A stretch of DNA of 64,000 nt from Malus domestica (lineage: Eukaryota; Streptophyta; Magnoliopsida; Rosales; Rosaceae), in NCBI RefSeq assembly GCF_042453785.1, contig NC_091675.1, positions 5,344,501 through 5,408,500 of the forward strand, read 5' to 3'. The notes below the pieces were generated by a model, which worked only from the letters and a program-made list of their open reading frames with translations, was not told the origin of the DNA and did not search any database. This document shows positions 1 to 64,000 of the stretch, in pieces (within the stretch, counting starts at the first letter, position 1; the number at the start of each line of letters is the position of its first letter). A program made the translations under genes and the position numbers.

Positions 1-310
1 GGGGGAAGGAAGAGGAAATAATATATGCTGATAATATGGGGTTTTAGATTCAAATTTCGTGGATGAAAAATTTAATAACAAATTAAGTTTTTCATTATGT
101 AACTTAATTATACTTTTTTTTAATGTAAAAATATATCGATGTACTAATAAAAAAAATCACTTGTATAAAAAAAAAAAAAAAATACTTGCGTCACAGGACT
201 TAATATTTAGCTCGTGACTCAGTCCTGTAATCTCTACGTAATGGGTAATGTCAGCACTTGGACTAAACACTAATAAATCCAAAATCCAGGGGCAGCAACC
301 TGCAATTGCA
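1..310. other. upstream spacer of BAHD gene 1
   Basis: AT-rich non-coding sequence with a long A run near 165-181. I see no gene here. The last 100 bases align by eye with the sequence just upstream of the second BAHD gene, so they belong to the duplicated unit. Confidence 0.6.
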
Positions 311-317
311 TATAAAA
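311..317 (+). promoter_or_regulatory. TATA box of BAHD gene 1
   Basis: A TATAAAA heptamer. With the usual spacing, transcription would start near 340-347. That puts the ATG at 340 at or before the mRNA start and favours the next in-frame ATG at 424. The aligned site of the second BAHD gene reads CATAAAA (3310-3316). Confidence 0.55.
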
Positions 318-423
318 ACCAGATCAGCTAAAGCAACAGATGGAAGTATCGATCAAGAAATCAAAGCTGCCTAGTCACATTGTGCAAATCAAAACAATAC
401 CGGGAGCGAATTTTATTCAGGAA

Positions 424-1911
424 ATGGATTCCGAGCACGTAAAACAAATTTCAGAGTGCTTTGTCCAGCCACACCATGCTCCTCAAGAGTCAAAGCAGCC
501 CTTCTACTTGGCACCTGGTGATCTTGCCATGCTCTCGGTACACTATATCCAGAAGGGGCTTCTCTTTCCCAAACCACCAGAAGCAAAACGGGATCCGAAA
601 AACTTCATCGATTCTCTGTTGGAAAGGCTCAAGCAGTCTCTTTCCGTTGCGCTCGTTCATTTCTACCCGCTTGCAGGTCGCTTCGTGACCGAGAAATCCG
701 AGGACCCAGCCTCTTATGTGGTCTATGTGGATTGCAACAACAGCCCTGGAGCCAAATTCATATATGCAACTCTGGAGATGTCCGTATCTGACATTCTTTC
801 ACCGACTGATGTCCCGTTGGTGGTCCAATCGTTTTTTGATCATGACAGGGCAGTCAACCATGACGGCCACACCATGTCTTTGCTGTCGATTCAGGTCACG
901 GAACTTGTGGATGGTATTTTCATAGGGCTTTCCATGAATCACAGCCTTGGTGATGGAACCTCGTTCTGGCTTTTCTTCAACGTTTGGTCTGAAATCTTTC
1001 AAGCACAAGCGCAAGAAGGTCATGATCATTTTGTAGCCAACATCTCGCGCCCACCTGTCCTCAAGCGCTGGTTTCCGGATGGTCATGGCCCAATCATCAA
1101 CCTGCCCTTCAAACACTCTGACGAATTCATTGGCAGATTTGAAGCTCCCCCACTCAGGGAGAGAATGTTTCACTTCTCATCAGAATCCATAGCCAAACTC
1201 AAAGCGAAGGCCAACGCGGAGTCTGACACCACCAAAATCTCTTCCTTCCAGTCCTTATCTGCCCTTCTCTGGCGCACCATTACTCGCGCGCGTTGTCTGG
1301 CACCAGATCAAGGAACCAGCTGCAGGCACGGTCTAATATCTTGGGCATATCCTCAAAACTTCATCTTTCATTTAAAATGTCCACATATTGCTTGATAACC
1401 ATGACTAACATGGATATTCAATACCTTATACAGGTTGGCTGCGAATAACAGAGGAAGAATAGACCCACCGTTGTCTGGAGACTACTTTGGGAACTCAATT
1501 TACCCCGTTAAATCAGAAACTGTTGCAGCAGGTGAGTTGCTGGAGCATGGGATTGGATGGGCAGCATGGAAGTTGCACGAGGCAGTGGTTAACCACGATG
1601 ACAAGGTGATACGAGGGCAAGTTGATGCGTGGCTGAAGTCTCCCTCTGTGTACCTGGTAAGTTATTTTGATCCACTAAGCGTGATGATGGGGAGTTCACC
1701 AAGATTCAACATGTATGGAAACGAATTTGGAATGGGAAAAGCGCTAGCGCTTCGAAGCGGATACGCACACAAGTTTAGTGGGAAAGTGTCAGCGTATGAA
1801 GGACGCGAAGAAAGAAGCATAGACTTGGAGGTGTGCCTTCCACCTGATGCAATGAGTGCTCTTGAATGTGACAAGGAGTTCATGGAAGCCGCATCCGTAT
1901 CGCAGTATTAG
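424..1911 (+). CDS. BAHD acyltransferase, copy 1 (At3g50280/EPS1-like clade)
   Basis: Exons 424-1325 and 1434-1911 give 459 residues. BAHD enzymes move an acyl group from acyl-CoA to an alcohol or amine in the cytosol; the substrate here cannot be told from sequence. The catalytic HxxxDG motif appears as HSLGDG in exon 1. The structural DFGWG motif near the C-terminus is present in divergent form as EFGMG. The intron has a GC donor (CAG|GC at 1325/1326) and an AG acceptor (1432-1433); only this junction restores the family sequence CRLAANNR. A GT five bases further in (1331) would shift frame and stop within about ten codons. An in-frame ATG at 340 would add 28 residues, but the TATA position and the second copy, which lacks it, favour 424. 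It is a close tandem duplicate of the gene at 3412. Confidence 0.88.
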
Positions 1912-1950
1912 TTACATGCCTTGTTCGTCTGCAAAATTTGTATAAGTTCG

Positions 1951-2061
1951 TACCCAGTGCACAAGTGCACAAGGCTCCCGCTTTACGCAGGTTCTGGAAG
2001 AGGTGAATGTCGGCTAGCCTTACCCCCATTTGTGGAGAAGTTACTCCCAAGTCTCGAACTA
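1951..2061 (-). repeat. tRNA-derived SINE-like fragment (Au-SINE type)
   Basis: Read on the minus strand, the piece has a B-box-like AGTTCGAGACT followed by the body common in dispersed plant SINE copies (GGGGGTAAGGCTAGCCGAC). It lies 40 bases after the stop of BAHD copy 1, probably in its 3' UTR, and is absent at the same place in copy 2. Naming rests on memory of the family. Confidence 0.45.
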
Positions 2062-2756
2062 TGCTGCAAATTAAACGTAATAGAAAAATAATATTTCATG
2101 AATAAGTGCTTATTTCAGAAGATTTGAATAAAACAATTTTCGCAATGAAGTTTGGAGATAATGATAACTACTGTCAATGTTAGTCAATATGTTAGATGGT
2201 AGTTGGTAGTTGGTACCTTGAAGTTTGAGAATGCATCTGTTTTCTTCAACCAAATTGAATAATATGCGTTGCACCCGGGCTCAAGTGTTCGTTTTCCCCT
2301 TCCACAGTATCGCTTGTATTATAAAAATTAACTTTGACTGAGTCCTCTGATCTTTCCATACACTAAGGAGACAAATTAACAGTTGCACCAAACAATCATA
2401 CGTAAGATATATTCTGAAATCACAACAACAAAACATTTGGATCACAAATAAATCAAATCAATATAACATAAGGATCGACTAATTATATTAAACTTATTTG
2501 TAGAATACGGAAGACATGATTATGAAGGTGAAGCCATTGATCCTTGCAAACAAAGTAGAAGTAGTCTTCTACTTCCAATACCTCTCAATGAACTCTACTA
2601 TCGAAATAGGCTTATAGTTTTCGTGAGTTTCAGTCGGTATGGAAGCAAGGATGGCTCCTAGGTTATATAGCTAGGGTTTCAATCAATTCCTCCCTATTAT
2701 CGGAAAGGATATCAACCCAAATCATATCTCATCAATTATAGTCCCATCATGACTCT
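2062..2756. other. spacer between the BAHD genes
   Basis: AT-rich with no convincing ORF. The part at about 2370-2740 has the look of a decayed retroelement end (repetitive, no coding), but I cannot assign it. Confidence 0.4.
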
Positions 2757-3268
2757 TGTTGATGCACAAAACCAGAGATCTTGGAACAACGTAAATCCGA
2801 CCATGAATCTGCATGAAATGTAAATAACACAAGATGTATCGTGGTTCACCCCAAAGTTTGGGCTATATCCACACTGATATTGAGCTTCTCTAATGAATCT
2901 GAGAGTGAGAGCTTGAGGGGGTGAGGAGCCTTAGGAATTGACCTCCTCTAATTGTGAGGGTGAGCGGTCCTTTTATAGAATAAGGACTCATCACTTATTA
3001 CATATTTGCCCCTTCCTTTATCACATAATTACATTTAAGTCCCCCGAATATTTGTACGATATCTAAATACGAGGCCCTAAATATGGTATAAACAACTCTT
3101 ATTCCTTGTATTTACTTAATAAATGCCCTTAATTGATTGCATGTAATTAGGACTCCAATATGTATATTTCTTTAAGGCACCGAGAGCCCTAGAGATTTCA
3201 TTAACTTGATTGCCAAGTCAATATTCCCTTAATTATTCTCGGCATTATTCATTGTCATTCACAAAATG
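2757..3268 (+). mobile_element. solo LTR-like element in the promoter of BAHD copy 2
   Basis: Starts TGTTGATGCACAAAACC. Its first 130 bases match closely the LTRs at 48228 and 51133 and then diverge, so it is a relative of that LTR family. The right end is set only by where homology with the BAHD copy 1 upstream region resumes (about 3270). No internal region or partner LTR is seen, so it is an old solo LTR. I found no clear target-site duplication. Confidence 0.55.
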
Positions 3269-3411
3269 ATTTTACATCATAAACTCCAAAGCTGCCGCCT
3301 GCAATTCCACATAAAAACAGACCAGCTAAGGAAAGAGGAACTCTCAAGAAATCAAAACTTTTTAGCCACATTGTTCAAATCGAAACGATACTGAGTAAAT
3401 TCTTTCAGAAA

Positions 3412-4918
3412 ATGAGCTCCAAAAATGTCAAACAAATTTCAGAGTGGTTTATCTACCCACACCATGCTTCTGAAGAGTCAAAGAAGCCGTTCTACTTGAC
3501 ACCAAATGATCTGGCGTTGCTTTCTGTACACTATATCCAAAGGGGCCTTCTCTTTACGAAACCACCAGAAGCAATATTAGATCAGAAAAACTTCACCAAT
3601 TCTCTGTTGGAAAGGCTCAAGCAGTCTCTTTCCATTGCGCTTGTTCATTTCTACCCACTCGCAGGTCGCTTGGTGACCACAAAATCTGAGGACCCGGCTT
3701 TGTATTTGGTGTATGTAGATTGCAACAACAGCCCTGGAGCCAAATTCATGTATGCAACTTTGGACATGTCAATCTCTGACATTCTTTCGCCAACTGATGT
3801 CCCGTTGGTGGTCCAATCATTTTTTGATCATGACAGGGCAGTCAACCATGATGGACATTTCATGTCTTTGGTGACGATTCAGGTCACGGAACTTGTGGAT
3901 GGCATCTTCATAGGACTTTCCATGAATCACTGCCTTGGTGATGGAACCTCGTTCTGGCATTTCTTCAACATTTGGTCTGAAATTTTTCAAGCACAAGCAC
4001 AAGGAGGTCATAGTAATTTTGTAGCCACTATCTCACGCCCACCTGTCCTCAAGCGCTGGTTTCCAGATGGTCATGGTCCAATTATCAGCCTCCCTTTCAA
4101 ACACTCAGATGAGTTCATTGGCAGATTTGAAGCTCCCCCACTCAGGGAGAGAATGTTTCACTTCACCGCAGAATCCATAGCCAAACTCAAAGCAAAGGCC
4201 AATGCGGAGTCTGACACCACCAAAATCTCTTCCTTCCAGGCTTTATCTGCCCTTCTCTGGCGCTCCATTACTCGAGCGCGTTGTCAACCACCTGATCAAG
4301 GAACCAGCTGCAGGCATGGTCTATTAATATCGATAATTATCCTCGAAACTTAGTCTTTCATTTAGTACATTACAATCAATTTTTTTTATATGATATTTCG
4401 ATATCTTCAGTAACATCAATATTGAATACCATGATTACAGGTTGGCTGCGAATAACAGAGCGAGATTAGACCCGCCACTGTCTGGAGACTATTTCGGGAA
4501 CTCAATTTACCCCATTAGTTCAAAAATGGTTCCAGCAGGTGAGCTGCTTGAACATGGGCTTGGATGGGCAGCGTGGAAGTTGCACGAGGCGGTGGTTAAC
4601 CACAATGACAAGGTGATACGAGAGCATACTAATGCGTGGCTGGAGTCTCCCGTTGTGTACCAAGTGAGTGTTTTTGAACCATCGAGTGTGACAATTGGGA
4701 GTTCGCCAAGATTCAACATGTATGGAACTGAATTTGGAATGGGAAAAGCGGTAGCACTTCGAAGTGGGTACGCACACAAGTTCAGTGGGAAGGTATCATC
4801 GTATGAAGGACGCAAAGAAGGAAGCATAGACACGGAGGTGTGTCTTCTACCTGATGCAATGAGCGCTCTTGAATGTGACAAGGAGTTTATGGAATTTGTC
4901 TCTGTATCACATTATTAG
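3412..4918 (+). CDS. BAHD acyltransferase, copy 2
   Basis: Exons 3412-4313 and 4441-4918 give 459 residues, the same length as copy 1 and mostly identical to it. HxxxDG reads HCLGDG, and the DFGWG motif is again EFGMG, so that departure predates the duplication. The intron also uses a GC donor (CAG|GC at 4313/4314) and an AG acceptor at 4439-4440, and a decoy GT lies five bases downstream. The equivalent of the upstream ATG of copy 1 is lost, which fixes the start at 3412. The promoter differs from copy 1: the TATA-like site is CATAAAA and a solo LTR ends about 140 bases upstream of the ATG, so expression may have diverged. Substrate unknown. Confidence 0.88.
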
Positions 4919-5642
4919 TCACATGTCTTGCTCATCAGCAAAATTTGTATGCCGCAAATGAAAGATCATGTCATGTCCGCAATGCTTAAGAAGAGCTTAT
5001 CAATAACATAAATATGCTTAATTTTGTAGTAAAAATGACAGAAAAGTGGATTAGGAGAAATAAAATAGATAATATTTCAAGGATATGCTTGAATAAGGTG
5101 TATATAGAAAAAATAATTAAAAATTCTATCAAGTCCTACAGAATTCAGCCATGAATCCATGATCAATTAAATCATTAATTGGTGTTAGTTTAGATAGATA
5201 CTAGTTATATTATCTGTTTAAAATATATTTCCCTCCACTTTTCTTCCCCCTCTATTTCCTGTGTCCTTCCTTCCCACCTACCAAATACTGTGTATGTAGA
5301 TTGAATTGAAGTGGAGAAAGAAGAATTTGATGTCAAAGTAAAATAACATGTTGACATGTCAAGATTGATTGAAGTGGATAAAGAAACATTTAGATTTGTG
5401 TCCAAAAATCAAGATGATTATTAGGTTTTTTGTCGAAATAGGTTAAGTCCATTATTATCTTTTCTTCACTTTTATTTTTTTTATCCTCGTTTTATTTTTT
5501 TTAAATATTAAAGAAATTAAAATTTACTTAATATTTCCTAACAAGAAAAACATACGAACACAAATTCATTTGCAAACCCTACTCAAGTAACACATATATG
5601 AATGTGTAGTATACCTATAAGCAAGACGTGAAATCTAACTAC
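4919..5642. other. spacer after BAHD copy 2
   Basis: AT-rich, no gene seen. It contains the 3' UTR of BAHD copy 2 and low-complexity T-rich tracts near 5460-5500. Confidence 0.5.
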
Positions 5643-5709
5643 TTAAATCCGTATAGTCCGTCTAGGCGTTAGGCCCGAGCCCGCCTAGTGCCTAGCATTT
5701 TTAGAACAT
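5643..5709 (+). mobile_element. end fragment of the hAT MITE family found whole at 42580
   Basis: This piece shares the 3' end of the 42580-43565 element: a GGCG-rich stretch, then CTAGTGCCTAGC, T run and TTAGAA. Only the right end is recognisable. Confidence 0.55.
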
Positions 5710-5748
5710 TGCCTATAAACAAGACAGATAAATATGTGATATTATATA

Positions 5749-5756
<8 letters not shown>

Positions 5757-5788
<32 letters not shown>
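5757..5788. repeat. (AT)n microsatellite
   Basis: Uninterrupted AT dinucleotide run of about 16 units. The rest of 5789-6240 is AT-rich spacer with no gene seen. Confidence 0.9.
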
Positions 5789-5790
<2 letters not shown>

Positions 5791-6247
5791 TATAGGCATA
5801 TAAATATAATTACCTGTGAGTTGATTATAAAAATTAAAAATAAAATAGTTTATAGCACTAGGAAGACCAAGAATGAACAAAAACCACGAAATAGAAATAA
5901 ATAATTGACGAGATAAATAGGAAGAATATTTTTTATGATAAATTTGATCATTAAAGAGATAATTATGAAATAAAATAATAAAATTTAAAAAATTGAACTC
6001 ATTTTAATAAACTTGACTGTTTCTACGATTGGCTCCAAAAATTGAATTTCTATCAAATTTTCCCTTTTCTTTTCGGAATACCAAATTTGTAGAGCATTTC
6101 TTGCGTCGGACAATTCCGTCATTTACCAATTTTTAGATTAACAAACAAATTTTTGTCAAAGAAAAACGACATGTTGACTGACCACGACAGCCGACACACT
6201 TTTAGGAAATTCTTGTCCTTTTCCAACCTTGCTGGAGTTTTGACCGC

Positions 6248-6253
6248 CACGTG
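6248..6253. promoter_or_regulatory. G-box CACGTG upstream of the NAC gene
   Basis: Palindromic CACGTG about 400 bases before the NAC start codon. A second one lies at 6500-6505. G-boxes bind bHLH and bZIP factors; a role here is inference. Confidence 0.4.
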
Positions 6254-6499
6254 CCCGTCGTGCAAAATACGTCACACCTCGTACATATGCGACCATTAAT
6301 TAAACTTACAAAATGTTCGGATTTGGAATTTGCAATGTCGAACGGTTGGCTCCCCACTTTGACCACGCTACCGCCACCCCCACGACATGTCGTTTCATTC
6401 TCAACAGCCACGTAATCCAAATAAAAGCACGGCACCATCGGAATGGCTGAAATGCGCGGGAGCACGTACACCTCAGCCGCACCGGATCGCCAAGGCCGG

Positions 6500-6505
6500 C
6501 ACGTG
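6500..6505. promoter_or_regulatory. second G-box CACGTG upstream of the NAC gene
   Basis: Palindromic CACGTG about 150 bases before the ATG, in a GC-richer promoter-proximal region. Confidence 0.4.
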
Positions 6506-6650
6506 AAAGCTTCGGGGGCACGCTATTTCATTTGCTTGATAAACCCCAGAGTCCCCGTTTCGTAAACCCCTCTTCGCAGTAGAAAACCTCCGCAGCTCGA
6601 ATCGGAAATTCCCGAAAACCCTAAAACAAGCTGACGATCTCCACTTACGC

Positions 6651-8761
6651 ATGGGAGATCCTAAAGCGACGTCGTTGCTTTCGCTGGCTCCCGGTTGCCG
6701 ATTCTACCCCTCGGAGGAGCAGCTCCTCTGCTACTACCTCTCCAGCAAGAACGCCGCCGAGGCGGGGAAATCGGGCGGCTATGATTTGATCAGAGAGCTC
6801 GATTTGTACGAACACGATCCCTTCGAGCTGCCGGAGAGCGCTTGCTATTCGTACGGCCACGGAGGGAGGAAGCGGCACTGGTTCTGCTACACGGTTAGGG
6901 TTTTGAAGGAGAGGAGGGCGAAGAGCGGGTATTGGCGGAGGAAAGGGAGGGTTAGGGACGTGGTAGGCCGCGGAGGGAAGGTGGTTCTGGGGAGGAGGTC
7001 GAGCTTTGTGTTTTATTTGGGGAATTCGCCAAACGACGCCGTAAGGACTGATTGGGTTCTCTATCAGTATGCTCAGGTCGATCATGTTAAGGTAATTTTC
7101 GTACATTGTCGATTTTTCAACATTTCGGTTTGGATGAAGGAGCATTGCGTTAGGGTTTGAAATTCTTGTAGAATTCTTGTTATATTTGTTCTTGTTTTGT
7201 ATAATTTGGTTATTGTTATTGTTGTATCAGTGTCATATATTGCATGATTCTGGTTGGCTAGGGAAAGGGTAATTTTCCTTTTTTATTTATTTGATTAAAT
7301 TGTTGAATGTTTGAGTTGAACGAATAATTTTCCATGTCTATTGAGTTTGTTTGCCAAGTACGTTAGTTATCAGAAATGTCTCGTTAGAACCCAATAGGCT
7401 GTGTAAGCAATTAAGCATAGACGAATATTTGTTTGGACACGGTGAGACGTGAGTAGGAGTGTAGGTGTTGAAACTCGCTTTTGCAAATTTATTCTTCATG
7501 ATGTTCAACCGTGGTCTAGCTTTGTATCTGATTGAGCATTGTACCTTGTGGCATGTAACTGATACACCCTTTAGTCATTACTGCACGGTTCTAAATATAA
7601 TCGTGTGTGTGCACAAGAGTAACATGTCGGATGTCTGTTCATGTGCAGGCTGCTTTTGTCGTGTGCCGTATATTTGTCAGATCTGGTAGTGGAAATAGAA
7701 TTTCAGATCATGGTTTAAGTTCTTGTGCTGAAGAAAGCGCTTGCACTGTTCGTCACATTGGAATTCAGCATGATGGATTTCATACTCCCAATATCAGTGA
7801 AAATGAAAAGCATGGTGACACTTCTGTGCCTAGGAAGAACGAGATGTCAAAATATCCATTGAGGCTGGACCGAGATCTTGATGATCGAGTCATGACAGGG
7901 CCTGTTTCTATATCAAGAATTCAGCCTAATGAACAGGTAAAGGCACCTTAAACAAATTCTTGTGCTACAACTGTTATGCTACTTTCATCCTTCACATACA
8001 TGATATTCTATACTTAAATAACGACAGAATCTTACATAGCTGCTCAATAGAATTCATCTATCAATTGTTCATATATCCTAACTGTTTCAATAATTTACAC
8101 CGTTTTTCATTCCGTTACATCAATGGTACTCTGCCTTATTTTTCAGACCAAAAGGACATCTTGTATTTTTATCCAAGTCTTCTTAGATTTTTGCCTAGAA
8201 AGTTATGAAGTTCGTTACCGTGATATTTTTAAGAAGTTAATAATTATAGTTTTCTGTTGGGAAGCAGTGTCTTTCATTAGCATCAGACATTTTCCGATGC
8301 TGTTTTGTGATAGGTTTGCACTTTGCAATCAGAAATATCCACATGCTTCCAAACAGATGAAAAAAGCAAAAACCTATTGTTGGAGTCTTAACAATCTCAA
8401 AACTGTCATTTCACAATCCTTATAAATTTCCCGTTTTGTTATTTTATGCACTTCGTGTCTCAAAATTATTGTCTGAAGTTTGCAAGACGGTGGCGGCTTT
8501 TGAAATTTCTGTTACTGGTGTATACTAGTATACTATTTATTCTAAGTATATATGAAGGACATCTCATTACATTACATGCTTCATCTTATCCTGTTTCAAA
8601 TTATAATGCTTTCTTCTAAATTATTTGGATTTCTTTCGGTGCAGGTGCCAGCATCTGTGCTCGGTGGTAGTAATCCAATATTGCTTGATAATTTGGCAGC
8701 CAAGCAGTTACTTTCCATCATGGAGGGTGATTTTATAGAGTTGGATGATCTCATTGATTGA
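6651..8761 (+). CDS. NAC-domain transcription factor
   Basis: Exons 6651-7091, 7649-7936 and 8645-8761, all in phase 0 with GT-AG introns, give 281 residues. NAC proteins are plant-specific nuclear factors that bind DNA as dimers. Residues about 12-155 hold the NAC domain: LAPGCRFYPSEEQLLCYYL (subdomain A), DLYEHDPFELP (B), GYWRRKGR (C/D), then a variant of the usual K-K-x-L-V-F-Y stretch (SSFVFYLG), and WVLYQY followed, across intron 1, by FVVCRIF (E). The tail is short, about 120 residues, and ends in an acidic-hydrophobic segment (GDFIELDDLID) of the kind seen in NAC activation regions. No C-terminal membrane helix is visible, so it is not an obvious NTL type. I do not assign a subfamily. 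Two G-boxes lie upstream. Confidence 0.85.
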
Positions 8762-10640
8762 GCATCCAATATAAATATTAAAGGAACTGGATCGTTCTTA
8801 TTAGAGGGGATCTTGAAGACTGGATCTCAAAGAGGTGGAATCGACCTAATTTTCAGGCTAAATTACTGAGGTGCTACATTTTCACTTGAGACAAACTGTT
8901 CATACACTGTTTAAATGCGCGACAGATGATGAGAAGGGTTTAAGTACTGAAAACCCTTTAAGAAACATTAACGGATGAAGTATACTGTTGATTATGAAGT
9001 GGAGAGAGATGAATGGCGGGCACCAACGCCTGTAAAGGTAATAGTTACATATATTGTTCTACATATTATATTTCAGTCCATGCGAGGAAATATTCATTTT
9101 GCTTTCATTTGGGGATGCAGATTTGCTCTGTGCCTAAAAACGGGCAAGGGCTTCTTCACTGGAACAAGAAAGACTAATATGTATGATGATGGTAAATCCG
9201 ATAACGAATCTTTTACCATCAGCTGCTTCAGTGGGTTTAAATCCTGCTGCCTTGTATTTACATTTGGATACTTTGAACTTGTGGAAAGGCTAGGTCTTTC
9301 CGTTGTCTTGCGCCTTCCCTTAGCAAGGCGAAATACGCTCTCTGATTCTGTGTTTCCTTTATCTCTCTCTGATTCCTGGGATTTAAGATTTTCCGACATT
9401 AATGATGGCATTCATTTGATAATTTGCTATGCATAAATTAAGCTCGTTTATATAACCTCCAATCATGTCACATTTCCTATAATTGCTCGAATTCATATAT
9501 AGCTTACTTTGTTCTCGTGACTTCCGTCATTTTGCGGGAGGTTTCATTCGTTGTTGATATGCTTGTCCGTCTTGTTCATCTTCTGTTCTCTAAGAAGCTT
9601 TGTATTTTTAACCTTTCTATGTCTGTGTAAGACCCTTCTGGTTGGTTTCTCGTGTCTTTGCTGTTAGCTTTCGGCTTTGGTTTTTGTTTCCATGTACCTG
9701 TTTCTTTGTTCAGCCTTGGCTATTGCTGTTTTTGGGGGCTTCCTTTGGGCTTTGGGATGAAATCTTGTTTCAGACCCCCGTTCAAGAAACAAAAATATCT
9801 GTTGGTTGTTATTGACTAATTCATATCCCTGTACTGATTTTCTTAGGGCCATTTAAACACTCTTTGTGAATATGGATAATTGTTTTCTGTTCACTAAAAA
9901 CGCTTTTAACTAAAGGTTCGGCCGAGAATTTTCAAACCGCTTCTGTGACCTAAAAGCGCACTTGGAGTTTTAATAAAAGTATTCAATTTTTAAAAGCGCT
10001 TATAAATGAAAGTATATGAACGATAAAAGCTCAATTGAAAACTGCTTTTAAATAACTTAAAACGTTTTTTGAGAAAATATTTTTGAAGTTTAAAAATATT
10101 TAAAATGCTTTTTCAAAATTAAGCCATTTTGGAGGCGTGAGAATTCGTGTCACATATGCTGTTGAGACGGTGCTGCAGTAGCTGAAAAAAGATGTTTTCG
10201 TTTTAAGTTCCCATAAAAACGTGCCTAACAAATTGGGGATTGTGTATTTTGAAAGACAAACCAGCTACATGCCTACTTGGCTTTACCATTCAACTCTTGA
10301 CCAATTTCTGTAACAGTTTTGTGAAATTATGGAAAAATACTATTGTGTTCTTTATTTACTTTGAACGAATCTCTTCTAAAACTAACGCATGTATTGATAA
10401 ATGTTATAGTCATATCAGATCTTTTCACCTAAATTTCGCTAAATTATAATTGAACATGGTTCATGTCAACACTCATATCAATAATTTCATATTACATATC
10501 AATAATATATCGACATATTAATAGTTGATATCCAATCGATATGACTATCAATATAAATCTTGACTCCTCTATTTCAGCGAATTCTCTCTTGAAGCTATAT
10601 GATATTGCTGCTATTGAATCAAAACGTAGGGGTTGTTTGG
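8762..10640. other. NAC 3' region and spacer
   Basis: The first few hundred bases are probably the NAC 3' UTR. An ORF-like stretch at 8975-9436 shows no domain and is likely chance. From about 9890 to 10135 the sequence is rich in repeated AAAAGCGCTTTT-like words and looks like a decayed hAT-type MITE. Nothing else is recognised. Confidence 0.4.
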
Positions 10641-10643
10641 TAA

Positions 10644-11407
10644 GAGCAACTCCACAGTGTGGAGTAGCCCTAGCGACAGGCCCAAAAAAAAAAGGGCAGT
10701 AGCCCGAGCAACCATGTCCAACCCATCCGGGCGATTGAACCTGAGAAGGCCCGAGGGAGAGGTCTTGAGAGTGGATGGCCCAAGAGCCAGATGGCAAGGC
10801 TGACATCAGGCGACGTCAGCCACGTTTTTTGTCTGTTTTGCATCAGGCACGTGCGGTTCAAGCACGTGTCGTCCGACACGATTTCAGAAATGGGGCCCGC
10901 GACACATTTCTGAAAATGTTACCGTTGGATTTCAATGGCAACATTTTATGAACCGTTGGATTTCCAATGGTAACAAAAAATTAAAAACCTTATTTAATTG
11001 CAGCCGTTAGATTTGAGATCAACGGTTCATGTTATTCACCTTTATAAATTAAAAAAGAAAAAGAAAAAATAGTTTAAAATTCTGAAAATCTTACCGTTGT
11101 GCCACTTGGCACAATCTGGAGTGTTGGAATTCAAAATTTTTTAATCCAACGGTAGAGATTAATTATGTGAATAAAAATTAAAAAAAATCCGAAAAAAATT
11201 ACAACGGTAGAGATTAATTACAAATAAAATTATTTTGTATTATTTTATAAATAAAAAAAATATTAATATTTTATTGACTATTGCCATGGCTATTCAGTGT
11301 AGGAGTGAAGATGCAAAAGGCAGTTACCGTTCATTTTAGGCGGTTACTGTTTACTGAGTGGATTAAATAGTAAATAGCCTGGGACCTTAGCAACGGTGGA
11401 GTTGCTC
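10644..11407. mobile_element. PIF/Harbinger-type non-autonomous DNA transposon
   Basis: Ends are inverted repeats: GAGCAACTCCAC on the left and GTGGAGTTGCTC on the right, a perfect 12-base match. The element is flanked by TAA on both sides (10641-10643 and 11408-11410), the 3-bp target duplication typical of PIF/Harbinger. The 764-bp body has no transposase ORF and contains several short repeats of an ACCGTTGGATTT-like word, so it depends on an autonomous relative. Confidence 0.75.
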
Positions 11408-11453
11408 TAAGTAAAAGAGGCAGACTGTTTGCCTTCCTGTTTGGGTGCCCTTC

Positions 11454-11748
11454 TGTAACATCCCACATCGCCCAAGGAAGTGAATCATGTAAGCCTTATA
11501 TGTATATTTTCATCTTTACCTAGCACAAGGCTTTTTTGGGGACTCACTGGCTTCGGGTTCCATTGGAACTCTAAAGTTAAGCGAGATCACGCGAGAGCAA
11601 TCCTAAGATGGGTGACCAACTGGGAAGTTCTCGTGTGAGTTCCCAGAAACAAAACTGTGAGGGTGTGGTCGAGGCCCAAAACGGACAATATCATGCTACG
11701 GCGGAGTCAAACCTAAGATGTGGTGGGGGCACGGGCCGAGATGTGACA
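11454..11748 (+). repeat. Cassandra left LTR
   Basis: Starts TG and ends CA; contains the 5S-like core at about 11556-11640. Confidence 0.9.
11556..11640 (+). other. 5S-rRNA-derived segment in the left Cassandra LTR
   Basis: Follows plant 5S rRNA closely: GGTTCCATTGGAACTC, then AAGTTAAGCG (A-box) and GATGGGTGACC (C-box), then TGGGAAGTTCTCGTGT. The polymerase III control boxes are thus recognisable. It is not a 5S gene, because the 5S 5' end is absent and it sits inside an LTR. Confidence 0.85.
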
Positions 11749-11819
11749 ATTTGGTATCAGAGCCAATCCCTGGTCAGAAGTGTGTCGACGAGGACGTCGG
11801 GCCCCTAAGGGGGGTGGAT

Positions 11820-12113
11820 TGTAACATCCCACATCGCCCAGGGGAGTGGATCTTGTAAGCCTTATATGTATATTCTCATATCTACCTAGCACGAGGCTTT
11901 TTGGGGACTCACTGGCTTCGGGTTCTATCGGAACTTCGAAGTTAAACGAGATCGTGCGAGAGCAATCCCAAGATGGGTGACCCCCTGGGAAGTTCTCGTG
12001 TGAGTTCCTAGAAACAAAACTGTGAGGGTGTGGTTGGGGTCCAAAACGGACAATATTGTGCTATGGCAGAGTTAAGCTCGGGATGTGGTGGGGGCACGGG
12101 CCGGGATGTGACA
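11820..12113 (+). repeat. Cassandra right LTR
   Basis: Direct repeat of the left LTR with its own 5S-like core at about 11921-12003; here the C-box region (GATGGGTGACCCCCTGGGAA) is closer to genuine 5S. Confidence 0.9.
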
Positions 12114-12343
12114 CCTTCCCATCCCTTCCTATTTTGTGCGGTTACGGTTAAATCACGACAACATTTTATATTAATTTTTTTATAGAGATAATAAGACAAA
12201 AAGCAAAAGCTAAAAACATTCATTAGTGATCTGGTAGGAGTCCGGTCCATGAGTTGTTCAAGCTAAAAGCTGACAAATAGGTAGTACCAATTAATTTACG
12301 ATTTATTCACATTTTATTGGGAGGAAGTTGTATTTGTTAATCA

Positions 12344-12396
12344 GCCTCACAGGTCTTTTTTTTTTTTTTTTTTTTTTGGCAACTGCCTCACAGGTC
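12344..12396 (-). repeat. tail-only retroposition scar
   Basis: The 12-base direct repeat GCCTCACAGGTC (12344-12355 and 12385-12396) encloses only a run of 22 T and GGCAACT. On the minus strand this is AGTTGCC plus a poly(A) tail between target duplications, the structure left by target-primed retroposition that copied almost nothing but the tail. Confidence 0.65.
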
Positions 12397-13829
12397 AATT
12401 TTGGTGATTACTTCTGACCCTAAATTTTGCAAGTGGACCTCTGTGGAATGCCGATTCACCTCTCATCTTTTTTTTTTAAATTTTTCTTAGGATATTTTTT
12501 GGATATGTCAATTTCCCATCTACCGCCAAAAAGCACCGGCATGCTCTCTCTACATAGCCAAATTATTTGGTTTAATTCCATTGGTTTGGTTTGGTTTTAC
12601 AATGTGCAATCTCTGTGTCTTTTTTGTGTGCTAATTTGGAGCCATTTTCATGATTTTGTCTTGAGAAAATTTAATTGCGTATCACAAACTCATTTGCTTG
12701 CTATGTGGCAATCTTGCTCCCTCAGCTCCAAAGCACTTATTGAAAAAGTACTTATTAAAACAGCTCCCACCAGTTGACCTATCTCTTCATGTGTTCGTTC
12801 GTATGCAAAACTTGGGGAAAATTTAAAAAGATTTTACCATGTGCATCATTATTATTATCCCACATTCGATTCCCACCTTGGCCCATATGCCCACACCAGC
12901 TGATGAATTTGTGTTATTTGCAACCCTTGTGATCGTGGGTTTTGTTCCCTTTAAATAAATTTGATTCAATAAATACATAACCAAAAAACCAAATTGTGGG
13001 CTAGGTTTGTTGGTTAGCATACCGTTCGTGTTTCTTTACGTTCAAGTTCGTATCTCTTTTGTAATTTATAATATTATCTTGTCCAAAATAAAATATTTGG
13101 TTTTGTACCTCAACCACATTATTTATAAGGTCACTTCTCATAAAAACATTAAATCTCTTATAAATTAGTCTTATTCAACAAGATAGCTGCCTGAATAGGA
13201 CTCAATACGACAATTTTATCGAAGTTTATCTGGTACGATACTCACCTCTTAGAAAAATTGAGTAAAAAAGATATGGGAGAGTAATTGCAAAATATTAGGT
13301 CCTATATATGCATACTTGCCAACAACCACAACTTGAATCTCAGCACATTATTCCACTAACTTGAAGCAAATTTTGTTTATTGCAATGTGAAATTGCACAA
13401 GTCATTAGGGTTAGTTTTGAATTTTGATGCATAATTGAAACCTAATTATATTAATATGGACTAATAAAAAATACTCTTCTGGACTGAGCCAAAGCCCCCT
13501 TGACGTGTACCGTAGCTAGGGTTTTTAGCCTGTCCAAATTTTCGCCATCTCAAAAGCACCAAAAATTTCTAATATTCTCCATGGTGGAGGAATCGTCAAA
13601 TCTTATCTCATTAGTAATTAAGATATATTATTTAATAATTAGTGATGGGTTTCATTACATAAGCAAATTCAAATAGCTATTGTTCGGTAGATTCTCAATG
13701 GAAATACGTGGACGTTACTACTCTACTTACCATACTCTAGAAGCGGAACATATTAATTATATCAATTATAACATGTAAAATGATATAATAACTGCAGGAG
13801 CAAGACATAAAACAAAATGAAATGGAGTA
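12397..13829. other. spacer
   Basis: AT-rich, no gene seen. Sequence at 12810-13070 has tRNA-promoter-like words but no convincing SINE structure. Confidence 0.4.
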
Positions 13830-13979
13830 TGATTCTCTCTCATTTTTTTTTCCTTCCCCTCACATTTGAACGATTACGATTAAGTCATGTTAACATCTTA
13901 TAATAATTTTTTTATAAAAGGAGAAAGACAAAATGTAGAATGTGAAATAAGATGATGAAAACAGAAGGGGAGAGAATCC
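13830..13979. mobile_element. small MITE
   Basis: 150 bases with inverted ends TGATTCTCTCTC and GGGAGAGAATCC, flanked by TA on both sides. The middle resembles 12130-12190 (TTACGGTTAAATCA-like words), so at least two relatives are present. A Tc1/Mariner-like TA target is possible but not proven. Confidence 0.45.
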
Positions 13980-16399
13980 TAGTCAAATTGAAATAGCTTT
14001 GAAAGGGCAAGAGAGAAGAGAGTAGAAAAACAAAAACAGGGGGGACCGAAAACAAAACGTAAGAAAAAAGAAGAGGCCCACGATTGAGATATGAACGGTA
14101 GGCAAGGAGGATTTTATAAAGGAAGAAGTTGGGGGAGAAGAGAGAACCTTGCTTGGATACTTAATTGGGACATTTATAAATTATAGGTCTTTGTTTTCAC
14201 ACCTCTTTCTTTCTTTAGCAAAGTTTTACGATGCACACATCAACACATAAAGACTCCTCCTAGTGTCTCTTAAAGGGCAAAAAGCCAAATTAATAATCAA
14301 TGAATAGAACTAATTACGAATTTTTTATAAAACACGATAAAAAAAAATTACCTGATTCTACATGTGCGTATTTTTATCAAAAAATTCAAGTGTTTCACAG
14401 TATACTAGAAAATTGAGTTTATTTACAATTTTATATATAAAAATTAAACTCACTTAGATCACTGTGGAAGACCTTTAAATTATTTTTAAAAAAAATTAAA
14501 AAAAAATCCTCATATTAGTTTGAGACTACTCCTGTAAAGGTTAAAATCATTTATACGTATGACAAAAACTTAAAATCATTTATGGATCGTAGAAATGCTT
14601 GTTTATTAAGCACTTTCAAAAAAAAAAAAAAAAACAGCCTTTATTGTCTTGAAATTTATCAAGCACCAAATCAGCCAGATTACCCATTTAACCCTAAAAT
14701 TGAACCGACAAAATAATTAAATGACCCATCTGGTAAAATTCAATTTGGGTGCGCTATTATTGCCTCTTACCCAAAATATTGATTTTTGTTTTCCCCTTTT
14801 AAGTGGTTTTTTCTTCGACCAACCATCAACTGCGAGAGATGGAAACAGTGTCCCCAAATAGTTAGTCAAAATTCGTACTCATCTACAAAAGCACCAAAAG
14901 CCAGATCTTTAGGGAGGTGAACAAAATCTAAACTCATCAAACTGATGAGACCCCATTGCCTCGAGAAATTTTTTTGTGTCCGAAACACGATGTAGTAAAT
15001 TATATGTTATTATATAAATGGTGAGAAATTGTATTTTTTTAAGTGTTCCACCACTTGTGTAATGACATATAGTATTACGCTCCGTACTCCAGGCACATTA
15101 AAAAATATCTCCATTGTATTGTGCCATGCTCCATGCCTCGTGTAATCACACTAATTGTCCATTTTTATTTATTTAAATTACGAAGTTACAAGAATAATAC
15201 TTGCACGGTGAGTCAGAAAATTTGAATTCTACCAAAGTGATTTCAATCAACTTGATTCGTATGTGGTAACTATCCAAATTTAAACTTGCATAAAAATTAT
15301 TTTAATTTGTTTTAAAATTTTTATGTGGGGGGGGTGGGGGGTCACAACTCACAACTCACAACTCAAACACAGCTGAAAGGTTCACAAAGTCAGAAAGGGC
15401 TCCTCAAGAAAAATGCAACGGCAGAGAAAGCAGGACATGTGAAAATGTGATAATATTGATGCGAGAGGAGGCAACAGCCAACAGGTGCTTGGCGTGAAAG
15501 AGCTACTTGTGGGGCTTGCAATTTGGGAGCCATTTCCTCCTCCTTTTTTTTTCTCATTTTCTTTCTTTTCTTATAAGCCAGCTAAAATTAAACTATTTAC
15601 ATATTTCCCTTAAGAGTAAGAATAAGAATTTGAAGAGTTCTAATTTCTTAACTTTTTTTCTTGTATTTTATTATACAAATGATGTTGAAAGAGTCTAATT
15701 CGAACTCGAGACATCAGTGTGAAGAAAAATGTTTTTAATTAACTGAGTTGCAATCTTATTGCTTAACTTTTCTTGTAGTTACTATTTATTAAAATAATAA
15801 TACTCTGATTTCTACGTAGAGTTTCAATGACACATGAAATTTAAAAATTAAGTATCTATCAAATTACAATCCGTAATACAATACTTTAAGAGTTATAGAC
15901 AACTTACTTACCAGAAATATGCATGCAGGGTATGTATCACCCCGATTCATGGTTTTCCCTTTGTGTTTATTGACACATAGGGAGAGATGATAAATCTCGT
16001 ATATGAACACGTGGCAGATAATATTTTGATTCATAATTCTCCTGATTAAAAATAGATAAACAATTCGGATTGATTAAGAAAACAGTTGATTATATTCTTT
16101 ATTTCTTTTTTCTCAATTCACGACTTATTCCATTATTTCTTCTTTTTCAGTTCACAACGTTTGTCATTCCAATTAAGTAAATGTGTAATAATAAAACTTC
16201 AACCCAAGTTTTAGATTTTTCAACCCAAAAAAACAAAAATGCAAAATGAGGACAACATTGGTGAGCCATTTGAATCCTCCTCCCCACGACACCTAGTAGG
16301 TGGTGCTGTTAATTAGTTTTTAGTTTAATTTAATTATATTTCTATAATATTCCATTTATTTCAATTTCTCTGTCAGGAAACTGCCCTGTATGACCATTA
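13980..16399. other. long spacer upstream of the RING gene
   Basis: AT-rich, no gene seen. It includes a G-rich run near 15326-15341 and the degenerate SINE-like piece at about 15690-15755. The last few hundred bases probably contain the RING gene promoter. Confidence 0.45.
15690..15755 (-). repeat. degenerate tRNA-derived SINE-like head
   Basis: On the minus strand there is an A-box-like GCAACTCAGTTAA followed about 35 bases later by a B-box-like GAGTTCGAATTAG, the spacing of a tRNA-derived SINE promoter. No tail or target duplication was found. Confidence 0.35.

Positions 16400-16427
<28 letters not shown>
16400..16427. repeat. (CT)n microsatellite in the RING gene leader
   Basis: CT dinucleotide run of 14 units, in a pyrimidine-rich stretch like many plant 5' leaders. 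Confidence 0.85.
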
Positions 16428-16430
<3 letters not shown>

Positions 16431-18024
16431 GGTTATTTCGTAAATTAAAGATGACTGTCCTCTTTAATCTCTAGTTCTTTCTCTCCCTTTTCTCCTTTCA
16501 CATTTCATTCCATCCACCCAAAGGGCCAAAGCCTCTCCCTTTCCTCCCAACCCCCATTGCTCTCAGTGGGTTTTGTTTTCCGTTTTTCTCACCTATTTAT
16601 TTTCTTCTCCAGAAAAATAAAGAAAAGAAGGTTCTTTTCATCACCCACCGGGATTATCCGGGCCAGTTCTTTCGATTTTCTGCTCCTGATTGTTTTCATA
16701 GATCGGTTTCTTCATCTGGGTATGTTTTGTTTTTCGATTTTGTTCGTTTACTTTTCTGGGTTTTCAATCGATCGGTTGCTGGTAAGATTTGATTGAAAAG
16801 ACTCGGCTTTTGGATTCTGGGTTCGATTTTTGTTTTTGTTCTTGTTGCGCTTGTTGTGTTTTATCTCTGCAGCTGGAAATATAAAAGGTTGTACCTTTTC
16901 CGAACAAACCCAAGATTCTTACCTTGTTATTGGGTTTCTGTTCGTCTGTGCTGTTAACATTTGATTTCTGTTTGTTCTAGTTTGTTGTCTGTTGTTGGAT
17001 TATGTGAATCACTTTTTATATCAGCTGGGTTTTCGGCCATCCGCATTTGACCTTGTCAGTGGGTGAACCGATCTCGAAATTTTACCAGTAAATGGGTTTG
17101 ATATGTCATTCTCTGATTATACTGATGATAATTCGTTATGTGCTCTGTGTTTGGTCAGTTGCGTGTTCGAAAGGTTGCACCTTTCGATTGTATGACGTTG
17201 TTGTGGTCAAAAGTTTCATTTTTTCAGCTGGTGGGTGCCTAAATTTATGTGAATTTGATTGCCTCAGAAGTATTTCAGGAGCGGGTTTAGTTTTTCGATC
17301 ATTCTTTGCTTTAGATGTGGGAGTAGGTTTGGCCGGGTATGTGGGTTATATGTGGGAAAGCTTGTGATTGAATTTAAGGATGCTTGTTTTACCTGATATA
17401 GCTGCACTTTCAGTCATTCACTCCTTTACTGCTGCAACATGATAATGAGCGTTTTATCTTGGTGTTCGATGCCTGCTTTCAGGCCAGGATAGCACGGGTG
17501 ATTTGCCATTACCTCATCACTAGTCGAAGCTTAGTGTGTGTCTTCCCATTTGGTCAAGTAGGTGTATTAGTGCCATTGAAAATGCGGATTCTAGTCTTCA
17601 ATTCAACTTTCACCCACTTTGCTCCTGCACCTACGCAGGAGCTTATAGTTAAACATTAAGTGAGAGGTTAAAAAAAATAACATGAAAAAAGGCATTGCTA
17701 GCTGGCGACGCAACTCACACTCTAGCTTCTTCCTTCAGTTAGGCATTCAAGTTTTTCACGCACGGAACACATACATTTCCGAGAACTCTTTGACTGGTGT
17801 AGAAGATTTGTGCTTCTCTTACCTATAAAAGAGAAGAAAAAATTATTGCTCTTTACTTTTATAGCAATTTTGTACCTATTACTTACTTTAAAGGTCTCCA
17901 AACTTATAACTTTTCTTCTACTTTGTTATGTCAGGTCTGCCAAAGTACAAATAACGATTTATTTATACTGAAGATTTCTTCAAGTTCTTTAATTTCTTAT
18001 ACAAGGAGTTTCATATTAGCCCTA
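16428..18024 (+). other. probable 5' leader exon(s) and leader intron of the RING gene
   Basis: Pyrimidine-rich sequence at 16430-16560 followed by T/G-rich intron-like sequence up to the start codon at 18025. No conserved protein is encoded. The exact first exon cannot be placed without transcripts. Confidence 0.4.
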
Positions 18025-21000
18025 ATGCAAGGGCAGAGGGGTACTATCGGTTCCTTGCCTGAAATGCTAGATTTTGACCATGGAAGTGCATCAAACGATG
18101 CTGCTCTAGATCAGCAAATTTGCTGGAATAGCACACGGAATCCTGCTGAAAGGATTCCGGACTATGTACAATCACCTGGTGATGTGAATGTTGGGTTTGT
18201 GAATTCTATGGGACAGGAGCGACAACACTTGAGTAGATGGTGCCTGGGTGAACCTAGTTCTAGCAACTCACAGAGTGAGGTTAGTCGTGATGAGCGGAAA
18301 CCAGAACTTGGATGGTCTTCTTCAGTGGATCCTTGTGTAGAAGCTGCTTCAAGGTTAGAGGAGCGACGCTATGAACCAACTAATAACCTTTCACTGGGCA
18401 ACAATGTGAATACTATTTTTACACAAAGTTCCAGTTCCAATGCAATTCCACAGAATCTGAACTTGAATGCAGCTTTTGCGGGTCATGGTGGTGATAATAG
18501 TCAAGTAATGGAATGTCCTAACACATTCAAGTATAATGTTTCTGAAAATGAGCAAATTCGACCTCCTAGTAGTTCTAATCCCTTTATACTACCTTCTGGA
18601 ACTGCTGGATTTTTAATGGGAGAGAATGATGGCAGATCGGGCAGTTCATTGGAGGGTCGTCGTGTATCTTGTAAAAGAAAGGCTATGGAGGGAAATATAG
18701 GACAGTCTTCTCTAAGTGGAAGTTGCAGTTACTTTCAGCATACAGACAGTGGTGGAAGGACTTCTGTTCCCGCTCACTATAATGCAGGTGGCAGCCTAAG
18801 CATATCTACACCATCAGAACAGGGGAATTCAAGACTTGGAGTAGTTGGGAGAGCACTTGCTTCTGACAGCCTTCCTGATTCAAATGCTGGAAGAAGCTCA
18901 GAAAGCACTCATAGGAACTTCCGTGTGAGAATAAATCCTTCAAATCAGCAAAATTCTATACCCTCTAATAGGTTCTCAACGGGGAGGGCTGCTAGGCATT
19001 CTAGTATTTCCTCTTCGCATCATTCACCAAGTCTTCTTCCAGTTGATCATAATATGGACTTGAGACCAGCACCAGCGCTAGATAATACGAGTTCACAGAA
19101 CCCGCCAGTTGTCATCCATGTTCCTGCTTTGCCGCAAAATGTGCAATCATTGAGATGGAGTGGAGGGTCTAGCTCAAGAACCAGCAGCTTATCAAATTCT
19201 GTGGTTTTTGGAGACAGAGATGCTCCACAGCCTCCACCACTTGAGGAAGGGAGCTCAAGAAGCATGGCGAGACACATTTTGGATCATCCTATTTTTGTAC
19301 CAGCAACTGAATTGAGAAATTCGGCTCGGCATCCTGCAGGTGCATCTACTAGAAATTTACCTGGTGGAAATGCAAGTATTCCTGGAAATGTTGCTTCAGC
19401 ATCCCGGACTGGCACAAGTTCAGGTGTTAATCCAGCAGCTGCACCTACGTGGGTTCCTCCTCACAATTCTCATCCGCAATTTCCTCGAAGATTATCTGAA
19501 TATGTTCGTCGATCATTATTTTCTGCTACTGGTAGTGAGCCTGGGAGCCAGGGCACTAATTATTTGCCTATGCGTTCGGGTCCTGCGTCATCACCAGAGG
19601 TTGGGAGTTCATCTGGTACAGGTAACCAGGGTCATCATCAGTCTCACCCAAGGTCAGCATCTTGGATGGAGAGACATGGTGATGGTGGACTTGGGCTTCC
19701 GTATTCATTACGGACTTTGGCTGCTGCAGGTGGTGAAGGAAGTAGCAGGCTCGTATCTGAGGTGTGTTGTAGAACTCTTTCTCTGGCTGTGAGGATTTTC
19801 TTTCGGAATGTTTTTTTTTATCCCATTATTTAAAGCATTCTGATGAATATTAGGAGAACCCACATTTGTGCTTAATCACCTATTGATGTGATACCATCAG
19901 ATGTCTGATATAATTATGACCACGATGGTATGGGATATGCACTCACCTTTTCCTTTTAGTCAACCATGAAGATAATTTTTTCAGTTCTTTTGATCATTAT
20001 GTTTCTATCTGTTTATGTGTTTTCGTCATCTCCAACTATTAACATCATAATTTGTGTTATTGAAGTTATCTGTTGCTCTAATACTACCAAGTTTATATTA
20101 TTTTGCTAGATATGGGAAAAAAGATATTCATCTAAACTTTATGAAGTTTTCTTCTCTCTTTTTAGCAGATTTGCAATGTACTGGGTCTCATGCGTAGGGG
20201 CGAGAGCTTGCGATTCGAGGTTAGAAATTTATTTGCTTATATTGAAGCACTGCAGTGTAATCACAGTTTTGAAAAAGAATCTGTCTTGATATAGCACAAA
20301 TGCCTTACTCTCGACACAGGATTCTGGTTTTGGAAGTTTAAGCCATATATGTCTTTTGCTTGTATATTTGGGGACTCGATGTTTCTGTTTTCATGTACAA
20401 GAATATCATAACAAAAGGCTGTTAACAGATGTGAGAATTTTCTTTTTGAATTGTGGTCTGACATTTGGCTGTACTTTTGTGTCAGGATGTTATGATTCTT
20501 GATCAGTCGGTCCTTTTTGGGGTGGCTGATATTCACGACAGACATAGAGACATGCGACTTGATGTTGATAACATGTCTTATGAGGTAATTGATCTGCCCA
20601 ACCCTCCCGCTTTCCCATAAGATACATAACAGTGTGCACCCTTCTTGGTATAAATGAGATTACTGAGACATAAACCTCTGATTAATGCAGGAATTATTGG
20701 CTCTGGAAGAGCGTATTGGAAACGTGAACACTGGATTAAGTGAAGAAACCATATCAAAGCGCTTGAAACATAAGAAGTATGTTGCAGTAAGATCTCCGGC
20801 AGATACAGAGCCGTGCTGCGTATGCCAGGTAACGACTGCATAATGCTCAATCTGTGTAACATTTTCATGTTTTTGCGTTGCTTGATTTATTTATACCATT
20901 ATATGCAGGAGGAATACAATGGTGGAGAAGATCTTGGAACGCTCGAATGCGGACATGATTTCCACAGCGAGTGCATAAAACAATGGCTGATGCACAAGAA

Positions 21001-21040
21001 TTTGTGCCCCATCTGTAAAACTACAGCCTTGGCAGCATGA
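18025..21040 (+). CDS. MBR2: RING-H2 E3 ubiquitin ligase, MBR1/MBR2-like
   Basis: Exons 18025-19761, 20169-20219, 20486-20584, 20691-20828 and 20909-21040, all phase 0, give 718 residues. MBR1/MBR2 are nuclear ligases that in Arabidopsis target the Mediator subunit MED25/PFT1 and promote flowering. The N-terminal opening MQGQRGTIGSLPEMLDFDHG and the long Ser/Asn-rich disordered region (1-580) match that family as I know it. Residues about 671-712 form the RING-H2: C671-x2-C674, then CGHDFHSEC and CPIC. The zinc finger is split by the last intron after C674. The start chosen is the MQGQRG methionine; an in-frame extension to 17923 looks like leader sequence. MBR1 is the alternative name. Confidence 0.85.
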
Positions 21041-21572
21041 GGTCGACGACGTCAAATGTTTTTGCAGGCTAGCTTTTCTTCAAGTTAGGTAAAGAGGGTT
21101 GCTTATGGACTCAGTCTGCCTACATATGGGCTCACTGAATCCCAATGCCTCAATCCTTCACCTTTCCGTGGCAGTCGAGTTGAAGTTGGTCGAAAGCACT
21201 GCTTCAAGCGCCGAGCGGCAAATTACTTAATTATTTTTCATTTTATTTAAAACCAGGCCTCTTATTGGAGGCACCACATTTCGAAGTTGGAAAAGCAAAA
21301 CCGGTACTGACTTTTCACTTTATCAATGAATGATTATGCTTAGGCTTTTATGTTTTTGTTATGGTTTGATTCCCTTTTTTGCTGCAGATTTTTCGTTATA
21401 CCTAGAGATTTCGTGATCTCGAATTCCTTCTCTGAGGGCTTGATAGAAAACTGAACCAGTACTAGGATTTTGTTTCTGTTTAGGTTTTCTTTTCTTAGCA
21501 ATTCCATGGTGCTGCAGCATAGGATTGTTCAAAGGTTTTTTGTTCGAACTATGCCAATGCAGACATATCTTA
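21041..21572 (+). other. 3' UTR and flank of the RING gene
   Basis: No coding seen. AATGAATGA/AATAAA-like signals are weak; the gene probably ends within the first 350 bases. Confidence 0.4.
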
Positions 21573-21913
21573 GGGCTGGTTTGGTATTGTTGTGCTTTGA
21601 AAAAAAGTTGCTTTTGTTGTACTGTGAGAATAAGCAGCTGTGAAATAAAGCAGCAGAGTGTTTGGTAAACTTTTTTGTAAAAGTGCTTTTGAAAAAAAAA
21701 ATAGTATTATAGTGTTTGGTAGACTTTTATGTAAAACAGATGTGAAAAAAAGCTGGTTTTTCAAAGTTGGGTTTTGCAGTTTCTTGTTTTTGGTTTTTTT
21801 TCACTCAAAACTGTGAAAAAAAACTGAAGCTGAATGTTTACCAAACACAAAAACAGTTCCTAGCTTTTTTTTATACCAGTTTTTTTCAGAAGCACCTCAG
21901 TACCAAATCAGGC
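21573..21913. mobile_element. MITE with GGGCTGGTTTGG ends
   Basis: Left end GGGCTGGTTTGGTA and right end TACCAAATCAGGC form imperfect inverted repeats extending about 30 bases. The 341-bp interior is rich in AAAAGC/GCTTTT words and has no ORF. The ends resemble common plant hAT MITEs; no clean target duplication was found. Confidence 0.55.
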
Positions 21914-22012
21914 ATTGGATCTTAGCCTTCCATTAATGGGCTCCCATTTTGATATTTTTGCATAAAAAGTTAACTAGGCTCATCTTTTTGGGTCACACTT
22001 GCTAATAACTAA

Positions 22013-22320
22013 GGGCTTGTTTGACATTATTTGTAGGAACCACTTATGTGCATAAGTGCCTTTGCTATAAAGTATTTTTAGTAGCAATCCAAATGTGCTA
22101 TTGGGGTATAAATCACTTATGCTCATTAGTGCTTTTGCTAGACCTGCTTTCAGTGTAAACAAGTGCAATTTTATAAGAAAACCAAGTGCTTCTTGATGAA
22201 GTATTTGGAAGTGACATTACTAGATGCTTCATGAAGTTCTTTTACGACCAAGAAGTGATTCAAAGATTTTTTTGCCATTTAGAAGCGCTTTTAGTTGTGA
22301 GAAAGCACTTTTAACCCTAC
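22013..22320. mobile_element. truncated MITE-like sequence
   Basis: Begins AGGGCTTGTTTGACATT and is rich in AAGTGCTTTT-like subterminal words, like a second hAT-type MITE, but no matching right end is visible. Confidence 0.4.
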
Positions 22321-22341
22321 TAGAATTCTAGAATCAATCTC

Positions 22342-22362
22342 AAACTTGCCCTAATGGGTTCT

Positions 22363-22395
<33 letters not shown>

Positions 22396-22405
22396 TGCCC
22401 TAATG
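22342..22405 (+). repeat. tail-only retroposition scar
   Basis: A 15-base direct repeat AAACTTGCCCTAATG (22342-22356 and 22391-22405) encloses just GGTTCTC and about 27 A. This is the same structure as at 12344, in the opposite orientation. Confidence 0.7.
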
Positions 22406-23988
22406 TGGTCAAAGTGTAGTGGAAGTTTAGCGGTGAGCTAGTTGTTGGTTCCCTCCCAACTTTGTTGGCTTTGTCGGTACCTTTGCAACGATCAGCATGT
22501 CTATGATTAAATTGACATATGTTTGAATCAACGTATTTTTCTCATCGTAGGAATTTCACATCAATAGAGCAAGATTTCGAAAAAGTAAAAGCTGTAATCA
22601 AGTTCATGAATTAAGATTTTGATATCATTCACAACTCCACAGGTTAATATAATCATTTTGATGTTTGATCGTGGTTGGGAACCTTTGGATCCGATTAAAT
22701 TGCAGAACAAGAAACGAGGGATGAGCCCTAGAATTTTCGTCCTTCCTCTTTCCTTGTGAGTTTCTCTTAGGTCACTTTTTAGGGCGTGTTGGGCAAAACC
22801 CTAGGTAGCACAAGAACACGCCACTGAAAAAGGAGGAGCCTCGGGAATTGCACCTTTTGGTGTCCCCTCATTAAATTCTAGTTGCAGGCAAAGGTGACGT
22901 TTTTGGTTGGATTAGATGGTGAAGGAGTTTGGACTGCATGATGTGTTTTGACTTTAACCTTTTCAGACGTTGAACAATGCACATTTACTCTTTTGTACAA
23001 TCTCTAGGGTTTAATTGCAAACTTGGCCCCTTAGTTTTTTTGGGTCTTTTCACTTTGGTCTTTCAAATATTTTGCGCCCCAAGGTAGCGGCTTCAATTAC
23101 AGAGGTAATAGCGTTTAGATGTGGGGTATATCGTCGAAAAAACTAAAGAAAACGTCCAGATCTGACTGATCAAGTTTAGTCCTACTTGCTTCATACTTAA
23201 AATAACATCGACTTGGAAAGAGTTGAAGAGCTATTCATATAGTTTGATTACATATTTGGACAACTAATAGGCGGCTTAAAAGAAAATTGATCCATTTAGG
23301 ACTCTTTATACCCCTTCTTTGTGCAACTATGCTTTCTTGTGGTTTAAGACAAATAACACAGTCGTTAAAGGTTGTCAGTACTGAAAATTACAGAAACTTA
23401 TAAGTTGGTGTGACATTGACCGACATACAAGTCAATTCACACCTAACACTATACTAGACATGAATCATCTATGTGATCTTTAATTTTTGTGATTAGGCCT
23501 CACTGTCATCCTTTTAAATTGAGATTTTAAAATTTGAAAACTAAAGTGAAACAACTCAACAAATTTGAGCTTATGACCCGTTGTGGTAAATAACAGAAAA
23601 CTAGGGGCGGGGGTCTGCAATATACATAAAACAATGGGAAGGTCTACAAATTTATAAAATAAGGGGAAATTTCTGCGAATGATGACGTAAACATCTGACG
23701 GAGCACTTGACAATTAGCGCGGGAGAGTAATCAAATTGCAAGCTTTACGGCTTTAAACCTTCTTTTAAAAGAGTTTTATGGAAAATGCCAATGACAGAAT
23801 CACAGCACGGAACAAGAAGAGAGAGAAACACAGAGGAGAGAGAGAGGCAGAGCAGCGACGGAGAATTGGGAACCATGCTAACAACGAACTAGAGAGGCTC
23901 ACCGTCTCCGGCTGAGCAGCGACGGCTCTGACGGCTGTAAAAGTGTTTCAATTGTTTCTCGTCCTCTGAAGTTTTCAAATTTTTAACT
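22406..23988. other. spacer and promoter of the SPT-like gene
   Basis: No gene seen. The last 250 bases, with GAGA-rich tracts at 23818-23850, are the likely promoter and 5' leader of the bHLH gene. Confidence 0.45.
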
Positions 23989-26411
23989 ATGGCGGATCTG
24001 TACGGAACAGCGCCGGACTCGGAAGAAATCTCGAACATTCTAAGCCAGCTCATCCACGGCCATGGCTCCTCCGCCTCTTCTTGCATGCCCTTTAAACCCA
24101 CTTACATGCAGTCGTCAGTGCCGCCGCCAATCCAGGCGGCGACGCCGTCCGAGGTCTTGATTCCGGAGGCCAGGCATGAGGATCATCGCCGGTTTGCTCA
24201 ATTGGTGAACCGGTCTGGCACGGACCAGCGAGTAGCGGGGGGAAATTCAAACTCTGCTGGTGTGTTGGCTTCGTCGTCCGCTTTCGATTTCTACGATTCC
24301 GGTGGCTACTTCACGGAGGAGGTGAAAGAAGGTATGGAGTCTGACGGGAGGAGGATTTCGTCTGAGAATGATCTCGGCGGTTATAGCTGTGACAGTGAGG
24401 TACTTCCCATTTTTCACTTTTTGAATTCTGTTTGGTTGCTGAGAAAATTAGGTGGAAAAATTGAATAAATCAGTTTAACAAAACGAAAAGTATAGAATTT
24501 TTGTTGTGTTAATTCTGTTTGTATCAGTTTGTTCAACAATAATTGCGTGGAAATTTGAAATCTTTGGGGGGTTTGTTGGTGGAATTAGAAGGGTCTCGAG
24601 GAGGCGGCGGATGCGCAACTGAACTCGGCACTGCCGCGGAGTTCATCAAAGAGGAGCAGAGCTGCTGAGGTCCATAATATGTCGGAAAAGGTTCGATCTT
24701 TTTCCTTGTGCGTAAAGGTTTTCGATTCGAGTATGTGACAATGTGAATTTGATTTGTGGGTTGTAATTTTGATTGGTGGACAGAGAAGGAGGAGTAGGAT
24801 TAATGAAAAGATGAAAGCTTTGCAGAACCTGATTCCGAATTCTAACAAGGTACTCTTTATCCAAAAATTTCTACAGCCTTTTTGTGCTTTCTTTTTCAAA
24901 TAATTGTATTAGTCTTTGTTTTTTTGGTTAACAAATAGAAGAGGATTAGGCGAGATTAGCTACATAGTAACAGTCGGTATTTGATCTTGTGCTTTTTTTA
25001 GACGGATAAGGCGTCAATGCTGGATGAAGTGATTGAATATTTGAAGCAGCTCCAGCTTCAAGTACAGGTGAGATGGTTTTCACTGTTTTCGGAATATAAT
25101 CCTGATAACTTACGAGCATTTGCTTTTGTAATCCTTTCGAAGATCACTAGATCAGTCATCTTGACTTTAGCTATGTACTTGATATTCTGTTGTCCAAGTT
25201 CAATGTGGATTCTATTGAGTGCTAGCCTTGCTGCTTGAAGCGGCAACTAGATGCGAATCTGATTCTTTCCGTGCTTAACAAGCCTGACTAAACTCAATGA
25301 CAAATTATAGAAATGTTGCTACATGTGTTGGGATTATCGAAAATTTTCATACAAAATTTTGAGAGGAGTAGATAGGGAGCCTGTATCACATGCCCATGTG
25401 GTATGCATTGGTATAATTAATTGAAGAACCTATTAAACACGTACCAGTTTGGCAGCCTCTTGAAAGCTGTAGTGACTTGGTTGTCGTTCATCCGTGATCT
25501 GATGTCATATGAAATATGATGTTTTTCCATGGCCTAGACCAGCTTTTCTCTTACGGTCTTACTATGTGCTTTATGAAGTAGCGTTATACTGTGTTCTTTG
25601 TCTCTGGGCATTTATTGAAAGTGAATTAACAGTCTGATATTATGTATTGCTCTTGTCATGAGCCAAACTTAGTGAGATCTACGTCCTCTGATGTGCAATT
25701 TTGGTTTCTAGACAAATCATCAAATTGCGATGGAGGGCAAAGTTTGTTAATTGACATCTAACTCAAATTGGGTTTTCATGGAAAGATTTCGGGTGTACTG
25801 CATATTCATTATTTTGGGGGGACATTATATGACTCACAACTAAATAGTTTGTGTCTTGTGTATGAAGCCGCTACCTGAAGGAACCTTGTTTTTCATTTTG
25901 AAGCTGACATACATTTTGTTTCTGGTTATTTCAGATGTTAACAATGAGAAATGGATTGAGTTTGCATCCGATGTGTTTACCAGGAGTCATGCAGCCTATG
26001 CAGTTGCCTCGTATATTTGAAGAAGGAAGTAATAAATTTCCAAAATCTGGCGAAGGAATAAACCCTTTTTACGGGACTCACGAGAACTCAGTGCTATCTG
26101 CTTTTAATTTATCCGCTGGATGCATGATATCAAATCCGCCAATGGTCATACCCTCGGTTGCAAATGTAGCAACTTCAGAAGCCACGTTTGGTTTTGAACC
26201 ATCGATTCAAGCTCACTACAGACCCTACAGCGTCCCCTCCTCCTCTAAGGTAACTCTAGCATGAATTATGGAAGTAACATACAAAAATTTCGAGAACTAA
26301 TGCAGATCATTTTCTTGCTCCGTGAAGGAACTCGTCAGTGACAGTGAACCACAAACAAAATTAGATACCATTCGAACAGGGAAAAGCACTTCATCGGACG
26401 TTGATGTATGA
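23989..26411 (+). CDS. SPT: bHLH transcription factor, SPATULA/ALCATRAZ type
   Basis: Exons 23989-24399, 24589-24690, 24784-24849, 25002-25067, 25935-26249 and 26328-26411, all phase 0, give 347 residues (SPT is 373, ALC 210). SPT-type factors pattern carpel margins, fruit and leaf growth in the nucleus. An amphipathic N-terminal segment (DSEEISNILSQLIH) matches the one known in SPT/ALC. The bHLH (about 162-215) has H166, E170 and R174, the G-box-reading triad, and the helix-loop-helix LIPNSNKTDKASMLDE, followed by the clade signature QMLTMRNGLSLHP. The start of exon 2 has tandem acceptors (AG at 24588 and 24591), giving or omitting one lysine. The last exon's acceptor (26327) is the least certain; an AG at 26305 would give a different short tail. 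Confidence 0.86.
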
Positions 26412-28699
26412 GATTGCAGCCTGTTTTCTCATACCGTTCCTTTTTCTTCAACCAACCAAGAGACTATCATCGTCTTCGAAACTGCTGACTTCTTCACATA
26501 CGTACTTTGATTAGGTTATAAATGTTTAATATTTTGCTAAGTGTAACAGGTTGACGCGATTGTCGGATTTCTACTGTTGATGCTTCTTAGCTTGTATTTA
26601 TATAAAAATACTTGTACCAGTCTTGGTATTCTCGATTTATAAAGCCATGGTTTTTTCGAGCTTTAGATTAATCTCTCAATTGCTGTCCTTCATGATAAGA
26701 AACAAACATTTTCTAGCATGCACAGACGTGGCCCCTCTCAATTTTTTTGGTTGGAAATGATTTGACAAAATTACCCAAAATATCTTTCTTCAATTTTTTT
26801 TTTTTTTGTAAGACATTGAGTTCAACAGAAACTAAACATCGACATCTCTTCAATGTAATTGTCACTCAATTCTCGTCCATGACCACCAAGAGGCAGATAT
26901 AAGAGTTGGTTATGACACCTCATGAAGAATATGAACATGTAAAGACCTATACGTTTTTAACAAAATGACACCGTTTTTGAGAAAATTTAAAGTTGGTCAT
27001 TCTCTCTCAAAATAATAAAAAGCTCATTAACCCACCTTCCTCCCAATTGTACGTCTTATATAGAGAGCTCCCGACCCTATAGTATATGATTTAACTCTTT
27101 GTTTTATTGACTATAACAATATTGATATAAAATACAATTAAGAGGCACTAAAAGGAGGGGATGTGCACTAAGCATACAATGGAGGGTTCGGCAAAGTGCT
27201 CAATGAAATGCTTAATCGAAAAAACTGAAAAAATTTGTTTTTTTGGCAATGCGCTCATTGTTGTTGAGATGCAACGAGGATTAAGTCTTACATCCTCTAC
27301 TACTTAGTTGTACCTCCGATAAACTAATTTTCTAGTTTCGCCACTGATATAGAGTATGCACCGAAATTTTTGTCTCATAAATTTAGCACTCCATTTATTT
27401 TTGTGTATACTCTATACCGGAGCATAGTAAAATTGTCGTGTCAAAAGTAAATCTCAATTATGTACAGTGGCTTTGAAGTATTAGCAGGAATGCCATTGAA
27501 ATGAGGACAAGAGAGATGAGCAGCCGATAGCGTTACAGGGATGAAGAAACGTTTCCTCTGTCCGTCTCATTGTCTGCAACGAGACAATGTCATATGTATG
27601 GAAAGGATGGGATGCTTTGGCCGCCATTTCGGTGTCAGAAGTTTCTTTTCGTTTGATAAACATCATAACGGCCGTTAAATGCATTTCGCAATCTATTCGT
27701 CCTCCAACTTCACTTCAATTTACCAACATGCCATGAATCCACGATACACTTCTTGGTTGTTTTGGGGCCAAACAGAAATGACAGTAGTATGACAAACACA
27801 AATTTAGAAGGTGGCGTAATTGATCATTGTTTCTCTTATTATGCTTCGTCTAATGATATATTTCTTTTAATGTTTAAAGAGGTTATAAGTTCGAGTCGTT
27901 ACTTAAAAAGAAAAACGAAAATTTAGAATTGGAGCTTATTGGTTACGGAGCAAGCATTTGTTGCCAATACGTCATAAATAATATATCGATATCATTGTCT
28001 TAGACAAATCATACATACATATTATCAGTACGTTTTCGACAATAACAAAGAACTGCATTAATGGTTTGAAGACAAATTTTGCTTTAAATCAGTATTTTTT
28101 ATGAAAGAGAGCACATCAACTCTAACTAATGTACCTACGTACGTCCTCTTCCTGTTAAGAGTCTCATTCTCTTGTTCAGCTAGTGACCAAAGATTTACGT
28201 ACTACTACTTGCGTTAAATCAAATATTCTAAGAGGGATGGGGTGATTCGGTAATAAAAAAGGGCGAAGGAGGGTGAGAGTAAAGGCAATATAGGAGGGTC
28301 CGGAGAAGTCGATTTCGAAGGATGGAAAACGCGCTTTTTGTTTGGACGCCAAGTAACGGCATTCGTCTCATGATTGTATTTTGTTGTCTATTCCAGTCAT
28401 ATATTCAAAAGCCCGCCACCTTTCGTCGCCTTCCTCCTCTTTCTGAAAACGTCCCACTGAAGCTCTTAACCAAATCCCTCTCTCTCTCTCTCCCTCTCTC
28501 TCTCCCCCCCTGTATGCTATATAATCCCTATATAAAAAATATATTTTATTCATACAAAATTACCCATGTCCTGCTTCGATAGAAAACCTATCTGGGCTTT
28601 TGCCAATTCAAACTCAAATTCCAATTCAAGAACTTGTAGTGGTGGTGGTTGTTAAAGCGGGAAAAGGTGAGCTCCAGTGGCCCCACACCTACCAATACA
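26412..28699. other. spacer between the two bHLH genes
   Basis: AT-rich, no gene recognised. It contains a T run near 26797-26808, and a CT-rich tract at about 28477-28505 that is probably promoter or leader of the next gene. Confidence 0.45.
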
Positions 28700-29922
28700 A
28701 TGGAGCAGAAAGAGGTGGTGATAAAAGAAAGCAGTGGCAAGGTTGGTGACCGTGATCGTGATGGCTGGGGCGATGAATCGGATCATGGGGTGCACACTTG
28801 GACTGAGAGGGAGAGAAGGAAGAAGATGAGGAGTATGTTCTCCAACCTTCATGCTTTGCTTCCTCAGCTTCCTGCTAAGGTATAAATTAATTAAACTACA
28901 ATTTCAATATGTTTCACGAAAATTTAGCGTCTAAGGAAAATCCGCATGGACTCGATTGTTATTGCACCCGACTGTTATTACACTTTTGGTGTTTTTCAAG
29001 TGTTTATCGCTGACATTATCACTTGTATTTGTGCACAAACTATATATTTTGATTTGTGCCTAAAGAGAGTAACCTAAAACAAACCATATATACAACAACA
29101 AAGCTTTATCTCATTGAGTGAGGTCGGATCTATGAATCCTATAACGTCATTGTACTCGATTAAACAGTTTAGCAAAAATTCGATAATCATTTGGGTAGTA
29201 AATCCCGAATGGATTACAATATTAAGAACGAAAAAAGTTAAAAGATAATATATGCTGTTATTTTCCAATGATGTGCAGGCAGATAAGTCCACCATTGTTG
29301 ATGAGGCAATAAGATACATCAAATCCCTTGAGCACACTCTCCAAACAACACAAACACAAGGGCTTGACAAATTTTCTGCATTGACAGCATCAAACACAGA
29401 GTTAACTTGTGATACAAGGGAAGCATTTTTGGCTGATCATTTTCATCAGGGTCCACCAACATCAAACAACTTGGCATTGCCGGCTTCTCTTTTTCCGCCT
29501 TCCTTCCAGACGTGGTTTTCCCCAAACTTTGTCATGAACATGAGCGGCAACGATGCTCAGATCAGCGTTTGCTCACCACCAAAGCCAGGGCTCTTGACTA
29601 CTATGTTTTACATACTAGAGAAGCATAAGCTGGATGTAGTATCTGCTCACGTATCCTCGGATCGATATCGTTGCATGTACATGATCCATGCTCATGTAAG
29701 TAGACTAAGAATACATATGATCACTTAGCATTCATTAGGAGGCCAAATTATCACTTAATTAGTTAATCTGCTGTCTAATTATGCTTTTTGTTTTTAACTT
29801 GTTTTTCGTTATGTGCCGGTCAGGCGGGTGCAGCTTGTGATAATTTTCCAGAGGCATTGTCAGTGGAGGACATATTCAAACTAGCAGCAGGTGAAATGAA
29901 CTTGTGGCTCTTGTCATGTTGA
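28700..29922 (+). CDS. bHLH transcription factor, ZHOUPI/bHLH95-like
   Basis: Exons 28700-28879, 29279-29695 and 29824-29922, all phase 0, give 231 residues. ZHOUPI (bHLH95, RGE1) controls endosperm breakdown and embryo cuticle in Arabidopsis. The bHLH spans about 31-80: [20 protein letters not shown], with H32, E36 and R40 as the E-box-reading residues, then LLPQLPAK, intron 1, and [18 protein letters not shown]. Residues about 150-195 ([20 protein letters not shown] onward, ending MIHAH) form the ACT-like C-terminal module of this clade. The start is the first ATG in frame upstream of the bHLH. Intron 1 holds a LINE tail fragment (29092-29161). A bHLH95 paralogue rather than the ZHOUPI orthologue is possible. 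Confidence 0.83.
29092..29161 (-). mobile_element. 3' tail fragment of the RTE-type LINE, in intron 1 of the bHLH95-like gene
   Basis: Read on the minus strand it matches the last 70 bases of the LINE copy at 59375-59957 (CATAG-type C-terminal codons, CACTnAnTGnG, then GCTTTGTTGTTGT). Strongly 5'-truncated, as is common for LINEs, and inserted antisense to the gene. Confidence 0.75.
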
Positions 29923-32900
29923 TTAAATGTACTTGATAGCGTGATTACCATAGAAGTAGAACTAGAAGAAGCAAGGAAAATTGAGCTTTTAGTTGAAGTG
30001 CTTTTAGGAAAGGTTTTGTGGAGTGGATACTATATGTGCCCACTGGTGGCCTGTAAAATTGGGCTTTTCCTTTGATCTTTGCTTGCAACTTCTTCAGTTC
30101 TCCTTGAGTTAGCTCAGTAATTCTGGATGAATCTTGCTGGTGTTTCTACTTTCTAGGCCAGTAAGCCCAATGTGCTATATTGGAAGCTAATTGAATTGGG
30201 TTGGGCTGATTTTTTCCGCTTATTTTTTACCGTTACAATTACAACTATTTTTGGAGCATTAGTTTAGGAGTGACTGTGTTTCTACACTGAAACATTTATG
30301 TTCATAATCACTTTATTAGAAACACAATATAAATTTTACTAAACTTTCAAGTGCTTCCTTAAATATCAACAAACATTTCACCAAAAATTTCAGTGCTTTT
30401 AAACCCATAAGCACGTGTACTTATCTATGTTATTAGAAAATATAAAAAATGTTTAGTGGTTTGAAAGTGCTTTTAACTCTTCTGCGACTTGATTAAGTCA
30501 GCAGATTGTAATGAAGCCAATATTTACTAGACGTAACATTTATGTTGTAATTTTATGTGTTTATGTTATTTTCGTGTCATACCTGATTATTTACCGTATC
30601 TAAAACTAGTACTAGATATGTTTCATGCCTTGAGGCAATGAGGACATTGAGGAGATGATATGCCCCATTCACATGGCTAGTACACTGTCGAGTCACATTA
30701 TCATGTCTGCTTTTCTTTGTTTTTACTCTTTTGTTTTATGGGTTTGTTCATAAAAAGGTGACCCAAAAAAAGTGTGTTTCTTATTGTCGTCCAAACTAAA
30801 CTTAATTGGAGCATGTAAAATATTGGCAAGTGTTAACAGTGATCTCGGAGTATGACATAAAACCACCCTTTGTGCAAACGCTTTGATTGTGACTCGATTT
30901 AAATAGCTTGCTCTTAATCGTAGATGCGTATGTAAGCCAATTGATTAGAAGAATGTGTCAAGTTTCTTTGTGTTCAAATTTAAATTTTCTTATAATAAAT
31001 AAAGTAGTTCAAAATATTGTTATGTAAAAAGAGAACGTGGCAATAATTTACTTTAAGTCTATATAATCTAACCTCTCTCCGTATAAAATTGTCTCTAAAT
31101 TGTGCTGCGTTAGTACACTAATAAGTTTTTTGACGAATTAAAACAGTTGGTGATCATATTGATGCACAAAAGCAAACATTGAGAACGACAATGATTGATT
31201 TAAAACTTGAGAAACATAATTGATGAAGGGTAGTCATATTCATACACTCATTTTTACTCTTTACACACTCTTCTTAGTTCCTGACCATCAGATTGAATGA
31301 ATTGAAGAAGATCAATTACAAAAAATTAACAAACGTGTGTGAGGATGAAAATGAGTTTGCAAACAGTACTATCCTTCATGAATATTAAAAAATGTCACGT
31401 GATAAAAATCGTAATGGTCAAGTTTGGTGTGAAAATGAGAGATTCTATAGCACAACACAAGGAGCAAGAGCTTTCGCCAGCCAACGGCCTCGCTGGTTTT
31501 GAAGTCTACCTACACAAGTGTCCAGTTCTTTGTGGGCCCACTGAAAACGGCCCATTTACCTCTTAATAATCCCCTTCCCAAAATCCCACAAGAGCAATCC
31601 TAATCCTAATCCTAATCACAATTATAATCTATCTGAGGATCAATTAAAATGTCATTAAGCATCCCACAAGAGTCATACGCAAAATTCCACGATATCGGAA
31701 GAAAATAATAAAAAAACAACTAAAAGATTTAATGATAAAGAACCTAATTCTGACTGTCACACTTAAACTTAATCGGAATATTTGAAATTTGAATAGAAAA
31801 GTAGTGAGCATCGTATCCTATGAAGAAATAAAATCAATAGCCCACAACCAAGTAATCATATTTTAATTGAATTAAATTGTATTAATTAATGACAAAGTTA
31901 AGAGAGTGTGTGCATCTAAGTGTAGCACTATGACCAAAAACTAAAATAAAATTGATATGAATAGTCTTTTAAACTTTTATACTAAGAGAACACTACCCGC
32001 GAAATCAGCAACCGACATTTACAATGAGAGACCAAAGTTAGAGGAGCAAATGAGATTAGAAGCATCACTGGTCCTAGCCGTAAATAATGCAAACGGTAAT
32101 GGCTTCAACATATTGTTTTTTATCCTATGCACACTCCTTGTTAATCTTAACCGTTGTTTTTACTTTAATAGTTCAATTTAAGAGCAATAAAACTAAAGGA
32201 GTGTGTATAAGAAAAAAAAATGTGTGTGAAAATTATAACCCTCGTGCAAGTTAACATTGTATGTATCAGTTGTGCAATGATATAGCCAATGTGTTAAGTA
32301 TCTCATACGAGTAGTACACTAGTAGGAATGAAATTCAAAGAAATTGACAAGCCTAACAAAAGTAATGGATCATGTGATTTAACTCGAGAGAAGTGAATTC
32401 TGCACACCTTTCTTCTTCTTTGATCAAATTTTTTATTTTTTTAATAACATTTAGACTAAATAATCAAAGAATATTTAGTAGACAAAAATAATTCTGAGTG
32501 CACAAATAGGCAAGAAGATTGTAATGCACAGGATCACGTGCACAACAATTAAGCGTCGAAAAACAATTGACTCTAGCATTTTTCTCATAATTAAGCATAG
32601 TTAATGTGTCAAGCTACATTTATTACCACATTTTTGCTATGGTGTAGGAGCAGAGTATCTATAGTCAAATTAAATGAGTGTGCACTGGACGAAATAAAAA
32701 AAAATGGAACTTTAACGAAAAGTTTTTGGTACCATTCATTTTAACGAAAAAACATAATTTTACACTAAAAAGTCAATCATAGTACTATTTACTTTACCAT
32801 TTATTTTGTCTTTAAAACACAAAGTTTTCAAGTTATTATCATTAGTTTTCTTAATAAAAAAAAGATAAAATATAACATTTTACACTTGTAAATACATAAA

Positions 32901-33144
32901 AAACAAGCATATGGTAGAAGCAGCAGCAGCAGCTTGTGGAGCATTCTCATCATCTGATTCGTGCTTCTCTCTCCTCACTTTCTCTCTCATCCCCCATTCA
33001 CACTGAGCTGAGCTCACCACCCCAGTTTCTCAATTTCCCCATTTGTACAGTCCCCACAGTCTCTCTGTCTCCTCTCTTTCTTTCTCTGCTTTCTTCTTCT
33101 TCTTCTTCTGTGAGGAAGGAGGAGGAGTGGAATTAGAGTCTACA
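29923..33144. other. spacer and promoter of the kinase gene
   Basis: AT-rich, no gene recognised. It contains a short CCTAAT tandem run at 31598-31616. The last 200 bases are pyrimidine-rich with a TTC run at 33098-33109, as in a 5' leader. Confidence 0.45.
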
Positions 33145-36057
33145 ATGTCGGGCTACTCGTTTCTGAACGACCAGCTCTCGAAGAGGACCTCCATTTTCGG
33201 TTTGCATTTGTGGGTAGTTTTGGGAATTTGCGTCGGAGCCGCCATTGTTCTCGTCCTCTTCCTCATCTCTCTCTGGTTCACTTCCCGCCGCAACAGCGCC
33301 TCCTCAAAAGCCAAGACCTTTACCCACAACTTCTCCACCATCCCAAACGTCTCCAAAGAGATCCAAGAAATCAGAATTGACCAGGCCCGGAACCACCCAT
33401 CGCAACCCGACCCGAAACCCACCAACCACCAGAGTCACCCCGACCCGGTTGCCGACTCTGACTCCTCCGGCGCCAGACCCCAACCCCTGCTTCTTCAGCA
33501 GGACGATCACCACGAAAGCCCGGCTGGGAGCGGCGGCCGGCAGAGAATTCACATTGAGATTGGGAAGGACCACCGGATTTCGTACCCGGAGAAGGAAGGC
33601 GGCGGCGGGTCGTCTCATGGCAGCGGCGAGGTTCGGTCTGGGGACCAGGGAATGATCGCCGCGCCGGAGGTTTCACATTTGGGGTGGGGCCATTGGTACA
33701 CTCTCAGAGAGCTTGAGGATTCCACTAATGGGTTTGCCGACGAGAATGTGATTGGTGAAGGCGGCTATGGAATTGTTTACCGCGGTGTTTTGGAGGATAA
33801 TACGATTGTTGCTGTAAAAAATCTGCTTAATAACAAGTATGTAGTTACGGTTTTGTAAATTTAATTTTTGATATGCGCTTAATATCGTACTAATTATGGT
33901 CAGTTTGAGATTATAATCATGTTTAAAGTGAACCCAGTTGGGAAATCTGAGAGCTTTATCTTGTGGAGTTAGTTAAATTTGTTAGATTTTCATGGATTTT
34001 GGGAAAATATATATTTTTGTTCCAACTGCTGCATGAACTTTGTATTGGGGAATTCGGCATGAGGAAGCTTGAAGATTTTACTTTGCTTGGTTCAGGGGAC
34101 AAGCCGAGAAGGAGTTTAAGGTCGAAGTTGAAGCGATTGGCCGTGTTCGCCATAAGAATTTAGTGAGGTTGCTTGGTTATTGTGCTGAAGGAGCTCATAG
34201 GTAATTTATCTTCATTTGTTATATTGTGTATCCTTTCGAGTTTTGATCTTTGGTTTAATGCATGACCTTCTCTTGAATCCTTGATGGCTAATTCGTTAAG
34301 AATCTTTGTGATTATTTCTTCTTTTTGGATTAACTATAATATCCTTTCCTTATGATTGCGCTAATGCAGTAGGGTTTTTGTAGAATGCTTGTGTATGAGT
34401 ATGTTGACAATGGAAATTTGGAACAATGGCTTCATGGTGATGTTGGGCCTACAAGTCCTCTTGTGTGGGAGAGTCGTATGAATATAATACTCGGGACAGC
34501 GAAAGGGTATTCCTTGTATTAAATTACCTTAGTTATTTCGATTCTCCATGGTTTACCTTAACATAAACTCTGCCAACATTGTAGGTTGACTTACTTGCAT
34601 GAGGGGCTTGAGCCAAAGGTCGTTCACCGTGATATTAAGTCTAGCAACATCTTACTTGATAAGCAGTGGAATTCAAAAGTATCCGACTTTGGCTTAGCAA
34701 AGCTACTTGGCTCAGAAAGGAGTTACGTGACAACTCGAGTGATGGGAACATTCGGGTGAGTTTAACCTCTCTACGTAAGTTATGACCTTGTTCTTGCACA
34801 CTTGAATCACACATTTGGTTTTGCTTTGTAGATATGTAGCTCCAGAATATGCCAGTACTGGTATGTTGAATGAAAGAAGTGATGTGTATAGTTTCGGAAT
34901 TCTCATAATGGAGATAATTTCTGGGAGAAACCCAGTGGACTATAGCCGCGCTCCAGGAGAGGTTTGTTTTCATGATCTTCACTTGATAATACATTGTCTT
35001 CCAACCAGAATAACTGGTACTGCTTGGTGATCATACTTCAGGTGAATCTAGTTGAGTGGCTTAAAGCAATGGTTACAAATCGGAACGCTGAGGGAGTTTT
35101 GGATCCTAGGTTACCAGAGAAGCCTTCTTCCAGAGCACTGAAGCGTGCTCTTTTGGTTGCATTGCGTTGCGTGGACCCAAATGCTCAGAAGAGGCCTAAA
35201 ATGGGGCATGTGGTACATATGCTTGAGGCTGATGAGTTCCCTTTCCGAGATGTAAGTTGCATTAATTTCTTCCCCTAATTAATCTTTCCAGCTGGATGTC
35301 TGTTTCCTAGCTGGTTTATGATGCTACACCTTGTTTGAAACTGCTTTCTACGTGTTTCCTTATTTGTCTTCATAGACTTGCATTCTACATCATGAAGGAT
35401 TGGTGTGATATTTAGATTTCACATTATTTGCTAACACATGATGCATGTCTTTTACCTTGATCTGGTGTTGTAATACATTCTCAATTTGTCTAATGTGCAA
35501 ATCTTGGAGATAAATAATTGGAGTTCCCTAGATCTTGTTATCACAATTGCCAAAAATTTATTCTGTTTCATCTTAAATGCTAATATTAGTGGATGATAAG
35601 AAAACTTTTAACCTAGCGTATTTCATGAACTTCTCAGTCACTTATTGCACTGTGCATGTAAGCAACTTCTGTTACACTAGATTAATACGAACTAATAAGT
35701 GTGTAGGTTTCAGGGGAACTTTTTGTCTGCAAATTGGTGCAATTTCTATATAAAAGTTTTCTTATGGCAAATGAGGTTTCTATCCCTTTTCTTTTTGTTT
35801 TTTTTGTTTTTTAACATGAAAGCACGTAAAACAAAGATCTACTTCTACCTGCATGGATTTGAGTTTCTCATCTATGATTTTTTTTGTGCAAATAATTTCA
35901 GGAGCGCAGGGCTGGAAGAGAACATGGACGTTCACCACGTGATGCTGGAAGGATGGACAAGCGTGTGATTGAATCAGGTGATAGTAGCGGGTATGAGAGT
36001 AGTGCCCAAACTAACATGTTGTTATGGAGAAAGCAAGAAGTTGAAGAAGAGCATTAG
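33145..36057 (+). CDS. receptor-like serine/threonine kinase (At1g01540-like)
   Basis: Exons 33145-33836, 34096-34200, 34384-34506, 34585-34755, 34832-34961, 35042-35251 and 35902-36057 give 528 residues. It has no large ectodomain: a short N-terminus, one membrane helix (about 22-45, [20 protein letters not shown]), a basic stop-transfer SRR, and a long disordered Pro/Ser/Gly-rich juxtamembrane region to about 180. The kinase follows, with P-loop GEGGYG (204-209), K225 in VAVK, catalytic HRD (321-323), DFG (341-343), GTFGYVAPEY and a full C-lobe. HRD marks it as an RD kinase, so probably active. Exon structure and sequence match the plant At1g01540/At4g01330 group, whose ligand is unknown. 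The last exon encodes a variable basic tail. The start is the first ATG after the pyrimidine-rich leader. Confidence 0.9.
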
Positions 36058-36555
36058 CCTCTCACCAGCCACCAGTTTCATGTGTGAGGTGAATTGACGC
36101 ACCTCGTTTTGGCCCTATGCCTCTGTCTAGGTGATGAAGTTAAATTATCTGTTATTTATTTCCCTGTATAGCCCCATTCATGTCAATATGAGCTTGCACT
36201 TCGGTGGATTCTCTAGCATTTTGTTCCCTCCTCTCAACGTAAGCTGAATAACCAGAACACGGTTTTTCATTCCACCGGCTTTGTTATGGTAATTCAGTTT
36301 TCAGAAATAGTAAATCTCGCGTCTTTATTAAAGTCTCATTGTATAAAGTTTGTTCCTTGACTGTCTTTCCGCTCTGTTAGGTAAGCTGTAAGTTCTCATT
36401 GTTGAATCCTTTGACTGAAAAAGAACGAAAAGGACCAACGGTTTTACTAGGACATTTCAGTTAAGAGGCGTAATCAACGGCATTAGTGGGTTTCGTGCTA
36501 GGTTTAGGGTTTACTTAGAAACATTCGGGCCCGACAGCATTCGATCAGGTTTGAC
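36058..36555. other. kinase 3' UTR and flank
   Basis: No coding seen. It ends where the duplicated subtilase unit begins. Confidence 0.5.
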
Positions 36556-36929
36556 AGCTAAGGATGTCATATGCATGCACAAGGGCATGATGATTCCTTT
36601 GGACCCCTCAAATTACGCAGTGTTGCTGGTTTTGGTGTTAATGTAAAAGTTATTAGAGGGACCTTCTTTCTGTTTCTTTCTTTCCGGCTCTTTTGTTCTT
36701 TTAGGTCCCCCACACACCAAAAGCTTTGATGGTTTTGATTTTCTTTTCTTTCACTTTTGGACTGACAATCTGTGGTCTCTGTTGACGTGTCGCGTAAACC
36801 AGAAAAATGCAGCTACTTACTAAAAGATCATGAAACCCATTTCCGATCATCACTGAAATTCTGATAGTAATTGCTGTACTTCTCTGTATGAAACTAGTAA
36901 TTTACGGCCACTACAGGACTTGACACTAT

Positions 36930-38387
36930 TAGGGGTGGTTCGGTATGGGATCCCATACCGAAACTCTTGTCCCGATTCCCATACCGAAATTTTTGGGAAT
37001 CTCAATTTCAATACCGATCCCAAACCAAATTTTCGGGAATCCCAATTTTCGGGAATCCCGAAATAATTTCGGGACAAATCGGGAATCCCGAAATAATTTT
37101 GGGCTTTTGGGCTTTTGGACAAAAAAAGCTAATATTGGTCCAATTGGACAAAAACCTAATATTGGGCCGTGCCCACTGAATGTAACAGCCCCATATGGGC
37201 TTAACTTGATTCAATCAAATAAGAAGACATGACCTTCATATCGAAAGCCAAAACTAAATAGCACGAATTTTGTCAAGAAGACATGACCTTCAGTTTCTGT
37301 GACTCAAGTTCCACTCCTTTTGCTTATCTAGTTACAGTCAAAACTAAATAGCACGAATTTTGTCAAGATATAACCTTCATATCGAAAGCCAAAAGTTCCA
37401 TAAATTCACCCCCACCCGAATTTCACCAAATGAAAGAAGACATTCGAGAAAATATATAACATGTTTTAAAACAAAGTTCACACTCTACAAATCAAATTAA
37501 ATGCGAAAACATGCCCCGAACTACAAGTAGATTATACACATCAAATTCATAAGACTGGACTGATAAAGAGAAAAGGCATCGCATTATTATAAGAACAAGA
37601 ATTCCCAGTGCCTAATAACAAAAAATGCTAAATTGAAACCAGAAATAAGAAAACCAACCACTTACCGGGGGTTGAGCAGTCCGCTGGGCCGCCTCGATGT
37701 TCCCAGTAAGCTGCGAGAGCTGCGAAAGCGCTGCCACGGCCGCTGGATTCAACCCACCATAGCCCGAGCTCGAATCCACCTGCTGCTTCTGATCCTCCGC
37801 AACCCCATGTGGGTAATACGCATTCTGCAAATGGGTCGGGTCAGGATCCGCCGTTTGTGGCTGTTGGGGCGGAAGTGGGACCCCGGGAGGATGAATCGAA
37901 ATGGGTTCTTGATGGTATTGGTGGTGGTGGGCGGTGGCGTAATCCTGGGTGGTGGTGGTGGGATTGTAGTATTGTTGGTATTGTTGTTGGTGGTCGGATT
38001 GTTGGGGGTGATTGTAGGGATAATAGGCCTGGTAGGAATAGGATTGGTCGTAGGATTGGATTCTTGAGGGATCGAATGAACGGAGGAACTGAAATGTGAT
38101 CTGACCTAAAAACAAATCAACGGCATAGATTAAATCCAAAATAATCAACGGTTGAAATAATTCTCTTATAATTAAAAAATTATATATATATATATATTTT
38201 TTTTTTTCGGTTCGGTATGGGAATACCGAAAAAATGAAATGCAATACCGAATCCCATACCGAAACTTTCGGTTTGGTTTGGGATTACGTCCCGAAAATTT
38301 CGGGAATTTTGGTTTGGGATTTTTTTGGTTTGGGATCGGGATTTTTTTGGTTTGGTTTGGGATTTTTGGGATTTTTTTCCAGCCCTA
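36930..38387. mobile_element. Pack-hAT: non-autonomous hAT transposon carrying a host exon
   Basis: Ends TAGGGGTGG and CCAGCCCTA are inverted repeats, and the 8-bp target GACACTAT is duplicated exactly (36922-36929 and 38388-38395). The empty site is seen in subtilase copy 2 (GATACTAT near 60315). The subterminal regions are packed with TCGGGATTCCC and CGGTATGGG words in both orientations. No transposase is present in its 1,458 bases. The interior contains a captured exon with flanking introns (37666-38105) and a partial internal duplication (about 37218-37285 and 37338-37394). Confidence 0.9.
37666..38105 (-). pseudogene. captured exon of a Q/Y/P-rich protein
   Basis: On the minus strand a 440-base open exon is bounded by a TTTTTAG acceptor and a GTAAGT donor, so intron sequence was taken along with it. 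It encodes a low-complexity Gln/Tyr/His/Pro-rich stretch (SYDQSYSYQAYYPYNHPQQ and further) ending in GGLNPAAVAALSQLSQL. This resembles the tails of plant RNA-binding proteins, but I cannot name the donor. There is no start codon or promoter of its own that I can point to. Confidence 0.65.
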
Positions 38388-41300
38388 GACACTATGTGAT
38401 TATATTGATCAATCCATTTCAGATGGCCATACGTCACCTTCGAAGCGTTGCTATCATTCTCGACTCTCAACGTGAAACCTTGTTCTTGATTCTTTCCAGT
38501 GAATGATAGAGTGCTAGGTTCCACTGCAATCTTCATTCCTTTAGGAACCTCCAAATATGCAAATTAACTTGATGCATCATCTCCCACATTTGTCACAACC
38601 CTAGTGAAGTTTTTTGCTTTCGGAGAGTTGTCTGTGCCGTTGAAGATGGCTATAAAAGAAGGGTAGTTTAGCTCAGTAGGTTGTTGCCTGCAACTCCATT
38701 GATTTCGTCGGATAACAGCGCTCATCTGCTTGGTAGTGTATCCAAGGCCACATAGAAACTCGATATAGTCCTGCACATCCATGTCATAGACGAGTCCAGG
38801 ATTCATGGCTCTGTTCGGGTTGATATGGCCTGCACCGAACTCTAAAGGCGTGGCAGCAAGACTTTTATGGTGTTTCCAGTGTTGTCGAGGTTGTATGCTG
38901 TGGTCATGATCGCTGATCGAATGGCAGCAGGGCTCCATTCGTGGTGAACAGCCTTTAGGAGAGCTACAGCTCCTGCAACATGAGGTGCTGCCATTGATGT
39001 CCCTAATATTAGTTGATAGTCTGACGCCAAATTATAGTTGTTTACTTCCATGAACCTCTTGTTAGGTGCAACTGCAGCGAGTACATCAACACCGGGAGCA
39101 ATTATGTCGGGTTTTAGAATTCTTGGGGTGATGGGGTCTGGTCCTCTTGAAGACAAAAACGCCACTTGCGATGCCGGTTTTGTCCCCAGATTGGTGTTTA
39201 CAAAGGTAAGGGTTTTAACTTGAGTTGTATTGGCTCTTGTTGCATACTCTTTAATTAAATAGCCTTTTGCCATTGGTAGAATTAAAGCAGGAATGGTGAA
39301 TGCGTTTCTTACCTCTTCCAGCTGTCCATCAATGCCACCTCCCCTGGGATTATCACAGAAGAGTACTTTTTCAGCCACTTCTTTCTGATCTAATGCCCCA
39401 AAATCGCATGTTGATTTCCTCACGCTGTCTTTCCCGTAGTACAACGGTTTATCAGCACTGTAAACGCTTTTGGGGAAGTATGATTCTCCTTCAACTGTGA
39501 ATCCATTGTCTAGAGTCAAGGTTGCAGTGGAAGTACGATCAAGTGTGCCAGCTCCTACTGTCGTGATTCAGGGTGCTCCATTGTAGGTTGAGTTACGAGA
39601 AGGACCATCATTCCCAGCAGCGCATAGGACAACAATTCCCTTCTCAACTACTGAAAGAGAACCGATGGCAATGATATCATTGTAGTAAGGAAGGAAGTCG
39701 AAGCCAAGAGACAGTGACATGATATCAATACCATCAGAAATTGCCTGATCCATCCAGGCAAGCACATCACTAGCTGCACTCTTATTTGAATATGCCACCC
39801 ACAAGACCTTGTACATGGCAACATGTGAGTGCGGTGCCACCCCTCTTGCCGTGCCTTTTGCATATCCAAAATGACTTGCGCTGAGCACATGGTTGCCTGC
39901 AGCTGTCGATGATGTGTGTGTTGCGTGACCAGAGAAGTCTCTGGGTGAATCCTAGTCATATTCTTTGCTAATCGGTATACCTGCAGCCTTGTGCCCTTTG
40001 CTGAAAGATCGAGCACCAATGAGCTTCTTGTTGCAGAGAGACGGGGTAAATGCAGTTCCATTCTCGCACACGCCTTTCCATCTTAATGGCACCTCTGACA
40101 TTCCCTTATCGCCGAAACTTTCACTTTCTGGCCAAATTCCTGAATCAAGAATACCTATGATCACATCTTGGCCAAATGAGGCATTAGGCCATAAACCGAG
40201 ATTCTGCCTAAGTCCAAGAAACTTAGGGCCGTGAGTTGTGAACATCTTGCCAAAAAACTCGGGATACGTGGCAACATGAGCCGGGGATTTCTCCAATCTA
40301 GACAGCTGAGAAGGAGTGAGCCTTGCACTGAACCCATGCATGACATGGCTGTATGAGTACAGCAACATTTCACTGCCATCACCGTTTTCTGCAGGAGACG
40401 AAGACGACAATGACTTTACGGTGGACTTGTGCCAAGCTTCGTGCGTTAAGAACGATTCGGGTTTGTGGGAATGATCCATGTGAATGATGTACGTCTGGAT
40501 TTCCTCAACATTCGATACTGCATTGTTGATCTGCAACAGCGTTAACAACAGAAGTGTGGTCATGCTGGACAAATCCATCTTTCTAGTTATCGATTTGCAA
40601 ATAATAGACGATTTTCGAGCTTTAAAAGAACCATTGTTGATTAGCGAATGATGTTGACCTTCCTTGTTTAAACGCAAAACGTTATGTTCAAGGTCCGATC
40701 GAGTTTAGAATAAACTTCTGGTCGATATTGTCTATGTCAAAACAAAAGGCTTGAATAGATAAAACAAAAGGCTAATGGTTTATGTCGATGCTACTTAAGA
40801 GAGATTGGACAGGCATCATTGTCTGACTTGATAGCCTGCATTTTCCTTCTGTTTTTTTTGTTTTTGTTTTTTTTTTTTTTTTTTTTGGTTCTATCCTTGG
40901 GAGTTCTAACCTAAGTCTCTTAAAACCAATATACACGTCTTAATGTCAAAACCGACAGAAACTTACCTATTACAGAGTGTGTAGCGACATGACCGTATCA
41001 CAGAGTGTGTAGCGACATGACCGTTTCTCTCTTCTCTCGCCTTATAGTAAGAGAATGATTAAAGAATACACACTACAAGTTGAGGTTCTCTATTTTCAGT
41101 AATAAGAAGATAAAAGAAATTTGGTTTACTACAACCATAAGACATCAAGGGAAACTGGCGAAATCATGCGAGAACAAACTTTATACAATGAGATTCCAAT
41201 GAAAACGTGAGATTTACTACTTCAGCCACGGACGCTACTTTATGGTGAAAGAAGGGATTGTTTTGGGTCATAAAGTTTCAGTCGAAGGCATCGAAGTAGA

Positions 41301-42579
41301 CAAGGCGAAAATTGAGACAATTTCGAAGTTACCGCCACCCACTTCCATCAAAGGAGTTCGAAGTTTCCTTGGTCATGTTGGTTTTTATCGTCATTTTATT
41401 AAGGATTTCTCAAAAATTACAAAACTATTGTGTAACTTGCTCCTTAAAGACGCGGAGTTTGTATTCGATTCATCATGTATTGAGGCGTTCAATGTGTTGA
41501 AAATGAAGCTCACGACAACCCCTGTGATAGTTGCACCGGATTGGGATATACCTTTTGAGATTATGTGTGATGCAAGTGACTATGCTATTGGAGCAGTTTT
41601 GGGTCAGCAGAGAGACAAGCTCCTACATGTGATTTATTATGCTAGTCGAACTCTCAATGACGCACAACTAAATTATGCCACTACCGAGAAAGATCTTCTA
41701 GCCGTTATCTTTGCTTTAGACAAATTATGTTCTTATCTCATTGGTTCAAAGGTAATTGTCTACACCGATCATTCAACTTTGAAGTATTTATTATCCAAGA
41801 AAGATGTAAAGCCTCGGTTGATTCGATAGGTGTTGTTACTACAAGAGTTTGATTTAGAGATACGAGATAAAAAGGGGTCTGAAAATGTGGTGGCAGATCA
41901 TCTTTCTCGAATTGTGCATCATGAAGGTGATAATGACTTAGTTTCCATCTCTGAAACATTCCCTGACGAGCAACTCTTTACCATTAAATCTTCAGTCACT
42001 CATTGGTATGCAGATTATGTCAATTATTTAGATATCATGCCTCCTGATTTGACTTGGCAACAGAAGAAAAGATTCATTTCGTTAGTCAGACATTATTATT
42101 GGGATGAGCCGTATTTGTGGAAGCATTGTCCAGATCAATGTATAAGACGGTGTGTTCCTAATGACGAGATGAAGGAAATCTTGCGACATTGCCATTCTCT
42201 AGCATGTGGTGGTCATTTTGGTGCTACAAAGACTCCTGCCAAAGGTACTACAATCTGGTTTTTGGTGGCCTACATTGTTTAAGGATGCCCATACTTTTGT
42301 TTCTGCACGTGATCGCTGCCAATGTGTTGGAAATATCTCAAGTAGACATCAAATGCCGTTGAATAATATTCTAGAAGTTGAACTTTTTGATGTATGGGGT
42401 ATTGACTTCATGGGACCATTTCTATCATCTTATGGCAATTAGTACATCTTGGTAGCTGTGGATTATGTTTCAAAATGGGTTGAAGCAATTGCTTTACCCA
42501 CTAATGATGCGAAGGTTGTTCTTCATTTTCTCTGGAAGCATATTTTCACTCGCCTTGGCACCTTGTGCGCCATTATTAG

Positions 42580-43565
42580 CAGTGTTCTAAAAAACGCTCA
42601 AGGCGGCGCCTAGGCGTTCGGTTGTGGAAGCCTGCTGCGATTTGGGGAAAATCATTTAAAAAATCGATAGGGACTTAGGCGGCCGCTAGGCACCCGCTTG
42701 GCGCTCTGGCGGTCTAGATGGCGCTAGGCGGTGCTCTAGGCGGTCTGAAATTCTTGCCGTCGCACAAGGTGCTCTGCAACTCTCGCCACCACCGAAGGCT
42801 TTACAAGACTGCAACTCTCTCGCCTCGAACTCTCGTAGCATCTGCAACTCCAAGTTTCCAACACCTGCATCGCATCTCGCACCCCGCATTTGGCATCTGC
42901 ATATGCATCGGAAACTATGGCTGCTTGCTACAGATTTCTGGAAAAAGAGAGGGAGCGAGAGAGAGGAGAGATAACGGTTTTTGGTTTTTGTGTCATGGGC
43001 TCACGGGAAGAGTGAAAATTTATGTAGGAAGAGAAATTTTTGTTTGACTTTGCCACGTGTGTGGTTTTTTAGGACTAAAATAATTATATTTTTAATGAGG
43101 GAAACCTGGTCCAATTGTTTTTCCAATTAAAAACAAAGTCCAACTATGATTAATATATATGGGGTAAGTAAATGTTACAAAATTAACCAAGAAAAAAATC
43201 CTCAAATTATACATTACTAAAGATAAGTATCTTACATTACTAAATTTCCTTATTTTCCTTCTATTTTCCATTTTATGTTGTTTTAAATTGTGAACTTGTT
43301 GTACATGTGTCATCTTACAATACTCCTCACTATGGTTATATGGCATATATGCTTAATGTGTTTTTAAATTTTGGACTTGTTGGATACTCTTTTTGCATTT
43401 TATCATTCTTTTATTATCTTATCCATGAATTTCATACAAGTATAATTTTTTGTAAGTGTCAATATGCACTTATTTACAAGATATACAAGAAATTTACCTA
43501 AATCCGCCTAGGCGCTAGGCGCTAGCCCGCCGCCCGACTAGTGCCTAGCGTTTTTTAGAAACTTG
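42580..43565. mobile_element. hAT-type MITE nested in the Gypsy fossil
   Basis: Inverted ends CAGTGTTCTAAAAAACGCT and AGCGTTTTTTAGAAACTTG, flanked by an exact 8-bp target duplication ATTATTAG (42572-42579 and 43566-43573). Both ends continue into GC-rich GGCGCCTAGGCG-type subterminal repeats. The 986-bp body has no transposase. The nesting order makes it younger than the Gypsy insertion. A relative's end is at 5643. Confidence 0.88.
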
Positions 43566-44559
43566 ATTATTAGTGATGGAGGCAAGCACTTTTGTAATCG
43601 TCACTTTAATGCTCTCTTGGCGAAATATGGAATCACACATAAGGTTGCTACACCTTATCACCCACAAACTAGTGGGCATGTTGATATTTCCAATCGAGAG
43701 ATCAAGTAGATTTTAGAGAAGACTGTAGGATTTTCACGCAAAGATTGAGCTGCAAAGTTGGATGATGCGTTGTGGGCATATCAGACTGCATTCAAGACTC
43801 CAATTGGCATGTCTCCGTATTGATTGGTGTTTGGAAAATTATGTCATATACCTGTGGAATTGGAGCATAAAGCTTTTTGGGCAGTGAAGAAGCTTAATTT
43901 TGAGATGGATGCAGCGGGAGAAAAAAAAGCTCTTCAATTGAATGAGATGGAAGAATTTCGGAATGATGCATATGAAAATGCTAAAATCAACAAGGAACGT
44001 ACCAAAAAGTGGCATGATCAACACATTCTTCATTGTGAGTTCTATATTGGCCAACAAGTTCTTTTGTTTAATTCTCGGTTGAAACTCTTCCCTTGGAAGT
44101 TGCGAACATGATGGTCTGGTCTTTTTACAGTTATTCAAGTTTTTCCGTATGGAACAATTGAAATTCGTGATCATACAACGGATACTACATTCAAAGTTAA
44201 TGGACAGCGGTTGAAGCCGTATCTTTGTGCCAATTTTGAGTGAAACACGAATGTTGTGACCCTTGCTTCTCCCGAGTGATTGCAACGCCAAGTTGGGCCG
44301 AGGATTTTAAACTAAGTGCTTGTTGGGAGGCAGCCCAACCAAGTTCAGTCGTTCATTTCCTTGTTAATTAGTTTTGCATTTTCTTCCTTTCTTGCCCATA
44401 CTACTCATTGTGCATCTTTTTGTTGTGATTTTACGTTGAGGACAATGTGTAGTTTAGGTTTTGGGGGAGAGACTAGTTTTTTTGTTAGTTTGGTTGATTC
44501 ATTTGAATTTTTGTTTATAAGGTCAACAGTTAAAGTTTTTATGTTCCAAGTTTAATAAT

Positions 44560-45026
44560 AGAGTAAATTGTAGCTATGGTCCCTTAATTTTAACTCAATT
44601 GGAGCAATGGTCCCTCAACTAAAAATCTATTACCATTGGTCCCTTAACTCATCAAAACGTGCAGCTATGGTCCCTCAACTAAAAATTCATTACCATTGGT
44701 CTCTGAACTTTAATTCAACTGGAGAAATTGTCTCTTAACTTTAACCCAATTGTAGCAATCGTCATTCCAACATAACTTGTTTTGACAAAATTTTTGACAT
44801 AGTTGATGAAAAAGACCATAATTACACACTTTGATGAGTTGAGGGACCCTAATTTTATAAATTGTTATTCCAACATAATTTATTGTGACAAAATTTTGAC
44901 GAAATTGATGAAAATGACTATAGCTACATATTTTGATAAGTTGAGGGACCAATGGTAATGAATTTTTAGTTGAGGGATCATTTCTTCAATTTGATTAAAG
45001 TTGAGGGACCATTGCTACAATTTACT
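44560..45026. mobile_element. Mutator-type MITE nested in the Gypsy fossil
   Basis: Inverted ends AGTAAATTGTAGCTATGG and CCATTGCTACAATTTACT, with a 9-bp target duplication TTTAATAAT (44551-44559 and 45027-45035), the size typical of Mutator-like elements. Inside are several copies of a TGGTCCCTCAACT word in both orientations, so the 467-bp element can fold over much of its length. Confidence 0.82.
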
Positions 45027-47193
45027 TTTAATAATATTGATTTCTTCACCCACATGATGATTTGACCATATTTAGTTTGTCATTTCAAACGTGTTTGGAG
45101 TGGTTTTGTTGTTATATGCCAAAGAAATTGCAAAATTGCACTTTGAGTTCATATTTTGGTCATAATCAACTTAGCTACCTAAATTAATGTTGGATGTTTT
45201 TCAAGTTAATTTGATGATGCCAACATGTTTAGAATATTTAATATGATGTTTTGGAATAGGTTTGGGGGAGAAATTCGACCTACATTGTGAATTGGGAGGT
45301 TTAGAAGCTCAAAAAGTGAAAATAAACATGTAAAATTGCTGCAAAATTTATGCAGATTTTCTGTCATAATAAAGCTTTAGTGACGATCTTCAAAGATTTT
45401 CTCTGTCACAAAAGGCTTCATACTTTTAGAGACGGTTTCTGGGAATGTTTTTTGTCACTAAAAGTCGGTTTTGCTTATTTTTGCAGATTTTTATCCTATG
45501 ATGACGGCAACAACTTTGGCTCGAAATTCATTATTTTTAAAGCCATTCCTTCTTCCATGATGCCCAAAAATAGGTGTATTCTATTCCCTTATCTCATTTT
45601 CTTCCATGCTTTTATTTATACATCTTTATGTGATGAATTGTGTTTTAAATTTTAAGGGATGAGTGGGAATTAATTTTGGGATTGGGTGTTAGAATTTGTT
45701 GGAAACAATAAGAGCTTGGAAACATAAGTTGTTAAGGTTATCACTTTAATCTATTAATGGCGATGTATATGTCTTGCTAAATTTTTCTTCCTTTGCTAAA
45801 GGGTTGCCTAGAAGGTTTGTGCTTCACATTCTTTTTACCATTCATTTTGCCATGTCTCAACTACTTTGGTGGACAAACTGTCCATGTTTGGATGATGTGG
45901 AGAAATAGTGGAGACTACCCATGTGAGTTGTTGAGCCTATGCTTTTCTTGAGAGGGTTTATTTGTTTCTACTCTTAAACACTTTTCAATTTCTTTCTTTA
46001 AATTTTATGATCTTATTAACATCAGTTTGCATTGGGTACTAAAGAACATTAATATATGTTGGGTATTTTTGCCAAAGGGTTAGACGGAACTATAGAAACA
46101 ATGTTAGGCCATGCATGTTTTCCACTACTAAAGGCCTATTTCCTACCCTTTTGTGTGCTCCATTAACCTCATTGAAGCCAAACACTTAGCCTTTTCTTTC
46201 ATCACCCACATAAATTCTTATCCACTCTACCTTATATTAGCCATACCATATAGCTTGAGAGATACCAAGGTGATACCAAAAGAAATCAAGGTTGAGTTCT
46301 ACATCAAAGTAGTGGCGTGTACCCAGGTACCATGTGTCTTATTATTATTTCTTGTAGTTATTTAAAAAAAAAAAGAAAAAAAAAAGAAGAGAAATTGTAC
46401 CATTCATATAACATGAGTCCTGGACGCCACAAATTGTACATCAAGGTTCAAAGGGGTGCCAACCTAACTACATACGAAAAGTCTTGGTGTTTCTCAAGTT
46501 CTTGTTTTTCCTTATCCTTTCTTTCTTAACCCAAATACCTAGCCTTACGTTACAACCGTTTCAAAGACCTAACGGATTTATGGGGAAGTCTAGCTTATTT
46601 GGTGAAGGTTGATACCTATGTTTTCAGTATTCGATTCCTTTCATGAGATCTATTTTTAGAAATGGTTGTTTTTCAATGTAGATCATATGTGATTATATAT
46701 TGATTCATTTTGCATAAAATCATCACATATGCTTGTTAAGAGAGAAAGCCTAGGTTCTGTAAGAAAATTGAGTGATATCTAGTGAGGCTTAGGGTCGAGG
46801 CGAATTTGTACACACACCAAGTGTGGATGTTTTTAAGCCTGAGTGCTTGGGATGTTGGCTACATACTTTTCATTGTGATGCATTGACTTATAAGGGCATA
46901 ACTTTAGTTTTGGAAGTGTGATTGGCATGCATTGGTTTTCATTAATTGATGGAAGTGATAACTGTAACACCTTTGGTTTTCAGTAAAACGTTTGTGGGTA
47001 GCGTAACTGGTAAACCCTCAGAAGACACAACTCCTCCTACTAGGGACACCTAGGGGTTTAAAGGCTTGTTGCACATGCTCAGTGCAATCATTTCGCCAGT
47101 GAAAGTGGGCTTAGTTAGACTTGTTTTAGTTAGTTTCTTATTTTTGTTTTATGTTTTGCTCGAGGACTAGCAAAAGATAGGTTTGGGGGTATT

Positions 47194-48227
47194 TGTTAGG
47201 GTGATATTATATGCATTTTTTATACCTCTTTTACTTATTATTTGGTCATGATTTTATATTAAATTGGTAAGTTTGATGTGTTTTGTGTGAGTTTTGTAGA
47301 AATAATAGTCGGAGATAAGTGTGGTTTTTTAAGAAGAATTATAAAGAAAGTATGCAGGAATAACGAAGTGGACTGCTGTTATGTGATAGTTGTGCTGGAA
47401 TTTGGGCTTTATCAAATTAAATCCAATTTGGGCTTCATAAAAAGTGGCGTTGGACTTTTCCAAGAATGAGAAGGTTTTTAATCCCCGTATTAAGAGGCAG
47501 ATGGGGGGAGAATAAGGAGAGTTTTGTTTTTGGAGAGCCTAAAAGGTGTGCCGCAAGAAAGGTGGAGAACCTAGCACCGCAAGGATTTTTGGGAGAGGCT
47601 CCAAGTTTTTCCCAGCGCATATACACACTCAAATACAAAGTTTGAGTTTAGGATTTATCCCATGTCGTTGAATTCATCCATGTTTGTTATTAGTTTGATC
47701 ATGAACTAAGTTCTTTTGCTAGGACTAGGGTGTACTCTTATCATGAACATATAATTCTCGTTATTATATATTAATCTCAGATATTTTCCATGTTGAGTAA
47801 TTGAGTAATTGTTATTGTGCGTCGTCGTTATCAAATAACTGGCCATTATTTGTGTGAAGAACTAAATTATGATTGACAGGTTGAGTTTAATAGATTGCTT
47901 CTCATAACAATTACCATGAATTACATAATTGAGTAGACATACTGGTTATGATTTGTGTAGTATCGTGTAATTGTCCATTGAGCGTAAAGGGTTTCGGTTA
48001 TCTATGTCTGTGGCTAGACATAGCATGTGTAGATAGTTAGAAACATGGTTAGTATATTTTGACAGGAAATATTGACGAATCAAGGGATAATTGCTAGCAA
48101 CATGGGAATAATTTGATGTTAATATGAATAACAAGATTAGATGGGATTGAGAATGAGGAACCTGATGTCCTAGTGCTTCCATATATTAATCTTGCATAAT
48201 TCATTCACTTTTACTTCGTGTTCGATC
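47194..48227 (+). repeat. probable 3' LTR of the Gypsy fossil
   Basis: Begins TGTTAGGGTG directly after the purine tract. Its right end is not certain, because the next LTR element starts at 48228 and no 5' LTR is available to compare. Confidence 0.5.
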
Positions 48228-48585
48228 TGTTGATGCACAAAACCGGAGGTCTTGGAACAACGTAAATCCGACCGTGAATCTGCAAGAATCTAAATAACAC
48301 AAGATGTATCGTGGTTCACCCCAATGTTTGGGCCACGTCCACACTGATTGTATTTCTCTGACTGTATGTATGGATTACAAAGATGAGGGGGAGTCCCCTA
48401 GAGAAAGAGAGTGTTGTTGTGTATGTGAAGGTATTGCCCTCTGTTGGGTTCCTAGAGTCTCCCTTGTGAGGGGGGAGGAGTCCCCTTTTATAGAATAAGG
48501 GGCTCCTTTTTTTACATAATCATATGAGCTGGGTAATGAGGCCCAATGTATCAAAGTCTGAGGCCCAATATGTGTGGTACCAACA
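48228..48585 (+). repeat. left LTR of the 48.2-51.5 kb element
   Basis: TG...CA terminated; close match to 51133-51491 and, over its first 130 bases, to the solo LTR at 2757. Confidence 0.85.
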
Positions 48586-49379
48586 GTAGTCCCCCAAGTC
48601 TTCAATCAAGAGAGTCTTTTGGCTGGAGACTTCAAATCCAATCCATGTACGGGCTGAAGTGGCTAGATGTCTTGAACCAATACTCAACCCAAGGTAATGC
48701 TCAACATAAAGAAATACTCGGCTAGAGGTATGACGCGTTACGAGACTGCTCGGCTGGAGGCGATGCTCGTTGCGAGGCTGCTCGGCTAGAGTCGTTTGTT
48801 CGGCTGGAGGTGATGCTCGTTGTGAGGCGGCTCAGTTAGAGGCTATGCTCGCTGCGAGACGGCTCGGCTCGTGGTATTCCTCATTGCAAGTATCTACTTT
48901 ATGTCGACATGCACTCAATATGAGTTGATTCTCAACATGACTTGAGTCTGCTTGTCGGGTTCGCATATTGGGTCTATGTGTCAGATCCGCAGATCGGGTC
49001 CGCATGTCAGGTCTTTAAGTCGGGGCTATATGTAGGGTCATCAAGTTGTGTCCAGGCACATAGGTGTCCCAATAAGCGAATGTCCGAGCAAGTAGGTGTC
49101 CGGTCAGACAAGAGATCACCATGAGCACGTGGCTCATCAGTCTATAAGTTGGTAGACTTCTTTAATCAGCAACAATGTTGATCAGTGGATCTAGTTGCTC
49201 AATAATTCCTAACAATAAATGACAATATAAGTACGACCGTATAATGAACAAATCAAATTGACAAAGTTTGTCAAGGCAAAATATTGCACTATGTGCCTTC
49301 TATAAATAAATAATTTATTATGTTGTGTGATAAATGACATGTTGCATAAATCAACAATATATATTAGGTATTGCCTAAA

Positions 49380-49387
<8 letters not shown>

Positions 49388-49435
<48 letters not shown>
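49388..49435. repeat. (TA)n microsatellite
   Basis: About 24 TA units inside the LTR element; a shorter TA-rich run is at 49580-49604. The surrounding 49040-50100 is otherwise AT-rich with nothing recognised. Confidence 0.9.
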
Positions 49436-49437
<2 letters not shown>

Positions 49438-50224
49438 CATAAATAAATGATTTATTCAGTTGTTTGATAAATCACATGTTGTATAAGTGACATAGTTTAA
49501 AGGCAGTCACAATATTCTAGACCATAAATAAATATTGCGCATGTACTTGGGTTAAATATGTGTCACTAGGCGATGAATAATATATATACATATATATATA
49601 TATATTATATTTTTATTCAAGTTGTTGATATCCAATTTGGTCAGACTTGTCACCTGTTATGGGAAATAGTCATGTGATAAACCATTAATAAGATACAAAG
49701 ACTAATGATATTATAAAAGAATTAAGCAGCGCGTGAACATCTATTATGTAGCTTGTAATGTTGTTCCTAGTGTGTGTGATATAAAGACATCGTGCGAACT
49801 AGCCTGTATATTTTCGACTGCCGACTCACATCCACTTTCAGCAAATAAAATACAAAAGAGAAAGTAAAGATATCATGCTGTTTGTGGGGAAGGTTTAAAG
49901 CAAAAGTTGGGAGGTATTCATTTTAAGCAAAGATACCCGGTAAGCTCCACTTTCAACTTTATTACTCCATTAGCAATAGTGAAAGTTTTCGTGGAGTGTC
50001 AGCAATCATGTAATAAATAATATAAAATAATAATAAAGTATTTAAATAAATAGAAATAATTTGTACATGAAGTGTCAGCAATCATGTAGAAGATGGAGTG
50101 CTTATCCAACAGAAATAATATAAAATATGTAATAGGCATCTTCACCGGGCAAATATGGAATAAATAATATAAAATAATAATAAGATATTAACAGAGATAA
50201 TTTGTAGAAGATTGAGTCCTTATC

Positions 50225-50745
50225 TTCTCCGATGGATTGTTGTCGGAGAGCAGTGTCTTGCACTGGACCAGAGTCTTGGTGTAGATCCATCATTGAGTTT
50301 ACCAGGCTTGCAGGTCCACACACAACACCATGGGAGAAAACGTGTTGTCGTCCACCACAACTGTGACCTCCTTCTCGTGGCCGCTGATACGGCTGAGCTC
50401 CGGTACGTTGGCAACGGTGCGAGTTGGGTTCGACATGCCTTCGAAATAGAGTACCTTGGTCTTCCCGACCTCAATAGCATTCCTCCCCATGTCCATGTCG
50501 TTGACGTCACAAACGTTGTCGTTATGTTGCATGCCCTAGGGAAGAAATGAGACATGAGGGCATGGGTCCCTCTATAGACGGTTCTTGAGGCTACGATGTG
50601 TTCCCCGCTGTTGACGAGCTGGAGCAGGATGGAGGATATGGCTGACATCCCAGAGGACGTGCAGTAGGCGGCCTATGTGCCTTCGAGGGCTTCCATCTGG
50701 CGACTGATATTGAGCACGGCTGGGTCTTCCCAGGTTGCAGCAGCA
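50225..50745 (-). pseudogene. MGL: methionine gamma-lyase fragment captured in the LTR element
   Basis: On the minus strand the pieces MSAISSILLQLVNSGEHIVA, RGTHALMSHFFPRACNITT, KTKVLYFEGMSNPTRTV, VPELSRI, VTVVVD and CGPASLVNSMMDLHQ follow in order the central part of plant methionine gamma-lyase, a cytosolic PLP enzyme that splits methionine into methanethiol, 2-oxobutyrate and ammonia. The family's N-terminal third and C-terminal half are missing, and the copy is broken several times and intronless over the visible part. It lies antisense to the LTRs. It cannot encode a working enzyme. Confidence 0.75.
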
Positions 50746-51132
50746 GGCAAGGACAACAACATGGGCTTTTTGGCGGCAAACTAATCCCTGAGATTTGGTG
50801 TTAGCCATGTTGATAGTGGGGACAACAACATGGACTTCTTACTGTTGAGAGTGGGGAAAACTAATCCCTGGATTTAGTGTCAGCCATGTTTGCTTTTTTT
50901 GCTAATGGAGTTCAGGGTCGGACGTAAGGCTACGGCGTCAGTACGATGAGGTTCACTTCTTCCTCTCAGGCTCGCGGTTGGACCCAAAAGTGATCTGACG
51001 GCTATGGTGTGTATGGTTTGCGCGATTTTTGCGGATTCACGGTGGATATTGTGGTGTCACGGTGGTGAGATGAAAAAAAATGAAAGAGAACAGACATAGC
51101 TTTTCGTGTCGTTTCCCACAGACGGCGCTAAA

Positions 51133-51491
51133 TGTTGATGCACAAAACCGGAGGTCTTGGAACAACGTAAATCTGACCGTGAATTTGCAAGAATCTAAAT
51201 TACACAAGATGTATCGTGGTTCATCCCAATGTTTGGGCGATGTCTACACTGATTGTATTTCTCTGACTCTATGTATGGATTACAAGGATGAGGGGGAGTC
51301 CCCCAGAGAAAAAAGTGTTGTTGTGTATGTGAGGGTATTGCCCTCTGTTGGGTTCCTAGAGTCTCCCTTGTGAGGGGGGGGAGGAGTCATCTTTTATAGA
51401 ATAAGGGGCTCCTCTTTTTACATAATCATATGGGCTGGGTAATGAGGCCCAATGTATCAAAGTCTGAGACCCAATATGTGTGGTACCAACA
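51133..51491 (+). repeat. right LTR of the 48.2-51.5 kb element
   Basis: Direct repeat of 48228-48585; preceded by GACGGCGCTAAA. Confidence 0.85.
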
Positions 51492-51714
51492 GACATAAAG
51501 CTTCAGATTGCCACATCAACCATCAATTGGAATTTGACTCTTATAATTTGACATTTTCTTTGGAGATTGTCTAAAGGATGTCATATGTATGCACAAGGGC
51601 ATGATGAAACCTTTGGACCCCTCAAATTATGCAGTTTTGCTGGTTTTGGTGTTAATGTGAAAGTTATTAGAGGGACCTTCTTTCTGTTTCTTTCTTTCCG
51701 GCCCTTTTGTTCTT

Positions 51715-54700
51715 CGCTTTCGACAGCCGGCACTCCATGATCACGTCGAATCCTTATGAAAATGAATCCAGAACAAAATCGCGCTAAAGCTAGGGCGTCA
51801 CCCGTAAGTGGCGCGCTGTGTGGCCCGAGCACAGTGATAAGTGAGCAAGGGTCGCTGTATCTCCATCGGCACCCGGATGCAGTGTTAAATGAGCAAGGGG
51901 GCCATAGAAACTTCTTTTCGAACGACTCCACTCAAAGTTGTTTGGGAGCATATGCTCCTATCAACTTTACCCGGGACACACAAAAGAAGTACTTTGATCC
52001 TATTAGACGGGGGAGGGTGAAGAAGCTAGGACAGAAGGGTAGAGTTCAAGAGAGCAAAATGCGTTTAGGAACGTGGAATATAGGAACCTTAACGGGAAAA
52101 TCTATGGAAGTAGTGGAAGTTATGGTGAGGAGAAGGATAAATATTATGTGCCTACAAGAAACTAAGTGGGTTGGTAGTAAGGCAAAGGATCTAGAAAACT
52201 CAGGGTTTAAACTTGGGTATTCGGGCACAAATAGAACGAGAAACGGTGTTGGCATCATCGTGGACAAGACCTTGGTACAAGATGTTGTAGATATCAAGAG
52301 GGTAGGAGATAGAATCATGGCAATCAAGATTGTAATAGGACAAGAACTTATCAATGTGATTAGTGCGTACGCACCTCAAGTAGGGTTGGATACGAGTTCG
52401 AAGGAGAAATTTTGGGAAGATCTTGGAGACTTGGTGCAAGGAATTGCTCAGACGGAGAAGTTATTTATAGGAGGAGATTTAAATGGACACGTGGGCAGGG
52501 AGACAGGCAACTATGGAGGTTTTCATGGTGGCCATGGTTTTGGGGAGAGAAACGAGAATGGGGAAGCTATCTTGGATTTTGCAATGGCATATGATCTCTT
52601 CTTAGCCAACACCTTCTTTAAGAAGAGAGAAGAACATGTGATCACCTACAAGAGTGGGTCGTCAAAAACACAAATAGATTTTCTTCTAATGAGGAAAGGG
52701 GATCGTATAACTTGTAAGGATTGCAAAGTTATACCAGGAGAGAGCGTGGCTAATCAACATCGCTTGTTGGTGATGGATGTACATATCAAAAGAGTAAGAC
52801 AAAAGAACAAGACTTGGAAGTGCCCAAGAACTAGATGGTGGAATCTAAAAGAAGAAAAACAAGCCATTTTCAAAGAGAAGGTAATCACCCAATGTGTGTG
52901 GGATAGAGAGGGGGAAGCTAGCCAAATGTGGGATTCCATGGCTAGTTGTATCCGAAAAGTAGCAAAAGAGGTATTAGGAGAGTCCAAGGGCTTTGCCCCA
53001 CACCAAAAGGAATCTTGGTGGTGGAATGAGGAGGTACAAACAAAGGTGAAGGCTAAGAAGGAATGTTGTAAAGCCTTATACAAGGAGAGGACCGATGAAA
53101 ATGGTGAAAGGTATAGAAAAGCGAAGCAAGAGGCGAAGAAAGCTGTCAGAGAAGCTAAGTTAGCGGCTTACGACGATATGTATAAACGACTAGATACCAA
53201 AGAAGGAGAGTTGGATATCTATAAACTAGCTAGAGCAAGGGAAAAGAAGACAAGGGACCTAAACCAAGTGAGGTGCATCAAGGATGAGGATGGAAAGGTT
53301 CTTGCTACAGAGAACGCGGTTAAAGACAGATGGAGAGGTTATTTTCATAATCTTTTCAATGAAGGACATGAAAGGAGTGCTTCTTTAGGGGAGTTGAGTA
53401 ACTCAGAAGAGTGTAGAAACTACTCCTTTTATCGTCGAATCCGGAAGGAAGAAGTGGTTGTAGCTTTGAAGAAGATGAAGCATAGAAAAGCAATAGGCCC
53501 AGACGATATACCAATTGAAGTGTGGAAAGTTTTGGGAGAGACAGGTATAACATGGCTCACTGACCTTTTCAATAGGATTTTGAAAACGAAGAAGATGCCA
53601 AATGAGTGGCGAACGAGCACTTTGGTGCCTATCTACAAGAATAAGGGCGACGTACAAAATTGCATGAACTATAGGGGTATTAAGCTAATGAGTCATACAA
53701 TGAAGCTCTGGGAGAGAGTCATTGAGCATAGATTGAGGCAAGAGACACGGGTTTCGGACAACCAATTCGGGTTCATGCCAGGGCGCTCAACCATGGAGGC
53801 AATCTATCTCTTACGAAGATTGATGGAAAGATATAGAGATGGGAAAAAGGATTTACACATGGTCTTTATAGATTTGGAAAAAGCGTATGATAGGGTCCCA
53901 AGAGACATTCTTTGGAGGATTTTAGAGAAGAAAGGAGTACGAGTAGCATATATCCAAGCTATAAAGGATATGTATGAAGGAGCAAAGACTGCCGTAAGAA
54001 CTCATGAAGGACAAACCGAAAGCTTTCCCATAACTGTAGGATTACATCAAGGCTCATCCTTAAGTCCTTACCTTTTTGCGTTGGTAATGGATGAGTTAAC
54101 AGGACATATTCAAGATGATATTCCTTGGTGTATGCTTTTCGCAGACGATATAGTGTTGATAGATGAAACTCAGGAAGGGGTAAATGCAAAGCTTAACCTT
54201 TGGAGAGAAGTGTTGGAATCTAAAGGTCTTCGCCTAAGCCGATCAAAGACAGAATATATGGAGTGCAAGTTCAGTGCAAATGGAGGCCAAAACGAGTTAG
54301 GGGTGAGGATCGGAGATCAAGAAATACCAAAGAGCGACCGTTTTCGTTACCTAGGATCTATCTTGCAAAAGAACGGAGAATTAGATGGAGATCTCAACCA
54401 TAGAATACAAGCTGGATGGATGAAGTGGAAGAGTGCATCCGGCGTGTTGTGTGACCGCCGTATGCCACTGAAGCTCAAGGGAAAATCTTATAGGACGGCA
54501 ATAAGGCCGGCGATGCTGTATGGCACAGAATGTTGGGCGGTGAAACATCAACACGTACACAAAATGGGTGTAGCGGAGATGAGGATGCTTCGTTGGATGT
54601 GTGGGCACACGAGAAAGGATAAGATTAGGAATGAGGATATCCGGGGTAAAGTAGGAGTAGCCGAAATTGAAGGAAAGATGAGAGAAAATCGGTTACGGTG

Positions 54701-54914
54701 GTTTGGACATGTGCAAAGAAGGCCTACTGACGCTCCGATTAGAAGATGCGACTATGGGACAGAGGTTCAGGGCCGAAGGGGTAGAGGAAGACCTAGGAAA
54801 ACTTTGGAAGAGACTCTAAGAAAAGACTTAGAGTACTTGGATCTAACGAAGGACATGACACAGGATCGAGCACAATGGCGTTCTAAGATTCATATAGCCG
54901 ATCCCACTCAGTGA
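51715..54914 (+). mobile_element. RTE-type LINE, near full length
   Basis: Starts where homology with the duplicate flank stops (TTTTGTTCTT at 51714). It has a short leader and one long ORF. The 3' tail expected after the stop (as at 59925-59957) is missing: at CACTCAGTGA the sequence passes directly into the unrelated 54915 region. A single ORF with endonuclease and RT, and a relative with a TTG-repeat tail, fit the RTE clade. Confidence 0.8.
51756..54914 (+). CDS. LINE endonuclease/reverse transcriptase ORF, intact
   Basis: 1,052 residues without a break. Residues about 100-340 form an APE-type endonuclease: [37 protein letters not shown] and the closing [10 protein letters not shown] with its catalytic His. 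Residues about 560-860 form the reverse transcriptase: [14 protein letters not shown] (first Asp), [13 protein letters not shown], and FADDIVL (catalytic Asp pair). The C-terminus has [10 protein letters not shown] and a basic [11 protein letters not shown] stretch, common in plant RTE proteins. The first 100 residues have no recognised domain, and initiation could be at the later Met before RLGTWN. All catalytic motifs are present, so the source was active recently. Confidence 0.88.
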
Positions 54915-55174
54915 CTTGGATTTTCCAAGTCTCCAACCAAGAAGTTTTCCTCACTCGGGAAATTAAGGGAACACTACCCCAACCTACATGCTCCACTCAG
55001 AAAGCTTCAACATACAAGCTTCAACAAAAGAAAATTCAAAGAACTTAGCGAAGAAGGCTTTGGTGTATTTAACACAATACGTTGAAATGAAGGAAAGCTT
55101 ATTTATTGATATCCCCGATAAGCTACAAATATGTACATATACATGAGTCAAAATAAACACACAAGAGGGAGCCT

Positions 55175-55849
55175 TCACAAAGGTTGCTTAGGAGAAGTCT
55201 CAGCAGTCGGTAGAGCCCCAGAAAGAGAAGGCACCGGAGGGGGATCATTTGGAGCCTCAGTACTGGACAGAACCCTAGGAGGAGGAGGCATCAGAGGTTG
55301 ATCATTTGGAGCTTCATTACGCGGTACAGCCCCAGAAGACGAAGGCAATAAATGCCTTTGGAACAAACCCACAAATCTCTGATGATCAAGTAAAACCTGA
55401 CCATCAGTTTCCTTCATCTGGTCAAGCTTCCTCTTCATGTTTGTAGCATAGTCATGTGCGAGCCGGTGCAACTGTTTATTCTCATGCTTGAGCCCTCTAA
55501 TCTCCTGTTTGAGACTCATCACTTCAGCCGCCAATGATTCAACTTGGCGGGTTCGAGCAAATAGGCGTTGGGCCATATTAGACACAGAACCTGCACACTG
55601 AACACTGAGAGCCAGCGAATCCTTAACAGCTAACTCATCAGACCGTTTGGAAAGTAGTCTGTTATCTTTGGGAGTGAGAAGGTTCCTAGCCACCACCGTA
55701 GCGGTCATATCATTCTTCATCACGGAATCCCCAACGGTAAGAGGACCAGTTGGGGAGACGAAGGATGGGCGCCATATGTTGTCTGGAGAAGGCGGGGCTG
55801 CCTCTTCAACAAGGTTCAAGTCAAAACGACGGTCGGAGGGGCCAGACAT
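55175..55849 (-). CDS. element-borne coiled-coil ORF of unknown function
   Basis: 224 residues from MSGPSDRRFDLNLVEE (two codons more if the earlier Met is used). The N-terminal part is acidic, with a DLNL motif faintly like a plant repression motif. Residues about 90-150 form a strong heptad coiled coil (SLAAEVMSLKQEIRGLKHEN onward). The C-terminal 60 residues are Pro/Ser-rich with a repeated NEAPNDQP/TEAPNDPP unit. There is no enzymatic or nucleic-acid-binding motif. Near-identical proteins recur, from memory, as predicted proteins in apple and pear genomes, which fits a multicopy element. It is intact and runs opposite to the LTR-like end at 59100. Function unknown; a structural or gag-like role is only a guess. 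Confidence 0.6.
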   Translation of the reverse strand: MSGPSDRRFDLNLVEEAAPPSPDNIWRPSFVSPTGPLTVGDSVMKNDMTATVVARNLLTPKDNRLLSKRSDELAVKDSLALSVQCAGSVSNMAQRLFARTRQVESLAAEVMSLKQEIRGLKHENKQLHRLAHDYATNMKRKLDQMKETDGQVLLDHQRFVGLFQRHLLPSSSGAVPRNEAPNDQPLMPPPPRVLSSTEAPNDPPPVPSLSGALPTAETSPKQPL

Positions 55850-55984
55850 TTTCAAAGGTGTTGAAGAGAGAAGAGGTCGGACAAATCAAGATATTAGAAG
55901 TGCAAGAATGAAGCTTCTACTGGTGGAGATTCAAGTGTGCTTTGGAACTTAATGCCAGCCTCTATAAAAATCTGCACTCGACGG

Positions 55985-56230
55985 AGCTTCAGAAATCAAA
56001 GAGGCGCCTGCTCAGAAATCGAAGAGGCGTTTGCTTTCTCAAAAGTTGGGCTGCTTAGAGATCACGAGGGTTAATCTCAGAAATCGAAGAGCCGTTTGCT
56101 TTCTCAAAAGTTGGGCTGCTCAAAGACCACGAAGGCCGATCTCAGAAATCGAAGAGGCGCTCGCTTTCTCAAAAGCTGGGCTCCCTAGAGACCACGAGGG
56201 CCGATCTCAGAAATCGAAGAGGCACCTACT
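55985..56230. repeat. short tandem array, about 62-base unit
   Basis: Three to four units of TCAGAAATCGAAGAGGCG, then TTGCTTTCTCAAAAG, TGGGCTGC, and GACCACGAGGGCCGATC. A further unit is at about 57062-57130. Confidence 0.75.
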
Positions 56231-58000
56231 TTTCCAGCCTTGTCAGCACCTGTCACACGCACACTCAGCTTTGCGGAAATTATGGGCATTCTGTCAAAGA
56301 CTTCTGGGGAAGTAGAAAACACATGAATCTTACTGTTCAATCACCCACTTCCCACACGCAACAATAGCTCATGGGTACCACAGATAACTTTGCCAAAGTT
56401 CTCTGCCAAAGTTGAGCACGTGAAGCTTGTAGCTCCCACTACATCGCTCTGACCAAGAAGGGTAAAAAAATAGCAAAGAAACAGCACTAACAAAGTTTAG
56501 ACCCATAAATTTTGAAGGTCTAGCTACCATATTATTACCCACAAGGGTAAAGGAACAGTACCACTGCTGGATAATTGGAAAGTCCATGTATGTCAACCTC
56601 TGTGCTTCGTGGCAAGGTAGACTAGCAAACATGCCCAACCTTTACTCACATTCGAGAAAACACTCCCAATAAGATTGCTTGCTCCAAAATCGAAGAGGCA
56701 CCGTCCTCCGAATCTAAAGAGCCAGACTCCCAACATGACTACTTTCTTAAAAATCGAAGAGATGGTAAAGGAACAGTACCATTGCTGGATAATTGGAAAG
56801 TCCCTGTGTGTCAACCTCTGTGCTTCGTGGCAAGGTAGACTAGCAAACATGCCCAACCTTTACTCACATTCGAGAAAACACTCCCAACAAGATTGCTTGC
56901 TCCAAAATCGAAGAGGCACCACCCTCCGAATCTCGAGAGCCACTCTCCCAACATGATTACTTTCTCAAAAATCGAAGAGACACTGCTCCTCGAATCTCGA
57001 GAGCCAGACCCCCAGCATGATTGCTTTCTCAAAAATCGGTGAGGCACCGTTCTCTGAATCAATCGAAGAGGCGCTCGCTTTCTCAAAAGCTGGGCTGCTC
57101 AGAGACCACGAGGGCCGATCTCAGAAATCGAAGAGGCACCTACTTTTCTAGCCTTGTCAGCACCTGTCACACGCACACTCAGCTTTGCAGAAATTATGGG
57201 CATTTTGTCGAAGACTTCTGGTGAAGTAGAAAGCACATGAATCTTACTGTTCAATCACCCACTTCCCACACGCAACAATAACTCATGGGTACCACAGATC
57301 ACTTTGCCAAAGTTCTCTGCCAAAGTTGAGCACGTGAAGCTTGCAGCTCCCACTACATCGCTCTGACCAAGAAAGGTAAAAGAATAGCAAAGAAACAGCA
57401 CTAACAAAGTTTAGACACATAAATTTTGAAGGTCTAGCTACCATATTATTACCCACAAGGGTAAAGGAACAGTACCACTGCTGGATAATTGGAAAGTCCC
57501 TGTGTGTCAACCTCTGTGCTTCGTGGCAAGGTAGACTAGCAAACATGCCCAACCTTTACTCACATTCGAGAAAACAGTCCTAACAAGATTGCTTGCTCCA
57601 AAATCGAAGAGGCACCGTCCTCCGAATCTCGAGAGCCAGACTCCCAACATGACTACTTTCTCAAAATCGAAGAGAGGGTAAAGGAACAGTACCATTGCTG
57701 GATAATTGGAAAGTCCCTGTGTGTCAACCTTTGTGCTTCATGGCAAGGTAGACTAGCAAACATGTCCAACCTTTACTCACATTCGAGACAACACTCCCAA
57801 CAAGATTGCTTGCTCCAAAATCGAAGAGGCACTGCCTTCCGAATCTCGAGAGCCAGACTCCCAACATGATTACTTCCTCAAAAATCGAAGAGACACTGCT
57901 CTCCGAATCTCGAGAGTCAGACCCCCAGCATGATTGCTTTCTCAAAAATCGAAGAGGCATCGTTCTCCGAATCTCGAGAGCCAGATACCACAGACCACTT
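56200..58000. repeat. higher-order tandem duplication, about 0.91-kb period with 215-base subunits
   Basis: The block from 56203 recurs at 57117 (period 914): CACCTACTTTT, GTCACACGCACACTCAGC and so on. Within it a subunit beginning GGTAAAGGAACAGTACCA recurs at about 56546, 56765, 57461 and 57677, each followed by TGCTTCGTGGCAAGG and AAAATCGAAGAGGCACC. Small ORFs inside are repetitive by-products. Confidence 0.75.
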
Positions 58001-59374
58001 TTTCAAAGTGCTCTGACAGAGTTAAAACATGTGAAACTGGCAGCTCCCACTACCGTGCAATGACCAAGCAGGGTAAAGGAATAGCATTACTACTTGTTGT
58101 TAGGGAGACTCCTATATATGTCGACCTCCATCCCCAACGGACAGGCAGACCTGCAAAAATGCTCAACCCTTCATCATATCTGAGAGGGCACTCCCAACAA
58201 AGCCTTTCGAAATATTCAGCTTTCTTTCCCCCCGATAATACCTCTGCAAACAAGCTATACTAGAGCAAGAATATCTCATATCATCAGGGTTAAAAGCAAG
58301 AGTATCCCATATCATGCTTTTTCCCTGTTTTTTCTTTTGGCCTTGTTTTTACCTGCAAGACAAGGAGAAAGAAAGCAATCAGTCAGTACTTGGAATCAAG
58401 CTTCCAGCCAGGAACTGACTGCCTGGAACCCCTTACCTGATTACTTACCTGGCATTGCTCTCGAGTACTCATCTTCATCATCTTATGTTTCCAGGGAAGA
58501 TTCCGCATCTGCTTGAGGAACAGATAGGGCAAGTGCGAAGGATACAAGGAAGCATGTGGAGACAAGCGTAACAGCACACGTGCCGATACATCCATTACTC
58601 TGTCAAAAGCAAAAGTATCCCATATCAGCAGGGTGGAACGTACTCTAGATTTGATGGACTTGTTTTGACCCTCAAATTCTTCAGTCGGCCTTATACTCTG
58701 GAGGAAACCAGAAAACCCTCCAGCTCAGTTCAAGAATAAGCCTGTGGAAAGTTACTTCTTCAAAAGCAAAAGTATCTCATATCATCTCTTCTCATTTTTC
58801 TTCTCTTTATCCTTCATGCTGCTGCAAGATGGGGAGAAGGTGAACAATCAGTCGGAGCTCTGATTGCTTACCTTGTCTGTCACCTCTTTCAGCAGACCCC
58901 CTAGCTCGGCGACTTGGGGGACTCCTACTACATGGTTTGTATCGTGCTTGACCAAGCCTGAAACTACAAGTAAGCTTCAAGTGAAATTGATACATTACCT
59001 TGTGCATCTCCACCAGTTAAAGATACCACCCCTGGATGGAGGAAGAGTACTTCCAGAGAAAATGCCACATCTACCTATGAGACAGATAAGGCAAGTCAAG
59101 ACGACACCACACTCCGATACTTAGAAGTTTCGTGATTACGAGATCATTATCCCACAATATTTCCTAATGTCATTTGTACTAAATCATTCACTCGTACTCA
59201 CTAAAGGAGAGCTTGAACCTATGTACTTGTGTAAACCCTTCACAATTAATGAGAACTCTTCTATTCCGTGGGCGTAGCCAATCTGGGTGAACCACGTACA
59301 TCTTGTGTTTGCTTTCCTATCTCTATCCATTTATATACTTATCCACACTAATGACATGAGCAATCTAGCGAAGA
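58001..59374. other. right part of the unknown element
   Basis: Contains spaced repeats of AAAAGCA/AAGAGTATCCCATATCA (58284, 58607, 58760) and an LTR-end-like segment at 59100-59340. No coding region is supported. Confidence 0.45.
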
Positions 59375-59957
59375 TCACAAAAAGCGACCGTTTTCGTTAC
59401 CTAGGATCTATCTTGCAAGAGAACGGAGAATTAGATGGAGATCTCAACCATAGAATACGAGCTGGATGGAAAGAGTGCATCCGGCGTGTTGTGTGACCGT
59501 CGTAGGCCACTGAAGCTCAAGGGAAAATTTTATAGGACGGCAGAGAATGTTGGGTGGTGAAGCATCAACACGTACACAAAATGGGTGTAGCGGAGATGAG
59601 GATGCTTCGTGGGATGTGTGGGCACACGAGAAAGGATAAGATTGGGAATGAGGATATCCGAGGTAAAGTAGGAGTAGCCGAAATTGTAGGAAAGATGAGA
59701 GAAAATCGGCTCTGGTGATTTGGACATGTACAAAGAAGGCCGACTGACGCTCCGGTTCGAAGATGTGACTACGGGACAGAGGTTCAGGGCCGAAGGGGTA
59801 GAGGAAGACCTAGGAAAACTTTGGAAGAGACTCTAAGAAAAGACTTAGAGTACTTGGATCTAACGGAGGGCATGACACAAAACCGAGCGCAATGGCGTTC
59901 TAGGATTCATATAGCCGACCCCACTTAGTGGGAAAAGGCTTTGTTGTTGTTGTTGTT
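59375..59957 (+). mobile_element. 5'-truncated RTE-type LINE copy
   Basis: Matches the last 580 bases of the LINE ORF (from AAAGCGACCGTTTTCGTTAC, equal to 54329 on) with several small differences and a short loss near 59530. It continues past the stop into the true 3' end CACTTAGTGGGAAAAGGC and a TTG repeat tail (59940-59957). It is a separate copy from the LINE at 51715, dead on arrival. Confidence 0.85.
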
Positions 59958-60285
59958 TGAATTTTGTTTTCTTTCACTTTGGGACTGAAAATCTGTGATC
60001 ACTATTGACATGTCGAATAAACCAGAAAACTGCAGCTACTAAAAGAGAACAACAGCTCATGAAACCTGTCTACCAAAAGAGGGTCACCTCTGACATTTAT
60101 GAGATTCTGCCTTCTCGTTGGGACTAAGAGAAGAGTTTAACGTAAAAGATCGAGCCTTTTAGATCATTATTGAAAATCTGAATGTAACTGCAGTAATTCG
60201 CTGTATTCTATTTTGTCATTCCCTTTTATTTTGTAATATTTGGATCCTGCACGTTAATATGCAGATGGTATCACGATGTCTGAAA

Positions 60286-62571
60286 CTAGTAATTTACGAC
60301 CACTACCGGGCTTGATACTATGTGGTTATGTTGATCAATCCATTTCAGATACCCATACGTCACCTTCGGAGCGTTGCTATCGATCTCTACTCTCAACACG
60401 AAACCTTGTTCTTGATTCTGTCCCGTGAATGTTAGAGTGCTAGGCTCCACTGCGATCTTCATTCCTTTAGGAACCTCCAAGAATGCAAAGTAACTTGATG
60501 CATCATCTCCCACATTTGTCACAACCCTGGTAAAGTTTTTTGCTTTCGGAGAGTTGTCTGTGCTGTTGAAGATGGCTATAAAAGAAGGGTAGTTTAGCTC
60601 AGTAGGTTGTTGCCTGCAACTCCATTGATTTCGTCGGATCACAGCGCTCATCTGCTTGGTAGTGTATCCGAGGCCACATAGAAACTCGATATAATCCTGC
60701 ACATCCATGTCATAGACGAGTCCAGGATTCATGGCTCTGTTCGGGTTGATATGGCCTGCACCGAATTGTAAAGGTGTGGCAGCAAGACCGTCTCGTTGGT
60801 CTTTTATGGTGGTTCTAGTGTTGTCGAGGTTATACGCTGTGGTCATGATCGCTGATCGAATGGCAGCAGGGCTCCATTCGCGGTGAACAGCCTTTAGGAG
60901 AGCTACAACTCCTGCAACATGGGGTGCTGCCATTGATGTCCCTGACATTAGTTGATAGTCTGAAGCCAAATTATAGTTGTTTACTTCCATCAACATCTTG
61001 TTAGGTGCAACTGCAGCGAGTACATCAACACCGGGAGCAAGAATGTCGGGTTTTAGAATGCTTGGGGTGATGGGGTCAGGTCCTCTTGAAGAGAAAGACG
61101 CTACTTCCGGTGCCGGTTTTGTCCCCAAATTGGTGTGCAAAAAGGTAAGGGTTTTAACTTTAGTTGTATTGGCTCTTGTTGCATACTCCTTAATTAAAGA
61201 GCCTTTCGCCATTGGTAGAACCAAAGCAGGAATGGTGAAGTCTTCAGCGTACAAATCTGGCATATCTGACACAAAGATTGCAGCGTAAGCGCCTGCGTTT
61301 TTTACCTCTTCAAGTTGTCCATCAATGTCACCCCCCTGGGGATTATCACAGAAGACTACTTTTCCAGCCACTTCTTTGTGATCTAATGCCCCAAAGTTGC
61401 ACGTTGATTTGCTAACGCTGTCTTTCCCGTAGTATAACGGTTTATCAGCAATGTAAACGCTTTCGGGGAAGTATGATTCTCCTTCAACTGTGTAGCCGTT
61501 GTCTAGAGTCAATGTTGCAGTGAAAGTACGATCAAGTGTGCCAGCTCCTACTGTTGTGATCCAGGGTGCTCCATTATGTGTTGAGTTATCAGAAGGACCA
61601 TCATTCCCAGCAGCACATACAACAGCAATTCCCTTCTCAACTGCTGAAAGAGAACTGATGGCAATTATATCATTGTAGTAAGGAGAGACGTCGAAGCCAA
61701 GAGACAGTGACATGATATCAACACCATCAGAAATCGCCTGATCCATCCCGGCAAGCACATCACTAGCTGCACTCTCTTCTGAATCTGTCGCCCACAAGAC
61801 CTTGTACATGGCAACGTGGGCGCGTGGCGCCACCCCTCTTGCCGTGCCCTTTGCATATCCGAAATGACTTGCACTGAGCACATGGTTGCCTGCAGCTGTC
61901 GATGATGTGTGTGTTCCGTGACCGAAGAAGTCTCTCGGCGAATCATAGTCATATTGTCTGGAAATCGGTATGCCTGCAGCTTCGAGCCCTTTGCTGAAAG
62001 ATCGAGCACCAATGAGCTTCTTGTTGCAAAGAGACGTGGTGAATGCAGTTCCATTCTCGCACACGCCTTTCCATCTTAATGGCACCTCTGACATTCCCTT
62101 ATCGCTGAAACTCTCACTTTCTGGCCAAATTCCTGTATCAATAATTCCTATGATCACATCTTGGCCAAATGAGGCATTAGGCCATAGACCGAGGTTCTGC
62201 CTAAGTCCAAGAAACTTAGGGCTGTGAGTTGTGAACATCTTGCCAAAAGACTCGGGATACGTGGCAACATGAGCCGGGGATTTCTCCAATCTAGACAACT
62301 GAGAAGGAGTGAGCCTTGCACTGAACCCATGCATGACATGGCTGTATGAGTACAGCAACATTTCACTGCCATCACCGTTTTCTGCAGGAGACGAAGACGA
62401 CAATGACTTTACGGTGGACTTGTGCCACGCTTCGTGCGTTAAGAACGATTCGGGTTTGTGGGAATGATCCATGTGAATGATGTACGTCTGGATTTCCTCA
62501 ACATTCGATACTGCATTGTTGATCTGCAACAGCATTAACAACAGAAGTGTGGTCATGCTGGACAAATCCAT
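60286..62571 (-). CDS. subtilisin-like serine protease, SBT1 type (SBT1.9-like)
   Basis: A single exon of 761 residues, normal for SBT1. These secreted proteases act in the cell wall on proteins and peptide precursors. From the start MDLSSMTT there is a hydrophobic signal peptide (to about 22), an I9 propeptide (about 29-120), and the S8 domain with D145 (DTGIWPE), H218 (GHGTHT), N323 (AAGNDGP) and S546 (GTSMAAP). A protease-associated insert (about 330-460) and a C-terminal Fn3-like domain ending SSPVVVVNY follow. An in-frame ATG 33 codons upstream exists, but that extension is basic and would bury the signal peptide, so it is leader. All catalytic residues are kept, unlike in copy 1. A close call between SBT1.8 and SBT1.9 is not possible by eye. 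Confidence 0.9.
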   Translation of the reverse strand: MDLSSMTTLLLLMLLQINNAVSNVEEIQTYIIHMDHSHKPESFLTHEAWHKSTVKSLSSSSPAENGDGSEMLLYSYSHVMHGFSARLTPSQLSRLEKSPAHVATYPESFGKMFTTHSPKFLGLRQNLGLWPNASFGQDVIIGIIDTGIWPESESFSDKGMSEVPLRWKGVCENGTAFTTSLCNKKLIGARSFSKGLEAAGIPISRQYDYDSPRDFFGHGTHTSSTAAGNHVLSASHFGYAKGTARGVAPRAHVAMYKVLWATDSEESAASDVLAGMDQAISDGVDIMSLSLGFDVSPYYNDIIAISSLSAVEKGIAVVCAAGNDGPSDNSTHNGAPWITTVGAGTLDRTFTATLTLDNGYTVEGESYFPESVYIADKPLYYGKDSVSKSTCNFGALDHKEVAGKVVFCDNPQGGDIDGQLEEVKNAGAYAAIFVSDMPDLYAEDFTIPALVLPMAKGSLIKEYATRANTTKVKTLTFLHTNLGTKPAPEVASFSSRGPDPITPSILKPDILAPGVDVLAAVAPNKMLMEVNNYNLASDYQLMSGTSMAAPHVAGVVALLKAVHREWSPAAIRSAIMTTAYNLDNTRTTIKDQRDGLAATPLQFGAGHINPNRAMNPGLVYDMDVQDYIEFLCGLGYTTKQMSAVIRRNQWSCRQQPTELNYPSFIAIFNSTDNSPKAKNFTRVVTNVGDDASSYFAFLEVPKGMKIAVEPSTLTFTGQNQEQGFVLRVEIDSNAPKVTYGYLKWIDQHNHIVSSPVVVVNY

Positions 62572-63180
62572 CTTTCTAGTTATCGATTTGCAAATAATAG
62601 ACGATTTTCGAGCTTTAAAAGAACCATTGTTGATTAGCGAATGATGTTGACCTTCCTTGTTTAAACGCAAAACGTTATGTTCAAGGTCCGATCGAGTTTA
62701 GAATAAACTTCTGGTCGATATTGTCTATGTCAAAACAAAAGGCTTAAATAGATAAAACAAAAGGCTAATGGTTTATGTCGATGCTACTTAAGAGAGATTG
62801 GACAGGCATCAGTGTCTGACTTGATAGCCTGCATTTTACTTCTGGTTTTTTTTTTTTTAATCCTTAGGAGTTCTAACCTATGTCTCTTAAAACCAATATA
62901 CACGTCTTAATGTCAAAATCGACATTAGCTTACCTATCACATAGTGTGTAGCGACACGATCGTTTCTCTCTTCTCTCGCCTTATAGTAGGAGAATGATTA
63001 AAGAATACACACTACAAGTTGAGGTTCTCTATTTTCAGTAATAAGAAGATAAAAGAAATTTGGTTTGAGTACTACAACCATAAGGCATTGAGAGAAACTG
63101 GCGAAATCATGCGCGAACAAACTTTATACAATGAGATTCCAATGAAGACGCGAGATTTACTATATCAGCCACATACGCTA
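62572..63180 (-). promoter_or_regulatory. promoter and leader of the intact subtilase
   Basis: About 600 bases shared with the pseudogene copy (40579-41237). It contains a T run at 62846-62859. No single motif is certain. Confidence 0.5.
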
Positions 63181-63306
63181 TTTTATTCAAGTGTCGAATT
63201 TGAAATTGAGCCTTTCATGTGCCCTCAATTGTACAACCTTAGTTACGTTCTCTACAAGAAAAATGGTAGCCACGTTTTGAGTAACTGTTATCTCAACAAC
63301 AGCCGC

Positions 63307-63458
63307 ACTTGCTTGTGACGGAAAGCCATAATGTTTATTCACTTTGGTGTGGTTCAATCCCCACCGATCCACCTTTCTTCTAATATTCAACAATTTAATT
63401 AACCCACTAACACTATCTTTTGTCATAAAAAAAAAATAAAAAAAAACTTGCTTGTGAC
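63307..63458 (+). mobile_element. SINE with target-site duplication
   Basis: A 13-base direct repeat ACTTGCTTGTGAC (63307-63319 and 63446-63458) flanks a 126-base insert ending in an A-rich tail (AAAAAAAAAATAAAAAAAA). About 30 bases in is GGTTCAATCCC, an exact tRNA B-box. These are the marks of a tRNA-derived SINE; a clear A-box is not seen, so the copy may be 5'-shortened. Confidence 0.75.
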
Positions 63459-64000
63459 TATTACACTCTTTTGTTGTAGACTTGTAGTGATATCCCAATT
63501 ACAATCAATTTTTGGGAACGAATTCACTGATACGATGTCAACTGAACCAAGACCTAATAACTATTGGTTGTTCGACAAAACCAACAACCTACGAGGAACT
63601 TGGACCGAACGACCACTTACATATAATCATTTTGACTAATTATATTGTGGCAGCTCAAATTTGGCACATTATTGCACCATTTATGTTGTTCTAATCATCA
63701 TTAGGTTAAGGCTTAAACTGTATTAGTTTGCTATTTTACTATGTTCAAATACAATAAACCACATGATTTCATGCATCAATATCTTATATGTGATCACCAT
63801 GGTGAGGGTTTAAAATTACTTTTAAAAATTGGGGTTTAAAATTACTTGAATTTTCATTTTCTTTCATCCCTCCATGGTGAGGGTGACCTAAGATGCTTCA
63901 GTTTTCACTGAGACCTAATCAGAGAAGAGCTTTAACGGACCAATGTAGCATCTTCCCTTTCTACGGGCAAAAACGCAACCAATCGACCATGGAGATTCCA
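63459..64000. other. right-end spacer
   Basis: AT-rich, no gene seen. A near repeat of GGTGAGGGTTTAAAATTACTT occurs around 63800-63850. Confidence 0.45.

Follow-up and report, generated by a model that had tools for sequence, protein, structure and literature searches.

The question raised by this locus is whether a transposon inserted in a subtilase gene carries a piece of another host gene and, if so, how that piece came to lie inside it. The window, that is, the whole 64,000-nucleotide stretch analysed here (C15:5344501-5408500, within a genome searched over 651 Mb in 19 contigs), holds a 1458-bp element at 36930-38387 on the minus strand; the strand is given in the transposase-side orientation of the family, and the right end is the 5' side. 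We put at roughly 0.8 the probability that this element is a Pack-hAT whose interior was replaced once, through break repair, by a partial copy of a zinc-finger gene on C7, the composite then being transposed to at least five places.

Structure and spread of the element

The element has the termini TAGGGGTGG and CCAGCCCTA, which form short terminal inverted repeats agreeing at 8 of 9 bases, and lies between two copies (36922-36929 and 38388-38395) of an exact 8-bp target-site duplication, GACACTAT; the ends and the duplication named in the initial annotation are both present in the sequence. The 1458 bp are made up of two transposon ends, a filler, and a piece of donor DNA, with no transposase of the element's own, so that it is non-autonomous. 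The left end (36930-37222, minus strand) is common to family members with other interiors, and the right end (38075-38387, minus strand) lies on the 5' side of the transposase gene wherever a member bears one.

A genome search with the element and its repeats gave, among the best 40 of 1212 candidates, at least five near-full matches (97–100% identity), made up of the window copy and four others that align with nearly the whole element (97–99%), two interior-only matches (one on C7 and one on C2, the latter at 81%), and many matches to the transposon ends alone. The five cargo-sharing copies have five different 8-bp duplications and identical joins, and thus moved as a unit after capture. When up to three mismatches are allowed, the genome holds 287 occurrences of a 31-base left-end pattern (149 forward, 138 reverse) and 0 of its reversed control. 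Because there are four more copies with distinct duplications, and 287 left ends as opposed to none, the element is not a product of chance. Twenty regions were fetched, two of them being the donor and its paralogue and 18 being family loci, of which L021, L023, L026, and L027 are incomplete or split and went unscored. The 8-bp duplications are exact in all 15 complete elements scored (14 fetched and the window element), which are 954 to 5264 bp long, and in a sixteenth element, L037, the duplication agrees at 7 of 8 bases.

One relative on C17, L019 (C17:29587800-29595300), has the ends of the same family and an uninterrupted frame of 802 amino acids, with matches to Dimer_Tnp_hAT (1.2e-26) and hAT-like_RNase-H (3e-16); zf-BED scores 16.9 bits, under its cut-off of 20.6. 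Among 64 rows obtained by searching the genome with this protein (best 56 of 1029 candidates), L019 alone covers 1-802 at 90% identity or more without a stop, and its transposase gene has its 5' side where the window element has its right end. The 8-bp duplications, the terminal inverted repeats, and the dimerisation domain of this relative place the family in the hAT superfamily. L019 is assumed to supply the transposase, and is possibly active. Our search of the open-licence literature found no published description of this hAT family.

A piece of a zinc-finger gene inside the element

The initial annotation described a 440-base exon at 37666-38105, captured together with both of its splice sites. 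The stretch is there as described, on the minus strand, with TTTTTAG before it, GTAAGT after it, and the orientation of the subtilase. However, only one of the two splice sites came with the gene: GTAAGT (37660-37665) is donor sequence, whereas the acceptor-like TTTTTAG (38106-38112, minus strand) belongs to the transposon and recurs in 14 of the 15 family members compared, the fifteenth, L028, having TTATTAG. The first 26 bases of the supposed exon, 38080-38105, are transposon sequence as well. From an alignment of the five copies with C7 and C2, the captured DNA is 37290-38079, running from codon 21 of donor exon 1 through GTAAGT into intron 1. It consists of 414 bases of exon 1 that lack the ATG and the first 20 codons (37666-38079, minus strand), and of a portion of intron 1 (37290-37665, minus strand); the motif TCATT at 38075-38079 belongs to both transposon and donor. 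There was no Pfam match in the captured exon and no Rfam match in the 64-kb window, and no function is indicated for the captured piece.

The donor is a zinc-finger gene at C7:13468400-13469176, with 95.8% identity over 768 element positions, and the C2 locus is its diverged paralogue. The gene model for C7 comes from open reading frames alone; it comprises an exon with an ATG and a further frame that matches zf-met and zf-C2H2_jaz. The genome search leads to an existing donor locus, where the initial annotation had allowed that there might be none. Intron 1 of the donor later gained an insertion of ~300 bases, at about 4178-4475 of the fetched donor region (L013), which neither the element copies nor C2 contain.

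The presence of intron sequence in the cargo shows that the source was genomic DNA rather than mRNA. The joins, the filler, and the small changes are common to all five copies, and there was therefore a single capture that spread afterwards. Intron distances are 0.026–0.032 between the copies and the donor and 0.174 between the donor and C2, which dates the capture to roughly one sixth of the C7–C2 split; whole-element distances among the five copies are 0.008–0.016. At nine positions all five copies differ from the donor in the same way, and there C2 has the base of the element five times, that of the donor three times, and neither once, so the donor has changed too. Three copies (that of the window, L010, and L011) keep the captured frame open, and two have it broken, L009 by a 1-base deletion and L012 by two stops; changes in the captured exon are too few for an estimate of selection rate. 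With an interior of host-gene DNA that exists on C7 without a transposon, no autonomy, and movement after capture, the window element is of the Pack-TYPE kind.

Cargo in relatives and the origin of the captures

Other family members carry different cargo, as the initial annotation had proposed to look for, and the interior is not common to all of them. Of the nine interior types, six (all except L018, L020, and L028) were used as genome queries, and all six match DNA outside the family. The cargo of L019 and of its deletion form L015 matches C5 at 97%, with kinase-domain frames close by, and that of L022 matches two C10 loci at 97–98% over about 1380 bases. In L024, the cargo matches C16 at 97% over 982 bases and is found in five places, while L016 carries a match to a DUF677 gene on C9 (98% over 247 bases) plus a C1 stretch at 91%. 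L017 and L037 have a C6 relative at about 87% for the larger part of their cargo, and a 126-base C12 piece at 97%; for the larger part of the L017 cargo, the genome search gave only this 87% relative, which resembles a MADS-box gene, and did not find the true donor. Two cargos are composites from unlinked loci: the C9 gene and C1 stretch of L016, and the C16 gene of L024, which sits inside C1 pieces of 63 and 31 bases, each 100% identical to one C1 coding frame.

Several details of these relatives stand apart from the main comparison. The C5 kinase-gene stretch of L019 lies in the 5' leader and is bordered on both sides by copies of one transposon stretch. A further 104 bases of the same element (3573-3676) are 91% like L038 286-382, DNA beside the C1 partner of the L016 cargo, which suggests that this partner may be repeat-like; L020 has no match to the 104-base stretch. 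For the final 74 bases of the L016 cargo (element about 567-640), the search gave at least eight further loci at 84–95%. A spliced (cDNA) capture was considered for L017 and rejected, since its ~600-base skip relative to the C6 relative starts within an intron rather than at a splice site; the skip resembles a jump at TGATC, a motif that reads TAATC in one of the two copies.

The joins are informative as to how foreign DNA entered. On its exon side, the window element has a join with a 5-bp overlap, and on its intron side it ends in two additional partial copies of a donor-intron stretch, a filler (37223-37289, minus strand) joined through overlaps of 3 and 4 bp. For seven joins from four element types (window, L016, L019, L024), which we chose as having both sources traceable up to the join, the overlaps are 5, 4, 6, 3, 2, 4, and 3 bp; their sum of 27 compares with a random mean of 5.0, and 0 of 20,000 draws reach it. 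With the two filler joins added and four gapped or unclear joins counted as zero, the sum is 34 versus 9.3 (1 of 20,000 draws). Taken alone, single joins are weak to moderate (P 0.002 to 0.18, with one at 0.18 and two at 0.05–0.06). No family end was found at ten donor-side or paralogue loci, among them the C7 donor and the C2 paralogue with 9.9 kb around each; the two C10 relatives of the L022 cargo are not among the ten.

We infer that the donor DNA was copied in during repair of a break in a transposon copy. Such a break would be repaired by copying donor DNA into the element with template switching: a 3' end in the right side of the transposon would switch at TCATT onto the donor exon, copying would run about 790 bases toward the donor intron, two slips on the intron template would produce the filler, and the copied strand would then be joined to the left side of the transposon. 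This reading is favoured because the joins have 2–6-bp overlaps, the filler is of donor-intron origin, elements were assembled from two unlinked loci, and no family end stands at the ten donor-side or paralogue loci. Weighing against it are the shortness of the overlaps, the modest P values of three single joins, our own choice of the joins to score, the possibly repeat-like C1 partner of L016, and the lack of a closer relative for the larger part of the L017 cargo.

It is possible, though not probable, that the composite was instead built by replication fork stalling with template switching (FoSTeST) and transposed thereafter. Microhomology at joins is likewise expected under FoSTeST, as is a spread in several copies, and the model has been described for multicopy elements in animals, in the portion of the work drawn on here (PMC8277862). 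Break repair and replication-based template switching leave identical marks; nothing in the present elements sets FoSTeST apart from excision-gap repair, and no donor lies close to an element in an arrangement that would give a test.

A rather unlikely origin is tandem insertion with re-mobilisation, in which two neighbouring family members flanking a donor piece move as one element. This model was reportedly proposed for Pack-TYPE elements by Catoni and colleagues in 2019. In the section consulted, Gisby and Catoni (2022, PMC8903248) favour it for Pack-TYPE elements, hAT included. Here, however, the ten donor-side or paralogue loci are free of family ends and the C7 donor remains in place, and the model does not yield elements from two loci, a piece interrupted by another, or slipped filler.

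Gene capture by hAT elements is already known, while the evidence here on how captures arose is better than usual; the view in the initial annotation that hAT capture is much less known is fair relative to Pack-MULEs, but cases are published for grapevine, maize, and animals. As far as the excerpted accounts of these cases go, the closest likeness is in Hatvine-6 of grapevine (Benjak et al. 2008, PMC2528002), where transposase and terminal repeats are common to members and the remainder is often unique, matching exons and introns of host genes; plant and family differ, and the analysis at the level of joins belongs to the present work. Captured fragments in maize Ds2 and Ds-l4 (Du et al. 2011, PMC3260210) also keep introns and have a donor on another chromosome, and repair of excision breaks was suggested there as the source. 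That part of the study covers two Ds2 and nine Ds-l4 cases and its authors leave the mechanism open, whereas in the present family the composite donors, filler, and overlaps are resolved. Maize Pack-hAT is likewise Pack-TYPE of the hAT superfamily, but in the available text re-mobilisation is favoured (PMC8903248), while the joins here point to template-switch copying. Animal Pack-TIR elements, including the frog Pack-hAT-N8_XT, resemble ours in microhomology at joins and in several copies with different duplications, though most cases in the extract at hand are single-copy and near their source (2021, PMC8277862).

The subtilase site and the prospect of spliced exons

The element interrupts subtilase copy 1 (36922-40578, minus strand), the upstream part of which lies at 38396-40578 and the last nine codons and stop of which lie beyond the element, before 36922. 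Copy 2 (60286-62571, minus strand) is a single uninterrupted frame of 803 codons (761 from the likely ATG). It supplies the empty site, as the initial annotation held: copy 2 is uninterrupted at 60314-60321, where the 8-mer is GATACTAT, one base different. Compared with copy 2, copy 1 is interrupted by three in-frame stops, carries a frameshift, and lacks 18 codons; it is a pseudogene beside an intact copy. Elsewhere in the window, 56546-56980 and 57458-57893 are two pairs of 217–218-bp tandem units at 94%.

The initial annotation further regarded the exon as ready for splicing into host transcripts, a claim that appears weak given a broken host and an insertion that falls within coding sequence, rather than in an intron, about nine codons ahead of the subtilase stop. 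Since the intact paralogue is one uninterrupted coding frame, no splice donor is expected at the host. A ready-made splice fusion at this subtilase is accordingly unlikely on its predicted gene structure, and the make-up of the host locus argues against chimeric host-exon transcripts.

Two readings would nevertheless give the acceptor-like motif a role. In the first, a very unlikely one, the family would be a repeated capture machine, with host DNA entering just inside the right end, behind the promoter side and the conserved acceptor-like motif. L019, the one relative with an uninterrupted full-length transposase frame among the best 56 of 1029 candidates, did take up kinase-gene DNA just inside its right end. 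If this reading were true, the transposon would be a standing trap through which captured exons come to be expressed as chimeric exons. In the second, slightly less likely still, the transposon acceptor and the captured donor site would act as a cassette adding an exon to host transcripts. The near-constant acceptor-like motif, the GTAAGT within the captured piece, and a window-copy frame that is open from acceptor to GTAAGT are in line with this, and the cited part of PMC8903248 describes a maize Pack-hAT from which a gene obtained a new splice donor. Against it stand the state of the host and the position of the insertion, a length of 440 bases that is not a multiple of three, an open frame without ATG, a captured frame broken in two of the five copies, and the lack of a strong donor motif ahead of the acceptor inside the element (five motifs tried).

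That this is an ordinary hAT interior common to the family, the C7 locus then being a transposon copy that has decayed, fits only the five near-identical interiors and can be set aside, as other members have different interiors and the C7 gene has an ATG, zf-met/zf-C2H2_jaz exon matches, a paralogue on C2, and, over 9.9 kb, no transposon ends nearby.

It is not yet settled by what route cut-and-paste transposons acquire genes. The present family offers several captures with identified donors, and its joins favour template-switch copying over tandem re-mobilisation. Together with a possibly active relative, this set of captures could allow the question to be tested within a single plant genome.
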